Source of the DNA: Burkholderia sp.
GTDB lineage: Bacteria > Pseudomonadota > Gammaproteobacteria > Burkholderiales > Burkholderiaceae
Direction: 5' to 3'
Length of the DNA: 64,000 bases
Assembly: GCA_031253835.1 (NCBI GenBank)
Contig: JAIRVP010000043.1
Location: 124,001-188,000, forward strand
This document shows, piece after piece, positions 1 to 64,000 of this stretch. Made by a program: the position numbers and the translations under genes. Each line of letters begins with the position of its first letter. Positions within the stretch are counted from its first letter, which is position 1. The notes beneath the pieces were generated by a model. It searched no databases. It saw only the letters and a list, made by a program, of their open reading frames with translations, and was not told the origin of the DNA.

Positions 1-118
1 CGAGCGCGCGGCGCACGGCCGCGTCGACGTCGCTCGATCCGGGTCCGTCGTGGAGCAGGTTGCAGGCGGCCAGCAGCGTCGAGGCGCCGGCGAGTGTCAG
101 CAGCGTTTGAAACTTCAT
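1..118 (-). CDS. Lipoprotein, N-terminal part only (gene runs off the window)
   Basis: The minus strand begins with Met-Lys and a hydrophobic stretch, then a lipobox Leu-Ala-Ala-Cys with the cysteine at residue 19. This is a type II (lipoprotein) signal peptide, so the product should be lipid-anchored in the inner or outer membrane. Only 39 codons are visible and the mature part (Asn-Leu-Leu-His-Asp-Gly...) is too short to name a family. It lies 113 bp downstream of an ABC permease gene on the same strand, so read-through is possible, but nothing visible links the functions. Confidence 0.65.
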   Translation of the reverse strand, partial: MKFQTLLTLAGASTLLAACNLLHDGPGSSDVDAAVRRAL

Positions 119-231
119 GGATTTTCGTTGATCGGGGGAACGCGCGTAGTCTGCAACGTCCGCGTGCCGGGCGCGGTATCCATTTGTAACCAATTGCACG
201 GATGGCCGGCACGACCGCGTAACGCCCTCGC

Positions 232-1155
232 CTACTGACGCTCCTGCTTCACGCGGCTGACCAGCTGCGTCGGGCTCACGAACTGCAGCGCGATCACGAC
301 CCACACGAGCGTGATGGCCATGTAGATCATCGCCATCGCGTCGATCGACTGCGGCGCGCGCACGCCGGTCGAGAACACCGCGTAATACAGCGCGACGACG
401 AGCGTCTGCGTGCTCGGCCCCGCGGTGAAGAACGTCAGCTCGAACATCCCGATCGTGCGCACCAGCACCAGCAGCCCGGCCGCGAGCATGCCGGGCACCA
501 GCAGCGGCAGCAGCACGTAGCGGAAATAGCGCCACGTGTTCGCGCCGAAGATGCGCGCGGCGGCTTCGAGATTCGGGTCGATCTGCTCGATGAACGGCGT
601 CATCACGAGGATCACGAACGGCAGCGCCGGCACGAGGTTCGCGAGGATCACGCCCGGCAGCGTGCCCGCGAGCCCGATCTTGTACATCACGGTCGCCATC
701 GGAATCCCGTACGTGACGGGCGGCACCATCAGCGGCAGCAGGAACACCAGCAGCGCGAAGCGCTTGCCGCGGAACTGCACGCGTGCGAGCGCATACGCGG
801 CCGGCACGCCGAGCGCGATCGACAGCAGCACGACCGCGCCGACGACCTCGACGGTCACCCACAGCACGCTCGCGAGCTGGAAGTCCTCCCACGCCTTCGC
901 GTACCAGTGCAGCGTGAAGCCTTGCGGCAGCGGCGTGCCGAACCAGCGCGTCGCGACCGAATTCACCGCGACGGTCGCGATCAGCAGCATCACGTTCAAC
1001 AGGAAGAACGCCATCAGCCCCCAGACGAGCGCCTTCCACGCACGGCCGGCGAGGTTGCTTTTCATCCTGTGCGGTTTCCTTGCGTCGACGGGCCGCGCAT
1101 CGGGCACATCGTGCTTCGGCGGCCAGGTGCGCGCGGCACGATTGTCGGTCGCCAT
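232..1155 (-). CDS. ABC transporter permease, PotC-like
   Basis: Inner-membrane permease (307 aa) of a polyamine-type ABC importer. It has about six hydrophobic segments. The cytoplasmic EAA loop (Glu-Ala-Ala-Ala-Arg-Ile-Phe-Gly, then Leu-Leu-Pro-Leu-Leu-Val-Pro-Gly) docks the ATPase. The start at 1155 is chosen because its ATG overlaps the upstream permease stop as ATGA, which suggests translational coupling. An internal Met at 1065, just before the first membrane segment, is the alternative start. It is the last gene of the importer operon. The family call is firm; the transported substrate is not shown by the sequence. Confidence 0.87.
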   Translation of the reverse strand: MATDNRAARTWPPKHDVPDARPVDARKPHRMKSNLAGRAWKALVWGLMAFFLLNVMLLIATVAVNSVATRWFGTPLPQGFTLHWYAKAWEDFQLASVLWVTVEVVGAVVLLSIALGVPAAYALARVQFRGKRFALLVFLLPLMVPPVTYGIPMATVMYKIGLAGTLPGVILANLVPALPFVILVMTPFIEQIDPNLEAAARIFGANTWRYFRYVLLPLLVPGMLAAGLLVLVRTIGMFELTFFTAGPSTQTLVVALYYAVFSTGVRAPQSIDAMAMIYMAITLVWVVIALQFVSPTQLVSRVKQERQ

Positions 1156-2024
1156 CAGCCCTTGCCTCCCGTCACCGCGCCCGTATAGAAGAAGCGGCGC
1201 GCGCCGAGCATCGACGCGACCACCAGCAGCTGCACGAAGCCCATCACGATCGCGATCGCCGACGCGAGCGCATAGTCGTAGCTCTCGAACGCGGCTTCGG
1301 CCGCCGCGATCGAGATCACGCGCGTCGGGCCGGCCGGCGCGCCGAGCAACACGGCCGACGGGAATACCGAGAACGCCTGCACGAACGACAGGCACGCGGC
1401 CATCGTGAGCCCCGGCACGAGCAGCGGCAGGTAGATCTGCCGGAACTGCTGCCACGGGTTCGCGCCGAGCGTCGCGGCCGCGCGCGCGAGCGTCGGATCG
1501 ATGCCGCTGATGTACGACAGCATCAGCAGGAACGCGAACGGAAAGCCCGAAACGATCAGCGACAGCAGCACGCCCCAGTAGTTGTGCGTGAGGCGCACTT
1601 CGTCGGTGTACAGGTGCAGCCCCTGCAGCGCCTGCGGGAACCAGCCGTTCGGCCCGAAGTACGTGAGCATCCCGTCGGCGACGAGCACCGTGCCGAGCGT
1701 GACGGGAATCACGAGCAGCGTCGTGACGAACTTCTGGTACGGCGAATTGCGGCGCAGCGCGAACGCGACGGGCACCGCGATGCCGACGTTGAGCAGCGTC
1801 GCCGGCACCGCGAGCTTCAGCGTGACGAGCACGGTCGGCCACATCGCGGTATCGGTGAAGAACTGCACGTAGTTCGCGAGCGCGCCGCCGCCGTTCATCG
1901 GCTGGAACGACAGCACGAGGCCGTACGCGAACGGATAGATGAACAGCGCGGCGATGAACGCGAGCGCGGGCGTGACGAGCCACGCCTTCGCGTCGCGCGG
2001 CGAGCCGGACGCGAGCGTGCTCAT
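1155..2024 (-). CDS. ABC transporter permease, PotB-like
   Basis: The first of the two membrane subunits (289 aa), with about six membrane spans and an EAA loop (Ala-Arg-Ala-Ala-Ala-Thr-Leu-Gly, then Tyr-Leu-Pro-Leu-Leu-Val-Pro-Gly). It begins four bases inside the ATPase gene (ATGA at 2021-2024) and ends by ATGA overlap with the second permease, so the three genes are translated as a tight unit. It pairs with the PotC-like subunit to form the channel. The family resembles spermidine/putrescine permeases, but such paralogues also carry other small solutes. Confidence 0.87.
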   Translation of the reverse strand: MSTLASGSPRDAKAWLVTPALAFIAALFIYPFAYGLVLSFQPMNGGGALANYVQFFTDTAMWPTVLVTLKLAVPATLLNVGIAVPVAFALRRNSPYQKFVTTLLVIPVTLGTVLVADGMLTYFGPNGWFPQALQGLHLYTDEVRLTHNYWGVLLSLIVSGFPFAFLLMLSYISGIDPTLARAAATLGANPWQQFRQIYLPLLVPGLTMAACLSFVQAFSVFPSAVLLGAPAGPTRVISIAAAEAAFESYDYALASAIAIVMGFVQLLVVASMLGARRFFYTGAVTGGKG

Positions 2025-3100
2025 GCCGGCTCCGCCGCGTAGACGAGCGTGCGCGACGGCGCGACGCGCAGCCGCAGCCGCTCGCCTTCCGCGAATTCGC
2101 CGGCGACGCGCGCCCAGATCGCGCCGAACGGCGTGACCGCGCGGATCAGCGAATCGCGGCCGCCGTATTCGACCGTTTCGACGGTCGCGTCGAACGCGTT
2201 GTCGCCGCCCTCGTCCGCACGCTCGATGTCGTCGGGACGCAGCGCGACCACGACGTCCTTCGCGTCGAAGCCGGCCATCGGTACGCCGGTGAGCCGTACG
2301 CCGCCGGCTGCGACCTGGACGTCGTCGCCGACCATCCCTTCGAGCGTGCACGGCAGCACGTTGCGGTAGCCCATGAAGCGCGCGACGTGCAGGTTGTGCG
2401 GGCGCGTGTAGACGTCCTTCGGCGACGCGACCTGCTGCACGACGCCCTCCTTCATCACGACGATGCGGTCGGCCATCGACAACGCTTCGTCCTGATCGTG
2501 CGTCACGTAGATCGTCGCGCGTTCGAGCTGCGTGTGGATGCGGCGGATCTCGGCGCGCATCTCGATGCGCAGCTTCGTGTCGAGGTTCGACAGCGGTTCG
2601 TCCATCAGCACGAGCGGCGGCTCGATCACGATCGCGCGCGCGATCGCGACGCGCTGCTGCTGCCCGCCCGACAGTTGCCCCGGCAGCTTGCCCTCGTGGC
2701 CGACGAGCTGCACGAGTTCGAGCGCCTGCTGCGCGCGCCGCCGCGTCTCCTGTTTCGGCATGCCGCGCATCTTGAGGCCGAAGCCGACGTTGTCGAGCAC
2801 CGACATGTGCGGAAACAGCGCGTAGTTCTGGAACACCATCCCGAAGCCGCGGCGCTCGGGCGGCAGCACGTCGATGCGCGTGTCGTCGAGCCAGATGCCG
2901 CCGCTCGTCAGCGGCTGCAGCCCCGCGATGCAGTTCAGCGCGGTCGACTTGCCGCAGCCCGACGGGCCGAGCAGCGCGATGAACTCGCCGCGCCGGATCT
3001 CGAGATCGAGCCCGTTCAGCGCGGCGACCTGCGCGCCCTCCGCATTGGTGAAACTGCGGCACACGCCGTCGAGCCGCAGCCGTTCGAAACTGTGCTTCAT
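2021..3100 (-). CDS. ABC transporter ATP-binding protein, PotA-like
   Basis: ATPase subunit (359 aa) that powers the importer. Visible motifs in order are Walker A (Gly-Pro-Ser-Gly-Cys-Gly-Lys-Ser-Thr near residue 50), the Q-loop (Phe-Gln-Asn-Tyr-Ala-Leu-Phe-Pro), the signature Leu-Ser-Gly-Gly-Gln-Gln-Gln-Arg, Walker B (Leu-Met-Asp-Glu-Pro), and a C-terminal TOBE-like regulatory extension of about 120 residues. The ATG at 3100 is preferred because GGAG sits eight bases upstream; an in-frame GTG at 3109 overlaps that site. The stop overlaps the next start. Confidence 0.92.
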   Translation of the reverse strand: MKHSFERLRLDGVCRSFTNAEGAQVAALNGLDLEIRRGEFIALLGPSGCGKSTALNCIAGLQPLTSGGIWLDDTRIDVLPPERRGFGMVFQNYALFPHMSVLDNVGFGLKMRGMPKQETRRRAQQALELVQLVGHEGKLPGQLSGGQQQRVAIARAIVIEPPLVLMDEPLSNLDTKLRIEMRAEIRRIHTQLERATIYVTHDQDEALSMADRIVVMKEGVVQQVASPKDVYTRPHNLHVARFMGYRNVLPCTLEGMVGDDVQVAAGGVRLTGVPMAGFDAKDVVVALRPDDIERADEGGDNAFDATVETVEYGGRDSLIRAVTPFGAIWARVAGEFAEGERLRLRVAPSRTLVYAAEPA

Positions 3101-3149
3101 TCCGCGCACTCCATCGACGCGGGCGCCGCGGCGCCCGCCGGTTCAGGCG

Positions 3150-4316
3150 TCACTTCGACTTCTGCGAGCCGATCTCGCGATCCCACTTCTGGAACGCGGC
3201 GACCATCGCCTGCGCGCTGAGCGGCTGCACGTGCGGGCGCTCGGCGAGCAGCTTCGCGTACTCGGGGCGGCCGAACTTGCGCACGACTTCCTGGCTGTGC
3301 GCGGGCGCCATCTCGAGCGTCACGCCCTTCACCGCCGGGCCCGGGTAGAAGTAGCCGTCGTCGTAGGTCATCGCCTGCTGCGCCGGCTCGAGCAGGAAGT
3401 TCATCAGCTTGAACAGCACGTCGAGCTTTTCCTTCGGCACGCCCTTCGGAATCACCATGTAGTGCGCGTCGTTGACCCACGTCATGTTGTCGAAGGCCTG
3501 GATTCTGAACTCGGCCGGCACGATGCCGAGCGCGCGCGGGTTGAGGTCCCAGCCGGTGACGGTCACGGTCATGTCGCGCGTGCCTTCGCCGAGCTCCTTC
3601 ATCACCGCCGACGTGCCGCCCGGGTAGTACGGCACGCAGTCGTTCAACGCCTTCAGGAACGCCCAGGTCTTGTCCCAGCCGTTGATCGGATCCTGCGGAT
3701 TCTTGTCGCCGAGCACGTACGGCAGCCCCATCAGGAACGTGCGGCCGGGGCCCGAGTTCGCCGGGCGCGCATAAATCAGCTTGTTCGGGTGCGCCTTGCA
3801 CCAGGCGAGCAGCTGGTCGGGCGTCTTCGGCGGGTTGCCGACCTTCGCCGGGTTGTATTCGAGCAGCGGGCCGGCCGGCATGTAGGTGACTTCGAGCCCG
3901 TAGCCCTGCGCGAGGTCCTGCATCTTGCGCGGGCCCGGCGCGTATTTGTCGAGCACGCCGGGGAACGCGGCGGCGGCGTCGGGCAGGAGCTTCTGCCACA
4001 GGTTCTGTTCGATGCCGGCGGCCAGTGCGTCGGTGCCCGTCAGCACGAGGTCGATGTCGGAGCGCCCCGCTGCCTGCATCGCCTTGATCTTGCCCGGCAG
4101 CTGCGGCGCCGGCGCATTCGTGAACGTGACGTTCGACACGAGGGTCGGGTTCTTGTCCCGGAACGCCTCGATGGCCTTCTGCGTGAGCTGCAGGTTGCCC
4201 GCGACGTCGACGATATTCAGTGACACGGGGGCCGCAACGGCCGCCGCGGCAGACAGCGTGAAACCCAGGGCGAGTGCAATCCGGCGGACACGGCGAGCGA
4301 TCGTGGTGGTGTTCAT
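3150..4316 (-). CDS. Periplasmic solute-binding protein of the ABC importer, PotD/PotF-like
   Basis: A 388-aa extracellular solute-binding protein with a Sec signal peptide of about 28 residues (basic Arg-Arg-Val-Arg-Arg, hydrophobic core, cleavage near Ala-Val-Ala-Ala). The mature protein keeps the two-lobed periplasmic binding protein pattern of the spermidine/putrescine family. It is the promoter-proximal gene of the operon, 49 bp ahead of the ATPase gene, as is usual for these importers. I infer a small charged ligand from the family; the specific ligand cannot be read from the sequence. Confidence 0.87.
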   Translation of the reverse strand: MNTTTIARRVRRIALALGFTLSAAAAVAAPVSLNIVDVAGNLQLTQKAIEAFRDKNPTLVSNVTFTNAPAPQLPGKIKAMQAAGRSDIDLVLTGTDALAAGIEQNLWQKLLPDAAAAFPGVLDKYAPGPRKMQDLAQGYGLEVTYMPAGPLLEYNPAKVGNPPKTPDQLLAWCKAHPNKLIYARPANSGPGRTFLMGLPYVLGDKNPQDPINGWDKTWAFLKALNDCVPYYPGGTSAVMKELGEGTRDMTVTVTGWDLNPRALGIVPAEFRIQAFDNMTWVNDAHYMVIPKGVPKEKLDVLFKLMNFLLEPAQQAMTYDDGYFYPGPAVKGVTLEMAPAHSQEVVRKFGRPEYAKLLAERPHVQPLSAQAMVAAFQKWDREIGSQKSK

Positions 4317-4707
4317 GTCTCCTCACTTCGGTCGGTGGATGGGACCTTTCTTTTCAGGAAATCATGACGGCGTTATACGATGTCGGTCAACAAAAAACCA
4401 TGGCGCGCGGGGCGGGACTTTCCCTGACAAAAACCTTTTTACGATGGCGGAATTTAATACACGGAACGGCCTTCGAGATCCATTCCAACGCGGCGCGCGG
4501 TTTGTGTTAGGACGTCGTATGTCGATAACTGGGTGACGAGACCCCTGTTTTGCCCTGTTTTGTCTAGTGGCGGTAGGACGCAATCATGCCGACGGATGCA
4601 GGCAACCGCGATCAGAAGTACGGGTAATCGACGAAGCCTTTGTTTGCGGGATGATTGATGGGCAGTTACCGAAGCGGCACTGCAAGAGAATCAATCGACG
4701 AGGCGTT
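4317..4707. other. Intergenic region without a recognisable gene
   Basis: About 390 bp lie between the binding-protein gene and the Doc gene, richer in A+T than the flanks (for example around 4400-4450). It should contain the promoter of the leftward ABC operon, but I could not find a convincing -35/-10 pair with normal spacing. Short open frames here have no codon bias or motifs. Confidence 0.4.
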
Positions 4708-5094
4708 TCAGCGAGAAAGAAATTTTTCCCAGACCGCACTGAAATATTCGGCCAGTTCCTCGCTCGTGACGCTGCCGTCTGCAACGTCGACCATGAGATC
4801 CTCAAGATCGGCGAGGCGGGGAATCGAGATGCCTTGTCGCTCCATATACGTCAATGCGCACGTTAGTCCGGTACGTTTGTTTGCATCATTGAACACATGG
4901 CCGCGGGCAATCGCGACGGCATAAGTCGCAGCAATGCCGAACACATCGTCGAGGCCTGCGTAATGGACGTGATTTTCAACCCGGAGCAGAGCGGCTTCGA
5001 CACCACCCCGGCCGGCATGAGCAAATCCGTTCAGGCCGCCCAGATCCCGAATGATCTCGTCGTGGATAGTGATGACGTAGTCGAGATCCAACAA
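4708..5094 (-). CDS. doc: Fic/Doc family toxin (death-on-curing)
   Basis: A 128-aa protein of the usual Doc size with the core His-Val-Phe-Asn-Asp-Ala-Asn-Lys-Arg-Thr-Gly at residues 66-76. This is the family loop HxFx(D/N)ANKR that binds nucleotide. Doc toxins phosphorylate EF-Tu and arrest translation. The start is a TTG at 5094 (a second TTG follows at 5091), one base after the stop of the small upstream gene, so it is probably translationally coupled. Composition is less GC-rich than the neighbours, which fits a mobile toxin-antitoxin module. Confidence 0.87.
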   Translation of the reverse strand: MLDLDYVITIHDEIIRDLGGLNGFAHAGRGGVEAALLRVENHVHYAGLDDVFGIAATYAVAIARGHVFNDANKRTGLTCALTYMERQGISIPRLADLEDLMVDVADGSVTSEELAEYFSAVWEKFLSR

Positions 5095-5095
5095 A

Positions 5096-5269
5096 TCAGC
5101 GGTCCTTCAATGCGATCAGCACGTCCCGGTGTTCGGAAATGACTTTTCGCGCCGCTCGAAGGACGTCGCTTTTCTCGGCGTCGGTCGAAGCCTTGACCTC
5201 TGCCGTGGGACGAATAATCGTGCGGGGCTTCAATTCGACCCCGTAGAGCACTTTTCTTTTGGGGGCCAC
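5096..5269 (-). CDS. Small antitoxin partner of Doc (GTG start)
   Basis: A 57-residue frame: GTG at 5269 with GGAG seven bases upstream, ending in Lys-Asp-Arg-stop at 5096, one base before the toxin start. The product begins Met-Ala-Pro-Lys-Arg-Lys, is rich in charged residues, and has a helical-looking C-terminal half (Ser-Asp-Val-Leu-Arg-Ala-Ala-Arg-Lys-Val-Ile). Position, size and coupling are those of an antitoxin. I do not recognise a Phd/YefM signature, so the fold is unassigned. Confidence 0.6.
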   Translation of the reverse strand: MAPKRKVLYGVELKPRTIIRPTAEVKASTDAEKSDVLRAARKVISEHRDVLIALKDR

Positions 5270-5298
5270 GATGGCGCTCCATAAAAAACGACAACAAT

Positions 5299-5348
5299 CA
5301 GCAACTTACTCCGCATTTTTGCGCGTTGCTGCATCTCGGGGAATCATA
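5299..5348 (-). promoter_or_regulatory. Possible promoter/operator of the Doc module
   Basis: Read on the minus strand, TGC-TATGAT (5351-5343) resembles an extended -10 element. Between it and the antitoxin start is an inverted repeat with perfect 7-bp arms, CAGCAAC (5299-5305) and GTTGCTG (5325-5331). Such dyads often serve antitoxin autoregulation. No good -35 is visible. Confidence 0.35.
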
Positions 5349-5408
5349 GCACCAGACGAGGCGGCTAATGGCACTGGAAACAGTGAACGAGGCGGGAGCG
5401 CCAATCCT

Positions 5409-5993
5409 TCAGCCGGAATGATTTCTGCCCAGCGCCGCCACTTCGCCGATCAGCCGTTCGGCGTCATGCCACTCGCCGTAGCCGGACGCCGGGTTCAGGT
5501 GCCCGACCTCGCCGAGATCGACGAGCCGGCTGCCCCACCCGGCCGCGAACGCCTCGGCGCGCTCGAAGCGCGCGAGCGGATCGTTGCGGCTCGCGGCGAC
5601 GATGCTCGGGAACGGCAGCCGCTGCGTCGGCACGGGCGTCCAGCCATGCGCGTCGATCGCATCGGGCGCCGGATAGCCGGCCGGCATCGGCATGTCGAGA
5701 TCGGCGGGCGTCGCGAGCAGCGCGCCGTGGATCGCACGCGTGGCCTGTAGCGCCCAATGGACGGTAATCATCACGCCCGCGCTGTGCGCGACCAGGATCA
5801 CCGGGCCGTCGATCGCGGCGAGCGCCGCATCGAGCGCCGCGACGCGTGCGGCGCGGCTCAGCTTGTCGGCCTCGAGCGGCGCGACGGAGCGTGCATTCGG
5901 CAAGCGCCGTTCGAGATGCGTCTGCCAGTGGTCTTCGACGTGATCGCGCAAGCCGGGCACGATCAGGATGGTGGGCGCGGTCGCCAGGGTCAT
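5409..5993 (-). CDS. RBBP9/YdeN-type alpha/beta hydrolase
   Basis: A 194-aa serine hydrolase of the small RBBP9/YdeN family. The nucleophile elbow reads Val-Ala-His-Ser-Ala-Gly-Val near residue 78. The acid is probably Asp in Arg-Asn-Asp-Pro-Leu-Ala and the base His in Glu-Val-Gly-His-Leu-Asn near the C terminus, all in the expected order. The ATG at 5993 is preceded by GGAGGCTGC. It follows the MFS gene by 17 bp on the same strand and is probably the last gene of the operon. The substrate is unknown. Confidence 0.85.
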   Translation of the reverse strand: MTLATAPTILIVPGLRDHVEDHWQTHLERRLPNARSVAPLEADKLSRAARVAALDAALAAIDGPVILVAHSAGVMITVHWALQATRAIHGALLATPADLDMPMPAGYPAPDAIDAHGWTPVPTQRLPFPSIVAASRNDPLARFERAEAFAAGWGSRLVDLGEVGHLNPASGYGEWHDAERLIGEVAALGRNHSG

Positions 5994-6010
5994 GCAGCCT
6001 CCGGGAGGGT

Positions 6011-7339
6011 TCAGGAAAGTTGAGATGCGCGCCGTTCGCGTTCGACGCGCGCGAGATCGGCCGCATAGCTCGCGCGTCCGATCGCGAACAGCACGGCGGC
6101 CGCGAGCGGCACGACGGGAATCCATTGCAGTGCGCCGACGAGGCCGGCGCGATCGGCGACCCACCCCGTCAGCAGCGGGCCCGGCGCCATGCCGAGCAGG
6201 TTGTTCGCGAGCGTGAGCGTCGCGAAGGCCGACGCGTGGATTGCGGCCGGCGTCAGGTTCGCGACCATCGCGCCCGATGCGCCGGACGCACCCGCGCCGA
6301 CCAGCATGCCCGTGCAGATCAGCGCGAGCTGCAGCGGCCCCGGCGGCAGGCGGAACGCGACCGCGAGGCAAACGCCGGTGAGCACGCAATAGGCGATCGC
6401 GGTCAGCCATTTGAGAGAGCCGTCGGCGCGCCCGACGCGGTCGGTGACGATGCCGCAGCCGACCATCCCGACGCCCGCGACCAGCACGAAGCCGGCCGCG
6501 AGCACGGCCGCGCGGTCGGGCGCCATCGCGTAGTAGCGGTTCAGGTAGCTCGGCAGCCACGCGAACAGCGCGCCCGGCACGAACAGGTGCAGCCCGCTGC
6601 CGAGATACGCGCAGATCACCGAGCGCGACGCGAACAGCCCGGACATCAGCGCACGCACGCTGCCGCGCAGGTCGCGCGGCGCGTCGGCGTCGCGCCGGCA
6701 CGGTTCGACGCGGCACGCGGCGAGCCGCCGCTCGGTCACGACGCTGCGATACGCGACGAGCAGCACGATGCCGAGCGCGGCCATCACGCCGAACGACCAG
6801 CGCCAGCCGAGATGCGCGCCGACCAGCCCGCCGAGCGCCATCCCGAACACAGAGCCGAACGCGCCGCCGGCCATGAACGCGCCGGTCAGCGTCGCGCGCA
6901 GCCGGGCCGGAAAGATGCTGAGGATCAGCGCGACGCCAACGCTGCCGTACGCGGCTTCGCCGAGCCCGACGAGGCCGCGCGCGACGAGCATTTCCGCGTA
7001 ATTGGTCGACAGCGCGCAGCCGAGCGTCGCGACGCTCCACAACGCGGCCATCAGCACGATGCTGCGTACGCGCCCGAAGCGGTCGGCGAGCACCGACAGC
7101 GGAAACGTCAGCAGGCCGACCAGCAGCGCGACGACGCCGGAGAGCGAACCGAGCTGCGTGTCCGACAGCGACCACGCGTGCTTGAGCAGCGGGAACACCG
7201 CGTTGAGCACCTGCCGCGACATGTAGTCCGACAGCAGCAGCCCGACGGTCAGCCCGAACACGAGCCACGCATACGCAGGCGCGCGCCGCTCGGTGGCCGT
7301 CAGGTCCTGCAGCGACGGCTCGACGTGATGAATCAACAT
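6011..7339 (-). CDS. Major facilitator superfamily transporter
   Basis: A 442-aa inner-membrane protein with about twelve hydrophobic helices and MFS signature loops (Asp-Arg-Phe-Gly-Arg-Val-Arg between helices 2 and 3; Thr-Asp-Arg-Val-Gly-Arg-Ala in the second half). The frame is open further upstream, but the ATG at 7339 has a strong GGAGGAGACACGC site and directly precedes a typical cytoplasmic N terminus. Its place between the BKACE and hydrolase genes suggests uptake of the compound degraded by this cluster, which is inference from context. Confidence 0.87.
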   Translation of the reverse strand: MLIHHVEPSLQDLTATERRAPAYAWLVFGLTVGLLLSDYMSRQVLNAVFPLLKHAWSLSDTQLGSLSGVVALLVGLLTFPLSVLADRFGRVRSIVLMAALWSVATLGCALSTNYAEMLVARGLVGLGEAAYGSVGVALILSIFPARLRATLTGAFMAGGAFGSVFGMALGGLVGAHLGWRWSFGVMAALGIVLLVAYRSVVTERRLAACRVEPCRRDADAPRDLRGSVRALMSGLFASRSVICAYLGSGLHLFVPGALFAWLPSYLNRYYAMAPDRAAVLAAGFVLVAGVGMVGCGIVTDRVGRADGSLKWLTAIAYCVLTGVCLAVAFRLPPGPLQLALICTGMLVGAGASGASGAMVANLTPAAIHASAFATLTLANNLLGMAPGPLLTGWVADRAGLVGALQWIPVVPLAAAVLFAIGRASYAADLARVERERRASQLS

Positions 7340-7495
7340 GCGTGTCTCCTCCGGCACCGGGGCGGCAATGCGCCGGCGCGGCTTGCGCGGCCCCGCTCCG
7401 TCCGGCGGAGCTTGCCTCGCGCATTGCGCGAGGATGGGTGCCGCGCCACATCGATCGGCGGGCGGCACTCGCGGGCCGCCCGGCTGCGCGGCGCG

Positions 7496-8551
7496 TCAGG
7501 CCGCGCGCAGCGGCACGCTCAGCTGGCCCGGCCGGCGGTTCGGCGCCATCCCGAGCTGCGCGAGCGTTTCGTCGACGCCGTCGTACTGCACGCCGATCCG
7601 GTAGATCGCCTTCGCCTCCTTGCCGGTCGCGATGTCGCGGCCGAGTTCGCGCGCGATCCGCACGCACTGCTCGACCTGCTGCACCGACGTCATCCGGTTG
7701 CCCTTCTGGTCGATGATCGTGTCCTCGATCCCGCAGCGCGGGTGCAGGCCCAGCGCCATCGCGACCGTGTTGATCGGCAGCACGTTCTTCATCAGCGATT
7801 CGAGCGTGATGCACGCGCCGTCCGGGCAGCGCCGCACGAATTCCATGAAGTTGTACGGATTCGGGCCGTCGAAGCCGCCGCCGATGCCGACCCACGTGAC
7901 GTTCAGCGGGCCGCGATAGACGCCGCGCCGGATGATCCGTTCGAGCGTTTCGAGCGCGTGCATGCCGGTGAGCTGGAAATGCGGCTGGATGCCGGCCGCC
8001 TGCAGGCGGCGCAGGTGCTCGTCGACCCAGCCTGGGCCGGCCGGCACCGTCATCTCGCGGTACGCGTCCCACAGCGCGGTTTCGTTCAGCGACGTGCCGG
8101 CAATGTCCTTGCGGTTCATCAGCTCGGTGATGTTCATCTGCACGGTGTTGATCGCGACCGTCACCTGGTCGGGCTTCGGCGTCAGCTCGGCGAGCATGTG
8201 GCGCGTGTCGTCGGACAGCCATTTCGCTTCGGCGCCGTCGCCTTCCGGCGCGAACGAGATCGAGCCGCCGACCTGCAGGATCATGTCGGGCACCGCTTCG
8301 CGCAGGCGGCCGAGCAGCTCGTTGAATTTCGACAGCCGCTTGCTGCCCTTGCCGTCGAGTTCGCGCACATGCAGGTGCAGCACCGTCGCGCCCGCGTTGT
8401 AGCAGTCGACGGCCTTCTGCACGTGCTCGTCCATCGTCACCGGAATGTCTTCCGGAAAATCGGCCGGCATCCATTCGGGGCCGTACGGCGCGACCGTGAT
8501 GACCACCTTGTCCTGGTTTTCCGGGTGCAGCGAATCGTCGAGAAATTGCAT
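7496..8551 (-). CDS. Beta-keto acid cleavage enzyme (BKACE family)
   Basis: A 351-aa TIM-barrel enzyme of the family typified by 3-keto-5-aminohexanoate cleavage enzyme. These zinc enzymes condense a beta-keto acid with acetyl-CoA to give acetoacetate and a new CoA ester. Visible features are the zinc-binding His-Leu-His-Val-Arg-Glu motif near residue 55, followed by Gly-Lys-Gly-Ser-Lys-Arg-Leu, and conserved Val-Gly-Gly-Ser. The start at 8551 has GGAGGACGAC just upstream; a longer frame reaches 8644 without ribosome-binding support. The exact keto acid is not predictable. Confidence 0.87.
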   Translation of the reverse strand: MQFLDDSLHPENQDKVVITVAPYGPEWMPADFPEDIPVTMDEHVQKAVDCYNAGATVLHLHVRELDGKGSKRLSKFNELLGRLREAVPDMILQVGGSISFAPEGDGAEAKWLSDDTRHMLAELTPKPDQVTVAINTVQMNITELMNRKDIAGTSLNETALWDAYREMTVPAGPGWVDEHLRRLQAAGIQPHFQLTGMHALETLERIIRRGVYRGPLNVTWVGIGGGFDGPNPYNFMEFVRRCPDGACITLESLMKNVLPINTVAMALGLHPRCGIEDTIIDQKGNRMTSVQQVEQCVRIARELGRDIATGKEAKAIYRIGVQYDGVDETLAQLGMAPNRRPGQLSVPLRAA

Positions 8552-8671
8552 GTCGTCCTCCAGTGGAAATCGTTGTATTTCGGGCGTACGGGCGGGCGTA
8601 TCCCGCCGTGCCGGGCGGCGGGCCCGGCGCGTCGTGTGTGACATTGCGGATCGGTTAAGGGGCGGGCGCGC

Positions 8672-9520
8672 TCAGAACGGCACGTCGCCGACGATGCCCG
8701 CGCGCTCCATCCGGCGCACGCACGGCGGGTAGTCCATCACCGCGTAATGCTGCGTGCTGCGGTTGTCCCAGATCGCGACGCTGTTCTTCTTCCAGCGCCA
8801 GCGCACCTGGTATTCGGGGATGGTGGCCTGGCTGATCAGGTATTGCAGCAACTGGCCGGCGCCGGGGTTCGCGTCCTGGCCGAAGCGCACGCGGCCGGGC
8901 GTGTGGAAGTTCGTGAAATGCGTCGCGAACGCGTTCACGTACAGCACCTTCTCGCCGGTTTCCGGATGCGTGCGCACGACCGGATGCTCGGCGTCCGGAT
9001 ACTGCGCCTTCAGCGCAAGGCGCTTGTCGATCGGCATCGCCGCGCCGAAGCTCGCCTCGATGCTGTGGCGCGCGCGCAAGTCGTCGATCTGCTGCTTCAC
9101 GGGGTCCGGCAGGTTCTCGTAGGCAAGCACCATGTTCGCCCACATCGTGTCGCCGCCAACCGGCGGACCCTCGATGCAGCGCAGCACGCAGCCGAACGGC
9201 GGCGCCACGCGCCAGCTCGCATCGCTGTGCCACGCATTCTCGTAGCGGTCGTTCGGCTGGTCGGGCGACTTGTAGATCCGCACGAGCCCCGGGTGCTCGG
9301 GATCGCTGCCGGCGACCGGATGATCCTCGAGCTCGCCGAAGCGCCGCGCGAACGCGACATGCTCGGCGCGCGTGATGTCCTGGTCACGCAGGAACAGCAC
9401 GCGATGCCGCAGCAGCTGCGCGCGGATCGCGGCGAACAGGCCGTCGTCGTGCACGGCGTCGGCGAGGCTCACATCCAGCAGTTCCGCGCCGATCGCACAG
9501 GTTAGGGGTTCGACTCGCAT
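8672..9520 (-). CDS. TauD/TfdA-family Fe(II)/2-oxoglutarate dioxygenase
   Basis: A 282-aa dioxygenase. The iron-binding facial triad is visible as His-Ser-Asp (Ala-Trp-His-Ser-Asp-Ala-Ser-Trp, about residue 100) with the distal His in Asn-Arg-Ser-Thr-Gln-His-Tyr near residue 257. A following Arg (Cys-Val-Arg-Arg) is suitable for 2-oxoglutarate binding. Such enzymes hydroxylate substrates such as taurine, sulfate esters or betaines and often release sulfite or an aldehyde. It sits 10 bp after the quinone oxidoreductase gene and upstream of BKACE. Confidence 0.87.
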   Translation of the reverse strand: MRVEPLTCAIGAELLDVSLADAVHDDGLFAAIRAQLLRHRVLFLRDQDITRAEHVAFARRFGELEDHPVAGSDPEHPGLVRIYKSPDQPNDRYENAWHSDASWRVAPPFGCVLRCIEGPPVGGDTMWANMVLAYENLPDPVKQQIDDLRARHSIEASFGAAMPIDKRLALKAQYPDAEHPVVRTHPETGEKVLYVNAFATHFTNFHTPGRVRFGQDANPGAGQLLQYLISQATIPEYQVRWRWKKNSVAIWDNRSTQHYAVMDYPPCVRRMERAGIVGDVPF

Positions 9521-9530
9521 GCGCGTCTCC

Positions 9531-10511
9531 TCAGACGATGAACACCGACGAACCGGTCGTCTTGCGCGATTCGAGATCGCGGTGCGCCTGCGCGGCGTCC
9601 TGCAGCGCATAGCGCTGGTTGATCTCGATCCTGATGCGGCCGGCCGCGACGTGCGCGAACAGTTCGCCGGCCAGGTCGTTCTTCTCGGCCGGATCGGCGA
9701 TGTAGTCGGCCAGCGCCGGGCGCGTCAGGTACAGCGAGCCCTTCATCGCGAGGCGCTGCGGATCGAACGGCGGGATCGGGCCCGACGCGGTGCCGACGCA
9801 GACCATCAGCCCGCGCCGCTTCAGCGAATCGAGCGAGCCTTCGAAGGTGTCCTTGCCGACGCTGTCGAACACGACGTCGACGCCCGCGCCGTCCGTCAGT
9901 TCGCGCACGCGCTTCGCGACGTCCTCGCGGCTGTAGTCGATCGCATGGTCGCAGCCGTGCGCGCGGGCAATCGCCGCCTTGTGCCCGCTCGACACGGTGC
10001 CGATCACCGTCAGCCCGAGCAGCTTCGCCCATTGCGACACGATCAGCCCGACGCCGCCGGCGGCCGCATGCAGCAGGATCGTGTCGCCCGCCGCGAACGC
10101 ATGGATGCGGCGCAGCAGGTAGGCCGACGTGAGCCCGCGCATCGTCATCGCGGCGGCCGTTTCGCACGAGATGCCGGCCGGCAGCCGCACGAGCGGTGCA
10201 GCGGGGATCAGCCGCTCGGTGCTGTATGCGCCGAGCGTGTTCAGGAAGCCGGTGTAGGTCACGCGATCGCCGACGGCGACGTTCGTCACGCCGGGGCCGA
10301 CGGCGTCGACCACGCCGGCTGCCTCGACGCCGATGCCGGCCGGCAGCGGCACCGGATACAGGCCGCTGCGGAAATACGTATCGGCGAAATTCAGGCCGAC
10401 GGCCTCGTGCCGCAGGCGCACCTGGCCGGGGCCCGGATCGCCGACGTCGACTGCCTCCCAGCGCAGCACGTCGGGGCCGCCAGTTTCGTGGAATCGCACT
10501 GCATGTGCCAT
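9531..10511 (-). CDS. Quinone oxidoreductase, zinc-independent MDR family
   Basis: A 326-aa NADPH:quinone reductase-like protein. It starts with the family-typical Phe-His-Glu-Thr-Gly-Gly-Pro, has an N-terminal GroES-like fold (Gly-Ile-Gly-Val-Glu-Ala-Ala-Gly-Val-Val) and a Rossmann loop Ala-Ala-Ala-Gly-Gly-Val-Gly near residue 150. The cysteine and histidine zinc ligands of alcohol dehydrogenases are absent. It lies 18 bp after the universal stress protein gene. It probably detoxifies quinones or reduces an enone intermediate. Confidence 0.9.
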   Translation of the reverse strand: MAHAVRFHETGGPDVLRWEAVDVGDPGPGQVRLRHEAVGLNFADTYFRSGLYPVPLPAGIGVEAAGVVDAVGPGVTNVAVGDRVTYTGFLNTLGAYSTERLIPAAPLVRLPAGISCETAAAMTMRGLTSAYLLRRIHAFAAGDTILLHAAAGGVGLIVSQWAKLLGLTVIGTVSSGHKAAIARAHGCDHAIDYSREDVAKRVRELTDGAGVDVVFDSVGKDTFEGSLDSLKRRGLMVCVGTASGPIPPFDPQRLAMKGSLYLTRPALADYIADPAEKNDLAGELFAHVAAGRIRIEINQRYALQDAAQAHRDLESRKTTGSSVFIV

Positions 10512-10529
10512 CGTGTTCTCCGTAGGTCG

Positions 10530-11492
10530 TCAGTCCGATGCGCGTCGCGCATCGTCAGGTTCGTTCATGGCCGGCGGCGTCGCGGTTGCGCCATCCGCCG
10601 GCGGTTCGTCCAGTTCGCGCCAGTCGGCGTCGCCCAGGTAGCGCCGCGCAGCCGGAAAAATCACGCCTTCCATCCGCCCCATCTGCTCGAACGCGCCGTG
10701 CGCATAGCGGGCCAGCGCGGTATCGAACGCGGCCGACGGCAGCCCGTCTGCGGCGATCCGGGCGAGTGCGTCGAGCGCCTGCGCGTCGCGCTGCCGCTGG
10801 CGGTCGAGTTCGTCCAGTTCGGCCGCGACGCACTCCGCGCGGACGCGTAACGCCGCGAAGAGCCGCGCGTCGGCGGCCGTGCCGGAACGCGCGTCCTGCA
10901 ACTCGGCGAGCGAGGCCAGCGCACGCTGCGCGTCGACCGCTTGCCGCGGCGGTTCGTCCGCGGCGGCGGCGCACGCCATCAACGCCTGCAGCAGCGCGCC
11001 GACCCTGCGATGCGCATCGAGACAACGCGCCGTCACGCGCGCCTCGGCAGGCGTCCGGTGCGACGTGCACACGAGCACCGGCACGGCGCTCGTCGCGAGC
11101 AGGTGCTGCCGCTGCGCGCGTGCCGCCGCATCGGCATCCGGCGGCAGCGCCGCGACGCCGATCAGGTCGCAGCCGAGCGTGTCGGCCAGCGCGCCGGGCG
11201 ATGCGTCGCCGCTTGCCGGATGGCCGGCCCCCGGATCGCCGGCCGCCGGATCGCCGGCCGCCGGATGGCCGGCCCCCGCGATCACATGGGACAGGCCCTG
11301 TGCGCGGGCGGCGGCTTCCACTTTCGCACCGTGTTCCGGCAGCCGCGCTCCGGATAAACGCGAGTCCGGCGCGGTGCCGGGCAGCACGAACGTGACGCGG
11401 GCGCCGACCGCGCGCGCCAGTTCGAGCGCATGGCCGATCGCGGCGATGCCGCCGGGCACGCCGTCGACCGTCACGAGCAGATGGCGGTACAT
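10530..11492 (-). CDS. Universal stress protein fused to a degenerate hemerythrin-like domain
   Basis: A 320-aa two-part protein. Residues 1 to about 145 form a UspA-type alpha/beta domain (Met-Tyr-Arg-His-Leu-Leu-Val-Thr-Val-Asp start). The C-terminal half is helical and ends in a stretch resembling the last hemerythrin helix (Met-Glu-Gly-Val-Ile-Phe-Pro-Ala-Ala-Arg), though several iron ligands seem missing. A low-complexity Gly/His/Pro/Ala/Asp insert interrupts the Usp domain and corresponds to a 15-bp tandem repeat. The gene is first in its operon. The hemerythrin assignment is tentative. Confidence 0.75.
   Translation of the reverse strand: MYRHLLVTVDGVPGGIAAIGHALELARAVGARVTFVLPGTAPDSRLSGARLPEHGAKVEAAARAQGLSHVIAGAGHPAAGDPAAGDPGAGHPASGDASPGALADTLGCDLIGVAALPPDADAAARAQRQHLLATSAVPVLVCTSHRTPAEARVTARCLDAHRRVGALLQALMACAAAADEPPRQAVDAQRALASLAELQDARSGTAADARLFAALRVRAECVAAELDELDRQRQRDAQALDALARIAADGLPSAAFDTALARYAHGAFEQMGRMEGVIFPAARRYLGDADWRELDEPPADGATATPPAMNEPDDARRASD
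11216..11275. repeat. 15-bp tandem repeat, four units, inside the usp gene
   Basis: Four consecutive 15-bp units: two identical central copies (CCGGATCGCCGGCCG) flanked by two near-identical outer copies (CCGGATGGCCGGCCC). The unit length is a multiple of three, so copy-number change adds or removes five residues (Ala-Gly-Asp/His-Pro type) without breaking the frame. Confidence 0.9.
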
Positions 11493-11505
11493 CGTGCCGC
11501 TCCGC

Positions 11506-11583
11506 TTACCTGGCGGTCGGCGCGCTGCGCCGCGTGCCGGTCGATACGATCTTCATGGGTGGGCTCCTCGTGGTGTTCGTCAT
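11506..11583 (-). CDS. Possible 25-aa leader or small ORF upstream of usp
   Basis: An ATG at 11583 opens a 25-residue frame ending at 11506. An internal ATG at 11556 has GAGGAG a few bases ahead and gives a 16-residue Arg/Thr/Ser-rich peptide. The stop is 13 bp before the usp start. No membrane segment or motif is seen. It could be a leader peptide, a real microprotein or chance; the ribosome-binding site is the only support. Confidence 0.3.
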   Translation of the reverse strand: MTNTTRSPPMKIVSTGTRRSAPTAR

Positions 11584-11704
11584 GCATCGGAACCCATGCT
11601 AGCGACGCGGCGCCGGTGCGGCCCCACTCGTCGCGGGGGGGATTGACGCGCGAACGCGGTTCGGCCGATCCTTCCCCCCACGCCCACCCCGGACGCTGGC
11701 CCGC

Positions 11705-14428
11705 ATGGCCCGCCGGACTCCGACTGCTGCCCCGATGGCCCACCCACCCGATCGCGCCGACGCGCCCCCCACCGAACTGGTCCTGAAGACGACCGCGCCG
11801 CGCGTGCCGGCGCAGTTGCTCGCCCGTGCGCGCCTGAGCCTCGCCGCGCCGGCGTTCGACGGCCGGCCGGTCACGCTGGTGCAGGCGCCGGCCGGGTACG
11901 GCAAGACGTCGCTGCTCGCGCAGTGGCGCCGCGAGGCCCTCGCGCTCGGCCGCGCGGTCGTGTGGCTGTCGGCCGACGAGCGCGACGACGCTTCGCGGTT
12001 GCTGCAGGGGCTCGTGCAGGCGGTGCGTACCGGTTGCGCGCGGCCCGGCTTCGGGCGGCTGGTCGCGGGCGGTGCGGCGCGTACGCTGGATGGCCTGACC
12101 GCGTGGCTCGCCGAAGTCGCGCAACTGTCGATCGACGCGCTGCTGATCGTCGACGACGCCGAGCGGCTGCCGGCCGCCGGCCTCGAGGCGCTGACCTACG
12201 TGCTGCACAACGCGCCGCAGAACCTGCACGTCGTCGTCGCCGCGCGGCGCGGGCTCGACCAGGCGGCCGGCGACCTGCTCGCCGGCGGGCAATGCACGCT
12301 CGCGGGCCCCGACTGGCTGCGCTTCACGCTCGACGAGACGATCGCGCTGGTCGGCGCGCGCTTTGCGCAACGGGTGGACGCCGACGCGTGCGCGCGGCTG
12401 TTCGAACGCGTCGACGGCTGGCCGCTCGGGCTGCAGCTCGCGATGGCCGCGATGGCGCGCTCGGCCGATCCGCGCCAGGCGGTCGACGCGCTTGCTGCCC
12501 GCATGGACGGCACGCGCGACCGGCTCGTCGAACTGCTGCTCGCGAACCAGTCGGCGGACGACACCGCGTTCCTCACACACACGAGCATCGCCGACCGCCT
12601 GCATCCGTCGCTGTGCGCGGCGCTGCTCGACGATGCGAACGCACCCGACCGGCTCGCGCGGCTCGCACGCGACACACCGCTGTTCATTGCATCGGACGAT
12701 TCGGACTGGTGCCGGCTGCATCCGCTCGTGCGCGACACGCTGCGCGACCGCCTGGCCACGCGTTCCGACACCGAGCGCAGCACGCTGCACGCCCGCGCGG
12801 CGGCCTGGCTCGATGCGCACGGGATGACCGAGGAAGCCGCGCGCCACGCGTACGCGGCCGGCCAGTTCGAGACCGCGTACGCGCTCGCGCAGCGCTGCCT
12901 CGAGGATGCGATCAAGCAGGGCCGCATCAACGACGTGCTCGACTGGCTCGCGCTGCTGCCCGACGCGGAACTCGACAAGCGCCCGACGCTGAGGATCGCG
13001 GTCGCGTGGGCGCTGGCGCTTGGCGAGCGCCATGTCGAGGCGCAGCGCCAGATCGCGGGCATCCTCGCGGACAGCGGCACGCCGGCCGCGATGCGCTACG
13101 AATGCGCGCTGATCCTCAGCGCGGCCGCGTACTACGCCGACGAGATCGACCGCTTCGTCGAGCTGTTCGAGCCGTGGGCCGACTTCACGCCGCCGGCGGC
13201 GACGTGGCTCGCGCAGATGCACGCGAACCGGCTGTCGGCGCGCGCGATCATCGTCGGCGAACCGGCGCAGGCGCGCCGTTTCCAGCAGGCCGCGCCGCGC
13301 GGCGAAACGGCGGCCGGGTTCGGCTATGTCGCGCGCTGGGGCGAGCTGATCACGGGCCTGAGCTATCTGCGCGAAGGCCAGATCCGGCTCGCGGACGACG
13401 TGCTGGCGCCGGCGCTGGCGCGTGCGGAAGCCGATCTCGGGCGCCGCCATCCGCTGACCTGCATGCTCGCGGCGCTGTGCGCGGCCATCGCGTACGAGGC
13501 CGACCGCGTCGACCAGGCCGCCGCGCTGCTCGCGAACCGGCTCGACGTGCTCGAACACGCGGGCACGCCCGACACCGTGCTGCTCGGCTATCGCACGGCC
13601 GCGCGCATCGCGCTGCTGCGCGGTGTCGAACACCGCGCGATCGACCTGCTCGAAGCGCTCGACGCGATGGGTGTCGCGCGCCGGCTGCCGCGCCTGTCGG
13701 TCGCGAGCCTCGCCGAACAGGTGCGCATTCACGCGGCGCGCTATCGCGAGGCGACCTGCCATGCGCTCGTCGAGCGGATCGACGCGATCGCCGCGGCCGA
13801 GTTTCCGTCGCACGGGCCGCTGTGGCGGCGCCCCGTCGTGCTGCTGCAGGCGACCGCGCATGCGGGCGCGGCGCTTGCCGCGCGCCGCTGGGACGATGCG
13901 AGCGCGGCGCTCGATGAAGCCGCCGTGCTGGCGCGTGAAATGAGCATGGGGCGCGAGCGCATCGAGATCATGGCGCTCAGCGCGTTCGCGCTCGAACAGT
14001 CGGGGCGCGGCGGTCGTGCGCTGCTCGACGAGGCGATGAATCTCGCCGACATGTTCGGGCTCACGCGCACGCTCGCCGACGCGCATCCGGCCGTCGCCGA
14101 CTGGGCGCGCCGCGTCGGCGACGAAGCGGCCGCCGGCGACGGCCCCGCGCGGCACGCGCTGCCGCAGCCGCGCATCGTGCCGCCCGCGCCGCGCGGCGTG
14201 GCGAGCCCGCGCGCGGTGCCGAGCGTCGTGCTGACGCCGAAGGAGCGCGCGATCCTCGAGCTGCTCGCGCGCAACCTGTCGAACAAGGAGATCGCGGTCG
14301 CACTTGCCGTCGGCGAGGAAACCGTGAAATGGCACCTGAAGAACCTGTTCGGCAAGCTCGACGCCAGTTCGCGCAAGCATGCGGTGCGCCGCGCGCTGGT
14401 GCTCGGGCTGCTCGAAAGCGCGCCTTGA
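11705..14428 (+). CDS. MalT-type LuxR-family transcriptional regulator
   Basis: A 907-aa large ATP-binding LuxR (LAL/MalT-like) activator. It has a Walker A (Ala-Pro-Ala-Gly-Tyr-Gly-Lys-Thr, residues 61-68), a Walker B-like run (Leu-Leu-Ile-Val-Asp-Asp-Ala), a long tetratricopeptide-like helical middle, and a C-terminal LuxR helix-turn-helix (Leu-Thr-Pro-Lys-Glu-Arg-Ala-Ile, then Ser-Asn-Lys-Glu-Ile-Ala and Glu-Glu-Thr-Val-Lys-Trp-His) from about residue 845. It is divergent from the usp-to-hydrolase run, which it probably controls. The next Met at 11735 is an alternative start. Confidence 0.92.
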   Translation: MARRTPTAAPMAHPPDRADAPPTELVLKTTAPRVPAQLLARARLSLAAPAFDGRPVTLVQAPAGYGKTSLLAQWRREALALGRAVVWLSADERDDASRLLQGLVQAVRTGCARPGFGRLVAGGAARTLDGLTAWLAEVAQLSIDALLIVDDAERLPAAGLEALTYVLHNAPQNLHVVVAARRGLDQAAGDLLAGGQCTLAGPDWLRFTLDETIALVGARFAQRVDADACARLFERVDGWPLGLQLAMAAMARSADPRQAVDALAARMDGTRDRLVELLLANQSADDTAFLTHTSIADRLHPSLCAALLDDANAPDRLARLARDTPLFIASDDSDWCRLHPLVRDTLRDRLATRSDTERSTLHARAAAWLDAHGMTEEAARHAYAAGQFETAYALAQRCLEDAIKQGRINDVLDWLALLPDAELDKRPTLRIAVAWALALGERHVEAQRQIAGILADSGTPAAMRYECALILSAAAYYADEIDRFVELFEPWADFTPPAATWLAQMHANRLSARAIIVGEPAQARRFQQAAPRGETAAGFGYVARWGELITGLSYLREGQIRLADDVLAPALARAEADLGRRHPLTCMLAALCAAIAYEADRVDQAAALLANRLDVLEHAGTPDTVLLGYRTAARIALLRGVEHRAIDLLEALDAMGVARRLPRLSVASLAEQVRIHAARYREATCHALVERIDAIAAAEFPSHGPLWRRPVVLLQATAHAGAALAARRWDDASAALDEAAVLAREMSMGRERIEIMALSAFALEQSGRGGRALLDEAMNLADMFGLTRTLADAHPAVADWARRVGDEAAAGDGPARHALPQPRIVPPAPRGVASPRAVPSVVLTPKERAILELLARNLSNKEIAVALAVGEETVKWHLKNLFGKLDASSRKHAVRRALVLGLLESAP

Positions 14429-14654
14429 TGTCCGGCTGAGCCGGCCTCCCGCCGCAGCGTCGCGGCCCGCCCCCCTCGATTCTCCGCAACCCTGCCCCCC
14501 GCGCATGGGGGGGAGCGGCCGCGCGCCGTTGCGTAGTCTTTCCGCACGGCTCGCGCCGGCGCCACCTGTCGCGCCTTCCCGCCTGCCTCGATGCTTCCCC
14601 GCTGTACCCGGACAGGCTCGATCCCGTCCGGCCCATGACAACCCCGGAGACTCC

Positions 14655-15779
14655 ATGAAGACGAAACTGGCCGCGCTCGCGGCGCTTGCCGGCTGTTCGG
14701 CCCTCGCGCACGCGCAATCCTCCGTCACGCTCTACGGCGTGATCGACTCGGGCCTGCTGTACCAGAGCACGTCGGCCGCGTCGTTCAGCCCGACCGCGCC
14801 GAACACCGGCAAGGTGTTCCGCATGAAGGACGGCGGCATCTATTCGAGCTTCTGGGGTATCCGCGGCAGCGAGGAGATCGGCGGCGGCTACAAGGTCAAC
14901 TTCAAGCTGCAGGGTTCGTTCGACAGCGGCACCGGCAAGCTGCAGCTGAGCGACACGCCGGGCGCCGTCGCGATCTTCAACCAGATCGCGTCGCTCGGCG
15001 TGTCGGGCCCGTTCGGTTCGTTCACGGCCGGCCGCCAGATCGTGCCGATGATCTACGCGATGGCCGACACCGACGTGCGCAACGCGCAGTTCTTCGGCAG
15101 CGTGCTGACCGCGTGGCTCGGCCTGAACACGGCGGCCGGCTGGCCGGGCACGAGCACCAACGGCGCGATCGGCGCGCTGTACGACAGCAACGCGCTCGTC
15201 TACCAGTCGCCGACGTTCGCGGGCGCGTCGATCGCGCTCGAATACGCGCCGGGCGGTGTCGCCGGGCAGTTCCAGGGCGGCACGCGCGAATCCGTTGTGC
15301 TCAAGTATGCGAACTACGGGCTGAACGCGTCGGCCGTCTACTACAACGGCCACGACACGAATCCGGCGCCGGGCGTCGCGCCGACCGGCGTCGACAACAA
15401 CCGCTTCTTTTACGTCGGCGCGAAATACACGATCCGCGATTTCTCGGTGTCGGCGTCGTACGGCAACGGCCGGAATCCGTCGCACGCGGACAAGGTGAAC
15501 CTCGACATGCTGTCGGCCGGCGTCGGCTATCGCTTCACGCCCGCGTTGCAGGTCACGTCCGCCGTGTACTACCTGAAGGATCGCAACCGGTCGGAAAACC
15601 GCTCGACGGCGGTCGTGCTCGCGGCCGACTACAGCCTGTCGAAGCGGACGATGGTCTATGCGCAGGTCGGCCGCGTGAACAACCGCGGCACGATGGACCA
15701 GATGCTCGTGTACGGGCAGCCGGTCGCACCGGGCGTCGGCACGACGGCCGCGATGATCGGGCTGCGGCACAACTTCTGA
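14655..15779 (+). CDS. Gram-negative porin (Burkholderia OmpC-like trimeric type)
   Basis: A 374-aa outer-membrane porin. A 20-residue signal peptide ends Ala-Leu-Ala-His-Ala-Gln, and the mature protein starts with the betaproteobacterial porin signature Ser-Ser-Val-Thr-Leu-Tyr-Gly-Val-Ile-Asp. The barrel strands alternate, and the C terminus is Leu-Arg-His-Asn-Phe, ending in the aromatic residue needed for BAM recognition. GGAG lies five bases before the ATG. It stands alone downstream of the LuxR-type regulator, which may control it as well. Confidence 0.92.
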   Translation: MKTKLAALAALAGCSALAHAQSSVTLYGVIDSGLLYQSTSAASFSPTAPNTGKVFRMKDGGIYSSFWGIRGSEEIGGGYKVNFKLQGSFDSGTGKLQLSDTPGAVAIFNQIASLGVSGPFGSFTAGRQIVPMIYAMADTDVRNAQFFGSVLTAWLGLNTAAGWPGTSTNGAIGALYDSNALVYQSPTFAGASIALEYAPGGVAGQFQGGTRESVVLKYANYGLNASAVYYNGHDTNPAPGVAPTGVDNNRFFYVGAKYTIRDFSVSASYGNGRNPSHADKVNLDMLSAGVGYRFTPALQVTSAVYYLKDRNRSENRSTAVVLAADYSLSKRTMVYAQVGRVNNRGTMDQMLVYGQPVAPGVGTTAAMIGLRHNF

Positions 15780-15934
15780 CGGCTTCGCGCGGCGCGGCGG
15801 CCGCCTGCATCGATTCCCGGGATCGGCTACAGTGGGCGTTTTCGGCGCGCTCCGGCCCGCCGCCGCGCGGCGCCATGGGCGCGTGCGGCAGCATGGACGG
15901 CGCGCGGATCCTCCCCTTCGACGAGCGAACCTTC

Positions 15935-16639
15935 ATGCCCGATCTGTCTGCCTTCCCGATCACGCACAAGTGGCCGGCCCAGCATCCCGACCGTCTCCAG
16001 CTCTACTCGCTGCCGACGCCGAACGGCGTCAAGGTGTCGATCATGCTCGAGGAAACCGGCCTGCCGTACGAGCCGCACCTCGTGCGCTTCGACACCAACG
16101 ACCAGCTGTCGCCCGAATTCCTGTCGCTGAACCCGAACAACAAGATCCCGGCGATCATCGATCCGAACGGCCCCGACGGCAAGCCGCTGCCGCTGTTCGA
16201 ATCGGGCGCGATCCTGATCTATCTCGCGGACAAGACCGGCCAGCTGATCCCGAAGGATCTCGCGGGTCGCTACGAGACGATCCAGTGGGTGATGTTCCAG
16301 ATGGGCGGCATCGGGCCGATGTTCGGCCAGGTCGGCTTCTTCCACAAGTTCGCCGGCCGCGACTACGAGGACAAGCGTCCGCGCGACCGTTACGTCGACG
16401 AGTCGAAGCGCCTGCTCGCCGTGCTCGACGCGCATCTCGCGAACCGCCCGTGGGTGATGGGCGATACCTACACGATCGCCGACATCGCGATCTTCCCGTG
16501 GGTGCGCAACCTCGTCGGCTTCTACGAAGCGGGCGACCTGGTCGGCTTCAGCGAATTCAGGAACGTCAAGCGGGTGCTCGATGCGTTCGTCGCACGCCCG
16601 GCCGTCGCGCGCGGGCTCAACATCCCGGCACGCGGCTGA
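15935..16639 (+). CDS. Glutathione S-transferase, YfcG/YghU-like (nu class)
   Basis: A 234-aa cytosolic GST. The N-terminal thioredoxin-like domain has Leu-Pro-Thr-Pro-Asn-Gly-Val-Lys-Val-Ser, matching the Thr/Asn active-site pattern of nu-class enzymes, then Asn-Asn-Lys-Ile-Pro-Ala-Ile and Phe-Glu-Ser-Gly-Ala-Ile for glutathione binding. The helical domain contains Thr-Ile-Ala-Asp-Ile-Ala. Nu-class members have disulfide reductase activity with glutathione. An upstream in-frame Met is possible, but the chosen one fits the family. A strong terminator follows. Confidence 0.9.
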   Translation: MPDLSAFPITHKWPAQHPDRLQLYSLPTPNGVKVSIMLEETGLPYEPHLVRFDTNDQLSPEFLSLNPNNKIPAIIDPNGPDGKPLPLFESGAILIYLADKTGQLIPKDLAGRYETIQWVMFQMGGIGPMFGQVGFFHKFAGRDYEDKRPRDRYVDESKRLLAVLDAHLANRPWVMGDTYTIADIAIFPWVRNLVGFYEAGDLVGFSEFRNVKRVLDAFVARPAVARGLNIPARG

Positions 16640-16675
16640 GCGACCGGGCGGCCGCACGGCCCCCGCTCGGCTCAA

Positions 16676-16707
16676 GCCCGCCGCATTGCGCGGCGGGCAT
16701 TTTTTTG
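16676..16707 (+). terminator. Rho-independent terminator after the GST gene
   Basis: A perfect GC stem GCCCGCCGC / GCGGCGGGC with an ATT(G)-type loop is followed by a run of seven T. The T tract lies on the plus-strand side only, so it terminates the GST transcript. Confidence 0.9.
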
Positions 16708-16726
16708 CCCGCGCGCGGCGCCCGCA

Positions 16727-17230
16727 TCATGCGTCCGGCGCCCCGCTGTCCAGCCCCGCCAGCAGCTTTCCCAGCAATTGCGACAACTGCGCCTGCTCCG
16801 CGTCCGACAGCGCGGCCAGCAGCGCACGCTGGTTGTCGATGTGCGCGACGACCGCGTCGTCGATCAGCGCGCGGCCGGCGTCCGTCAGCGCGACGAGCGT
16901 GCCGCGCCCGTCGGCCGGGTTCGGCCGCCGCTCGACCCAGCCGGCCTTCTGCAGCCGGTCGATGCGCGCGGTCATCCCGCCCGACGACATCATCAACGCG
17001 TCGTACAGCGCCGTCGGCGTCAGCGCGAACGGCGCCCCGCCGCGCCGCAGCGTCGCGAGCACGTCGAATTCGCCCGGCTGCATCCCGTAGCGCGCGAACA
17101 GCGGATTGAGACGGTCGCGCGCGATCACGAGCGCGGCCTCCTGCAGCCGCCCCATCACGACCATCGACGACGCGTCCAGGTCCGGACGCTCGGCGCGCCA
17201 TTGCGCGAGCGCATGCGCGGCTCGATCCAT
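16727..17230 (-). CDS. MarR-family transcriptional regulator
   Basis: A 167-aa winged-helix repressor. Visible are the recognition-helix region (Leu-Tyr-Asp-Ala-Leu-Met-Met-Ser-Ser-Gly-Gly-Met-Thr-Ala-Arg-Ile-Asp-Arg-Leu) and the wing (Arg-Arg-Pro-Asn-Pro-Ala-Asp-Gly-Arg-Gly). The ATG at 17230 has GGAGGG five bases upstream, better than the longer frame. It is divergent from an MFS gene, and the shared 130-bp intergenic region holds two 18-bp palindromes. I infer that it represses both itself and the transporter until a small ligand binds. Confidence 0.9.
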   Translation of the reverse strand: MDRAAHALAQWRAERPDLDASSMVVMGRLQEAALVIARDRLNPLFARYGMQPGEFDVLATLRRGGAPFALTPTALYDALMMSSGGMTARIDRLQKAGWVERRPNPADGRGTLVALTDAGRALIDDAVVAHIDNQRALLAALSDAEQAQLSQLLGKLLAGLDSGAPDA

Positions 17231-17252
17231 TAACCCTCCTCGGCTCACCAGC

Positions 17253-17298
17253 TATCTTGACGTCGAGATAAATCCACATTTATCTTGATGTCGAGATA
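17253..17298. promoter_or_regulatory. Paired 18-bp MarR operators
   Basis: Two near-identical palindromes, TATCTTGACGTCGAGATA (17253-17270) and TATCTTGATGTCGAGATA (17281-17298), start 28 bp apart. They lie between the marR start (17230) and the MFS start (17361). MarR proteins bind 16-20 bp dyads of this shape. Confidence 0.85.
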
Positions 17299-17360
17299 CT
17301 TTACCTGAAAAACGCGTGGCGCCTCGTCGGCGACCGCGCACCGATATCGAGGGCCTTGCG

Positions 17361-18584
17361 ATGAATCGCTTCACTTCCCCCGGATGGCGGCTCGCCGCCA
17401 TCGTGCTCGTCGGGCTGAACCTGCGGCCGGCGCTCGCCGCGGTCGGCCCGCTGCTCGACATGATCCAGCGCGCGACCGGCATCGGCGACGGCGCGGCCAG
17501 CCTGCTGACGACGATTCCGATCCTGCTGATGGGGCTCGGCGCGCTGAGTGCGCGGCGCCTGCAGCGCATCACCGGCATCGCGGGCGGCGTCTGGCTGGGT
17601 GTCGCGCTGATCGGGCTGGCCTGCGTGTCGCGGATCGGCGCGCAGCACGCGTGGCTGCTGCTCGCGAGCGCCTGCTGCGCGGGCGTCGGGATCGCGATGG
17701 TGCAGGCGCTGCTGCCCGGCTTCGTGAAGGCGCATTTCGCGACGCGCATCGGTGGCGCGATGGGCGTCTATTCGACGTCGATCATGGGTGGCGCGGTGCT
17801 CGCGAGCGTCGTCGCGCCCTTCGCGGCAGCGCGCTGGGGCTGGCTCGCCGCACTCGCGGGCTGGGCGCTGCCGGCGGCGGTAGCCGCGCTGGCCTGGCCG
17901 CTCGCCAGCCGCGGCGGCGACGGGTTCGCCGCCGGGCCCGTCTCGGTGTCGCATGCGCAGCCGTCGCGCTCGCCGCGCGCGTGGCGGCTCGCGCTGTTCT
18001 TCGGGATCGCGACGGGCGCCTACACGCTCGTGCTTGCGTGGCTGCCGCCGTACTACATGCGCCTCGGCTGGTCGCCGACGGCGGCCGGCAGCCTGCTTGG
18101 CGGCGTGACGCTCGCGGAAGTCGTCGCGGGGCTGATGATCTCGGCGACGATCGACCGCCTGCCCGATCGCCGGCCCGCGCTGCATGCGGCGATCGCGTCG
18201 CTGCTCGCCGGGTTGCTGGTGATGCTGGCCGCGCCCGAAGCGCTCGCGCTGCCGGCCGCGCTGCTGCTCGGCGCGGGGATCGGCGCGCTGTTTCCGCTGT
18301 CGCTGATCGTCACGGTCGATCATGCGGCGACGCCGGCCGACGCTGCATCGCTGACGGGGTTCGTGCAGGGTGTCGGCTATCTGATCGCCGGGCTGTTCCC
18401 GTTCGCGGCCGGCGTCGTGCGCCAGCATCTCGCCGATTTGACGCCCGCGTGGATCGCGATGGCGTGCCTGTGTGTCGTGCTGTTCGCGCTGGCGGCCGGG
18501 TTTGCGCCGCGGCTGGCGCGGCAGGTTGCGCGCGCCCAGGCAACTGGCGTCGCGGCGGCGCAATCACGTCCGGCGTCGCGCTGA
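17361..18584 (+). CDS. MFS transporter, CynX/NimT-like
   Basis: A 407-aa inner-membrane transporter with about twelve helices. The N-terminal Leu-Asn-Leu-Arg-Pro-Ala-Leu-Ala-Ala-Val-Gly-Pro-Leu-Leu is typical of the CynX (cyanate transporter)/2-nitroimidazole transporter group. The ATG at 17361 precedes the first membrane helix; a longer frame from 17316 would run close to the operators. It is divergent from marR and probably ligand-inducible. Whether it imports or exports, and what, is unknown. Confidence 0.87.
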   Translation: MNRFTSPGWRLAAIVLVGLNLRPALAAVGPLLDMIQRATGIGDGAASLLTTIPILLMGLGALSARRLQRITGIAGGVWLGVALIGLACVSRIGAQHAWLLLASACCAGVGIAMVQALLPGFVKAHFATRIGGAMGVYSTSIMGGAVLASVVAPFAAARWGWLAALAGWALPAAVAALAWPLASRGGDGFAAGPVSVSHAQPSRSPRAWRLALFFGIATGAYTLVLAWLPPYYMRLGWSPTAAGSLLGGVTLAEVVAGLMISATIDRLPDRRPALHAAIASLLAGLLVMLAAPEALALPAALLLGAGIGALFPLSLIVTVDHAATPADAASLTGFVQGVGYLIAGLFPFAAGVVRQHLADLTPAWIAMACLCVVLFALAAGFAPRLARQVARAQATGVAAAQSRPASR

Positions 18585-18620
18585 TCACGCACTTGCGCGA
18601 ACGGCACGTGCGCGATCAGC
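18580..18620. terminator. Hairpin spanning both convergent stop codons
   Basis: GCTGATCACGCAC (18580-18592) can pair with GTGCGCGATCAGC (18608-18620), 12 of 13 positions matching. The stops of the MFS gene (18582-18584) and cobM (18616-18618) lie inside the two arms. There is no T run, so it may block read-through without being a classic terminator. Confidence 0.5.
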
Positions 18621-19344
18621 CGGCGCTCGCGTACAGCGTCGAATCCGCGAACCCTTCGGCGTCGAGCACGCGCCCGATCAGGATCAGCGCGGTGCGCTCG
18701 ATCTGCGTGCCCTGCACCTTGCCGAGGATGTCGGCCAGCGTGCCCGTCACGCGTTCCTCGTCGGGCCAGCTTGCGCGATAGATCACCGCGACCGGGCAGT
18801 CCGCGCCGTAATGCGGCAGCACTTCGTCGACGATGCGCGCGAGATGGCGCACGCCGAGATGGATCGCGAGCGTCGCGCGGTGCGCGGCGAGCGAGCCGAG
18901 CGCCTCGCCTTCCGGCATCGTCGTCTTGCCCGCGAAGCGCGTGAGGATCACCGTCTGCGCGACACCGGGCAGCGTCAGCTCGACGCCGAGCGTCGCCGCG
19001 CAGGCGGCCGTGGCGGTCACGCCCGGCACGATTTCATACGGAATCCCGAGCACCTTCAGCCGGCGGATCTGCTCGCCGATCGCACCGTACAGCGACGGGT
19101 CGCCCGAATGCACGCGCGCCACGTCCTGCCCTTTCGCATGTGCGGCCGCGAGCAGCGCGACGATCGCGTCGAGGTCGAGTTCGGCCGTGTTGACGACCAG
19201 CTCCGCGCGATGACCCTCGAGCACGGCCGCCGGCACCAGCGAGCCTGCATACAGGATCACCGGGCACGTGCGCACGAGACGCTGGCCCTTCACCGTGATC
19301 AGCTCCGGGTCGCCGGGCCCCGCGCCGATGAAATACACCGTCAT
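18616..19344 (-). CDS. cobM: Precorrin-4 C11-methyltransferase
   Basis: A 242-aa SAM-dependent tetrapyrrole methylase that adds the C11 methyl in corrin synthesis. The N-terminal Gly-Ala-Gly-Pro-Gly-Asp-Pro-Glu-Leu-Ile-Thr, the Ser-Gly-Asp-Pro-Ser-Leu-Tyr-Gly-Ala loop and Pro-Gly-Val-Thr-Ala identify the CobM/CbiF branch. It is the last gene of the leftward cbiD operon, 43 bp after cobK. There is no riboswitch directly upstream of this operon, although one lies on the opposite strand of the divergent region. Confidence 0.93.
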   Translation of the reverse strand: MTVYFIGAGPGDPELITVKGQRLVRTCPVILYAGSLVPAAVLEGHRAELVVNTAELDLDAIVALLAAAHAKGQDVARVHSGDPSLYGAIGEQIRRLKVLGIPYEIVPGVTATAACAATLGVELTLPGVAQTVILTRFAGKTTMPEGEALGSLAAHRATLAIHLGVRHLARIVDEVLPHYGADCPVAVIYRASWPDEERVTGTLADILGKVQGTQIERTALILIGRVLDAEGFADSTLYASAG

Positions 19345-19387
19345 CGAAAATTCTCCGTCAATTCATGGGATGATCCGCCGCGCCGCG

Positions 19388-20119
19388 TCATGCGCGCGCG
19401 GCCGGATCGAGTGCGTCGAGCAGTGCCGCGGCCGAGTCGAACGCGCGGTCGGCATCGGGCAGCGGCGGCCGGCGCAGCATCACGACCGGCATCCGGCGCT
19501 CGCGTGCGACATCGAGCTTGGCCTCGGTGGCCGCGCCCCCGCTGTTCTTGCTGACGACGACGTCGATGCCCGTCAGCGCGAACAGCGCACGCTCGCCGTC
19601 GAGCGTGAACGGGCCGCGCGTGGCGATGATCTGCGCATGCGCGTTGCCGGGGTGCGCGTCGAGACAGCGCACGAGCCAGAACTGGTGCGGCGGGATCGTG
19701 TCGAGGTGCGCGAGCGGTTCGCGGCCGAGCGTGAACAGCGGCCGCCTGAACGGTGCGAGCGCGGCTTCGATGCCGGCCCAGTCGTCGACCATTCGCCAGT
19801 CATCGCCCGGTTGCGGCGTCCAGGGCGCGCGGCGCAGCGCCCAGAGCGGCACGCCGGCGTCGCGGGTCGCGGCAGCGGCGTTCGCGCTGATTTGCGCGGC
19901 ATACGGATGCGTCGCGTCGATCACGAGGCCGATGCCGGCGTCGCGCAGATACGCGGCCAGCCCGGCGGCCCCGCCGAAGCCGCCGACGCGCACGTCGCAG
20001 CGCAGGTCGTCGGGCACCTTGCCGAGACCGGCCAGGCTGTAGACGTGATGCGGGCCGAGTGCGCGCGCGATCTTCAGCGCGTCGCCGGTGCCGCCGAGCA
20101 GCAGGATGCGCGTGCTCAT
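19388..20119 (-). CDS. cobK: Precorrin-6A reductase
   Basis: A 243-aa NAD(P)H-dependent reductase of the corrin macrocycle (CobK/CbiJ). It starts with a dinucleotide-binding Leu-Leu-Leu-Gly-Gly-Thr-Gly-Asp-Ala and contains the family signature Asp-Ala-Thr-His-Pro-Tyr-Ala. Later motifs are Thr-Leu-Gly-Arg-Glu-Pro-Leu and Lys-Asn-Ser-Gly-Gly. Its ATG overlaps the cbiD stop (ATGA at 20116-20119). Confidence 0.93.
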
Positions 20120-21204
20120 CGCGCTTCCCCGACGAAGCGGCCCTGACGGTCGATCGCGAACATCTCGACGGCGACCGACGGCGGCACGATGTCGCGTGCG
20201 ACACGCAGCGCATGCGCGCAGACGAGATCGCCGAGCGGCACGCCGTCGGCGTGCGCAAGCTTCAACGCTTCCTGGCTCGTGTTCGCGGCGCGCATCGCAG
20301 CCTGCAGCGTATCGCTCGCGCCGGCTTCGGACGCCCACTGCGCGAGCAGCGGCAGGTCGATGCCCGAATGGCGGCTGTGCAGGTCGAGGTGGCCGGCCGC
20401 GAGCTTGCTCAGCTTGCCGAACCCGCCGCACATCGACAACCGCGCGACCGGTGCGCGCCGCAGGTGCTTGAGGACCGCACCCGCGAAATCGCCCATCTCG
20501 ATCAGCGCCATGTCGGGCAGGTGGTAGTGCGCGCGCATCGCGTCCTCGCTCGCGTTGCCCGTGCACGCGGCGATATGCGCGATGCCGTTTGCGCGTGCGA
20601 CGTCGATCCCCTGGTGGATCGACGCGATATAGGCCGAACACGAGAACGGCCGCACGATGCCGGTCGTGCCGAGGATCGACAGCCCGCCGACGATGCCCAG
20701 GCGCGGGTTCATCGTCTTCAGCGCCAGTGCCTCGCCGCCTTCGACGCCGATCGTCACGTCGAAGCCGCCTGCGTAGCCGTGTTCGGCGGCGAGTGCGTCC
20801 AGGTGCGTCGTCATCATCTGGCGCGGCACCGGGTTGATCGCCGGTTCGCCGACCGGCAGCGTCAGCCCCGCGCGCGTGACCGTGCCGACGCCGGGCCCCG
20901 CATGAAAGCGCACGCCGGGCGCCGCCGCGAGCGCGACGCGCGCGAAGACCAGCGCGCCGTGCGTGACGTCCGGATCGTCGCCGGCATCCTTGATCGTGCC
21001 GGCTTCGGCGCCTGCGGCCGTGATGCGGCAGAACTCGAGCCGCATCATCACGCGCTGCCCTTTGGGCAGCACGATCTCGACCGCGTCGTCGGCCTGGCCC
21101 GCGAGCAGCAGCCGCGCGGCCGCGAGCGATGTCGCGGTCGCGCAGCTGCCGGTCGTATAGCCGAAACGGAGCGGCGCGGGCTGTTCGGGGGTTTCGTCGC
21201 GCAT
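20116..21204 (-). CDS. cbiD: Cobalt-precorrin-5B C1-methyltransferase
   Basis: A 362-aa enzyme that methylates C1 in the cobalt-first (anaerobic-type) pathway; many aerobes without cobF also use it. Recognised by [11 protein letters not shown] near the N terminus, Gly-Glu-Pro-Ala-Ile-Asn-Pro-Val-Pro, and Gly-Thr-Thr-Gly-Ile-Val. It is coupled on both sides by ATGA overlaps (with cobL at 21204 and cobK at 20119). Confidence 0.93.
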
Positions 21205-22475
21205 CACGCGTCCGTCGCGTCCGCCGGGTTCGGTGCGCCGGCCGTGTCGATCGCCTCGGCCGTCTTGGCCGCGCCGGGCTTGCGCACGTCGTACAGCGTG
21301 ACCGGCAGCGGCTGGCGCCACGTGTCGAAGCGGCCGAGCGGCTCCGCATGCGCGAGCGACACGCGCGTGAGCGTGCCGCCGTGCGTGTCGCGCCACGCGG
21401 CGAGCGCCATCTCGCCCTGCAGCGTGACCGCGTTCGCGACCAGCCGGCCGCCGGGTTTCAGCGATGCCCAGCACGCGTCGAGCACGCCGGGCGCCGTCGC
21501 ACCGCCGCCGATGAAGATCGCGTCGGGCGTGGCGAGCCCTGCAAGCGCATCGGGCGCGCGGCCCGCGACGAGCTGCAGGCCCGGCACGCCGAGCGCGTCG
21601 CGGTTGTGTTCGATGAAGCGCTGCCGTTCCGCATGGGCCTCGATCGCGACCGCCTGGCAGGACGGATGCGCCCGCATCCATTCGATGCCGATCGAGCCGC
21701 TGCCCGCGCCGACGTCCCACAGCCGCTCGCCGGGCGCGGGCGCGAGGCGGCCGAGCGTCATCGCGCGCAGGTCGCGCTTGGTGAGCTGGCCGTCGTGGCG
21801 GTATGCGTCGTCGGGCAGGCCGGGCGTGAGCGCGCGGCGCGGCGCGTCGGGGCCGGCCTGGCAGTCGAGCGCGACGAGGTTGAGCGCGGCCGTTTCGGCG
21901 ACGGTCCAGTCCTGCGCGAGGCCGTCGAGACGCCGTTCGAGCGGGCCGCCCAGATGTTCGAACACGCTGATGCGCGTGGGCCCGAAGCCGCGTGCGGCGA
22001 GTTCGGCGGCGACTGCGGCCGGCGTGCGGCCGTCGGCGCTCAGCACGAACAGGCGCCGGCCCGGCAGCAGATGCCGCGCGAGCGTCGCGAGCGGACGGCC
22101 GACGAGCGAAACCGCGCCGACGTCCTGCAGCGCCCAGCCGAGGCGCGCGGCCGCGAGCGACAGCGACGACGGTGCGGGCAGCACGCGCCATTCGTCGGGG
22201 GAAAGCTGGCGCGCGAGCGTCGCGCCGACGCCGAACAGCATCGGGTCGCCGCTCGCGAGCACGCACACCGGCGACGGGCGCCGCGCGAGCACGCCCGCCA
22301 GATCGAACGGCGACGGCCACGCTTCGCGCGCGGCCGGCAGCCGCGCGGGCAGCATGTCGAGATGCCGCTTCGCGCCGACCACGAGCGTCGCGTCGAGCAG
22401 CGCGCGACGTGCGCCGCGGCCGAGCCCCGCGTAACCGTCGTCGCCGATGCCCACTACCGTCAGCCACGCCGTCAT
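21204..22475 (-). CDS. cobL: Bifunctional precorrin-6Y C5,15-methyltransferase (decarboxylating)
   Basis: A 423-aa fusion. The N-terminal tetrapyrrole methylase (CbiE-like; Val-Val-Gly-Ile-Gly-Asp-Asp-Gly, Ala-Ser-Gly-Asp-Pro-Met-Leu) is followed by a C-terminal CbiT-like SAM domain ([10 protein letters not shown] near residue 245). It methylates C5 and C15 and decarboxylates the C12 side chain. I prefer the ATG at 22475, which has GGGGAAGGG upstream. An ATG at 22502 adds nine residues and overlaps the stop of a small upstream ORF as ATGA. Confidence 0.92.
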
Positions 22476-22498
22476 GCACCCTTCCCCATCGTTCGATT

Positions 22499-22660
22499 TC
22501 ATCCAGTTTGTCGCGAGGCGCGGCAGTGGTGCCGCCGCGCGTTGATCCGGCGACTGCCGTCGGCACCGCCCGGCATGCGTGCAAGCAGATCCGCCAAGGG
22601 AATGGCCAGCCAGGCCAGCGCAATCCCCATGCCGAACAGCTCCGTCCTGCCGAGTTTCAT
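22499..22660 (-). CDS. Small membrane ORF ahead of cobL (53 aa)
   Basis: A 53-residue frame (54 if the adjacent Met at 22663 is used) with one strongly hydrophobic segment ([15 protein letters not shown]) and a basic, Cys/His-containing tail. Its TGA overlaps the alternative cobL ATG at 22502. The ribosome-binding site is weak. I do not recognise it; it could be a one-span membrane protein or a remnant. Confidence 0.35.
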
Positions 22661-22817
22661 CATCGTGGATACCGGCGTATCGCCGCTCGAATGCCGAGCC
22701 GCCAATCGTACCATTCGCGCGACCGCGTGCAGGCCGTCACAGCCGTGCTGAGACACGGCTGCAGCGCAAATCGCCGATGCCGGACCGGTGCCGAAATCGG
22801 GTATCCTACGGCCGTTC

Positions 22818-22992
22818 GTTCGCCGGTGCCCTTCGGGGCCGAAGAGGGAACACAGGGCGCGCCGCGCGCCGCTGTGGCTGCCCCCGCAACTGTAGACAGC
22901 GAGCCGATTCCCCCTCATGCCACTGGTTTTACCGGGAAGGCCGGGAGCCGGCGCCGACCTGTCAGCCAGGAGACCTGCCGGCCAGAAAGTGC
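22818..22992 (+). promoter_or_regulatory. Cobalamin riboswitch upstream of cobG
   Basis: It shows the canonical order: GGTGCC...GGGAA, then GCTGCCCCCGCAACTGTA with the following AGC, GCCACTGG (22920-22927), and the closing B12-box region AGCCAGGAGACCTGCC (22964-22979). Adenosylcobalamin binding to such RNAs lowers expression of downstream B12 genes. A TATCCT at 22802-22807 could be the -10 box, but the -35 is poor. Confidence 0.93.
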
Positions 22993-23064
22993 GTGCGTGC
23001 CAGTCGGCGTCGGGCGGGGTGTACCGATGCGTTGGCCGCGGCGCGACACGACCCCGGTATCCCG

Positions 23065-24474
23065 TTGAGTTCTGCCCCCGATTCGATTCCTGCGTCGCCC
23101 GTCGTGCGCCCGTCGGCTTGCCCGGGGCTCGTGCGCGTGGTCGCGGCCGCCGATGGCGGGCTGTGCCGGATCAAGCTGCCGGGCGGCCGGCTCGACGCGC
23201 GCCAGGCGCGTGCGATTGCCGCTGCCGCACGTGCGTACGGCTCCGGCGCGATCGACGCGACCAATCGCGCGAATCTCCAGTTGCGCGGCATCCGCGACGG
23301 CGCCGGCGATGCGCTGACGCGCGCGTTGCTCGATGCGGGGCTCGGCCCGCGCGTCGCGGCAACTGCCGACTCGGACTCGACCGCCGATACGGCCGCGCTC
23401 GCCGCGAGCGACGACGTCCGCAACCTCCTGCTCAGCCCGCTCGCCGGGCACGATCCGGCCGCGCTCGTCGACAGCCGCGCGCTCGCCATTCCGCTGTTCG
23501 ACATGCTGGCCAGCGAGCCGCGCCGTGGCGAGTTGTCGCCGAAATTCTCGATCCAGCTCGACGGCGGCGAAGCGGTGGCGGCGCTCGATCATCCGCACGA
23601 CATCTGGCTCGCCGCATGGCGCCGCGCCGACGGCGCGGTACGCATCGCGGCCGGGCTGGCCGGTTGCCCGCCGGTCGCGGATCGCGACCGGCCTGCGTCG
23701 GTCGATGTGTCGCCCGATCAGGTTGTCGCGCTGGTCCGCGCACTGCTGCTCGCGTTCCTCGATCTCGCACCGGCCGATGTCACGCGGATGCGCGCCGTGC
23801 TCGCGACAGCCGGCGAACGTGCGTTACTCGATCGCGCGCAGCATTATCTGCCCTTCCCGCTCACGGCCGATCCTGCACTTGCCAGCTGGCGGCGCACGAA
23901 CGCCAACCCCGCACTGCGTTTCGGCGCACGCCCGTCGCTCGATGCGGCGCGTTGCAGCGTCGGTGCGCAATGCCTACTCGGGCGGCTCGACGCGACGCAA
24001 CTGGAACGGCTCGCCGCGCTGGCCGAAGCCGACGGCGACGGCACGCTGTCGATGACGCCGTGGCAAGGCGTGTTTCTGCACGGCGTGCCGCACGAACGCG
24101 CACCGGCCACGCTCGACGCACTCGCGTCGCTCGGCCTCGTTTGCAAGACGTCGGACCCGCTCGCGACGCTCGTTGCCTGCACCGGCAGCGCAGGCTGCGC
24201 GAAAGCGCACGCCGACACGAAACGCGACGCGCTCGCACTCGCCGCGCGCATCGGTCATCCGCTCGACGTGCACCTGACCGGCTGCGAACGCCACTGCGCG
24301 CTGCCGCATCCCGCGACGCATACGCTCGTCGCGGTGGCGCCCGCGCATTACGACCTTTACCGGCGCGACGCGGCCGGGGGCCTCGGCGCCCCGCTCGCGC
24401 GCCATCTGACGATTGACCAGGCCGCGGCCCGTTTGACGGGCGCGCGGCACAGCCAGGACACCACCGATGCTTGA
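23065..24474 (+). CDS. cobG: Precorrin-3B synthase
   Basis: A sulfite/nitrite reductase-like iron-sulfur enzyme that uses O2 to make precorrin-3B in the aerobic pathway. The 4Fe-4S/siroheme-type ligands are Cys-x5-Cys (Cys-Thr-Gly-Ser-Ala-Gly-Cys) and Cys-x3-Cys (Cys-Glu-Arg-His-Cys) near the C terminus. Conserved Cys-Pro-Gly-Leu-Val-Arg and Asn-Leu-Gln-Leu-Arg-Gly lie in the N-terminal part. No ATG exists near the start. I take TTG at 23065 (469 aa); TTG 23032 and GTG 23104 are alternatives. It is first in the riboswitch-controlled operon. Confidence 0.88.
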   Translation: MSSAPDSIPASPVVRPSACPGLVRVVAAADGGLCRIKLPGGRLDARQARAIAAAARAYGSGAIDATNRANLQLRGIRDGAGDALTRALLDAGLGPRVAATADSDSTADTAALAASDDVRNLLLSPLAGHDPAALVDSRALAIPLFDMLASEPRRGELSPKFSIQLDGGEAVAALDHPHDIWLAAWRRADGAVRIAAGLAGCPPVADRDRPASVDVSPDQVVALVRALLLAFLDLAPADVTRMRAVLATAGERALLDRAQHYLPFPLTADPALASWRRTNANPALRFGARPSLDAARCSVGAQCLLGRLDATQLERLAALAEADGDGTLSMTPWQGVFLHGVPHERAPATLDALASLGLVCKTSDPLATLVACTGSAGCAKAHADTKRDALALAARIGHPLDVHLTGCERHCALPHPATHTLVAVAPAHYDLYRRDAAGGLGAPLARHLTIDQAAARLTGARHSQDTTDA

Positions 24475-25093
24475 CTACATTCGCGACGGGCAGGAAATCT
24501 ACCGCCAGTCGTTCGCGACGATCCGCGCCGAGGCCGACCTGTCGCAGGTTCCGCCCGACCTCGAGAAACTCGCGGTGCGCGTGATCCATGCGTGCGGGAT
24601 GGTCGACGTCGTCTACGACCTGCGTTTTTCGGCGGGCGCCGGCACGGCGGGCCGCACGGCGCTCGCAGCCGGCGCGCCGATCCTGTGCGACGCGCGGATG
24701 GTCGCCGAAGGCATCACGCGCGCGCGGCTGCCGGCCGGCAATCGCGTGATCTGCACGCTCGGCGAGCCGGAGGTGCCCGATCTCGCGCGCCATCTCGGCA
24801 ACACGCGCTCGGCCGCCGCACTCGAACTGTGGCGCCCGCATCTCGCGGGCAGCGTCGTCGTGATCGGCAATGCGCCGACCGCGCTGTTTCACCTGCTCGA
24901 CATGATCGATGCCGGCGCGCCGCGCCCCGCGCTGATCCTCGGCTTTCCGGTCGGCTTCATCGGCGCGGCCGAATCGAAGGCGGTGCTCGACGCCGACAGC
25001 CGCGGCGTCCCGTACGTCGCGCTGCTCGGCCGGCGCGGCGGCAGCGCGATGGCCGCCGCCGCGGTCAACGCGCTCGCGACGGAGGTCGAATGA
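24467..25093 (+). CDS. cobH: Precorrin-8X methylmutase
   Basis: A 208-aa enzyme that moves the C11 methyl to C12, giving hydrogenobyrinic acid. Family marks are Tyr-Ile-Arg-Asp-Gly-Gln-Glu-Ile-Tyr, the catalytic His in Val-Ile-His-Ala-Cys-Gly-Met, and [13 protein letters not shown]. It overlaps cobG by eight bases and its stop overlaps the cobI ATG. Confidence 0.95.
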
Positions 25094-25824
25094 CGACCGC
25101 GCGCGGACGGCTGTTCGGGGTCGGCGTCGGCCCCGGCGATCCTGAACTGATGACGATCAAGGCGCTGCGCGTGCTGCAGGCGGCGCCCGTGGTCGCGTAT
25201 TTCGTCGCGAAGGGCAAGAAAGGCAATGCGTACGGCATCGTCGAAGCGCACCTGCTCGACGGGCAGACGCAACTGCCGCTCGTCTATCCGGTGACGACCG
25301 AAGCGCTGCCGCCGCCGCTCTGCTACGAGACGGTGATCGCCGACTTCTACGACACGGCCGCCGAAATCGTCGCCGCCCACCTCGACGCGGGACGCGACGT
25401 CGCGGTGATCTGCGAAGGCGACCCGTTTTTCTACGGCTCGTACATGTACCTGCACGACCGCCTCGCGCCGCGCTACGACACCGAGGTCATCCCGGGCGTG
25501 TGCGCGATGCTCGGCGGCACGGCCGTGCTCGGCCAGCCGCTCGTCTATCGCAACCAGAGCCTGTCGGTGCTGTCCGGCGTGCTGCCCGAGCACGAGCTGC
25601 GCGAGCGGCTCGCGCGGGCCGACGCGGCCGTCGTGATGAAGCTCGGCCGCAATTTCGACAAGGTGCGGCGCGTGCTCGACGAACTCGGGCTCGCGAAGCG
25701 CGCGCTGTACGTCGAGCGCGCGACGATGGCGAACCAGCGCATCGTGCCGCTCGACGAGGTCGACCCGATGGCGTCGCCGTATTTCTCGCTGCTCGTCGTG
25801 CCGGGGGACAAATGGCAAGGATGA
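25090..25824 (+). CDS. cobI: Precorrin-2 C20-methyltransferase
   Basis: A 244-aa SAM-dependent methylase for C20. [11 protein letters not shown] at the N terminus and [10 protein letters not shown] mark the CobI/CbiL branch. The ATG at 25090 has GGAGG three bases upstream and overlaps the cobH stop (ATGA). Confidence 0.95.
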
Positions 25825-27530
25825 CGACTCCGCCCGCGATCGTGATTCTCGGCGCGGGCGCGCTCGACACCGCGCGACGCATCCAGGCGCGCTACCCGGG
25901 CGCCGGCGTGCACGGCCTCGCGTCGCGCGTCGATGCCGACGTGCCGTTCGACGAACTCGGCGCGCACCTGCGCGAACTCTATGCGCGCGGCCTGCCGATC
26001 GTCGCGCTGTGCGCGGCCGGCATCGTGATCCGCTGCCTCGCGCCCGCGCTCGCCGACAAGGGCGTCGAGCCGCCCGTGCTCGCGGTTGCGGAAGACGGCT
26101 CGGCCGTCGTGCCGCTGCTCGGCGGGCTGACGGGCGTCAACCTGATCGCGCGCGAAATCGCCGAATGCGTCGGTGTCGCGCCGGCCATCACGACCAGCGG
26201 TGAATTGCGCTTCGGCGCCTGCGTGCTCAATCCGCCCGACGGCTATGCGCTGGCCGATCTCGCGCAGGGCAAGCGCTTCGTGTCCGACCTGCTCGCGGGG
26301 GCATCGACGCGCGTCGACGGCGCGGCGGCGTGGCTCGACGATGTCGCGCTGCCGCGCGACGACGCGGCCGCGCATGCGATCCGCGTGACGCCCGACGCAT
26401 GGCGCGGCACGCGCGACGAGCTCGTGATCCATCCGCGCAGCGTGGTGGTCGGTGTCGCAGCCGATGCATTGCATGCGGACGAAGCGCTCGCCGTGCGTAT
26501 CGACGCAGCGCTCGACGCACACGGTCTCGCACGGCTGGCACTCGCGGCCATCGTCGCGCCGGCATCGGCGATCGGCGCACCCGTACTGGAGGAAGCGGCG
26601 CAAGCGCTCGACGTGCCGCTGCGTTTCGTCGATGCCGGCCGCGACGCGCCAGCCGATGCGGCGACGCTGCTTGGCCGCGCGTTGCGCGTCGCACACACGC
26701 TGCGCCCGGCATCGAACGGCCTCGCATGCGCAGTGGCGTCGCATCCGGTCGATCCCGCCACGCTCGGCCGTGCGCGCGGCCGTCTGACCGTGCTCGGCCT
26801 CGGCCCGGGCGGCGCCGCGTGGCTCACGCCGGCCGCGCGCACCGCGCTCGCGGAAGCGACCGACATCCTCGGCTATACGACCTACGTGAACATGGCCGGC
26901 CCGTTCCGCGGCGACCAGCGCGTGCACGGCACCGACAATCGCGAGGAAATGCAGCGCGCGCGCCATGCGTTCGAACTGGCGGCCGAAGGCCGGCGCGTCG
27001 CGGTCGTGTCGTCGGGCGACCCCGGCGTGTTCGCGATGGCCGCGGCCGTGCTCGAGGCGCTCGACGAGGCACGCGACCCGCAGTGGGCCGCGGTCGACCT
27101 GCGCGTGGAGCCCGGCATCTCGGCGTCGCTCGCGACGGCAGCGCAGGCCGGTGCGCCGCTCGGTCACGACTTCTGCGCGATTTCGCTGTCGGACAACCTG
27201 AAGCCGTGGGACGTGATCGAGACGCGCCTGCGGCATGCGGCGCAAGCCGATCTCGTGATGGCGTTCTACAACCCGATCTCGCGTGCGCGGCCGTGGCAGC
27301 TCGACCGTGCGCTCGACATCGTGCGCGCGCACCGTGCGGCCGACACGGTGGTCGTGCTCGGCCGCGACATCGGCCGGCCGGGTGCAACACTGACGACGAC
27401 GACACTCGGTGCACTGCGCGGCGACCAGGTCGACATGCGGACGATGGTGATCGTCGGCTCGTCGACGACGCGGCGCTTCGCGATCGGCAACGCGCGCGAA
27501 TGGGTCTATACGCCGCGCTGGTATCGCTGA
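25812..27530 (+). CDS. cobJ: CbiG-CobJ fusion (cobalt-precorrin-5A hydrolase domain plus precorrin-3B C17-methyltransferase)
   Basis: A 572-aa two-enzyme protein. Residues 1 to about 325 are CbiG-like (Ala-Leu-Cys-Ala-Ala-Gly-Ile-Val, Leu-Leu-Gly-Gly-Leu-Thr-Gly-Val-Asn, and a C-terminal CbiG/CobE-like lobe). From about residue 328 there is a CobJ methylase (Leu-Gly-Leu-Gly-Pro-Gly-Gly, Ser-Ser-Gly-Asp-Pro-Gly-Val-Phe, Phe-Tyr-Asn-Pro-Ile-Ser). CobJ performs C17 methylation and ring contraction; CbiG opens the lactone in the cobalt-first route. The start at 25812 has GGGGGA upstream; an ATG at 25821 forms ATGA with the cobI stop. Confidence 0.92.
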
Positions 27531-27536
27531 TCGAGA

Positions 27537-28742
27537 CTAGCGCGTGAGCGTGCCGTCGCGCACGCCGGCATGCGCGATGCCGGCCGTGCCGCCGGTGCGC
27601 CAGAACCGGTACACGAGCATGCCGACGATGGCCTGCGCGACGACCACGAAGGCGACGCAGCCGGCCCATCCCCACCGATGCCAGCCCGGCACCGGCAGGA
27701 TCGAGCCGAGACTGCCGCCGAAGTAATAGCAGGACAGGTAGATGCCGATCGCCGTCGAGCGCGCGCTCGACGCCGCCTGCGAGATGAACGTGTTGGCCGA
27801 CGCCTGTTCGACGAACACGGCGGTGGAACTCAGCGCGAGGCCGGCGAGGATCACCGGCACGCTGTCCGACAGCGTCAGCAACGCCCCGCCGATCGCGAGC
27901 GCGGCCGCCGCGAGCCCCGGTGCGCGCGGGCCGCGATGCCGCGCGAGGCGCCCGGCCAGCGGCGTCACGACCACCGCGACCAGGAACACCGCATAGATCG
28001 CACCGATCCCGACCGTGCCGAAGCCGAACGGTGCACGCGCGAGCCGCAGGCCGACGAACGTGAATGTCGCGACCTGCGACGCGAGCACGCAGGCGCCGAT
28101 CGCGAACGACGCGAGCAGCGGGCCGCGCGTGACGATGCGCCACGACGGCCCCGCATTCGCATCGCTGCCGGCCGCCCGCCGCGCGATCGCACCGGACGCC
28201 GGCAGGCTCGCGTAAATCGCGACGCCCGTGACGAGACACAGCGCGGCGACGACATCGAGCGCATGGCGCCAGCCCCACATCGACGTCAGCAGGTTCGTGA
28301 CGAAGCGGCCGGCGAACCCGCCGAGCGTCGTGCCGGCGACGAACAGCGCGCTGATCTCGGCCGACGTGCCGTGATCGAAGCGTTCGCCGATATAGGCGAT
28401 CGACAGGGCAAAGATGAACGGCATGACCAGCCCGGCCGCAAAGCGCGCACCCAGAAACGACGCGAAACCGGCCGCATGCGCGGACCACACGACCGGCAGC
28501 GCGACGGCCACCGCCGCCAGCGAGATCGCGACGCGCCGCTCGATGCGCGCGGCCAGCACGCCGACGAACGGCGCGATAATGGCGACGGCCGTCGTGGTCG
28601 CGCTCACGCCCTGCCCCGCGCGCTCCGCGCTGACGCCGAAGGCCGCCGCGAGTTCGTGCAGGATGCCCTGCGTCGAATAGAGATTGAGAAACGCGGCGAA
28701 GCCGCAGAGAAAGAACGCGATGCGCGTGGTCCTGTCGTTCAT
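27537..28742 (-). CDS. MFS transporter, YnfM-like
   Basis: A 401-aa transporter with about twelve helices. It begins Met-Asn-Asp-Arg-Thr-Thr-Arg, then the first membrane helix with Phe-Leu-Asn-Leu-Tyr-Ser-Thr-Gln-Gly, a pattern of the YnfM efflux group. It ends six bases from cobJ, convergent, with no room for a separate terminator. It is divergent from a LysR gene, the usual arrangement for a regulator and its target. Confidence 0.87.
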   Translation of the reverse strand: MNDRTTRIAFFLCGFAAFLNLYSTQGILHELAAAFGVSAERAGQGVSATTTAVAIIAPFVGVLAARIERRVAISLAAVAVALPVVWSAHAAGFASFLGARFAAGLVMPFIFALSIAYIGERFDHGTSAEISALFVAGTTLGGFAGRFVTNLLTSMWGWRHALDVVAALCLVTGVAIYASLPASGAIARRAAGSDANAGPSWRIVTRGPLLASFAIGACVLASQVATFTFVGLRLARAPFGFGTVGIGAIYAVFLVAVVVTPLAGRLARHRGPRAPGLAAAALAIGGALLTLSDSVPVILAGLALSSTAVFVEQASANTFISQAASSARSTAIGIYLSCYYFGGSLGSILPVPGWHRWGWAGCVAFVVVAQAIVGMLVYRFWRTGGTAGIAHAGVRDGTLTR

Positions 28743-28836
28743 CGGAAATGGCTGAGCGTCGATGCCGACAGTCTGACGGGCGCGCCGCGCGCACGCCAAT
28801 ACCGTTTTCACCGCCATTGATACCGGAACGACAACA

Positions 28837-29739
28837 ATGCTCGACCTGCGCCGCCTCCGCTATTTCGTGGTCGTCGCCGACGAACTGCACTTCGGCCGCG
28901 CGGCATTGCGCCTGCGCGTCGCGCAGCCGCCGCTGACGCGCCATATCGCCGCGCTGGAGAGCGAACTCGGCGTCCGGCTGTTCGAGCGGTCGACACGCGC
29001 GGTGCGGCTCACGCCGGAGGGCGAGCTGTTCCTCGAACATGCGCGCAACGTCGTCAGCGCGGCCGCCGAAGCCGAGGCGAGTGCGCGCAAGATCGCGCAG
29101 GGCATCGCCGGGCGCATCGTGATCGGCTACGCGAGCTCGATCCCGATGTCCGACACGTTCCCGGACGTGATCCGCGCCGCGAGCCGCACGATGCCCGACG
29201 TCGAGCTCGCGTTCCGCGAAGCGGCGACCGCCAGCCAGCGCCAGCAGATCGCCGACGGCGCGATGGACGTCGGCTTCGGCTGGGCGTGGAACGGTGCGCC
29301 CGGTGTGCCGGTCGCGTCGCTCGTCGTGTCGCGTGAACCGCTCGTCGCGGCCGTGCCGGCCGGCAATCCGCTCGCGGGGCGTGCGGGCCTCGACGTCGCG
29401 GAACTGGCCGGTGAAACCTTCGTGACCTTTCCACCCGGTTACGGTTCGGCGTTGACCGCCGCGCTGGACGACCTGTGCGCGCAAGCCGGATTCGCACCGC
29501 GGATCGGGGCGACCGCCGCGCAGATCGCGACGCTCGTGTCGCTGGTGGCCGCCGAACGCGGGATCGCGATCGTGCCGGGCTTCACCGCGACGCTGCAGCG
29601 CCCGGGCGTCGTCTACGTGCCGCTCGCCGGCACGCGCGCAGTCGAGCAGATCGTGTCGTGGCACGAGCCGTTTTCGTCGGCATGCGTCGAGCGTTTCGTC
29701 GCGTTGGCACGCTCGCTGGCGCAGCCTGCATCGGCATAA
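28837..29739 (+). CDS. LysR-family transcriptional regulator
   Basis: A 300-aa LTTR. The winged helix-turn-helix at the N terminus reads Leu-Arg-Tyr-Phe-Val-Val-Val-Ala-Asp-Glu...Leu-Thr-Arg-His-Ile-Ala-Ala-Leu-Glu, followed by the periplasmic-binding-like effector domain. The intergenic region with the MFS gene (28743-28836) holds a repeated ATACCG (28799 and 28820), a possible binding half-site. It probably controls the divergent transporter. Confidence 0.92.
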   Translation: MLDLRRLRYFVVVADELHFGRAALRLRVAQPPLTRHIAALESELGVRLFERSTRAVRLTPEGELFLEHARNVVSAAAEAEASARKIAQGIAGRIVIGYASSIPMSDTFPDVIRAASRTMPDVELAFREAATASQRQQIADGAMDVGFGWAWNGAPGVPVASLVVSREPLVAAVPAGNPLAGRAGLDVAELAGETFVTFPPGYGSALTAALDDLCAQAGFAPRIGATAAQIATLVSLVAAERGIAIVPGFTATLQRPGVVYVPLAGTRAVEQIVSWHEPFSSACVERFVALARSLAQPASA

Positions 29740-29978
29740 GCGGCGCGTATCGCGGGACGGGCGTCGATCGGAAAACTCACCCGCCCCGTGCGTTGCGCAA
29801 CGGTGTCGAATCGGCAAGATCGTTACGTATCGGGAATCAAATAACAAAAAGAACACCTAACCATTCACTATTCGACGCGAATCCTCCAAGATGGGCACGC
29901 CGCCGGCCGGGCATGCCCGGTCGCCCGACCGGCGGCGATACGCGGGCCAGCGTATCCCTCTTCCACTTGGAGAACACA

Positions 29979-31334
29979 ATGAACAACAATGTGTTGCCGC
30001 GTTTCATCCCGCGTGCACTTGCCGCGGGTTGCCTGCTTGCCGTGGCGAGCGTGTCCCAGGGCGCCGGCGTCTATGCGCCGTTCGTCGACGTGACGCTCTA
30101 TCCGACGCCGCTCGTCGACCAGATCGGCGTCCGGCAAGGCATCCAGCAATTCACGCTCGCGTTCGTGGTCGCGGGCAACGGCTGCGTGCCGTCGTGGGGC
30201 GGCGTGCAGCCGATCGGCAACGGCGCGAGCGGCGGCCTCCTGACCGCGCTGTCGACATCGATCGCGAGCTACCGCGCGAAAGGCGGCGAAGTCGCCGTGT
30301 CGTTCGGCGGGGCGAACGGCACGCCGCTGATGCAGGCATGCTCGACCGTTCCCGCGCTGAAGACGGCCTACCAGACCGTGATCGACACGTACGGCCTCAC
30401 GCATCTCGACTTCGACATCGAAGGTGCATCGCAGCAGGACACGGCCGCGGTCGCGCGCAACTTCCAGGCCGTCGCGCAACTGCAGTCCGACTATGCGGCG
30501 AAGGGCAAGCCGCTGCACGTCACGCTGACGCTGCCGACGATGCCGACCGGGCTCACACAGGACGGCCTGAACGTCGTCAACGCGGCGATTTCGAACCGGG
30601 CCGCATTCGATGCGGTGAACGTGATGGCGATGGACTACGGCCCCGCGAACATCGACATGGGCGCTGCCGCGATCAGCGCCGCGCAGGCGCTGTATTCGCA
30701 GCTCGACACGGCGTTCAAGTCGGCCGGCCAGCCGAAGACCAACGCGCAGCTCTGGCAGATGGTCGGCGTCACGCCGATGATCGGCGTGAACGACGTGCAG
30801 GGCGAAACCTTCACGCTCGCGAACGCGCAAAGCGTGCTGAATGCGGCGATCGCCAACGGCTACGGTTTCTTCGGCAACTGGTCGGTCGGCCGCGACCAGG
30901 CGTGCCCGTCGGGTGGCACGTATGCGTCGCCGACCTGCTCGGGCGTCGCGCAGCAGCCGTACGCGTTCGCGACGATCTTCAAGCAGCTCGACGGCAAATG
31001 GGGCGCCGGCGTCACGCAGGACCCGAACTACGGCGGCGGCTCGGACGGCGGCACGCCGCAGCCGGGTGCACCGTGGGCGGCCGGCCAGGTCTACACGGCC
31101 GGCGCGACGGTCACCTACCAGGGCACGACGTACCAGGCGCAATGGTGGACGCAGGGCGACGTGCCCGGCCAGGCGGCCGTGTGGAAGCCGGTCGGCGGCG
31201 GCTCGCCGGTGTGGTCCGCGACGACCGCCTACCAGGGCGGCACGTGCGTGATGTACCAGGGCGCGAAGTACTGCGCGAAATGGTGGACGCAGGGCGACAA
31301 CCCGGGTGCCGGTGGCGTGTGGGTGAAGTCGTGA
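29979..31334 (+). CDS. Secreted GH18 chitinase with two C-terminal chitin-binding domains
   Basis: A 451-aa exported enzyme that cleaves chitin. The signal peptide is about 29 residues (Ala-Ser-Val-Ser-Gln-Gly-Ala). The catalytic domain has the GH18 signature His-Leu-Asp-Phe-Asp-Ile-Glu (DxDxE), with the Glu as acid/base, and Met-Ala-Met-Asp-Tyr. After a Gly/Ser/Pro linker near residue 350, two CBM5/12 modules follow, each with aromatic Trp-Trp-Thr-Gln-Gly-Asp. GGAG lies seven bases before the ATG. It is a single gene; the 240-bp AT-richer upstream region probably holds its promoter. Confidence 0.93.
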   Translation: MNNNVLPRFIPRALAAGCLLAVASVSQGAGVYAPFVDVTLYPTPLVDQIGVRQGIQQFTLAFVVAGNGCVPSWGGVQPIGNGASGGLLTALSTSIASYRAKGGEVAVSFGGANGTPLMQACSTVPALKTAYQTVIDTYGLTHLDFDIEGASQQDTAAVARNFQAVAQLQSDYAAKGKPLHVTLTLPTMPTGLTQDGLNVVNAAISNRAAFDAVNVMAMDYGPANIDMGAAAISAAQALYSQLDTAFKSAGQPKTNAQLWQMVGVTPMIGVNDVQGETFTLANAQSVLNAAIANGYGFFGNWSVGRDQACPSGGTYASPTCSGVAQQPYAFATIFKQLDGKWGAGVTQDPNYGGGSDGGTPQPGAPWAAGQVYTAGATVTYQGTTYQAQWWTQGDVPGQAAVWKPVGGGSPVWSATTAYQGGTCVMYQGAKYCAKWWTQGDNPGAGGVWVKS

Positions 31335-31362
31335 CGTTGCGACGCGCTCGCGCGTGACGCGC

Positions 31363-31412
31363 GGCGGGTCGCTGCCGGCGCGGCAGGATCGCGCGCCGGC
31401 AAGCGGCCCGCC
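31363..31412. terminator. Hairpin between convergent chitinase and iclR genes
   Basis: GGCGGGTCGCTGCCGGCGC (31363-31381) pairs imperfectly with 31393-31412 (GCGCCGGCAAGCGGCCCGCC) over about 19 bp around a short loop. It lies exactly between the two stop codons. No T run is present. Confidence 0.45.
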
Positions 31413-32156
31413 CTACCCGCGCGCGTGCTCGGCCAGCAGCCGCGCCTTCGCGTCGACGAGCAGCGCCGCGTGCGTGTCGCGATGCTGGCGGATCCGCTCG
31501 GTCGGCCCGACGACCGACAGCCCGTACCAGTCGCCGTCGAGTGTCAGCGCGACCGCGATCGCCGACAGCTCGGGCGCGCTTTCGCCGAAGTTCTCGGCCC
31601 AGCCGAGCGCGCGAAACCGCGCGGTTTGCGCGACGAGCGCCGGCAGGTCGGCCACCGTCGCATCGGTGAAGCGTTCGAACGGCAGTTGCGCGCCGAGCGC
31701 CTGCTGCGCTTCGCCGGCGAGTTCCGCGAAGATCGCCTTGCCGATCGAGTTCGCGTGCAGCGGACGCAGCTCGCCCGGCTGGCGCGTATAGCGGATCGCC
31801 TGCTCGGACTCGACGACGTCGAGGTAGGTGACCGACACGCCCTGGATCTTGCCGAGCACGGCCGTCTCGCGGCTCGCGTCGCGCAGCGCGACGAGGTGCG
31901 GATGCACGATATCGACGACGGGATCGGTCGCGTCGATCGCCGTGGCGATCGTCTGCAGGCGCCGCGTCGGGTAGTAGCCGCCGCGCTTGCGCACTTCGTA
32001 CAGATAGCCGCGGCTCACGAGCGTGCGCGCCATCGCGAGGCAGCTCGACGGCGGCACATCGAGCAGGCGCGCGAGTTCGGCGAGCGGCAGCGGCCGCCGT
32101 TCGGCGGCGAACAGCTCGAACAGGTCGAGCGTGCGGGCAACGAGTTTGACGTCCAT
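31413..32156 (-). CDS. IclR-family transcriptional regulator
   Basis: A 247-aa regulator. The N-terminal winged helix contains Leu-Pro-Leu-Ala-Glu-Leu-Ala-Arg-Leu-Leu-Asp-Val-Pro-Pro-Ser-Ser. The C-terminal effector domain has the IclR pattern Leu-His-Ala-Asn-Ser-Ile-Gly-Lys-Ala-Ile and Ile-Ala-Val-Ala-Leu. It is the last gene of a leftward run with acyl-CoA dehydrogenase, symporter and CoA transferase, so it probably senses a substrate or CoA intermediate of that pathway. Confidence 0.9.
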   Translation of the reverse strand: MDVKLVARTLDLFELFAAERRPLPLAELARLLDVPPSSCLAMARTLVSRGYLYEVRKRGGYYPTRRLQTIATAIDATDPVVDIVHPHLVALRDASRETAVLGKIQGVSVTYLDVVESEQAIRYTRQPGELRPLHANSIGKAIFAELAGEAQQALGAQLPFERFTDATVADLPALVAQTARFRALGWAENFGESAPELSAIAVALTLDGDWYGLSVVGPTERIRQHRDTHAALLVDAKARLLAEHARG

Positions 32157-32209
32157 GACGAGCGCTTGAATCGGAACGGGAAACCGCGCGCCGGGCGGGC
32201 CGCCGCGCG

Positions 32210-33376
32210 TCAGTACGACTTCGGCAGCCCGAGCACCTTCTCCGCGATGTAGCACAGGATCAGTTGCGGACTCACGGGCGCGAGCCTCGGAATCATACAC
32301 TCGCGCAGGTAGCGCTCGACATGGTATTCCTTCGCGTAGCCCATCCCGCCGAGCGTCGCGACCGCCGTCTGGCACGCCTGGAACGCGGCTTCCGCGCCGA
32401 GGTATTTCGCCGCGTTCGCCTCCGCGCCGCACGACTGCCCCGCGTCGTAGCGCGTCGCGGCCTTCATCACCATCAGCCACGCAGCCTCGAGCTGCATCCA
32501 CGCCTGCGCGAGCGGATGCTGGATCGACTGGTTCTGCCCGATCGGCCGGCCGAACACGACGCGCTCGCACGCATACTGCGTCGCGCGGCGCAGCGCGGCC
32601 TGCCCGAGCCCGATCGCCTCCGCCGCGATCAGGATCCGCTCGGGGTTCAGCCCGTGCAGCAGGTAGCGGAAGCCGTCGCCTTCGTTGCCGATCAGGTCGT
32701 CGCGCGGCACGCGCAGGTTGTCGATGAACAGCATGTTCGAATCGACGGCCTTGCGGCCCATCTTCTCGATCTCGCGGACCTCGACGTGCGCACGGTCGAG
32801 GTCGGTATAGAACAGGCTCAGCCCGTCGGTCGGCTTCGCGACCTCGTCGAGCGGCGTCGTGCGCGCGATGATCAGCATCTTGTTCGCGACCTGCGCGGTC
32901 GAGATCCAGATCTTGCGCCCGCTCAGCACGTAGTCGTCGCCGTCGCGGCGCGCCTGGGTGGTCAGGTGCGTGGTGTCGAGGCCCGCGTCGGGCTCCGTCA
33001 CCGCGAAGCACGCCTTGTCGCGCCCGGCGATCAGCGGCGGCAGGAAGCGCGCTTTCTGCGCGTCGTTGCCGAACACCTGCACCGGGTTCAGCCCGAAGAT
33101 GTTCATGTGCACGGCCGACGCGCCGGACAGGCCGGCGCCCGATGCGCTGATCGTGCGCATCATCAGCGCGGCCTCGGTCATCCCGAGCCCGGCGCCGCCG
33201 TGGGCCGGGTCCATCGCGATGCCGAGCCAGCCGGCGTCGGCGAGCGCCGCGTGGAAATCGGCCGGAAAGCCGCCCGCACGATCGCGTTCGAGCCAGTAGT
33301 CGTCGCCGAAGCGCTCGCAGATTTTCTCGATCGCGCTTTCGATCGCGCGCTGGTCGTCGGTCAGGTCGAACTGCAT
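32210..33376 (-). CDS. Acyl-CoA dehydrogenase
   Basis: A 388-aa FAD enzyme introducing a 2,3 double bond into an acyl-CoA. The signatures Cys-Phe-Ala-Val-Thr-Glu-Pro-Asp-Ala-Gly (FAD loop) and Gly-Arg-Lys-Ile-Trp-Ile-Ser-Thr-Ala, the C-terminal Ala-Thr-Leu-Gly-Gly-Met-Gly-Tyr-Ala and an Arg-Tyr-Leu-Arg-Glu helix are all present. It lies 37 bp after the symporter gene. The neighbouring CoA transferase suggests the substrate is a dicarboxylyl-CoA or similar, which is inference. Confidence 0.92.
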   Translation of the reverse strand: MQFDLTDDQRAIESAIEKICERFGDDYWLERDRAGGFPADFHAALADAGWLGIAMDPAHGGAGLGMTEAALMMRTISASGAGLSGASAVHMNIFGLNPVQVFGNDAQKARFLPPLIAGRDKACFAVTEPDAGLDTTHLTTQARRDGDDYVLSGRKIWISTAQVANKMLIIARTTPLDEVAKPTDGLSLFYTDLDRAHVEVREIEKMGRKAVDSNMLFIDNLRVPRDDLIGNEGDGFRYLLHGLNPERILIAAEAIGLGQAALRRATQYACERVVFGRPIGQNQSIQHPLAQAWMQLEAAWLMVMKAATRYDAGQSCGAEANAAKYLGAEAAFQACQTAVATLGGMGYAKEYHVERYLRECMIPRLAPVSPQLILCYIAEKVLGLPKSY

Positions 33377-33413
33377 GGACTGCTCTCCCGGGAAACGTGA
33401 ACGGCTCGGCCGT

Positions 33414-34715
<1,302 letters not shown>

Positions 34716-34818
34716 GATGCGTCTCCTCTTCAGCCGGTAGCGTGTCTTTCGCGCGCGAGCCGGCGTGATGTCCGAATGATGGTGTGCCGGCCCGCGCGGC
34801 CGGCGGCCGCGATGCCGG

Positions 34819-35982
34819 TCAGTCCCGGCGATCGTCGTGGTGGTTGTCGTCGTCCGCAAACACCTGCGCCGCGTGTTCGTTCAGCGCGGGCGGCGGCCGA
34901 CGGTACGTCGCCGGCGTGCGGCCGAGCTTGATCGGCGACGCGATGCCGCGATGCCGGCCCAGCTCGACCTTCATCGCCCGATGCGCGACGTGCGGGTGAT
35001 CGAGCGCCGCATCGAGCCCGAGCACCGGCGCGCACGGCACGCCGCGGCGCATCAGCTGCTCGGCGAGCGCCGCGCCGTCGTGGGCGGCCAGCGCCGTTTC
35101 GAGCAGCGCACGCAGCGCGGCGCGGTTTGCACTGCGCGCGCGGTTGTCCGCGAAGCGCGGATCGTCGAGCCAGCCGCGCGTGCCGAGCACGTCGCACAGT
35201 GCGGCGAACTGCCCGTTGTTGCCGACCGCGAGGAAGATGTCGACGCCCGCCGTCGGAAAGCTGTCGTACGGCGTGATGTTCGGATGCGCGTTGCCGGTGC
35301 GCACGGGCGCGTTGCCCGAATGGAAGAAGTTCGGTGTATGCGGATGCAGGATCGACAGCGCGCAGTCGAACAGCGTCGACTCGACGAACTGGCCGCGGCC
35401 GCTCGCATCGCGCTCGCGCAGCGCCATCAGCACGCCGAGCGCCGCGTTCAGCCCCGTGACGAGGTCGACGATCGGCACGCCCACGCGCAGCGGTGCGCCG
35501 CCCGCTTCGCCATTGACGCTCATCAGCCCCGCGAGCGCCTGCACGGCCGCGTCGTAGCCCGGCAGCCCGCCGAGCGGGCCGTCCGCGCCGAAACCCGACA
35601 CGCGGCAATAGACGAGGCGCGGGAACCGCGCATGCAGCGCATCGAAACCGAGCCCCCAGCGCTCCATCGTGCCGATCTTGAAGTTCTCGACGACGGCGTC
35701 CGCGTGTTCGAGCAGGCCGAGCAGCCGCTCGCGGTCGGCCGGCTGCGTCAGGTCGAGCGAGACGCCGAGCTTGTTGCGGTTCACGCCGAGGAAATACGAC
35801 GCGGTATCGCCGTCGAACGGCGGCCCCCAGGTCCGCGTCTCGTCGCCGGACGGCGGTTCGACCTTGATTACCTCCGCGCCGTGGTCGGCGAGGATCTGCG
35901 TCGCGTACGGGCCGCCCAGCACCCGCGACAGATCGATGATGCGCAATCCCGCCAGCGCGCCCTGCTGCTCGTGTTCCGCCAT
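34819..35982 (-). CDS. Class III CoA transferase (CaiB/BaiF family)
   Basis: A 387-aa enzyme that transfers CoA between carboxylic acids. The catalytic aspartate is Asp144 in Pro-Gly-Tyr-Asp-Ala-Ala. Other family marks are Leu-Ser-Arg-Val-Leu-Gly-Gly-Pro-Tyr near the N terminus, Gly-Ala-Glu-Val-Ile-Lys-Val-Glu-Pro and Asn-Arg-Asn-Lys-Leu. The C-terminal tail is His/Asp-rich. It is the promoter-proximal gene of the operon; a nested palindrome about 90-120 bp upstream is a likely operator. Confidence 0.92.
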   Translation of the reverse strand: MAEHEQQGALAGLRIIDLSRVLGGPYATQILADHGAEVIKVEPPSGDETRTWGPPFDGDTASYFLGVNRNKLGVSLDLTQPADRERLLGLLEHADAVVENFKIGTMERWGLGFDALHARFPRLVYCRVSGFGADGPLGGLPGYDAAVQALAGLMSVNGEAGGAPLRVGVPIVDLVTGLNAALGVLMALRERDASGRGQFVESTLFDCALSILHPHTPNFFHSGNAPVRTGNAHPNITPYDSFPTAGVDIFLAVGNNGQFAALCDVLGTRGWLDDPRFADNRARSANRAALRALLETALAAHDGAALAEQLMRRGVPCAPVLGLDAALDHPHVAHRAMKVELGRHRGIASPIKLGRTPATYRRPPPALNEHAAQVFADDDNHHDDRRD

Positions 35983-36068
35983 GCGTCCCGCTCCTGGTTC
36001 CGGTTGATCGGACTGCCGGTTCCGGCGACCGGCGCCCCTGGCGCGCAGCCTGTCCGGATTCGACGAAT

Positions 36069-36106
36069 AATTCTTGTATGTGAATTTATATTCACACCCG
36101 GGAATT
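36069..36106. promoter_or_regulatory. Nested palindrome upstream of the CoA-transferase operon
   Basis: Inner arms TGTGAAT (36079-36085) and ATTCACA (36090-36096), plus outer arms AATTC (36069-36073) and GAATT (36102-36106), share one centre at 36087.5. The AT-rich dyad stands out in a GC-rich context, in the promoter region of the leftward operon ending in iclR. It is a candidate operator for that IclR protein. Confidence 0.6.
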
Positions 36107-36260
36107 ATGTTGTCAAGCCCGGATGCACCCGGCTGCCGCGCGGATAACGTCGCCGAACGCAAGTGGGGACGACACCGAACGCGGGCCGGTTGCGGTCGCG
36201 CCCCGCCCTTCGCTAAGCTGGCGGACGACGTTCACCTGACAAAAGCAAGGCGGGATTTTC

Positions 36261-36521
36261 ATGAAACGGATGTGGCTGGCGGCCTTCGTGCTGGCGTCGA
36301 CGCTCGGCGTCGCGCACGCGCAAAACCAAACTTTCCATTTCGGCGAAGGACAGACGCAGATGCCCGCCGCGGCACCGCAGGCCGGTGCGCCCACCGCCCG
36401 GCCCGCGCCCGCGCGCCGGCACGCGACGGCGCCATCGCCGCATCACCGGCGCGCCGTTCACAAGCGCCGCCAGTCGCGCCACGCGAAGCCGACGCGCAGC
36501 GGGATCTACACGCACGCGTGA
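36261..36521 (+). CDS. Small secreted basic protein, unknown function
   Basis: An 86-aa protein with a clear signal peptide (Met-Lys-Arg-Met-Trp-Leu..., cleavage after Ala-His-Ala, residue 20). The short mature region is rich in Pro, Ala, Arg, Lys and His and probably disordered. GGCGGGA lies upstream of the ATG. I do not recognise a domain. It stands alone between divergently arranged neighbours. Confidence 0.65.
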   Translation: MKRMWLAAFVLASTLGVAHAQNQTFHFGEGQTQMPAAAPQAGAPTARPAPARRHATAPSPHHRRAVHKRRQSRHAKPTRSGIYTHA

Positions 36522-36670
36522 TGCGGCGCCCGGCACGCGGCGCCTGCACGGAACTGTCACGAACGGCCGGTAACATCCGTGCGGCTGCCTGTACGCCGTC
36601 GCGGCCTGCTGCCGGACAACCCGCCGCCGACGCGCGCTTTCTCCACGATTCAGCACCTGTTTTGCCGAAC

Positions 36671-37093
36671 ATGAGCATCGGGCCGGATACCCTCGCCGTC
36701 ACCAAGGAACGCGCCACCATCGTGTGCCGCCAGCGCCGCAGCGTGCTGCTGGTCGCCCGCACGGCGTCGCGCTGGTCGCTGCCGGGCGGCACGATCCGGC
36801 GCGGCGAGACGCCGCTCGAAGCCGCGCAGCGGGAGCTGGCCGAGGAAACGCGGCTGGAAGGGCTCGCGCTCGACTATGCAGTGCAGTTCGGCGGGCTGAC
36901 GAAGCTTCATCACGTGTTCGTGGCCGAGGTGCCGGCGCACCTGACGCCACGCGCGAGCAACGAGATCGCCCGCTGCAAGTGGTTCACCGTCGACCGGCTC
37001 GACACGCTCCATGCGAGCGTGCCGACGCGCAAGATCATCGAGCTGCTGCGTCTCGACTGTTTTTCGGCGATCGTCAACGGCCCGCTTCGTTGA
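36671..37093 (+). CDS. Nudix hydrolase
   Basis: A 140-aa pyrophosphohydrolase. The Nudix box runs from Gly40 (Gly-x5-Glu46-x7-Arg54-Glu-Leu-x-Glu-Glu59), with the metal-binding Glu residues present. The usual glycine before the last hydrophobic residue is replaced by Arg61. The frame is open upstream, but the ATG at 36671 begins the fold. The substrate is unknown; many small members clean up damaged nucleotides. Confidence 0.85.
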   Translation: MSIGPDTLAVTKERATIVCRQRRSVLLVARTASRWSLPGGTIRRGETPLEAAQRELAEETRLEGLALDYAVQFGGLTKLHHVFVAEVPAHLTPRASNEIARCKWFTVDRLDTLHASVPTRKIIELLRLDCFSAIVNGPLR

Positions 37094-37114
37094 CGGCGGT
37101 GCGGCCCGCACCGG

Positions 37115-37441
37115 TCACGCGTGCAGGAACGGGCCGGCCTTGCGTTCGAGCAGCGCGACGAGTTCGGGCTGCATGAACGCGTAGCGGTCGGGAATGTCGA
37201 GGCAGACGATCTTCTTGCCGTTCAGATGCGCGCCGAACAGCGTCGTCAGCCTTGCCTTGTGCGCGCGCTCCATCACGAACACGATATCGGCCCAGTCGAG
37301 CTGCTCGGCCGACAGGCGCGCGTCCGCATCGGGCGCGAGGCCCGCGGAGTCGGTTTCGACGCCGGGCCATGCGGCGAACACCGCTTCGGCCGTCGGGCTG
37401 CGCAGCCGGTTGCGGCTGCAGATGAACAGTGCCCGTGTCAT
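37115..37441 (-). CDS. Low-molecular-weight protein tyrosine phosphatase-like protein
   Basis: A 108-aa compact member of the family (usual length about 150). The phosphate loop is Cys8-x5-Arg14-Ser (Cys-Ser-Arg-Asn-Arg-Leu-Arg-Ser) at the very N terminus, and the general-acid region reads Asp-Ile-Pro-Asp-Arg-Tyr near residue 90. Both catalytic elements are intact although the protein is short. It follows the DUF1993 gene on the same strand with a 31-bp gap. Confidence 0.8.
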   Translation of the reverse strand: MTRALFICSRNRLRSPTAEAVFAAWPGVETDSAGLAPDADARLSAEQLDWADIVFVMERAHKARLTTLFGAHLNGKKIVCLDIPDRYAFMQPELVALLERKAGPFLHA

Positions 37442-37472
37442 GTCGCTTCGCGGTCGCCCGAGGGTTGCCCGC

Positions 37473-38045
37473 TTACCCTTGCGGAATCGTGCCGGGCCGT
37501 ACGTACGCGAGCATGTGCGGCACGTAGTCGGCCTTGCCGAGCTCGACGCCGTGGTGGCGCAGGATCGCGTATGCGGCGATCGCATGGAAGTAGAACTGCG
37601 GCAGCGCCCAGTCGCGTGCGTACTGTTCGCCGGTCATGTCGAACGCGATCCCGTTCGGCAGTTCGAGGGCGATCGGCAGCGCCGCGCCGCCATCGAGCGC
37701 ATCGGGCGCGAGTTCGCCGAGAAACGCCAGCGTGCCCGCGACGATCGCCTGCGCGTCGCCCGGCGTGCCGGGCTGCGCATCCGCGTTCCATCCGGCTTCG
37801 CGCAACGAAAGCAGCGCAGCCGGCAGCGTTTCGCCGCGCAGCCGGTAGACGGGCTCCATCGCCTGAAAACACGAGAAACGCACCTGGGCGGCGAGCGGAT
37901 ACATGTCGGGGGCGAGCTTCAGCGTCATCATCGCATCGGGCTCGGCGCCCGCGGCCTGCCGGTGCGCGACGGCCTTGTCGAGCCAAGCGGACAGCGCGCG
38001 CAGCATTTGCGAATACGTCGGAACGAGCAGTTGGGTCGGTGACAC
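37473..38045 (-). CDS. DUF1993 family protein
   Basis: A 190-aa cytosolic protein of the DUF1993 group (DinB-like helical bundle). Recognised by Tyr-Ser-Gln-Met-Leu-Arg-Ala-Leu-Ser near the N terminus, Leu-Ala-Pro-Asp-Met-Tyr-Pro-Leu-Ala-Ala-Gln-Val, and the C-terminal Phe-Tyr-Phe-His-Ala-Ile-Ala-Ala-Tyr-Ala-Ile-Leu-Arg. Function is not established. Confidence 0.83.
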   Translation of the reverse strand: MSPTQLLVPTYSQMLRALSAWLDKAVAHRQAAGAEPDAMMTLKLAPDMYPLAAQVRFSCFQAMEPVYRLRGETLPAALLSLREAGWNADAQPGTPGDAQAIVAGTLAFLGELAPDALDGGAALPIALELPNGIAFDMTGEQYARDWALPQFYFHAIAAYAILRHHGVELGKADYVPHMLAYVRPGTIPQG

Positions 38046-38132
38046 GCGTGCCCCCTGTCTTGTGAGGTTCGTGCACGATAACAGCGTCGGCGGAAAACCG
38101 CATCCCGGCCCGGCCGCCGAAACGCGCCGTGA

Positions 38133-38585
38133 TTACGGCTTGCCGTGACGCGCCAGAAACCGGTCGAGCTGCGACGCAAATGCCTTGCCGTCGCGCGCGC
38201 TGAACGGCGCCGGCCCGCCCGTGTCGATGCCCGCGCTGCGCAACTGGTCCATCATCGCGCGGGTCGACAGGCGTTCCTCGATGTTCTCGCGGCTGAACCA
38301 GTTGCCGCGCGGGTCGAGCGCATGCGCGCCCTTGTCGAGGACGGCGGCGGCCAGCGGGATGTCGGCCGTGATTACGAGATCGCCGGCCTCGACCAGCTCG
38401 ACGATGCGCGCATCGGCCACGTCGAAGCCGGCCGGCACCTGCACGGCCTTGATGAACGGCGACGGCGGTGTGCGCAGGAACTGGTTCGCGACCAGCGTCA
38501 CGCAGATTTCGGCACGACGCGCGGCGCGAAACAACATGTCCTTGATGACGGCGGGACACGCATCGGCATCGACCAGTACTTGCAT
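38133..38585 (-). CDS. YaiI/YqxD family protein (UPF0178)
   Basis: A 150-aa protein with a PIN-like N terminus (Val-Asp-Ala-Asp-Ala-Cys-Pro). The family-defining Asp-Ile-Pro-Leu-Ala and Asp-Pro-Arg-Gly motifs and the Gly-Gly-Pro-Ala-Pro-Phe segment are present. Acidic residues are placed as in nucleases, but no activity is established for the family. Confidence 0.88.
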   Translation of the reverse strand: MQVLVDADACPAVIKDMLFRAARRAEICVTLVANQFLRTPPSPFIKAVQVPAGFDVADARIVELVEAGDLVITADIPLAAAVLDKGAHALDPRGNWFSRENIEERLSTRAMMDQLRSAGIDTGGPAPFSARDGKAFASQLDRFLARHGKP

Positions 38586-38640
38586 GGCGGGTTTTTCCAG
38601 TGAGCAGAAGCGGCGATCATAGCGCACCGCCGGCCGGCCA

Positions 38641-39324
38641 TCAGCCCGCGAGATCCGTGCGCAGCGTGTCGGCCGTCATCCATTGCGCGCCCCATGCGGC
38701 GGCGAGCCGCGCGCCCTGCCCGATCCGCACGGCCGCATCGTCGAAGTCGACGAACACGACGTGATCGGCCGCCGCGGGTTTCGCCGGCGTCTCGCGCGTG
38801 CGCCCGTCGGACAGCACCCACAGCCAGCGCTGCTTGCCGGGCGCGCGCCGCGCATCGCGTGCGAGCATCTGTGCGGCGGCCGCGATGCCGTCCGCGAGCG
38901 GCGTGCCGCCGCCGCCGTCGACCGGTTCGAGCCAGCGTGCATTCCACCAGCGCGGCACGGCCGGGCCGAAACGCCGCGCGGCGCCTTGCCCGCCGAAGCA
39001 GATCAGCGCGGTTTCGACACGGTCGCGCGCGGCCTGGTCGAAATACGCGACGATCAGCCCCTTCGCGAGCGCGAGCCGGTCGTGCGCCAGCATCGACGCC
39101 GAACAGTCGAGCACGAAGCAATGCAGCGCGTGCGGCGTGCCCGCGCGTTTCCGGAAGCGCACGTGCTCGTGACGCAGCGGGCCGCCGCGTTTCGCGGCGA
39201 GCGTCGCCGGCCACGCAACGGCCGTGCCGGCGCGTGCCGTGCCCGGTACGCGCGCGGCTGCGCCTGTCTGCCATCGAGGACCGCGAACGGCGTTCGCGGC
39301 GGCACCGGCTCGATGGCTCAGCGT
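38641..39324 (-). CDS. chlD: VWA part of the cobalt chelatase ChlD, readable by -1 frameshift from chlI
   Basis: An open segment of 227 codons in the -1 frame relative to chlI, reaching from the slippery site to a stop at 38641. It encodes a linker, the conserved pre-VWA stretch (Trp-Pro-Ala-Thr-Leu-Ala-Ala-Lys-Arg-Gly) and a von Willebrand A domain with an intact metal site (Asp-Cys-Ser-Ala-Ser, Asp430 of the 584-aa fusion). ATG is absent ahead of the conserved region; the first GTG (39162) lies after it and would truncate the domain. The VWA subunit partners CobN and the AAA+ ring for cobalt insertion. Confidence 0.85.
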   Translation of the reverse strand, partial: TLSHRAGAAANAVRGPRWQTGAAARVPGTARAGTAVAWPATLAAKRGGPLRHEHVRFRKRAGTPHALHCFVLDCSASMLAHDRLALAKGLIVAYFDQAARDRVETALICFGGQGAARRFGPAVPRWWNARWLEPVDGGGGTPLADGIAAAAQMLARDARRAPGKQRWLWVLSDGRTRETPAKPAAADHVVFVDFDDAAVRIGQGARLAAAWGAQWMTADTLRTDLAG

Positions 39325-39332
39325 TTTTTTAG
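39270..39332 (-). promoter_or_regulatory. Programmed -1 frameshift signal at the chlI/chlD junction
   Basis: On the minus strand the chlI frame reads CTA-AAA-AAA-CGC-TGA. The A-AAA-AAA heptamer is at 39330-39324. Six bases later begins a 9-bp perfect stem, GCCATCGAG (39317-39309) with CTCGATGGC (39278-39270). Inside it an 8-bp hairpin CCGCGAAC/GTTCGCGG (39299-39281) closes on three bases. Slippery site, 6-nt spacer, structure and adjacent zero-frame stop match bacterial -1 frameshift cassettes. Confidence 0.8.
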
Positions 39333-40394
39333 CGGCAGCGGCAGCACGCCTTTGACTTCGCGCAGCCCGGCCGGCTCGGGCGGCAAGTAGCCCCAGTCGC
39401 CCTGGGATGCCGATGCGTCGCCCTGTGGCTCGCCCTGCCGGTGGTCGGGCCGCTGGCGCGCATCCGGCGGCGAACGATCGCCGCGTTCGTCACCGTGTTG
39501 CGACGATCCGTGCGACGGCGGCGCACCCGCATGGCGCCGGTGCCGCAGCACCGCTTCCGCCACACGCTCCACCTGCGACACCGTCACGGCATCGGCCTGC
39601 TCCAGCGCGGCCAGTGCGCGCGCGGCGCGCAGCATCACGAGATCGGCGCGCAGCCCGTCGACGGCCGCGTCGATGCACAGCGCGCTGACGCGCGCATGGA
39701 CTGCATCGTCGAAATCGAGTGCCGCCAGCCGCGCACGTGCCGCATGAATCCGGTCGCCGAGTTCGCGCTGGGCGAGCGCATGGCGCGCACGGAATGCGTC
39801 CGGATCGAGATCGAACGCGAGCCGCGCCTTCACGATCCGCTCGCGCTGCGCGGCGTCGAAGCAGTTCTCCAGTTCGACCATCAACCCGAAGCGGTCGAGC
39901 AACTGCGGGCGCAGTTCGCCTTCCTCCGGATTCATCGTGCCGACCAGTACGAAGCGTGCATCGTGCGCGTGCGACACGCCATCGCGCTCGACGATGTTCA
40001 CGCCGCTCGCGGCGACGTCCAGCAGCGTATCGACGAGTCCGTCGGCGAGCAGGTTCACTTCGTCGACGTACAGCACGCCGAGGTGCGCACGCGCGAGCAG
40101 GCCCGGCCGGAAGCGCACGCCGTTCTCGGCCAGCGCATGCGCGAGATCGAGCGTGCCCGTCACCTGCTCGTCGCTCGCCGACAGCGGCAGCGTGACGAAC
40201 TGGCCTTCCGGCAACAGCTCCGCGAGGCCGCGCGCGGCGGTCGATTTCGCGGTGCCGCGCGGGCCGCTCACGAGCACGCCGCCCAGCGACGGGTCGATCG
40301 CGGCGAGCAGCAGCGCCTGCTGCAGCGCGTCCTGCGCGACGAGCGCCGCAAACGGAAAGACCGCGCGCGCGCGGTGCATCGTCGGATCGGTCAT
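39318..40394 (-). CDS. chlI: Cobalt/magnesium chelatase AAA+ subunit
   Basis: A 358-aa ATPase. Walker A is at residues 44-52 (Gly-Pro-Arg-Gly-Thr-Ala-Lys-Ser-Thr) and Walker B at 108-112 (Leu-Tyr-Val-Asp-Glu), with sensor Asn in Gly-Thr-Met-Asn-Pro-Glu-Glu-Gly-Glu-Leu. The C-terminal 40 residues form a polar Gln/Asp/Ser/Pro-rich linker like that joining AAA+ and VWA parts in ChlD. It ends Leu-Lys-Lys-Arg at the slippery site. The ATG overlaps the cobN stop (ATGA, 40391-40394), so both are coupled and lie under the same riboswitch. Confidence 0.9.
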   Translation of the reverse strand: MTDPTMHRARAVFPFAALVAQDALQQALLLAAIDPSLGGVLVSGPRGTAKSTAARGLAELLPEGQFVTLPLSASDEQVTGTLDLAHALAENGVRFRPGLLARAHLGVLYVDEVNLLADGLVDTLLDVAASGVNIVERDGVSHAHDARFVLVGTMNPEEGELRPQLLDRFGLMVELENCFDAAQRERIVKARLAFDLDPDAFRARHALAQRELGDRIHAARARLAALDFDDAVHARVSALCIDAAVDGLRADLVMLRAARALAALEQADAVTVSQVERVAEAVLRHRRHAGAPPSHGSSQHGDERGDRSPPDARQRPDHRQGEPQGDASASQGDWGYLPPEPAGLREVKGVLPLPLKKR

Positions 40395-43300
40395 CGCCGT
40401 CCCCCTTCCTGGAGTTGTTCGCTCGCGAGCCAGACCGCTTCGATCCGCTCGCGATAGTCGCCCGGCTGCTGCCACAGGCTGCGCTGCATCGCCTCGACGA
40501 AGCGTTCGCAGATGCCGTGCAGCGCCTTCGGGTTGTGCCGTTCGAGGAATGCGCGGGTGGCGTCGTCGAACAGGTACGCGTCGGCGACGAGCGCGTACTG
40601 GTGATCGGACAGCACGCGCGCGGTCGCGTCATAGCCGTACAGGTAGTCGACGGTCGCGGCCAGCTCGGCCGCGCCCTTGTAGCCGTGACGCTTTACGCCG
40701 TCGAGCCATTTCGGATTGACGACGCGCGAACGGATCACGCGCGCGATTTCCTCGCGCAGCGTGCGCATCTTCGGCGCGACCGGATTCGCATGGTCGCCGT
40801 GGTAGATGCTCGGCTGCTGGCCGGACAGGTGCCGCACGGCCGCCGTCATCCCGCCCTGGAACTGGTAGTAGTCGTTCGAATCGAGGATGTCGTGCTCGCG
40901 GCTGTCCTGGTTCTGCACGACGACGTCGATCGTCGCGAGCCGCTCGCCGAACACGTCGGCGGCCGCATCGCCCGCGCTGTTCTGCGCATACGCATGACCG
41001 CCCCACTGGCGGTACGCCTCGGCAAGATCGGCGTCGGTCTGCCAGCGGCGCTGGTCGATCAGGTCCTGCAGGCCCGCGCCGTAGCTGCCGGGCCGCGCGC
41101 CGAACACGCGCCAGCCGGCGCGGCGCCGCGCGTCGTCCGGCGCCACGCCCTGCGCGACCCATTTCGCGCGTTCGCGCTCGATGCGCGCGCGGACCGGGTT
41201 CAGTTCCTCGGGTTCGTCGAGCGCGGCGACGGCCTGCACGGCCGCGTCGAACAGGTGCATCAGGTTCGGGAACGCATCGCGGAAGAAGCCCGACACGCGC
41301 AGCGTCACGTCGATGCGCGGCCGGTCGAAGATCTCGATCGGCAGGATCTCGAAGTCGGTCACGCGATGGCTGCCGTGCGCCCATTTCGGCCGCACGCCGA
41401 GCAGCGCGAACGCCTGCGCGATGTCGTCGCCGCCCGTGCGCATCGTCGCCGTGCCCCATACCGACAGGCCGATCGCACGCGGATAGTCGCCATGATCCTG
41501 CAGATGGCGTTCGATCAGCTGCTGCGCGGATTTCAGGCCGAGCGACCAGGCGGCCTGCGTCGGCACCGCACGCGTGTCGACCGAGTAGAAGTTGCGGCCG
41601 GTCGGCAGCACGTCGGGACGGCCGCGCGACGGCGAGCCGCTCGGCCCCGGCGGCACGAAACGGCCGTCGAGCCCGCGCAATAGCTGGCGCATTTCCTCGC
41701 CGCCGCACGCATCGAGCGCGGGCAGCAGCGTCGCGCGAACGCGCTCGATCACCGCGAGCGTGTGCGGCCATTCGCCGGGCGGTGTCGAGTCGGTTGCGGT
41801 AGCGTCGCCGTCGGCCGCGCACAGCCCGTCCAGCCATTGCTGCGCGAGCCGTTCGAGCCGCTCGCGCGTATCGCCCGCATGACGCCACGGCGACGCGTCG
41901 AGCGCCTGCAGGATCGCCGGGCGCGGGCCGCCCCACGGCGCGGCCCAGTCGGCCGACAGCGGATCGAAGTCATCGCCGAGCGCGAGGTCGCGCGCGAGCG
42001 CGCCGATCAGCCCCGCCCGCGCGCCCTTGCCGTCGCCGACCGGAAAGCGCGCGAGCGCGAGCAGCGTGTCGCGACGCTGGCGATCGGCCGGGGACGCACC
42101 GAACACGTGCAGCCCGTCGCGGATCTGCGCTTCCTTCAGTTCGCACAGCCATGCGTCGACGCGCGTCAGCAGCGCGTCCTCGTCGCCCGTATCGCGCGGC
42201 GGCGACACGCTCAGTTCGTCATGCAGACGATGTTCGGCGATTGTCGCGAGGATCGTCTTGCGCAGCAGCTTCGCGCGCCGCGCATCGACCATCAGCGCTT
42301 CGTAGTATTCGTCGACCTGCCGCTCGAGGTCCTGCAGCGGGCCATAGTTTTCCGCGCGCGTGAGCGGCGGCATCAGGTGATCGATAATCACGGCCTGTGC
42401 GCGGCGCTTCGCCTGGCTGCCCTCGCCCGGATCGTTGACGATGAACGGATACAGGTGCGGCAGCGGCCCGAGCGTCAGGTCGGGCCAGCACGCGTCGGAC
42501 AGCGCGACGCTCTTGCCCGGCAGCCATTCGAGGTTGCCGTGCTTGCCGAGATGGATGACCGCGTCGATGCGATACGCATCGCGCAGCCAGAAATAGAACG
42601 CGAGATACGCGTGCGGCGGCACGAGATCCGCATCGTGGTAGCTCGCGTAGTCGTTCTCGCCGCGCGAGCGCGACGGCTGGATGCCGACGAACACGTTGCC
42701 CGCGCGCCAGCCGGCGATCGTGAAACGGCCGTGCCGCAGCGTCGGGTCGGCTTCGGGCGGCCCCCAGCGTGCGGTCAGCGCGTCACGCACGGCCGCCGGC
42801 AGCCGCGCGAAGCGCGCGACGTAGTCGGCCAGCGGAAAGCTCTGGAACGCCGGTCGCAAGGCATGCACGGCCGCGTCGTTGGTCACGCCTTCGGTGAGCC
42901 GCGCGATCAGCGCGTCGCCGTCGGGCGGCAGGTCGGCCACCGCGTAACCGGCGTCGCGCAGCGCCGCAAGCACGCGCAGCGCGGACGCCGGCGTGTCGAG
43001 CCCGACGCCGTTGCCGATCCGCCCTTCGCTTTGCGGATAGTTCGCGAGGATCAGCGCGACGCGCTTGTCGGCGTTGTCGAGCGTGCGCAGCCGGCACCAG
43101 CCGCGCGCGAGCGCCGCGACGAACGCGATCCGCTCGGCGTCCGGCTGGTAGCGCACGACGTCGACCTCGGTATGCGGGCAGCGATACGCAAGCCCCTTGA
43201 AGCTCACCGCGCGCGTGACGATGCGCCCGTCGACTTCGGGCAGCGCGATATGCATCGCGATGTCGCGCGCATGCAGGCCCTGGTTGTCGGCCACCCACGC

Positions 43301-44200
43301 GTCGCGATTGCCGCCGGACAGGATCACCTGCAGCACCGGCGCGTCGCCGGCGAGCACGTCGTGTTCGGGGCTGTCGATCGCGCCGGCCGCGAACGCGGTC
43401 GTGTTCAGCACGAGCGCGACGCCGTGCGTGTCGCAGAGCTGCGTGATGACCTCGCGGCTCACCGCGTCCTTCAGCGACGTCACCGCGATCGGCAGCGGAT
43501 TCAGCCCTTCGTCGATCAGTGCGTCGGCCAGCGCGTCGAACACGGCCGTGTTCGCGGCCTGCCAGTGCGCGCGATAGAACAGGATCGCGACGACGGGTGC
43601 GCCGGGTGCCCAGCGCGGCCGCCAGTCGTCGACGCTCGCGCGGTCGCGCGCCGGGTGATACAGCGCCGCGGCCGGCAGCGGGCGCGGCAGCTCGGGCTCG
43701 TCGCCGAACCCGAGCGTGTGGAAGGCGATGCTGCGCAGCAGCGCGTCGGCGTTGTGCACGCCGCCCTCGCGCAGATAGCGCCACCACAGCCGGCACAGAT
43801 CCGGCGTGACGGTGCTCTTCGCGACGAGGTTCGGATCTTCCTGCAGGTCGCCCGAGAACATCGCGAGCTGCTGCCCGCGCTTCGACGCGAGCGACACGGC
43901 CTGCTCGATCCCGTACGGCCAGTACGCTTCGCCGCCGAGATGATCGATCACGACCGTCTTCGCGTGGCGCAGCACGTCGTCGACGTAGAAATCGACGGAC
44001 GCCGGCTGGCGCAGGAACGTGACGTTCGCGAGCCGCACGCTCGGGAATCCGGCCGGCAGCAGCGGCACGACGCTCGCGAGCAGCGACAGCGTCGTGTCCG
44101 CCGAACTGAGGATCACGATGTCGGCCGGCTGCTGGTCGATCCGGACGACGCCCTGCGTATCGTCGACGAAGCCGCCCGGCGTGGTGCGCAGCAGATGCAT
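40391..44200 (-). CDS. cobN: Cobaltochelatase large subunit
   Basis: A 1269-aa protein, the usual CobN length, homologous to magnesium chelatase subunit H. It binds the corrin substrate and inserts cobalt with ATP hydrolysed by the partner subunits. Recognised by Leu-Ala-Asn-Tyr-Pro-Gln-Ser-Glu-Gly-Arg-Ile-Gly-Asn-Gly, His-Leu-Gly-Lys-His-Gly-Asn-Leu-Glu-Trp-Leu-Pro-Gly-Lys, and a C-terminal Trp-Leu-Asp-Gly-Val-Lys-Arg-His-Gly-Tyr. It follows cobW by six bases. Confidence 0.96.
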   Translation of the reverse strand: MHLLRTTPGGFVDDTQGVVRIDQQPADIVILSSADTTLSLLASVVPLLPAGFPSVRLANVTFLRQPASVDFYVDDVLRHAKTVVIDHLGGEAYWPYGIEQAVSLASKRGQQLAMFSGDLQEDPNLVAKSTVTPDLCRLWWRYLREGGVHNADALLRSIAFHTLGFGDEPELPRPLPAAALYHPARDRASVDDWRPRWAPGAPVVAILFYRAHWQAANTAVFDALADALIDEGLNPLPIAVTSLKDAVSREVITQLCDTHGVALVLNTTAFAAGAIDSPEHDVLAGDAPVLQVILSGGNRDAWVADNQGLHARDIAMHIALPEVDGRIVTRAVSFKGLAYRCPHTEVDVVRYQPDAERIAFVAALARGWCRLRTLDNADKRVALILANYPQSEGRIGNGVGLDTPASALRVLAALRDAGYAVADLPPDGDALIARLTEGVTNDAAVHALRPAFQSFPLADYVARFARLPAAVRDALTARWGPPEADPTLRHGRFTIAGWRAGNVFVGIQPSRSRGENDYASYHDADLVPPHAYLAFYFWLRDAYRIDAVIHLGKHGNLEWLPGKSVALSDACWPDLTLGPLPHLYPFIVNDPGEGSQAKRRAQAVIIDHLMPPLTRAENYGPLQDLERQVDEYYEALMVDARRAKLLRKTILATIAEHRLHDELSVSPPRDTGDEDALLTRVDAWLCELKEAQIRDGLHVFGASPADRQRRDTLLALARFPVGDGKGARAGLIGALARDLALGDDFDPLSADWAAPWGGPRPAILQALDASPWRHAGDTRERLERLAQQWLDGLCAADGDATATDSTPPGEWPHTLAVIERVRATLLPALDACGGEEMRQLLRGLDGRFVPPGPSGSPSRGRPDVLPTGRNFYSVDTRAVPTQAAWSLGLKSAQQLIERHLQDHGDYPRAIGLSVWGTATMRTGGDDIAQAFALLGVRPKWAHGSHRVTDFEILPIEIFDRPRIDVTLRVSGFFRDAFPNLMHLFDAAVQAVAALDEPEELNPVRARIERERAKWVAQGVAPDDARRRAGWRVFGARPGSYGAGLQDLIDQRRWQTDADLAEAYRQWGGHAYAQNSAGDAAADVFGERLATIDVVVQNQDSREHDILDSNDYYQFQGGMTAAVRHLSGQQPSIYHGDHANPVAPKMRTLREEIARVIRSRVVNPKWLDGVKRHGYKGAAELAATVDYLYGYDATARVLSDHQYALVADAYLFDDATRAFLERHNPKALHGICERFVEAMQRSLWQQPGDYRERIEAVWLASEQLQEGGRR

Positions 44201-44206
44201 CGTGCG

Positions 44207-45295
44207 TTACGCCTGTTGCAGTTCGGCCGCGCACGCGGCGTCGAACGCGCGTTGCAGCGCGGCTGCGTCGAGCGCTTCGCCGATCAGCACGAAGCGGCTC
44301 GCGCGCGTTTCGCCGTCCTGCCAGCGACGGTCGAAATAGCTGTCGAAGCGGCGGCCGACACCCTGGATCACGAGCCGCATCGGCGCGCCGGGCAGCGCGG
44401 CGAAACCCTTCGCGCGGTAGATCGTGTGCGCTTCGACGACGCGCTGCAGCGCGGCGATCGTCGCTTCGCGCGTGCCGGCGTCGCCCGACACGACCACCGA
44501 GTCGAAATCGTCGTGATGGTGATCGTGATCGCCGTCGTCGGCCGAGCCGTGATGGTCGTGACGCAGGTGGATCGTGTCTTCCGATGCCGATTCGAGGCCG
44601 AGCAGCATCGCGAGGTCGAGCTCGCCGCGCGTCGCGCGCACGATCTTCACCTGCGGCGGGATCTCGTCGCGGATCGCGGTTTCGATCTGCGCAAATTCCG
44701 CCTCGCCGACGAGATCGGCCTTGTTCACGATCACGAGATCGGCGGACGACAGCTGATCGGCGAACAGTTCGTGCAGCGGCGATTCGTGGTCGAGGTTCGG
44801 ATCGGCGCGGCGCTGCGCGTCGACGGCCTGCGGGTTTTCCGCGAACTGGCCGCTCGCGGCGGCCGGCCCGTCGACGACGGTCACGACCGCGTCGACCGTG
44901 AAGCTGTTGCGGATCGTCGGCCAGTTGAACGCCTGCACGAGCGGCTTCGGCAGCGCGAGGCCCGACGTCTCGATCAGCACGTGATCGATGTCCGCGCGGC
45001 GCTCGACGAGCGCTTCCATCACCGGATAGAACTCTTCCTGCACGGTGCAGCACAGGCAGCCGTTCGCGAGTTCGTACAGCTGGCCCGCCGCTTCGCCCTG
45101 CGCACCGTCGGCATCCTCGCAGCCGATCCCGCAGCCCTTGAGGATCTCGCCGTCGATGCCGAGCTCGCCGAATTCGTTGACGATCACCGCGATGCGGCGG
45201 CCTTCGGCGTGCTGCAGGATATGGCGCATCAGCGTCGTCTTGCCGCTGCCGAGAAAGCCCGTGACGATCGTGACGGGAAGCTTGCGTAGGGTCAT
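44207..45295 (-). CDS. cobW: CobW-type G3E GTPase metallochaperone
   Basis: A 362-aa GTPase thought to deliver Co(II) to the chelatase. The P-loop is at residues 13-21 (Gly-Phe-Leu-Gly-Ser-Gly-Lys-Thr-Thr), the metal site is Asn-Gly-Cys-Leu-Cys-Cys-Thr, and the guanine motif is Asn-Lys-Ala-Asp. A His/Asp-rich loop near residues 243-262 (Asp-His-Asp-His-His-His-Asp-Asp) should bind metal too, followed by the CobW C-terminal domain. It is the main first gene of the riboswitch-controlled operon, directly before cobN. Confidence 0.95.
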   Translation of the reverse strand: MTLRKLPVTIVTGFLGSGKTTLMRHILQHAEGRRIAVIVNEFGELGIDGEILKGCGIGCEDADGAQGEAAGQLYELANGCLCCTVQEEFYPVMEALVERRADIDHVLIETSGLALPKPLVQAFNWPTIRNSFTVDAVVTVVDGPAAASGQFAENPQAVDAQRRADPNLDHESPLHELFADQLSSADLVIVNKADLVGEAEFAQIETAIRDEIPPQVKIVRATRGELDLAMLLGLESASEDTIHLRHDHHGSADDGDHDHHHDDFDSVVVSGDAGTREATIAALQRVVEAHTIYRAKGFAALPGAPMRLVIQGVGRRFDSYFDRRWQDGETRASRFVLIGEALDAAALQRAFDAACAAELQQA

Positions 45296-45320
45296 GGTAG
45301 GTCCGGTGTCGAAGAGGGAA

Positions 45321-45437
45321 TCAGGACGGGATCGTCGCGCCGGTGGCGGCGTGGCAGTTCATCGGGTGAAGCGCAGGAAGATCGCCGCGTGATCCGCGCG
45401 GACAGCCGCACGACGGGCGGAACAGCGAATCGGACAT
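45321..45437 (-). CDS. 38-aa Cys/His small ORF between riboswitch and cobW
   Basis: The ATG at 45437 is preceded by AAGGA eight bases upstream, and the frame ends with TGA at 45321, 25 bp before cobW. The product has Ser-Cys-Gly-Cys-Pro and Met-Asn-Cys-His, i.e. three cysteines and a histidine placed like a small metal site. It is the first open frame after the riboswitch, so it would be co-regulated with cobW-cobN. No known family is recognised. Confidence 0.6.
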   Translation of the reverse strand: MSDSLFRPSCGCPRGSRGDLPALHPMNCHAATGATIPS

Positions 45438-45637
45438 GGTGCTTCCTTGCGAACGGTCGACATCGTGAATGCCAACACGGCTGCCGCCGGCCCTGCCCGC
45501 GCCGCCTGCCGTTCGCCGGGCCGGCCCGGGCGCGTTCGCGCGGGAGCAGATCGGCGGAGGAAGCGGAAAACACCGGGCGTCGGGCCTGCTGCGGCCGTGG
45601 ACGATGCGCCGCCTCCCCGCGGCGCTGAACCCCAACG

Positions 45638-45866
45638 TTTAGGCCGGTATCCGGGCTGGCGAACACGCCGCTTCGCCTTCCCGGATGCGCGCGGCATCCA
45701 GTGGCGGTCGTCCGCCTGCACGCGGCAGGCGGCGAAGCGGCGCTGCGTCGCGCTGCACGCGACACGTTCGCTTACCGTTGCGGGGGCAGCACAGGTTGGC
45801 TCGGCTGCGGCGCAGGCAGGCTCCCTGTTTCCCGTTTAACTGCGCGCGCCGGAGCGGCACGCGCGA
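45638..45866 (-). promoter_or_regulatory. Cobalamin riboswitch upstream of the cobW operon
   Basis: On the minus strand in order: AGTTAAACGGGAAACAGG (45841-45824), CTGCCCCCGCAACGGTAAGC, GCCACTG (45705-45699), and the B12-box region GCCAGCCCGGATACCGGCC (45661-45643). These are the conserved blocks of the adenosylcobalamin riboswitch. It lies about 200 bp ahead of the small ORF and cobW and should turn the operon off when B12 is sufficient. Confidence 0.93.
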
Positions 45867-45883
45867 GCACCAAAACGCGTGCG

Positions 45884-45912
45884 AGTGTAGGCGGCGGTGC
45901 GGGGAGCGTCAA
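45884..45912 (-). promoter_or_regulatory. Sigma-70-like promoter of the cobW operon
   Basis: Minus strand: TTGACG (45912-45907), 17-bp spacer, TACACT (45889-45884). Transcription would start near 45877, just before the riboswitch. Confidence 0.65.
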
Positions 45913-45980
45913 GGCGGCATGGGCCGCCGGCCTGCGCTCCGCACCGCCCGCGCGCCGCGCCGGAGGCCGCCCGTGGCCGG

Positions 45981-46009
45981 TTCGCGCGGGCGAACCGCTG
46001 TGCTATCGT
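45981..46009 (+). promoter_or_regulatory. Possible promoter of the cobA operon
   Basis: Plus strand: TTCGCG (45981-45986), 17-bp spacer, and TATCGT (46004-46009) preceded by TGC, an extended -10. The predicted start near 46016 lies just ahead of the riboswitch. The -35 is weak. Confidence 0.45.
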
Positions 46010-46029
46010 ATGCGCCGCGTTCGGTGCTC

Positions 46030-46232
46030 GCATGTGCATTCCGCCCATGCAGTTAAACGGGAAACAGGAGGCGGATACCCGCCCGGCCTGTGCTGTCCCC
46101 GCAACGGTACGCCGCCCGCGCGACGCGCTCCCCGCGCACGCGCCCAGGCCGCCCGCGATGCCACTGCCCTTCACCGGGCGGGAAGGCTGCGGCCTGGCAA
46201 GCGGCCAGCCCGGATACCGGCCGACGCAAGGG
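46030..46232 (+). promoter_or_regulatory. Cobalamin riboswitch upstream of cobA
   Basis: It has the same conserved blocks as the divergent copy: AGTTAAACGGGAAACAGG (46051-46068), CTGTCCCCGCAACGGTA, GCCACTG (46160-46166), and GCCAGCCCGGATACCGGCC (46204-46222). The first block is an exact 18-base match and the last an exact 19-base match to the riboswitch on the other strand. Confidence 0.93.
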
Positions 46233-46408
46233 GCGAGCCCGATGCTCGCCGAACGCCCGATCCGCGGGGGACGGATGGGGTGCGCATTCCGCCCGCGTTC
46301 GCGCGGCTTCGCCCGATCCGTCATGCATTGCCTGTTCGCCGGCCGCCGATGTGCCGCCCGCCTTTCCTGTTCCACTGTTTCGACACGGTGCGTGCCGTGC
46401 CGCGTGCA

Positions 46409-47158
46409 ATGAGCCGCGCGTGGCTCATCGGCGCGGGCCCCGGCGACGCCGACCTGCTGACGCTCAGGGCCGTGCGCGCGATCGGCGCGGCCGACGTGCT
46501 GCTCGTCGACGATCTCGTGAACCCCGACGTGCTGCGCCATGCGCGCGCCGACGCGCAGATCGAGCACGTCGGCAAGCGCGGCGGCCATGCGTCGACGCCG
46601 CAGGAAGCGATCGTCGCCGCGATGCTCGCGCACCTGCGCGCGGGCCGCAGCGTCGCGCGGCTCAAGGGCGGCGATCCGTTCGTGTTCGGCCGCGGCGGCG
46701 AGGAACTGGCCGCGCTCGGTGCGGCGGGCTTTGCGGTCGAAGTCGTGAACGGCATCACTGCCGGTATCGCGGCGCCGGCCGCGCTCGGCATTCCGGTCAC
46801 GCAGCGCGGCGACGCGCAGGGCGTGATCTTCGTCACGGGCCACGGCGCGGGCGCCGACGAGCCCGACTGGCGCGCGCTCGCCGCCACGCGCATGACGATC
46901 GTGATCTACATGGGCATTCGCCGGCTCGACGCGATTGCCGCCGCGCTGCGCGACGGCGGCCTGCCCGGCGATACGCCGTGCGCGGCGATCGAAAACGCGA
47001 CGCGCCCCGAACAGCGGCACGTGCTCGCGACACTCGACAGCCTCGTCGAACGCGTCGGCGCGACCGGGCTCGGTTCGCCGGCGATCGTCGTGATCGGCCG
47101 CGTCGCGGCGCTCGCCGGCGATCCGGCCGTGCGCGCGGCGCTCGGCGGCCGTGCATGA
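46409..47158 (+). CDS. cobA: Uroporphyrinogen-III C-methyltransferase
   Basis: A 249-aa SAM methylase that makes precorrin-2, the branch point to B12 and siroheme. Gly-Ala-Gly-Pro-Gly-Asp-Ala-Asp-Leu-Leu-Thr, Val-Gly-Lys-Arg-Gly-Gly, and Leu-Lys-Gly-Gly-Asp-Pro-Phe-Val-Phe-Gly-Arg-Gly-Gly-Glu-Glu are the SUMT signatures. The ATG at 46409 has no clear Shine-Dalgarno; in-frame alternatives lie upstream. It is first in the cobA-cobE-cobO-cobB operon behind a cobalamin riboswitch. Confidence 0.93.
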   Translation: MSRAWLIGAGPGDADLLTLRAVRAIGAADVLLVDDLVNPDVLRHARADAQIEHVGKRGGHASTPQEAIVAAMLAHLRAGRSVARLKGGDPFVFGRGGEELAALGAAGFAVEVVNGITAGIAAPAALGIPVTQRGDAQGVIFVTGHGAGADEPDWRALAATRMTIVIYMGIRRLDAIAAALRDGGLPGDTPCAAIENATRPEQRHVLATLDSLVERVGATGLGSPAIVVIGRVAALAGDPAVRAALGGRA

Positions 47159-47532
47159 TGCGCGTCGCGCTCGGCATCGGTTTTCGCGCGGGCGTCACGG
47201 CCGCGCAACTCGATGCCGCGATCCGCGCGGCGCTGGCGCGGTACCCGGCTGCCGAACCGGCGCTCGTCGCGACGCTCGCCGACAAGGCGCGAGCCCGTGC
47301 GCTGCGCACGCTGTGTGCGCGCCGCGGCTGGCCGCTCGTCGCATTCGACGCGCTGCAGCTGGCGAGCCGTCCCGAACTGGCCGTGAGCGGCCCGTCGGAC
47401 GCCGCGCTTGCGCGCTTCGGTGTCGCCGGTGTGGCCGAACCATGCGCGCAGCTCGCGGCGCCGCACGGCAGGTTGCTGGGCCCCAAATCCATCCGGGACG
47501 GCGTGACGGTCGCGCTCGCCGGCCCGCTCTGA
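47155..47532 (+). CDS. cobE: CobE/CbiG C-terminal-like cobalamin biosynthesis protein
   Basis: A 125-aa protein matching the C-terminal lobe of CbiG (CobE). It begins Leu-Gly-Ile-Gly-Phe-Arg-Ala-Gly-Val-Thr and contains Ala-Thr-Leu-Ala-Asp-Lys-Ala. In the aerobic pathway CobE is needed but its reaction is not well defined. The ATG at 47155 overlaps the cobA stop. A second CbiG-like domain already exists in the CbiG-CobJ fusion. Confidence 0.85.
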   Translation: MMRVALGIGFRAGVTAAQLDAAIRAALARYPAAEPALVATLADKARARALRTLCARRGWPLVAFDALQLASRPELAVSGPSDAALARFGVAGVAEPCAQLAAPHGRLLGPKSIRDGVTVALAGPL

Positions 47533-47566
47533 ACCCTTTGTTTCGCTTTCGACAGGACGATTTCCG

Positions 47567-48169
47567 ATGAAGACCGATGCCGAATCCCATCAGCGGATGA
47601 CCGAGCGCCGCCGCGCCGGCCACGAGAAGAAGCAGGCCGCCGCCACCCACGAAAAGGGCCTGCTGATCGTCAATACCGGCAACGGCAAGGGCAAGAGCAC
47701 GGCCGCGTTCGGCATGGCCGTGCGCGTGCTCGGGCACGGCATGCGGCTCGGTGTCGTGCAGTTCATCAAGGGCGCGCTGCACACGTCCGAGCGCGACTTC
47801 CTCGGCGCGGTCGCGGAATGCGATTTCGTGACGATGGGCGACGGCTATACGTGGAACACGCAGAACCGCGACGCCGACATCGCGACCGCGCGCAAGGGCT
47901 GGGACGAGGCGCGCCGGATGATCGAAAGCGGCGATTACCGGATGGTGATCCTCGACGAGCTGAACACGGTGCTGAAGTACGAATACCTGCCGCTCGACGA
48001 AGTGCTCGCGACGCTCGTCGCGCGTCCGGATTCGGTGCACGTCGTCGTGACCGGGCGGCACGCGCCCGATGCGCTGATCGACGCGGCCGACCTCGTCACC
48101 GAAATGCGGCTCGTCAAGCATCCGTACAAGGAGCAAGGCGTGAAGGCGCAGCGCGGCGTGGAGTTCTGA
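47567..48169 (+). CDS. cobO: Corrinoid adenosyltransferase (CobO/BtuR family)
   Basis: A 200-aa enzyme that transfers the 5'-deoxyadenosyl group from ATP to reduced corrinoid. The P-loop variant is at residues 36-45 (Asn-Thr-Gly-Asn-Gly-Lys-Gly-Lys-Ser-Thr); Asp-Glu-Leu-Asn-Thr-Val and Thr-Gly-Arg-His-Ala-Pro are further CobO/BtuR motifs. It ends two bases before the cobB GTG. Confidence 0.95.
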   Translation: MKTDAESHQRMTERRRAGHEKKQAAATHEKGLLIVNTGNGKGKSTAAFGMAVRVLGHGMRLGVVQFIKGALHTSERDFLGAVAECDFVTMGDGYTWNTQNRDADIATARKGWDEARRMIESGDYRMVILDELNTVLKYEYLPLDEVLATLVARPDSVHVVVTGRHAPDALIDAADLVTEMRLVKHPYKEQGVKAQRGVEF

Positions 48170-48171
48170 GC

Positions 48172-49476
48172 GTGCCGGCCTGCCCCGCGCTGTTCGTCAG
48201 CGCGCCCGCATCGGGCCAGGGCAAGACGTCGGTGACGGCCGGCCTGGCGCGGCTGCACCGCCGGCTCGGCCGCCGCGTGCGCGTGTTCAAGACCGGGCCC
48301 GATTTTCTCGATCCGATGCTGCTCGAACGCGCGAGCGGCGCGCCCGTGCATGCGCTCGACCTCGGCATGGTCGGCGAAGCCGGCTGCCGCGCGCTGCTTG
48401 CCGATGCCGCGCGCGACGCGGACCTGATCCTGATCGAAGGCGTGATGGGGCTGTTCGACGGCACGCCGAGCAGTGCCGATCTCGCGGCCGCGTTCGGCGT
48501 GCCGGTCGTCGCGGTGATTTCGGCGAAGGCGATGGCGCAGACGTTCGCGGCGATCGCGTTCGGGTTGGCGCGGTTCAGGCCGGGGCTGCCGTTTCACGGC
48601 GTGCTGGCGAACCGCGTCGGCTCGGCGCGGCATGCGGAACTGCTGCAACAGGCGCTGCCCGGCGACCTCCGCTGGCTCGGGCACGTACCGGCCGACGCGG
48701 GCATCGCACTGCCGGAGCGGCATCTCGGCCTGCACCAGCCGGCCGACATCGACGATCTCGATGCGCGGCTCGATCGCGCGGCCGACGTGCTCGCACAGAC
48801 GGCGCTCGCCGAATTGCCGCCGGCCGTCGCGTTCGCGGAACCGGACCGGGTCGCGCCCCTGCCGCGCGCGCTTGCCGGCAGGCGGATCGCCGTCGCGCGC
48901 GATGCGGCGTTCTCGTTCATCTATCCGGCGAATCTCGCGCTGCTCGACGCGCTCGGTGCGCAGGTGCGGTTCTTCTCGCCGCTCGCCGACGAACCCGTGC
49001 CCGACGATTGCGACGCGCTGTTCCTGCCGGGCGGCTATCCGGAACTGCATGCGGCGACGCTTGCGGCGAATGCCGCGACCGCACGGACGATTCGCGTGCA
49101 TGCGGCGGCCGGCCGGCCGATCGTCGCGGAATGCGGGGGGATGGTGTATCTGTGCGAATCGCTGACCGACGTGGACGGCTCGACGACGCCGATGCTCGGC
49201 GTGCTGCCGGGCCAGGCGACGATGCAGCGCCGGTTCGCGGCGCTCGGCATGCAGCAGCTCGAGACACGCACCGGGCCGATGCGCGGGCATACGTTCCACT
49301 ATTCGCGGCTCGCGACGCCGCTGGAGCCGGTCGCGAGCGCCGCCCGCCCCGACGGCGCGCCGGGCAGCGGCGAAGCCGTCTACCGCCACGGCGCGATCGT
49401 CGCGACGTACATGCACATGTACTGGCCGTCGAATCCGGACGCGGTCGTGGCGTTGTTCGGCGGGGAAGCGTTCTGA
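48172..49476 (+). CDS. cobB: Hydrogenobyrinic/cobyrinic acid a,c-diamide synthase
   Basis: A 434-aa ATP- and glutamine-dependent amidase of side chains a and c. The N-terminal P-loop reads Ser-Ala-Pro-Ala-Ser-Gly-Gln-Gly-Lys-Thr-Ser, then Asp-Phe-Leu-Asp-Pro and Glu-Gly-Val-Met-Gly-Leu. The C-terminal glutamine amidotransferase has the nucleophile in Glu-Cys-Gly-Gly-Met. The GTG start at 48172 is supported by GGAG eight bases upstream. It is the last gene of the operon. Confidence 0.94.
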   Translation: MPACPALFVSAPASGQGKTSVTAGLARLHRRLGRRVRVFKTGPDFLDPMLLERASGAPVHALDLGMVGEAGCRALLADAARDADLILIEGVMGLFDGTPSSADLAAAFGVPVVAVISAKAMAQTFAAIAFGLARFRPGLPFHGVLANRVGSARHAELLQQALPGDLRWLGHVPADAGIALPERHLGLHQPADIDDLDARLDRAADVLAQTALAELPPAVAFAEPDRVAPLPRALAGRRIAVARDAAFSFIYPANLALLDALGAQVRFFSPLADEPVPDDCDALFLPGGYPELHAATLAANAATARTIRVHAAAGRPIVAECGGMVYLCESLTDVDGSTTPMLGVLPGQATMQRRFAALGMQQLETRTGPMRGHTFHYSRLATPLEPVASAARPDGAPGSGEAVYRHGAIVATYMHMYWPSNPDAVVALFGGEAF

Positions 49477-49507
49477 ACCGGATCGCGCACGACGCGCGAC
49501 CCGGTTC
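49475..49507. terminator. Hairpin between convergent cobB and amidohydrolase genes
   Basis: GAACCGGATCGCGC (49475-49488) pairs with GCGCGACCCGGTTC (49494-49507), 13 of 14 positions, with a five-base loop. It starts inside the cobB stop codon and ends three bases before the other stop. No T run. Confidence 0.5.
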
Positions 49508-49509
49508 CG

Positions 49510-50673
49510 TCACACCAGGAACGCCTCGGCCAGCTTGACCCAGTACGACGCGCCGGTCGGCAGCGCCGCGTCGTTGAAGTCGTAACCGGGGTTGTGCACC
49601 ATGCAGCCACCCTCCCCGTCGCCGTTGCCGATGATCAGGTAGCAGCCCGGGCGCTTCTCGAGCAGGAACGCGAAATCCTCGCTGCCGGTGAGCGGCACCA
49701 TCCCGTCGATCAGGTTCGTGTCGCCGACCCACTCGCGCGCGACGTTGCGCGCAAATGCCGTCATCTCCGCATCGTTGACGAGCACCGGGTAGCGGCGCTG
49801 GTAGTCGATCGTCGCGGTCGCGCCGAACACGGCCGCCTGTGCATGGACGACTTCCTTGATGCGCGTTTCGAGCAGGTCGCGCACCTCGGGCTTCAGCGCG
49901 CGCACCGACAGGCGCATCTGCGCGCGATCGGGAATCACGTTCGGCGCCTCGCCCGCGTGGATCGCGCCGACCGTGACGATCGCCATGTCGAGCGGCGATA
50001 CGTTGCGCGACACGATCGTCTGCAGCGCCAGCACGATCTGCGCGCACACGACGACGGGATCGATCGCCTTGTGCGGCACCGCGCCGTGGCCGCCGCGGCC
50101 CTGCACGTCGATGACGACGGTATCCGACGACGCCATGAACGGCCCCGGCAGGAAGCCGAACCGGCCGGTCGGGAAGCCCGGCATGTTGTGCATCGCGAAG
50201 ATCGCATCGCACGGGAACTGCTCGAACAGCCCTTCGTCGAGCATCTTCTTCGCACCGCCGAGCCCTTCCTCGGCCGGCTGGAAAATCAGGTTCAGCGTGC
50301 CCGAGAAACGGCGCTCGCGCGCGAGATGCTTCGCGGCCGCGAGCAGCATCGCCGTGTGGCCGTCGTGGCCGCATGCGTGCATCTTGCCGGCGATCGTGCT
50401 CTGGTACGGCAGCCCGGTCGCCTCGTGGATCGGCAGCGCGTCCATGTCGGCGCGCAGGCCGAGGCGCTGCGCGCCGTCGCCCACCTTCAACTGGCCGACG
50501 ACACCGGTGCCGCCGAGCCCGCGATGCACCGTGTAGCCCCACGACTGCAGTTGCGCCGCGACGAGGTCGCTCGTCGCGAATTCCTCGAAACCCAGCTCGG
50601 GATGGGCATGAATGCGGTGCCGGATCTCGATCATTTCGTCGGCAAGGCCTGCGGGGATCACGCTGTGCGTCAC
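49510..50673 (-). CDS. M20 family amidohydrolase/peptidase (hippurate hydrolase-like)
   Basis: A 387-aa zinc hydrolase of the M20D group. Metal and catalytic residues are visible in Met-His-Ala-Cys-Gly-His-Asp-Gly-His, Gln-Pro-Ala-Glu-Glu-Gly, Met-His-Asn-Met-Pro-Gly and Gly-Ser-Glu-Asp-Phe. Such enzymes remove N-acyl groups from amino acids. The GTG at 50673 is preferred, with AGGAG about eight bases ahead. A longer frame to 50766 lacks such a site. Confidence 0.9.
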   Translation of the reverse strand: MTHSVIPAGLADEMIEIRHRIHAHPELGFEEFATSDLVAAQLQSWGYTVHRGLGGTGVVGQLKVGDGAQRLGLRADMDALPIHEATGLPYQSTIAGKMHACGHDGHTAMLLAAAKHLARERRFSGTLNLIFQPAEEGLGGAKKMLDEGLFEQFPCDAIFAMHNMPGFPTGRFGFLPGPFMASSDTVVIDVQGRGGHGAVPHKAIDPVVVCAQIVLALQTIVSRNVSPLDMAIVTVGAIHAGEAPNVIPDRAQMRLSVRALKPEVRDLLETRIKEVVHAQAAVFGATATIDYQRRYPVLVNDAEMTAFARNVAREWVGDTNLIDGMVPLTGSEDFAFLLEKRPGCYLIIGNGDGEGGCMVHNPGYDFNDAALPTGASYWVKLAEAFLV

Positions 50674-50948
50674 GGTGTCGTCTCCTGGTGTGCTTTGGGG
50701 GAATGTGCGGCCAAGGATAGTCCGATCGACGGCAACCGGGCAGACGGAAAGTCGTCGTGGTAGCAACTGCTGGTTGCTGCATGAAAACGCGGCTCACCGC
50801 TGGTGCGAACTGGCCATCCGGACGACTGTCGCGGCTGATCCAGACCCGTGAAACGGGGTGCACCACATCGATTTTCCGTGCAAGAGGATCCGGCGATGGT
50901 CAATCAGATACTGGAAATACCGGCTTCACATCAAAGGCTTGCGAAATA
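50674..50948. other. Intergenic stretch upstream of the AbiE-type module
   Basis: A divergent gap between the M20 gene and the AbiE-type module; with the operator that follows it is about 345 bp. The right end is AT-rich. It must contain the leftward promoter of the M20 gene, but I see no clear -35/-10 pair for it and no gene. Confidence 0.4.
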
Positions 50949-51005
50949 TTGTTCACTTTTTGACGCTTGTACATTTTTTGTGTACGCTGATAAAAAAGTG
51001 AACAA
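50949..51005 (+). promoter_or_regulatory. Promoter embedded in a nested inverted repeat (AbiE operator)
   Basis: Outer arms TTGTTCACTTTTT (50949-50961) and AAAAAGTGAACAA (50993-51005) and inner arms GTACA (50969-50973) / TGTAC (50981-50985) share the centre 50977. A promoter TTGACG (50960-50965), 17-bp spacer, TACGCT (50983-50988) lies inside. AbiEi-type antitoxins are known to repress their operons by binding inverted repeats. Confidence 0.7.
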
Positions 51006-51018
51006 GCGATCCTCCCTG

Positions 51019-52092
51019 ATGCCCGAGAACGCCACTCTCCCGATGTCGGAACAGCACGTGCTCGACGAGGCCTGCGCCGCGTTCGGCCGTGCAACCCGGC
51101 ACTTCAGCGCGCGGCCCGTGCGCGTGCCGGCTGCGTGCCGCGCGCGTGCCAATGCGATGATCCGCTTCGACGTGGCCGGGCACGTATTCGAGATGCCGGC
51201 CGCCGTGAGCCTGCGTGCCGAATCGCTGACGGGCGCGCTCGCGGAATTGCGCCGCCGCGGCGGCGACGCCCCGAAGCCCGGCGAGCGACCGCTGATGCTG
51301 GTCGTGCCGCATCTTTCGACCGAACTGGCCGCCGGACTGATCGACCAGGGCATCCCGTTTCTCGACACCGCCGGCAACACATGCCTGATCCAGCCGGAGG
51401 CAACCATCATGATCGCAGGCCGGCCGAAACCCGCTCGCGCACCGCGCCGGCACGCGTCGCGCGCGACCACGCCGAAGGGGCTGGCCGTCATGTTCGCGCT
51501 TGCGACGCGGCCGGGCCTCGTCGCGCAACCGTACCGGGAGATCGCCGCCGCGTCGGGCGTCGCGCTCGGCACCGTCAATCTCGCGATGGACGATCTGGTC
51601 GCACGCGGCCTGGTCGGGCAGCGCCGCAACGGCGAGCGCCTGATTCCCGACTGGCCGCGCTTCGTGCAGGAATGGGTCTCGCTGTACCCGAGCCGCTTGC
51701 GCGCGAAACTGCCGAGCCGCCGGTTTACCGGTCTTGCGCCCGACTGGTGGCGCCGCTTCGATTTCGCGGCCTTCGATGCGCAGCTCGGCGGCGAACCGGC
51801 GGCCGATCTGCTGACGCACGATCTGAAGCCTGCCGCGATCACCGTCTATACACACGGCGCGGTGTCGAACCGGCTGCTGTTGCAGGCGCGGCTGCGCCCG
51901 GACGAGCACGGCGACGTCGAAATCCTCGAAGCGTTCTGGCCGCGCTCGGCGGCGCTCGACTGGCGCGAGCAGGATGTGCCGCTCGTGCCGCCACTGCTGA
52001 TCTACGCGGATCTCGTCTCGTCCGGGGACAGCCGCAATCTCACTGCCGCCGAACGGATTCATGACCGATACCTCGCCCAGCCGCCCGCTTGA
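51019..52092 (+). CDS. AbiEi-type antitoxin/repressor of a type IV-like toxin-antitoxin system
   Basis: A 357-aa protein with a winged-helix segment in the middle (Pro-Tyr-Arg-Glu-Ile-Ala-Ala-Ala-Ser-Gly-Val-Ala-Leu-Gly-Thr-Val) and a C-terminal domain typical of AbiEi-family antitoxins. It overlaps by 32 bases with a nucleotidyltransferase gene, the standard AbiE pair order. The ATG at 51019 is used; an in-frame GTG at 50998 lies inside the operator. It likely binds the nested repeat just upstream and represses the operon. Confidence 0.8.
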   Translation: MPENATLPMSEQHVLDEACAAFGRATRHFSARPVRVPAACRARANAMIRFDVAGHVFEMPAAVSLRAESLTGALAELRRRGGDAPKPGERPLMLVVPHLSTELAAGLIDQGIPFLDTAGNTCLIQPEATIMIAGRPKPARAPRRHASRATTPKGLAVMFALATRPGLVAQPYREIAAASGVALGTVNLAMDDLVARGLVGQRRNGERLIPDWPRFVQEWVSLYPSRLRAKLPSRRFTGLAPDWWRRFDFAAFDAQLGGEPAADLLTHDLKPAAITVYTHGAVSNRLLLQARLRPDEHGDVEILEAFWPRSAALDWREQDVPLVPPLLIYADLVSSGDSRNLTAAERIHDRYLAQPPA

Positions 52093-52966
52093 AGTCGACG
52101 CGAGCCGGCCGCTCGAACCGGCGGCGATCGCGCTGTTGCAAGCGGTCGGCACGGTCTGCGCGCGCCTCGACGCACCCTTCGTCGTCGCCGGCGCAACCGC
52201 GCGCGACATCCTGATGTGGCACGTCCATGGCATCCGGCCGGTGCGCGCGACACGGGACGTCGACGTTGCCGTGTGCGCGGTGAGCTGGCCGTTTCACGCG
52301 CAACTCGTCGATGCACTCGTCGCGACGCGGCAATTCACGCGCGCGCCCAAACAGCAGCAGAAGCTGCTGTTCGACAGCGGCACGCACGGTTTTCGCACGG
52401 AGCTCGATCTCGTGCCGTTCGGGCCGCTCGAAACGCCGCCGGGAGAGATCGCGTGGCCACCGGGCGGTGAATTCGTATTGAACGTGCTCGGCTTCCAGGA
52501 AGCGGTCGATACCGCGCTGGCCGTGTCGATCAGTGCGGACACCGTGGTGCCGGTGGCGAGCCTGCCGGCGCTTGCGCTGCTGAAATTGCTCGCGTGGCAG
52601 GACCGGCGCGCGCGCCAGAACAGCGACGCGTACGACCTGCTGTTCCTGCTGCGCCATTATCACGACGCCGGCAATCGCGAACGACTCTGGGATGCCGCGC
52701 CGGACCTTCTGGAAGCGCATGCATTCCAGCCGGGCCTTGCTGCGGCCGGGCTGCTCGCGCGAGAGGCAAAACGGATCGCTTCGCCGCCAACGCACGACGC
52801 CGTCCGCACGCTCTTGTCCGACGCAGCGACATACACGGCGCTCGGCCAGGACCTGCTGGCCCGCGCGTTCGCATTGTTGCCGGGCGAATTCAGCGACGAC
52901 GCCGAACGGTATCTCGACGCGTTCCGCAGTGCGTTTCTCGCCGATCAGCCTGCCCCGCACGCATGA
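52061..52966 (+). CDS. AbiEii/AbiGii-family nucleotidyltransferase toxin
   Basis: A 301-aa nucleotidyltransferase-fold protein. The polymerase-beta-like core appears as Val-Val-Ala-Gly-Ala-Thr-Ala-Arg-Asp and Thr-Arg-Asp-Val-Asp-Val-Ala, giving the Asp-x-Asp metal pair. Lys in Leu-Leu-Lys-Leu-Leu-Ala-Trp is the usual downstream lysine. AbiEii proteins are growth-inhibiting enzymes in phage-abortive systems. Translation should be coupled to the antitoxin by the overlap. Confidence 0.8.
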   Translation: MTDTSPSRPLEVDASRPLEPAAIALLQAVGTVCARLDAPFVVAGATARDILMWHVHGIRPVRATRDVDVAVCAVSWPFHAQLVDALVATRQFTRAPKQQQKLLFDSGTHGFRTELDLVPFGPLETPPGEIAWPPGGEFVLNVLGFQEAVDTALAVSISADTVVPVASLPALALLKLLAWQDRRARQNSDAYDLLFLLRHYHDAGNRERLWDAAPDLLEAHAFQPGLAAAGLLAREAKRIASPPTHDAVRTLLSDAATYTALGQDLLARAFALLPGEFSDDAERYLDAFRSAFLADQPAPHA

Positions 52967-53014
52967 TGCGCCGCTGAGCAGCAGCGACGTCATCGCACTT
53001 CCGGCCCGACGTGT

Positions 53015-53431
53015 TCACGCCGCCCAGTCCTCCAGCGCCAACCGCGCGACACGACCGAATTCGCGGCTGTTGTGCGTGACGAGCACCGCACCCGCCGCGA
53101 TTGCATGCCCCGCAATCGACGCGTCGTTGGCACCGATCGGTGTGCCGCGTGCGGCGAGATCCGCGCGAATCGCAGCCATGGCATCGACCGCCGCCGTATC
53201 CCACGACAGCACGCCGTCCAGCCGCGAAACAAACGCCGTCACGAGTTCTGCATGCTTCGGCGACGCCCTCTTGCCAACCGCGCCAAACCGCATCTCGGCA
53301 TAGGTAATGGCGGACACGACGATCCGGTGCTGCGCATTCACGCACGACTGCAACCGCGACAGCACCACCGGTGGCCGCTCGCGCATGATGAACGAACAGA
53401 TGTTCGTATCGAGCATGTAGAGCGTGGTCAC
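53015..53431 (-). CDS. vapC: VapC toxin (PIN-domain ribonuclease)
   Basis: A 138-aa PIN protein. Acidic catalytic residues are visible: Asp8 in Met-Leu-Asp-Thr-Asn, Glu in Tyr-Ala-Glu-Met-Arg-Phe-Gly, and Asp in Gly-Ala-Asn-Asp-Ala-Ser-Ile-Ala-Gly-His. VapC toxins cut tRNA or rRNA. The GTG at 53431 overlaps the vapB stop (GTGA), so it is coupled; an in-frame ATG at 53416 would remove five residues. Confidence 0.9.
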   Translation of the reverse strand: MTTLYMLDTNICSFIMRERPPVVLSRLQSCVNAQHRIVVSAITYAEMRFGAVGKRASPKHAELVTAFVSRLDGVLSWDTAAVDAMAAIRADLAARGTPIGANDASIAGHAIAAGAVLVTHNSREFGRVARLALEDWAA

Positions 53432-53691
53432 CGGCTGGACTCCGTCGGTGCGTCGGCGTCGCCGGACAGGTCGAAGCGACCGGATTCGATGACGGCCGGG
53501 CGTTCGGCAAGGAAATCGGCATCGGCCAGCGGTTCGTTCGCGAACGACAGCCACGTCGGCCGCACCGGCCGCAGCAGCAACGTGTCGCCCTCGCGGCGGA
53601 TCTCGAGTTCCGTGACGCCCTCGAACTCCATGTCCTTCGGGATGCGGATTGCTTGGTTACGGGCGTTCTTGAAAATGGAAACGGTGCGCAT
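53428..53691 (-). CDS. vapB: VapB antitoxin (AbrB/SpoVT fold)
   Basis: An 87-aa antitoxin. The N-terminal swapped-hairpin DNA-binding domain reads Ala-Ile-Arg-Ile-Pro-Lys-Asp-Met-Glu-Phe. The C-terminal tail (Phe-Leu-Ala-Glu-Arg-Pro) binds the toxin. The ATG at 53691 has GGAG seven bases ahead; the longer frame upstream crosses the promoter. It autoregulates together with VapC in this family, consistent with the tandem repeat in its promoter. Confidence 0.9.
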   Translation of the reverse strand: MRTVSIFKNARNQAIRIPKDMEFEGVTELEIRREGDTLLLRPVRPTWLSFANEPLADADFLAERPAVIESGRFDLSGDADAPTESSR

Positions 53692-53720
53692 GAGCCACTC
53701 CAGGGGAGTACGATGCGTCC

Positions 53721-53748
53721 ATTCTAGGCATATGTCGGCATATGTCAA
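53721..53748 (-). promoter_or_regulatory. vapBC promoter with tandem operator repeats
   Basis: Minus strand: TTGACA (53748-53743), 16-bp spacer, TAGAAT (53726-53721). The spacer and -35 are occupied by an exact 10-bp tandem repeat, plus-strand GGCATATGTC at 53727-53736 and 53737-53746, each with a CATATG core. Binding would directly block RNA polymerase. Confidence 0.8.
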
Positions 53749-53810
53749 TTTGACGGAGTGCGAATCGGACGTCGCGCCCCACGCTGTCGCGGATGTTCGG
53801 GTCATGTTTC

Positions 53811-53859
53811 CGGCCTGTCGTCGATGAAGAATGCGATCGATTCTTCACGACGCAGGCCG
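53811..53859. terminator. Long inverted repeat downstream of the ornibactin operon
   Basis: CGGCCTGTCGTCGATGAAGAAT (written as arm 53811-53832) pairs with 53840-53859 over about 19 bp with small bulges and a 7-base loop. It lies after orbL and before the vapB promoter on the same strand, so it may stop read-through from the siderophore operon. No T run. No gene is visible in 53749-53941. Confidence 0.5.
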
Positions 53860-53941
53860 CGCGGTCCATATCCCGGACGGCCAGTGCATGCGCATCGCCA
53901 GGTCGCGCGCAACGTCGCACCGACGCTGCGCACTCGCCCCG

Positions 53942-54958
53942 TCACGGCAACCGGAAAGTGTCAAAGAACGTATCGCGCTCGATCACGGTGAGCGCTGCGC
54001 GCTTGTGCGGGAAGTCGAATTCCTTCAGCGTGTAGAACCCGAGCCGGTGCATGTACGCGATGTGCCGCACGTGATCGACGCGCGGCTCGCCGACGAGCCG
54101 CTGCGTGCGCGGTTCGTCGACGAACATGTAGTGCAGCACCCCGCTCCACCACGCATGCAGCTTGCCCGCGCTCTGGAAGCGCGAGTCGCCGATCAGCAGG
54201 TGCAATCCGCGATCGTAGTCGTGCGCGTCGTAGAACGGCGCGAGACGGTCCTCCTTCGCCCAGTAGAACTCGAAATAGCCGAACGGCGTGTCGTCGAAAT
54301 AACCGATCATCGGGTGCATGTGCGGATCGGCGAGCCGCTCGGCGAGATACGCCGCATGCTCGTCGCGCGTGCCGCGCTGGTCCCAGAAATGCGCGACGCG
54401 ATCGAGGTTCATCCAGCCGCTGAACAGGTCCGCGTGCGCGTCGATGTCGACGGTGCGCAGGCTGAACGTCATACCCACCTGCGGCATGTAGCGTGCATAG
54501 ATCTCGCCGGCCGGCGACGGCGGCCGCACCGGATGCCGGTGGCCGTTCGTGATCGCGTAGCGCAGCGGCATCCCGCCCGACGCGGGCGCCTTCAGCCACG
54601 GCCGCGGGTTCTGCCAGAACGTCGTGCGCGACACGGTGAGCCGCACTGTGTCGCCCTCAACCCTTGCGCCGTCGATCACGCCCTCGCGCACCGCGCGCGC
54701 GACGTACGACTCGACGGCCGCCGCATCGGCGCCGGCGAGCGGCGCCGAGACCGTCGCGATGTCGACCCGCGTGTCGGTGTTGAACAGCGCGACGAACGCC
54801 GCGAGCAGCGCGTCCGGCGGATCGTCGGGCCGCCATGCGTCGAGCGTGTGCTCGACGACTGCCACGGCCTGCCCCTGCGCCGCGCCGTCGAGCGCCGCGG
54901 CCACCTCACCTTCGACGGCGTCGGCGGCGCCGGCCGGTTTCGTCAGCGTGTCTTCCAT
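53942..54958 (-). CDS. orbL: Ornibactin acyltransferase OrbL
   Basis: A 338-aa GNAT/IucB-like acyltransferase for modifying N5-hydroxyornithine. The C-terminal half has the siderophore acyltransferase pattern (His-Pro-Met-Ile-Gly-Tyr-Phe-Asp, Tyr-Phe-Glu-Phe-Tyr-Trp-Ala-Lys-Glu-Asp, Tyr-Asp-Arg-Gly-Leu-His-Leu-Leu-Ile-Gly). The ATG at 54958 overlaps the pvdF stop (ATGA). It is a paralogue of OrbK here; in ornibactin these enzymes are held responsible for the acyl groups on the terminal hydroxyornithine. It is the last gene of the operon. Confidence 0.88.
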   Translation of the reverse strand: MEDTLTKPAGAADAVEGEVAAALDGAAQGQAVAVVEHTLDAWRPDDPPDALLAAFVALFNTDTRVDIATVSAPLAGADAAAVESYVARAVREGVIDGARVEGDTVRLTVSRTTFWQNPRPWLKAPASGGMPLRYAITNGHRHPVRPPSPAGEIYARYMPQVGMTFSLRTVDIDAHADLFSGWMNLDRVAHFWDQRGTRDEHAAYLAERLADPHMHPMIGYFDDTPFGYFEFYWAKEDRLAPFYDAHDYDRGLHLLIGDSRFQSAGKLHAWWSGVLHYMFVDEPRTQRLVGEPRVDHVRHIAYMHRLGFYTLKEFDFPHKRAALTVIERDTFFDTFRLP

Positions 54959-55800
54959 CACAGTGCTCCCGCGTCGTGGCGGTCGGCGAGGACATGCAGC
55001 CCCCGCTCGAGCGCCGGAAACAGGCTGCGCTGGAAGTTGTTCCAGCGCAGTTCGAGAATCGTGTCGTCCGGCGCGATCGGCGTGTCGAGCACGTCGCTGA
55101 TTACCTCGCCGGAATCGATGCCGTTGTCGACGTAGTGAAACGATGCGCCCGTCATCGTCACGGGTTCGACCGACGACGTCGTGCCGGTCGCCCAGTCGAC
55201 CCGCTCGCCGCGCGCGCCGTGCAGCGCGTCGAGCGTCGCCCATGCGCCGCGCCGCTGGTACGGCGAATCGTCGGCCGTGATGCCCGGGTGGATGTTCGCG
55301 ATGCGCCGGTGAAAGCGCGCGCCGGGACGCACGAGTTCGTCGAGGATCACGAGCAGCCCGTCGAGCACGACGACCTCGGCGTCGAGTTCGAGCAACCGTT
55401 CGAGCAGGCGCCGCTCGAATGCCTGCTTGCCGGCCACGCGCTGCTCGCGCGCGTCGCGCGGCAGCCGCCGGTACGTCGACGCAATCGTGCAGAACAGGTC
55501 ATCGACCGGCCGGCCCTGCACCGTCAGGCCTTCCGGCAGGATCCACGGCCGGCCCGGCGTGCGTGCGAAGCCGTAGTCGGCAACCTTCGCGCGGTCGGCC
55601 GGCGAACCGTCGTCGTCGTCGACGATCACGCCCTGCAGCGTGTAGCGCTCGCCGAGCGGCGAGTCGTTCAGGCGCTCGACGAGGAATTCGAGCGGCGCCT
55701 TCATGTAGCGCGTGCCGCCCTGATAGGCAACCGGCTGGCCGGCGCGATCGGCCGCGCCGTTGCGCAGCGACTGGATGTAGACGAGATTTTTCTTCGGCAT
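54958..55800 (-). CDS. pvdF: N5-hydroxyornithine transformylase
   Basis: A 280-aa formyltransferase of the PvdF type. It has the folate-formyltransferase catalytic trio pattern with Asn-Ile-His-Pro-Gly-Ile and later Gly-Ala-Ser-Phe-His-Tyr-Val-Asp-Asn-Gly-Ile-Asp. It formylates N5-hydroxyornithine, giving the formyl-hydroxamate of ornibactin. It starts Met-Pro-Lys-Lys-Asn at 55800, 86 bp after orbA, without a strong ribosome-binding site. Confidence 0.9.
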   Translation of the reverse strand: MPKKNLVYIQSLRNGAADRAGQPVAYQGGTRYMKAPLEFLVERLNDSPLGERYTLQGVIVDDDDGSPADRAKVADYGFARTPGRPWILPEGLTVQGRPVDDLFCTIASTYRRLPRDAREQRVAGKQAFERRLLERLLELDAEVVVLDGLLVILDELVRPGARFHRRIANIHPGITADDSPYQRRGAWATLDALHGARGERVDWATGTTSSVEPVTMTGASFHYVDNGIDSGEVISDVLDTPIAPDDTILELRWNNFQRSLFPALERGLHVLADRHDAGAL

Positions 55801-55886
55801 GGAAGCGTCGTGGAAAAGCGGACGAAGCCGCCGCGGCCGGCCCGCACCGGCCACGCAGGCCGGCCGGCAGGCCGCGGCGCGCGACG

Positions 55887-58151
55887 TCACCAGTTGTATT
55901 TCGCGGTCGCGATCACGGTGCGGTCGGTCCCGAACACGCAGACGTTCATCGACTGGCAACCGCTGATGTAGTGGCGGTTGAACAGGTTCGTCCCGTTCAC
56001 GGCGAAGCGCCAGTTACGCGTGTCGTAATGCAGGCCCGCGTCGAACAGCGTGACGCTCGATACCGTCAGCGAGTTGTCGGCCGCACCGGCCGACGCGCTC
56101 TGGTAGCGAATGCCGCCGCCGAGGCCGAAGCCCGCGAGCGGCCCCGTGTACCACGTCCAGTCGGTCCACAGCGACGCCATCTGGCGCGGGCGCGGAATGT
56201 CGACCGGCCAGTTGTTCAGCGACACGTCGTTGGCCTTCACGTTCTTCACGTCCTGGTACACGTACGACGCGATCACCGACAGGTTCCGCGTGACCTTGCC
56301 GGTCGCGCTCAGCTCGATCCCGCGCGAACGGACCTCGCCCGTCTGCACCGACTTCGTGCCGGTCGGGTCCTGGTCCGGCAGCGCCGACGTGAGCACGTTG
56401 GTCTGGTTGATCTGGTAGATCGCCGCGTTCAGCATCAGGTTCTTGCCGGGCGGCTGCCAGCGCAGGCCGGCCTCGATCTGCTTGCCGCGCGTCGGCTGTG
56501 GCAGCCCGCCGCCGAGCAGGTTCACGCCGATCAGCGGATTGAACGACGTCGCGTAGCTGACGTACGGCGACAGCCCGTAGTCACCCTGGTACGTGAGGCC
56601 CACGCGGCCGGTGAACGCCGTGACGTCCGCCTTCGTCGACGTACCGGCCGCGCGGTCGTCCTGCCGCATGTTGACCCAGTCCTCGCGGCCGCCGAGCGTC
56701 AGCGTCCAGCGGTTCCACTTGATCTGGTCCTGCGCGTACAGGCCGAACGTGTTCATCGTCGTGTACGTGTTGGTGCGGAACGTCGAGTCGGGCGTGAACA
56801 CCGCCGTCGTGACGGGCTGGTACACCGGGTTGTAGATGTTCAGCGGCGGCGCGGCCGCGAGCCATTCGCTGTCGGTCGCGGTCTGGCGGTTGTACTGGAA
56901 ACCGAGCAGCAGCGTGTGCTGGAGCGGGCCCGTGGCGAAGCGGCCCTCGAGGTTGTTGTCGATGTCGAAGCGGCTGTAGTTCATCTGGAACACGCCGGCC
57001 CAGCGCGACACGTCCGTCGTGCTGCCTTCGACGAATCCGTTGCCGAACACCGAGCCGTTGTCGAGCGACAGGTGCATCAGGCGCGTGTTCTGGCGGAAGG
57101 TCCACGCCGGCGTCAGGTTCCGCTCGAACTGGTAGCCGACCGACCACTGCTTCTTGCGGTAGTAGTTGAAGTTCCCGTCGCCTTCGTAGACGTCCTTGTT
57201 GATCTGCCCGTTCGGGTTCGGCAGCACCGTGCCCGCCGCGGGCAGGAAGTTCGACGAGATGTCGCCCCAGTCCTGCAGGTACGTCGCGGACAGCGTCAGC
57301 GACGTATCCGCGTCCGGGCGCCAGCGGAACGACGGCGCGAGCGCAACGCGCTGGTCGTTGTTCGGGCCCGTCAGCGCGTTGCCGTCACGTGCGACGCCGA
57401 CGAACCGGTACGCATACTTGCCGTCCGGGTCGAGCTTGTCGCCGACGTCGATCATGAACTGCTTGCGCGCGTAGTTGCCGATCTGCACGCCGGCCTCGCG
57501 CACGCGCTCGCCGTCGGCGAGCTTGGTCTGCACGTCGATGATCGCGCCCGGGTCGCCCGCGCCGTACAGCACCGAGGTCGGCCCGCGCAGCACGCTGATG
57601 CTGTCGATCATGTACGGATCGACGCGCCAGCTCGCGAGGTTGATCGTGTTCGGCACCTGCAGCCCGTTCACGTAGGCGGTCGGCGTGAAGCCGCGCAGCG
57701 CCGCGTACCAGTCCGAGCGGTTGTCCGACCCGTACGACGAGAAGCCCGGCACGTAGCGCAGCGCCGCGTTCACGTCGGTGGCGCCGGTCATCTCGATCTG
57801 CTGCGCGGTGACGACGTTGATCGTCTGCGGGATCTCGTTGAGCGGCGTGTCGGTCTTGGTGCCGCTCCTGCTGCGCTTCGCGACGAGCCCGACCGTGCCG
57901 TCGCCGGCCGAGGCCGCGTTGACGGTGATCGCCGGCAGCGTGCCGCCCTGCGCGCCGGTCGACGTACCGGCCGCCGCGCCATTCTGTGCACTGCTGGCCG
58001 ACGCCGCGGCGCCTGCGTTCACGGCCGGCGCCGTCTGGGCGTATGCGTGCCCCGCTGCCGCCATCCCGAACGCCACGCCTGCCGCGGCTGCGATCGCACG
58101 CAAACGCGTGCCTGTTGCCCACTCCATCTTTCTCTGCTCCACTTTTTTCAT
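55887..58151 (-). CDS. orbA: TonB-dependent ornibactin receptor
   Basis: A 754-aa outer-membrane receptor. A long signal peptide ends near Ala-Tyr-Ala-Gln (about residue 39), a TonB-box-like Ile-Thr-Val-Asn-Ala follows, then the plug domain (Ile-Pro-Gln-Thr-Ile-Asn-Val-Val-Thr) and a 22-strand type barrel ending in Lys-Tyr-Asn-Trp. No N-terminal signalling (STN) extension is seen, so it should not use a FecR-type cascade. Its place between pvdA and pvdF is the known ornibactin order. Confidence 0.93.
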   Translation of the reverse strand: MKKVEQRKMEWATGTRLRAIAAAAGVAFGMAAAGHAYAQTAPAVNAGAAASASSAQNGAAAGTSTGAQGGTLPAITVNAASAGDGTVGLVAKRSRSGTKTDTPLNEIPQTINVVTAQQIEMTGATDVNAALRYVPGFSSYGSDNRSDWYAALRGFTPTAYVNGLQVPNTINLASWRVDPYMIDSISVLRGPTSVLYGAGDPGAIIDVQTKLADGERVREAGVQIGNYARKQFMIDVGDKLDPDGKYAYRFVGVARDGNALTGPNNDQRVALAPSFRWRPDADTSLTLSATYLQDWGDISSNFLPAAGTVLPNPNGQINKDVYEGDGNFNYYRKKQWSVGYQFERNLTPAWTFRQNTRLMHLSLDNGSVFGNGFVEGSTTDVSRWAGVFQMNYSRFDIDNNLEGRFATGPLQHTLLLGFQYNRQTATDSEWLAAAPPLNIYNPVYQPVTTAVFTPDSTFRTNTYTTMNTFGLYAQDQIKWNRWTLTLGGREDWVNMRQDDRAAGTSTKADVTAFTGRVGLTYQGDYGLSPYVSYATSFNPLIGVNLLGGGLPQPTRGKQIEAGLRWQPPGKNLMLNAAIYQINQTNVLTSALPDQDPTGTKSVQTGEVRSRGIELSATGKVTRNLSVIASYVYQDVKNVKANDVSLNNWPVDIPRPRQMASLWTDWTWYTGPLAGFGLGGGIRYQSASAGAADNSLTVSSVTLFDAGLHYDTRNWRFAVNGTNLFNRHYISGCQSMNVCVFGTDRTVIATAKYNW

Positions 58152-58173
58152 GCGGTCTCCGACCGCGCCTTTG

Positions 58174-59550
58174 TCAAAGAGCGAAAGCCATCCGGCCCGC
58201 GCTCACCCCGTTTTCCTGTCGTTTTTCGTGCGGTGCCCGGGTCGCGCCTTCGTCATGGGCGGGCGCGATCCCGTCTTCGAGCGACGCGCAGATTTCGTCC
58301 GCGCGGCGCGCCAGTACCGACAGCAGCGTGTCGGACAATCCGTGGCTGTCTTCGCAGCAGCCTTGCAGGTAGATGCGCGGCGCGAAGTGCTCGGGCGTCG
58401 CGAGCAGGTAGTCGCGCGCGACGTCGCCGCGCGTGAGCGCATCGCCCAGGTGCGGCGCGAGCCCTTCGAGCAACGCCGAATGCGTGTCGCGGCGGTAGCC
58501 GGTCGCAAGCACGAGCGCATCGAAGCGCTCGACGCGCGTGGCGCCGCTCATCCGGTCGCGCAGCGTCAGCTCGATGCGGCCGTCGGCGGTGCGCACCGCG
58601 GCCTCGATCGCGCTGTTCGCGAGCAGCGCATGGCGCGGCGTGCCGTCGATGCGCTGCAGGTACAGCATTTCGTAGATCTGCTCGATCAGCGGCCGGTCGA
58701 CCACCGCATAGTTCGTGTCGCGATAGCGCTCGAGCAGCGCGCGGCGCGCGTCGTGCGGCTGCGCATAGACGACGTCGGTGAACTCGGGGCTGAAGATCTC
58801 GTTGACGAACGGGCTGTCGTCGGCCGGCTTCAGCGCGCCGGCGCGCATCACGAGGCTCGCGTCGACGTGCGGGAAGCGGCGCGCGAGGTCGATGAACACC
58901 TCGGCCGCGCTCTGCCCCGCGCCGATCACCGCGACGCGGCGGCGCTCGCCGTCGGGCGACGCGACGAGCCGGTCGATGTCGGTCAGGTACGACGACGAAT
59001 GGATCACGCGGTCGCGGCCGAGCGCGGCGAACGCGTCCGGAATCGCGGGCGTGCCGCCGACGCCGACCGACAGCGCGCGCGTGACGCGCTGGCGCTCGTG
59101 GCCGGCCGCGTCGCGCGACAGCACGCGCAGCGCGTCGATCTTCGCGCCGTCGCCGCGTACGGGCTCGATCGCCAGCACGGTCTCGCTGTAGTGAACGCGA
59201 TCGTCGAACGCTTCCGCCACCCAGCTCAGGTAGTCGTGGAATTCGACGCGGGTCGGATAGAAATTCTTCAGGTTGACGAATTCGTTCAGGCGGCCGCGTT
59301 CGAACAGGTAGTTGATGAACGTGTAGCGGCTCTTCGGATCGCGCATCGTGACGAGATCCTTCAGAAACGAGATCTGCATCCGGCAGTCGTCGAGCAGCAT
59401 CCCGCGATGCCAGCCGAATTCAGGCTGGCGCTCGACGAAGCAATGGGCGAACGTGCGCGCGCCGCTGCGCTCCGCGAGGCGCACGGCCAGCGCCAGATTC
59501 GACGGCCCGAAGCCGACGCCGATCAGGTCGAATACGGTTTCTCTCTGCAT
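58174..59550 (-). CDS. pvdA: L-ornithine N5-monooxygenase
   Basis: A 458-aa FAD/NADPH enzyme that hydroxylates ornithine for the two hydroxamates. The FAD site is Gly-Val-Gly-Phe-Gly-Pro-Ser-Asn-Leu-Ala, the NADPH site is Ile-Gly-Ala-Gly-Gln-Ser-Ala-Ala-Glu, and the C-terminal substrate motif is Leu-Ala-Thr-Gly-Tyr. It is cytoplasmic and lies 32 bp after orbK. Confidence 0.95.
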   Translation of the reverse strand: MQRETVFDLIGVGFGPSNLALAVRLAERSGARTFAHCFVERQPEFGWHRGMLLDDCRMQISFLKDLVTMRDPKSRYTFINYLFERGRLNEFVNLKNFYPTRVEFHDYLSWVAEAFDDRVHYSETVLAIEPVRGDGAKIDALRVLSRDAAGHERQRVTRALSVGVGGTPAIPDAFAALGRDRVIHSSSYLTDIDRLVASPDGERRRVAVIGAGQSAAEVFIDLARRFPHVDASLVMRAGALKPADDSPFVNEIFSPEFTDVVYAQPHDARRALLERYRDTNYAVVDRPLIEQIYEMLYLQRIDGTPRHALLANSAIEAAVRTADGRIELTLRDRMSGATRVERFDALVLATGYRRDTHSALLEGLAPHLGDALTRGDVARDYLLATPEHFAPRIYLQGCCEDSHGLSDTLLSVLARRADEICASLEDGIAPAHDEGATRAPHEKRQENGVSAGRMAFAL

Positions 59551-59582
59551 GTCTCAGCTCCCTTGTCGGTGAATCCGGCCCG

Positions 59583-60614
59583 TCAGACGTGACGGCCGGA
59601 GAAGAACGTCTCGCGCAGCGTGCGCATCCACAGCGGCTGCGCGTCGGCCAGCGCCAGGCGGCGCTGCCGCGCGAAGCCGTGCCGCGCGAGATGGTCGGCA
59701 ACCCGCGCGTGGCCGGCCGGAACGGCACAGCCGACCGCTTCGGTACGCGGGTCGTCGAGAAACAGGTAATGCACGACGGACGGCAGCCAGCCGGCCACGC
59801 GATGCGGGCCGCGCCAGCGCGACTCGCCGACCAGCATCCGCAGTCCGCGGTCGTAGTCGCGCGCCGCGACGTGCGGTGCAAGCGCGTCTTCCTTCAGCCA
59901 GACGGCCTCGAAGTACGCGAACGGTTCGCCGTCGAAGCAGCCGACGAGCGGCGTCACGTGCGGATCGGCCTCCTGTGCGCCTTCCGTGCCGCGTTGCGCG
60001 GGTTGCGCACCCGGCCAGCCGTCGCGCACGCGCGGTTCGTCGAACCAGCGCGCGAGCCGGTCGGTGTCTTCCGCCGGCTGCCAGCCGCGCAACGTGAAGC
60101 GCACGCCGAGCGCCGGCAGGTCGCGCGCGTAGACGTCGCCGCGCGGCGCGGGCGGCCGGCGCGGGTGACGCCGGCCGTCGGTGAGCATCGGCAGCGTCGC
60201 GCACGGCAGAGGCGGGCCGACGCGCCACAGGTCGGCCTGTTGCGCCCAGCCGTCGCGCAGGCAGCGGCCGCCGTCGGCCAGCACGCCGCTCGCGCGCAGC
60301 GCATCGAGCGCGACCGCCGGCCACGCGGCCGGGTCGAGCCGGATCGCCGCGTGGCGCGCGCTGTCCGAAAACGCCGCGGCCAGCGCCGCCAGCAGCGCAC
60401 GGCGCTGGTCGGCCGGCGCCGCGCGATGGTTGTACGCGACGAGACGCAGCGCGCCGTCGTCGCCGAGGTGCGCGCGCAGCAGTTGCGCACCGATGCCGTC
60501 GCCCTGCGCGACGCGGATCTCCGTGCCGTCGCGCACCGCGAACAGGCCGTCCGCGAACGCGAGGCGGTACGTATCGAGCATCGTGAATCCGTCCGGACGC
60601 ACTTCAGCCAGCAT
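59583..60614 (-). CDS. orbK: Ornibactin acyltransferase OrbK
   Basis: A 343-aa protein related to OrbL, with the same C-terminal pattern (Leu-Val-Gly-Cys-Phe-Asp-Gly-Glu-Pro-Phe-Ala-Tyr-Phe-Glu, Tyr-Asp-Arg-Gly-Leu-Arg-Met-Leu-Val-Gly-Glu-Ser-Arg). The ATG at 60614 has GGAGG seven bases ahead and lies within the end of orbJ (11-base overlap), indicating coupling. It probably acylates hydroxyornithine on N5 before loading onto the synthetase. Confidence 0.88.
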   Translation of the reverse strand: MLAEVRPDGFTMLDTYRLAFADGLFAVRDGTEIRVAQGDGIGAQLLRAHLGDDGALRLVAYNHRAAPADQRRALLAALAAAFSDSARHAAIRLDPAAWPAVALDALRASGVLADGGRCLRDGWAQQADLWRVGPPLPCATLPMLTDGRRHPRRPPAPRGDVYARDLPALGVRFTLRGWQPAEDTDRLARWFDEPRVRDGWPGAQPAQRGTEGAQEADPHVTPLVGCFDGEPFAYFEAVWLKEDALAPHVAARDYDRGLRMLVGESRWRGPHRVAGWLPSVVHYLFLDDPRTEAVGCAVPAGHARVADHLARHGFARQRRLALADAQPLWMRTLRETFFSGRHV

Positions 60615-63600
60615 GGCGCGCCTCCTGTCCTGTTTCCGCCTGTGCATCGAGCCGTGCGCCGAGCGCCGCGAGCGTCGGCGACGCGAACACGTCGGCGACC
60701 GTCAACGCGTGACCGGCACGACCGGCCGCGTCGACGAAGCGCACGACGTCGAACGACGTCGCGCCGGCTTCGAACAGGTCCGCGTCGGCCTCGGGCGCGG
60801 CCGTCGCGAACGTGTCGGACCACAAGGCCGCGAGCGCGACGGCCGCGTGCGACGACGGCGCGTGGCCCCGTGCTGCCGCGCTTGCAGGTGCGCCGAACGC
60901 GGCGGGCGCGGCAGCACGTGCGTCCGGCACACCGAGCGCCGTTTCCGACGCGCCGGCGAAGCGGGCCACTTCATCGTGGTAGACATCGACGAGCGCATCG
61001 ACGAAGCCGCGCTCGAGCAGTTCGTCCGCATACGAGAACGCCGCGCTCACGCGGCCGTCCGGATGCTCGACGACGTCCAGCTCGAGCGTGAACACGACGC
61101 GATGGCGCACGTCGTCGAATCCGGCGAGCGACAGGCCGGCCCAGTCGCGCGCGGCCGCGCCGGTCGGACGCAGGTAGTTGAACATCACCTGGAACAGCGG
61201 ATTGGCCTGCGCGGCACGCGGTGCGCGCAGCACAGCGACCACGTCGGCAAACGGCACGTCGGCATGCGCATACGCGGCGAGCGCCGTGTCGCGCACCTGC
61301 GCGAGCACGTCCGCGCGACGGGCGGCCGGATCGATCCGCGTGCGCACGACGACCGAGTTGATGAAAAGACCGAGCGCTTCGCGGGCCGCGTCGCCGGTCA
61401 GCTCGCGCGTCGACGCGAGCACGCCGACCGGCTGGTCGGCCGCACCCGTCGCGCGGAACAGTGCAGTATTGAGTGCCGCGTGCAGCAGCATCGGCAACGT
61501 GGCGTGCGCGGCCGACGCGGCGTCGCGTGCGGCGCGGATCAGCTGTGCATCGAATTCGAACGCGATGCGGGCCGCGCGCCATTGCGGGTTGGCCGGCGCG
61601 TCCGCACGCTGCGGCAGCACGCGCGACGGCAGATCGGCGAGCGCATCTTGCCAATACGCGACGCGGGCAGGATGGCACGGCGCGGGCAGCACGAGCGGCA
61701 CGGCCGGTCGGACAGCTTCTTCGGACGCCACGGCGCTGCGCTGCACACGGGCCACATAACGTGCGCGCACCGCGTCGAGCCACAGCTCGATCGATTCGCC
61801 ATCGGACACGATGTGATGGACCGTCACCGACAGCACGTGATCGTCCGCGGCGAGCCGCAGCACGCGGGCGCGCCACAGCGGCGCACCGGCCGCGAGGTCG
61901 AACGACGTCAGTGCATCCTCGTCGGTCAGCGCGGTGGCTCGGGCAAGCGCATCGGCTTGCGCAGACAGGTCGATCACCGGCAGTTCGACAGCCACGTCTG
62001 CGTCGATCCGCTGGCCCGGCAGCGCGCCGTCGCGTGCAACGAGCCGCGCGCGCAGCGCCGGATGCACGGCCGCGACATCCGAGAACGCGGCGCGCAGTGC
62101 ATCGACGTCGAGCGGGCCGCGCACGCGCAGCGCGACCGGAATGTTGTACGCCGCGCTGTCCGGCTGCGCGCGCCACAGGAACCACAGGCCGAGCTGCGCG
62201 GGCGACAGCGGCCACACGCCGTGCGCATCGGGCTTGGCCAGTGCAACGCCCGGCGCCGCCGCGCCAGCATGCGCGGCGCGCGGTGCGTCGGCGACCTGGA
62301 GCGCGTACTGTGCGAGCACAGGCGCCTCGAACAGCGCACGCACCGGCACGTCGCGGCCGAGCCGTTCGGCCACGCGCGTCGCGACGCGTACGGCCGCGAG
62401 CGAATGGCCGCCGAGATCGAAGAAATGATCGCCGCGGCCGACTCGCTCGAGATTCAGCACATCGCACCAGATCGCCGCGAGCGCGGCTTCGTCGCCGTCG
62501 TGCGGCGCCTCGTACGCGCGTTCGACGCGCACCGGCGCGGGCAGCCGCGCGCGGTCGACCTTGCTGTTCGCGTTGCGCGGCAGCGCATCGAGCACGATCA
62601 GTTGCGCAGGCACCATGTAGTCGGGCAGCGTGCGGCGCAGGTGTGCGTCGAGCATCGCGGCTTCGACCGGCTGCGCGGCGGCCTGCGCATCGGCCGTCAG
62701 CTCGACATACGCGACCAGCTGCGCGAGCGCGCCCTGCCCGTGCACGACGGCACACGCTTCGCGCACGGCGTCGTGCGCGGCCAGCTGCGCTTCGATCTCG
62801 CCAAGCTCGATGCGCAGCCCGCGCAGCTTCACCTGGTGATCGACGCGGCCGATGAAGTCGAACACGCCGTCCGCGCGGCGGCGCACGAGGTCGCCGGTGC
62901 GGTACAGCCGCGCACCCGGCGCGCCGTACGGATCGGGCACGAAGCGCTCGGCCGTCAGCGCCGGACGGTCGAGATAGCCGCGCGCGACGCCGATCCCCTC
63001 GCCGCCCAGATACAGTTCGCCGATCACGCCGACCGGCAGCGGATGCAGCCGCTCGTCAAGCACGTGCGCGGTGCGCGCGCCGACCAGCGTGCCGATCGGC
63101 AGATAGGCGGCGTCGCCGAGTTTCGCGAGATCGTCGCCGGGCCGGAACATCCACAGCGTCGGCGTGATGACCGTCTCGGTCGGGCCGTAGCCGTTGACCA
63201 CGCGCACGTTCGGCAGTGCGCGGCGCAGCATCGCGAACGCCTCGCGCGACGTCGCCTCGCCGCCGACGGTCAGCGAACGCAGCGTCGGCGGCGCACCGTG
63301 CGCGAGCGCCCATTCGGCGAGCTGCGCGGCGCAGCCGGGCGGCACGTAGGTCATCGTCACGCCGTCGCGGACCATCATCGCGCAGGTCTGCGCGGGCGGC
63401 CACAACACGTCGGCCGTCACCGACACGGCGGCGCCCGACATGTATTGCGAAAACCAGCCTTCGTGCGCGCCGTCGAAGTTGACCGACTGGAACAGCAGGA
63501 ACACGTCGTTCTCGCCCGCGCCATAGCGCGCGGCGATCGCCGCGCAATGCAGCGCGAACGACGCATGGTCGACGATCACGCCCTTCGGCTTGCCGGTCGA

Positions 63601-64000
63601 GCCCGACGTGTAGATCGCGTAGGCCGCGTGGCCCGGCAGCACGTCCGGCAGCGCGACGTGCGCGGCTTCGTCGAGCGCATCGATCGCATCGGCGCGCCAT
63701 ACGCGCAGCGCCGGCAGTTCGGGCAGCGACGCGGCGCTCGCGCCGTCGGTCAGCACGTGCACGATGTTCGCGTCGCCGACGATCTGCGCGAGCCGTTCGC
63801 GCGGATGCGCGGGATCGAGCGGCACGAACGCGGCGCCCGACTTCAGCACCGCAATCAGCGCGACCAGCAGGTCGACCGAACGTTGCAGCGCGACGCCGAC
63901 GCGCATCTCGGGCCGAACGCCAGCCGCGACCAGCTGGCGCGCCAGGCGCGCCGCGCGGGCGTCGACTTCGCCGCGCGTCAGCGCACGATCGATGTCGGCG
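60604..64000 (-). CDS. orbJ: Ornibactin non-ribosomal peptide synthetase OrbJ, C-terminal part
   Basis: About 1131 residues are visible; the 5' part is beyond the window. Order: adenylation domain (Tyr-Thr-Ser-Gly-Ser-Thr-Gly-Lys-Pro-Lys-Gly; Asn-Gly-Tyr-Gly-Pro-Thr-Glu-Thr), carrier domain (Leu-Gly-Gly-His-Ser), condensation domain (His-His-Ile-Val-Ser-Asp-Gly) and a final carrier domain (Gly-Ala-Thr-Ser). No thioesterase follows. The A domain has acidic Glu near the Stachelhaus pocket (Phe-Asp-Gly-Ala-His-Glu), suitable for a basic amino acid. By synteny it loads the last hydroxyornithine; the terminal C domain probably joins putrescine. Confidence 0.92.
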   Translation of the reverse strand, partial: ADIDRALTRGEVDARAARLARQLVAAGVRPEMRVGVALQRSVDLLVALIAVLKSGAAFVPLDPAHPRERLAQIVGDANIVHVLTDGASAASLPELPALRVWRADAIDALDEAAHVALPDVLPGHAAYAIYTSGSTGKPKGVIVDHASFALHCAAIAARYGAGENDVFLLFQSVNFDGAHEGWFSQYMSGAAVSVTADVLWPPAQTCAMMVRDGVTMTYVPPGCAAQLAEWALAHGAPPTLRSLTVGGEATSREAFAMLRRALPNVRVVNGYGPTETVITPTLWMFRPGDDLAKLGDAAYLPIGTLVGARTAHVLDERLHPLPVGVIGELYLGGEGIGVARGYLDRPALTAERFVPDPYGAPGARLYRTGDLVRRRADGVFDFIGRVDHQVKLRGLRIELGEIEAQLAAHDAVREACAVVHGQGALAQLVAYVELTADAQAAAQPVEAAMLDAHLRRTLPDYMVPAQLIVLDALPRNANSKVDRARLPAPVRVERAYEAPHDGDEAALAAIWCDVLNLERVGRGDHFFDLGGHSLAAVRVATRVAERLGRDVPVRALFEAPVLAQYALQVADAPRAAHAGAAAPGVALAKPDAHGVWPLSPAQLGLWFLWRAQPDSAAYNIPVALRVRGPLDVDALRAAFSDVAAVHPALRARLVARDGALPGQRIDADVAVELPVIDLSAQADALARATALTDEDALTSFDLAAGAPLWRARVLRLAADDHVLSVTVHHIVSDGESIELWLDAVRARYVARVQRSAVASEEAVRPAVPLVLPAPCHPARVAYWQDALADLPSRVLPQRADAPANPQWRAARIAFEFDAQLIRAARDAASAAHATLPMLLHAALNTALFRATGAADQPVGVLASTRELTGDAAREALGLFINSVVVRTRIDPAARRADVLAQVRDTALAAYAHADVPFADVVAVLRAPRAAQANPLFQVMFNYLRPTGAAARDWAGLSLAGFDDVRHRVVFTLELDVVEHPDGRVSAAFSYADELLERGFVDALVDVYHDEVARFAGASETALGVPDARAAAPAAFGAPASAAARGHAPSSHAAVALAALWSDTFATAAPEADADLFEAGATSFDVVRFVDAAGRAGHALTVADVFASPTLAALGARLDAQAETGQEARHAG

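What the first reader, a model, noticed from the sequence alone, without database searches (positions are those of the whole stretch)
39270..39332. Programmed -1 frameshift predicted to make ChlI and ChlI-ChlD from one gene
The chlI frame runs CTA-AAA-AAA-CGC-TGA. A perfect A-AAA-AAA slippery heptamer is followed, six bases on, by a 9-bp perfect stem enclosing an 8-bp GC hairpin. Slipping back one base continues for 227 codons through a conserved pre-VWA stretch and the VWA domain. That stretch (Trp-Pro-Ala-Thr-Leu-Ala-Ala-Lys-Arg) has no ATG, GTG or TTG before it, so independent initiation at GTG 39162 would lose it. The chlI C terminus is itself a ChlD-type polar linker. Frameshifting in chlD genes near cobN has been reported for other bacteria, so the general idea is known. 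The specific cassette here is read directly from the sequence.
Basis: partly seen in the sequence, partly recalled or inferred. Interest (0 to 1): 0.85.

Follow-up and report, generated by a model that had tools for sequence, protein, structure and literature searches.

The report
Known ribosomal frameshift in cobalt-chelatase gene
One vitamin B12 gene carries a conserved slip signal that should let ribosomes make two chelatase parts from one message; the signal is almost certainly real, but this kind of frameshift, in this same genus, was already published in 2013.

Summary
On the minus strand chlI ends CTA-AAA-AAA-CGC-TGA (A7 at 39324-39330), six bases before a 9-bp stem enclosing a second hairpin; the VWA domain lies in the -1 frame. 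Comparison makes programmed -1 frameshifting very likely. All 129 split orthologues examined (63 of the genus, 66 of eight other genera) keep the -1 offset, an in-frame A_AAA_AAR, a stop three bases later and cobN upstream. The stem covaries. The linker evolves as -1-frame coding sequence. The window's only possible VWA start, GTG 39162, is CTG in 47 of 51 genus loci. Eight more distant loci of four further genera carry the protein as one open frame, with no A run at the junction. The idea is not new: Antonov et al. 2013 (PMC3711429) list Burkholderia in their -1-frameshift magnesium-chelatase cluster and measured 10% for an A7 cassette of unnamed source in the section read. [quoted passage not shown] Added here: the census, the covarying hairpin, the in-frame contrast. 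No protein evidence exists.

The parts
45625..45889 (-). cobalamin riboswitch aptamer ahead of the cobW-cobN-chlI/D gene row
   Evidence: Rfam RF00174, 51.7 bits, E 5.6e-10
44207..45295 (-). cobW-like GTPase gene
   Evidence: Pfam cobW 189.6 bits and CobW_C 66.1 bits
40391..44200 (-). cobN, large cobaltochelatase subunit
   Evidence: TIGR02257 1581.7 bits, cut-off 822.05
39318..40394 (-). zero-frame ORF: ChlI-like AAA+ subunit, 358 aa, start ATG 40394 overlapping the cobN stop (ATGA)
39324..39330 (-). slippery heptamer A_AAA_AAA in the chlI frame
   Evidence: A_AAA_AAR in 129 of 129 orthologue loci, window included
39318..39320 (-). zero-frame stop TGA, three bases after the heptamer
39270..39317 (-). 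two-helix hairpin: outer 9 bp (39317-39309 with 39278-39270), inner 9 pairs (39300-39292 with 39288-39280)
38641..39324 (-). -1 frame after the slip: 227 codons, linker and VWA domain (ChlD C-terminal half)
   Evidence: (VWA_2, 32.1 bits)
39187..39213 (-). pre-VWA stretch WPATLAAKR in the -1 frame
   Evidence: W..T[LIV] in 111 of 128 linkers
39160..39162 (-). GTG, the only possible start of the VWA frame in the window; rejected as the usual start
   Evidence: CTG in 47 and GTG in 4 (window included) of 51 genus loci of equal linker length

Best explanation
This is a chlD-type gene with programmed -1 ribosomal frameshifting. Ribosomes translate the ChlI-like AAA+ frame. Some, probably most, stop at TGA and release the small subunit (358 aa). 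A fraction pauses at the hairpin with two tRNA-Lys on A_AAA_AAA, slips back one base and goes on through the linker and VWA domain to make the 584-aa medium subunit. With CobN, from the gene immediately upstream, these would form an aerobic cobaltochelatase of CobNST/ChlIDH type for B12 synthesis. Shown here: signal, frame offset, stem covariation, -1-frame coding of the linker, gene context. Inferred: the slippage itself, its efficiency, and the subunit roles. Slippage for members of this gene cluster was measured by others in E. coli.
For: A_AAA_AAR in frame with the stop three bases later in 63 of 63 genus loci (61 A7, 2 A6G) and 66 of 66 loci of eight further genera (65 A7, 1 A6G); VWA frame -1 in all 129. 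Both Lys codons are AAA in 126 of 129, whereas elsewhere in these genes AAA is 179 of 391 Lys codons (genus) and 158 of 506 (other genera). Outer stem: 99 of 128 loci pair 9 of 9 (G-U allowed) against 2.2% at control positions and 0.3% with a shuffled region. In a 53-sequence alignment 95.1% of cells pair, 8 of 18 pairs have both-side changes, 0 of 500 shuffles reach the covariation score, slid partners pair 26-47%. Length between the arms is a multiple of 3 in 128 of 128. Post-hairpin linker pN/pS is 0.50 in the -1 frame, 1.86 and 1.24 in the others (51 loci); no stop in 128 of 128 linkers. cobN directly upstream in 129 of 129. Eight in-frame homologues of four genera lack an A run at the junction. 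One ChlI match at E<=0.001 in the window's genome. Published reporter assays: 63, 40 and 10% for 11, 9 and 7 A's (PMC3711429 section 24).
Against: No protein or ribosome data for this species. The fold is not exceptional in 160 nt (z -0.26). With the right arm taken from another genus 33% of pairings still reach 9 of 9, because the arms are conserved in sequence as well. Many relatives have a possible start codon in the VWA frame: in the genus 48 of 63 at 60-120 nt after the stop and 7 of 63 before it; in the other genera 30 of 66 before the stop, 14 of 66 at 0-60 and 34 of 66 at 60-120; of 111 loci with the W..T motif 85 have some start before it and 26 none. The window's genome also has CobS-like and CobT-like genes elsewhere. 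The two-helix form was tested on 53 of 107 distinct segments. One genus locus, L062, near a contig end, has an early stop in the VWA frame (125 codons after the slip).
Confidence: 0.92

Rival explanations
1. The VWA protein is a separate gene, made by independent initiation or by termination-reinitiation at the chlI stop.
For: Many relatives have ATG/GTG/TTG in the VWA frame (genus 48 of 63 at +60 to +120; other genera 14 of 66 at 0 to +60 and 30 of 66 before the stop). The -1-frame codon overlapping the stop is CTG in 126 of 129, a weak possible start.
Against: The overlapping codon is never ATG and is GTG or TTG once each in 129, although one base change would give one. The window's only candidate, GTG 39162, is CTG in 47 of 51. 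The frequent +71 codon is GTG in 37 of 63 genus loci and otherwise GTA, ACG, CGG, GCG, GGC and others, so no start is kept there. The linker upstream of these codons is itself under -1-frame selection. The rival does not explain A_AAA_AAR or the covarying stem.
Confidence: 0.04
2. RNA polymerase slips on the A run, giving some mRNAs with an extra A that encode the fusion directly.
For: A homopolymer A7 in a 70% GC window.
Against: Run length is 7 in 124 of 129, 6 in 3 and 8 in 2; the three 6-A cases keep A_AAA_AAG, which suits tandem tRNA-Lys slippage. The conserved hairpin is downstream and not yet transcribed while polymerase is on the run (inference).
Confidence: 0.03
3. Sequencing error or decayed gene.
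For: Split frame; one relative (L062) has an early stop in the VWA frame near a contig end.
Against: The same split in 129 of 129 loci from different genomes; pN/pS 0.23 in the VWA segment; 128 of 129 have at least 197 open codons after the slip.
Confidence: 0.005

Closest known systems
-1 frameshift 'magnesium chelatase' cluster of Antonov et al. 2013, PMC3711429 (section 24 and search passages read)
   Same: Burkholderia is one of the six genera listed; -1 frame, poly-A slippery run, magnesium-chelatase part upstream and second gene downstream; three cassettes tested in E. coli gave 63, 40 and 10%.
   Different: The section read does not name the species of the three tested cassettes and does not describe a two-helix covarying hairpin.
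fs-chlD of Kuznetsov et al. 2022, PMC9227772 (parts 1 and 2 of 4 and search passages read), stage 8: fs-chlD giving both Co-chelatase subunits
   Different: The window's genome also carries CobS-like and CobT-like genes; Burkholderia is not named in that main text.
Magnesium-chelatase frameshift of Pseudomonas, Delftia, Methanocaldococcus and Methanococcus in Atkins et al. 2016, PMC5009743 (section 18 read)
   Same: A_AAA_AAR shift site and potential structure downstream.
   Different: The review says the sequence of the structure is not strongly conserved; in this family it is, and it covaries.
TIGR02442 single-ORF putative cobaltochelatase (ChlI and VWA parts in one frame)
   Same: Same two parts; in 8 loci of the family it lies within 0.5 kb downstream of a cobN match.
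   Different: In frame, no A run at the junction; 3 of these 8 pass the TIGR02442 cut-off.

Membership tests
chlD with programmed -1 frameshifting (fs-chlD) | A_AAA_AAR heptamer in the zero frame before the stop | tested here: met
   window and 129 of 129 loci, window included
chlD with programmed -1 frameshifting (fs-chlD) | ChlI-like frame followed by VWA domain in the -1 frame | tested here: met
chlD with programmed -1 frameshifting (fs-chlD) | downstream RNA structure | tested here: met
   (160 nt) not exceptional
chlD with programmed -1 frameshifting (fs-chlD) | cobN in the genome, here adjacent | tested here: met
   129 of 129 loci
chlD with programmed -1 frameshifting (fs-chlD) | no separate small-subunit gene | tested here: inconclusive
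   one ChlI match in G000 at E<=0.001, but a CobS-like gene at 531.8 bits, below the TIGR01650 cut-off 558.55
chlD with programmed -1 frameshifting (fs-chlD) | measured frameshifting and both products | not testable with these tools
   needs protein or reporter data
TIGR02442 Cob-chelat-sub as one ORF | whole-protein score over 779.45 bits | tested here: not met
   pieces searched apart: 378.9 bits and 68.7 bits
BchI-ChlI equivalog TIGR02030 | score over 466.95 bits | tested here: not met
   316.3 bits

The most novel reading that the evidence does not exclude
The frameshift ratio is a regulated switch: in an operon behind a cobalamin riboswitch, the conserved two-helix hairpin responds to cobalt, another cation, a corrinoid or tRNA-Lys state, and so sets the small-to-medium subunit ratio of the chelatase to supply.
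Probability: 0.06. Interest if true: 0.65.

Novelty: already known. Interest (0 to 1): 0.3.

Why it matters
The frame split is a deeply kept feature of the family and not an annotation error, so these genes are best annotated as one recoded chlD giving two proteins. The family holds both the split form with the signal and an in-frame form without it, which makes it a natural system to ask when and why an organism needs a set small-to-medium subunit ratio in the cobaltochelatase.

Tried and rejected
Rfam match for the hairpin: none at gathering scores. Terminator reading: the one terminator-like site found is at 40375-40360, not at the hairpin. Stop-codon read-through: the zero frame meets stops in 51 of 51 loci over the VWA segment. 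Shine-Dalgarno-like stimulator: such a 4- or 5-mer in the 20 nt upstream in 14 of 129. Plasmid records: two matches, Cupriavidus campinensis (74.7% over 56% of the query) and Haloarcula rara (10% of the query); not examined further. tRNA genes: none in the window and 51 matches in the genome; Lys anticodons were not sorted out.

Papers: three searches for the gene and its frameshift and one for Burkholderia with cobN and chelatase; I saw the listings, and passages of PMC9227772, PMC3711429, PMC5009743 and PMC8211752. The passages read do not describe this hairpin. Antonov 2020 (Mol Biol Evol; title and content recalled) is not held, and supplementary files could not be read, so the hairpin may be in print there.

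Faulty steps: one search placed the chlI stop wrongly for L015 and L029 (one search put this right). One search stopped on an indexing error after its first results; the selection test was rerun. One search printed A-run offsets wrongly; one search replaces them. One search read the split linkers in the wrong frame; one search replaces that part.

Rows dropped: L063 (N's) from stem and linker counts. 54 of 107 distinct segments left out of the covariation alignment by my choice, mainly those with another arm spacing or from more distant genera, plus a few near-duplicates. 12 of 63 genus loci with another linker length or N's left out of the selection test. Of the 98 of 200 family genomes with a match at E<=1e-40, 23 belong to the genus, 66 are split, 8 are in frame, and 1 (G232) has a separate chlI frame and a BchD-like gene.

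Full report
What is there. The window lies in a 7.55-Mb genome of 83 contigs. So the genus is Burkholderia; the species is not identified. On the minus strand a cobalamin riboswitch (45625-45889) precedes a cobW-like gene, cobN and a chlI-like frame that starts with ATG 40394 overlapping the cobN stop (ATGA). The chlI frame ends CTA-AAA-AAA-CGC-TGA; the VWA domain follows in the -1 frame, open from 39489 to 38641. Six bases after A7 begins a 9-bp stem that encloses a second hairpin (-28.7 kcal/mol, z -2.49; not exceptional in a 160-nt context, z -0.26).

Conservation. A search with the ChlI piece found a match in 64 of 65 genomes of the genus. I count 63 as orthologues: the match in G057, an 82% complete genome, is weak (E 1.1e-5), and G016 has none. 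All 63 have the VWA domain in the -1 frame, A_AAA_AAR in the zero frame and a stop three bases later (61 A7, 2 A6G). In the family, 98 of 200 genomes drawn match at E<=1e-40: 23 belong to the genus; 66 belong to eight other genera and all are split in the same way (65 A7 and 1 A6G, stop TGA in 65 and TAG in 1); 8 from four further genera carry one open frame matching the whole or nearly whole TIGR02442 profile, 3 of them over its cut-off; 1 has a separate chlI frame and a BchD-like gene. cobN lies directly upstream in 129 of 129 split loci. In 128 of the 129 the -1 frame stays open for at least 197 codons after the slip; L062, near a contig end, stops after 125.

In-frame contrast. The 8 in-frame homologues have no run of 6 or more A at the junction; two have an A6 elsewhere, at codons 251 and 162 of the open frame. 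Each lies within 0.5 kb downstream of a cobN match (coordinates). They are more distant in sequence (best ChlI matches 44-51%), so the contrast is suggestive and not a sister comparison.

Structure. For 128 loci (one had N's) the 9 bases after the stop find a right arm pairing 9 of 9 in 99, 8 in 26 and 7 in 3. Controls: at positions further downstream 2.2% reach 9 and 25% reach 8; with a shuffled region 0.3% reach 9; with the region of another genus 33% reach 9, because the arms are conserved in sequence too. The distance between the arms takes eight values, all multiples of 3 (128 of 128). For 53 of the 107 distinct segments, chosen by me and aligning without gaps, the two-helix structure pairs in 95.1% of cells, with 8 of 18 pairs changed on both sides and no shuffle of 500 reaching the covariation score; sliding the partner by 1-3 columns leaves 26-47% paired. 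RNAalifold, given no structure, predicts 17 of the 18 pairs. The inner hairpin was not tested in the 54 segments left out.

Coding of the linker. In 51 genus loci of equal linker length the part after the hairpin has pN/pS 0.50 in the -1 frame, 1.86 in the chlI frame and 1.24 in the third; the VWA part gives 0.23, with a stop in 1 of 51; the chlI tail before the slip gives 0.45 in the zero frame. No stop interrupts the -1 frame in 128 of 128 linkers. W..T[LIV] before the VWA domain occurs in 111 of 128, and the in-frame homologues have ATL at the corresponding place (by eye). At the slip both Lys codons are AAA in 126 of 129, whereas elsewhere in these genes AAA makes up 179 of 391 (genus) and 158 of 506 (other genera) Lys codons; relatedness of the sequences is not corrected for.

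Alternatives. Independent initiation is not ruled out everywhere, because many relatives have a start codon in the frame: in the genus 48 of 63 at +60 to +120 and 7 of 63 before the stop; in the other genera 30 of 66 before the stop (21 of them have one at -76), 14 of 66 at 0 to +60 and 34 of 66 at +60 to +120; 85 of 111 loci have some start before the W..T motif and 26 have none. But no position is shared by all; the window's only candidate, GTG 39162, is CTG in 47 of 51; the codon overlapping the stop is CTG in 126 of 129 and never ATG. Polymerase slippage is unlikely with runs of 6 to 8 and a downstream hairpin (inference).

Other chelatase genes. The window's genome also has a CobS-like gene (531.8 bits, cut-off 558.55) and a CobT-like gene (281.4 bits, cut-off 759.05) on another contig. 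The CobS-like gene is in 19 of 65 genus genomes at E<=1e-60. G016, which lacks chlI and cobN at E<=1e-30, keeps CobS-like and CobT-like genes. So this pair does not strictly follow cobN, and the split chlD beside cobN is the better candidate for its partner; that is inference. cobN was searched for in 5 genomes of the genus only.

Comparison with print. PMC3711429 (section 24) reports a cluster of 23 magnesium-chelatase genes with -1 frameshift in six genera, Burkholderia among them, and 63, 40 and 10% frameshifting in E. coli for 11, 9 and 7 A's. PMC9227772 (parts 1-2) gives the function as small and medium Co-chelatase subunits from one fs-chlD gene. PMC5009743 (section 18) describes A_AAA_AAR under purifying selection. 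The finding is therefore a correct rediscovery of a known case; what I add is the family-wide census, the covariation of the hairpin, the -1-frame selection test and the in-frame contrast.

Noticed in passing
L072 1432-3261 and L159 (G000 contig C64): CobS-like and CobT-like genes away from the cobalamin cluster; the CobS-like one is in 19 of 65 genus genomes, and both kinds are kept in G016, which has no cobN match; function unclear.
   Followed up: partly
window 45625-45889 (-) and 46004-46239 (+): Two divergent cobalamin riboswitches back to back between cobW and a tetrapyrrole methylase gene; a third at 22807-22996.
   Followed up: no
window 50848-52966: Neighbouring genes with AbiEi_2 antitoxin and AbiEii toxin domains (AbiE type IV toxin-antitoxin pair).
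   Followed up: no
L073 1486-3189 and L160 (G000 contig C55): A second, more divergent MoxR/VWA-type pair matching CobT (100.8 bits) and CobS (126 bits) weakly.
   Followed up: no
loci of genus g10, such as L097 and L103: By eye the outer stem is longer in several of these loci and the inner hairpin differs from the window's (sequence printed).
   Followed up: no
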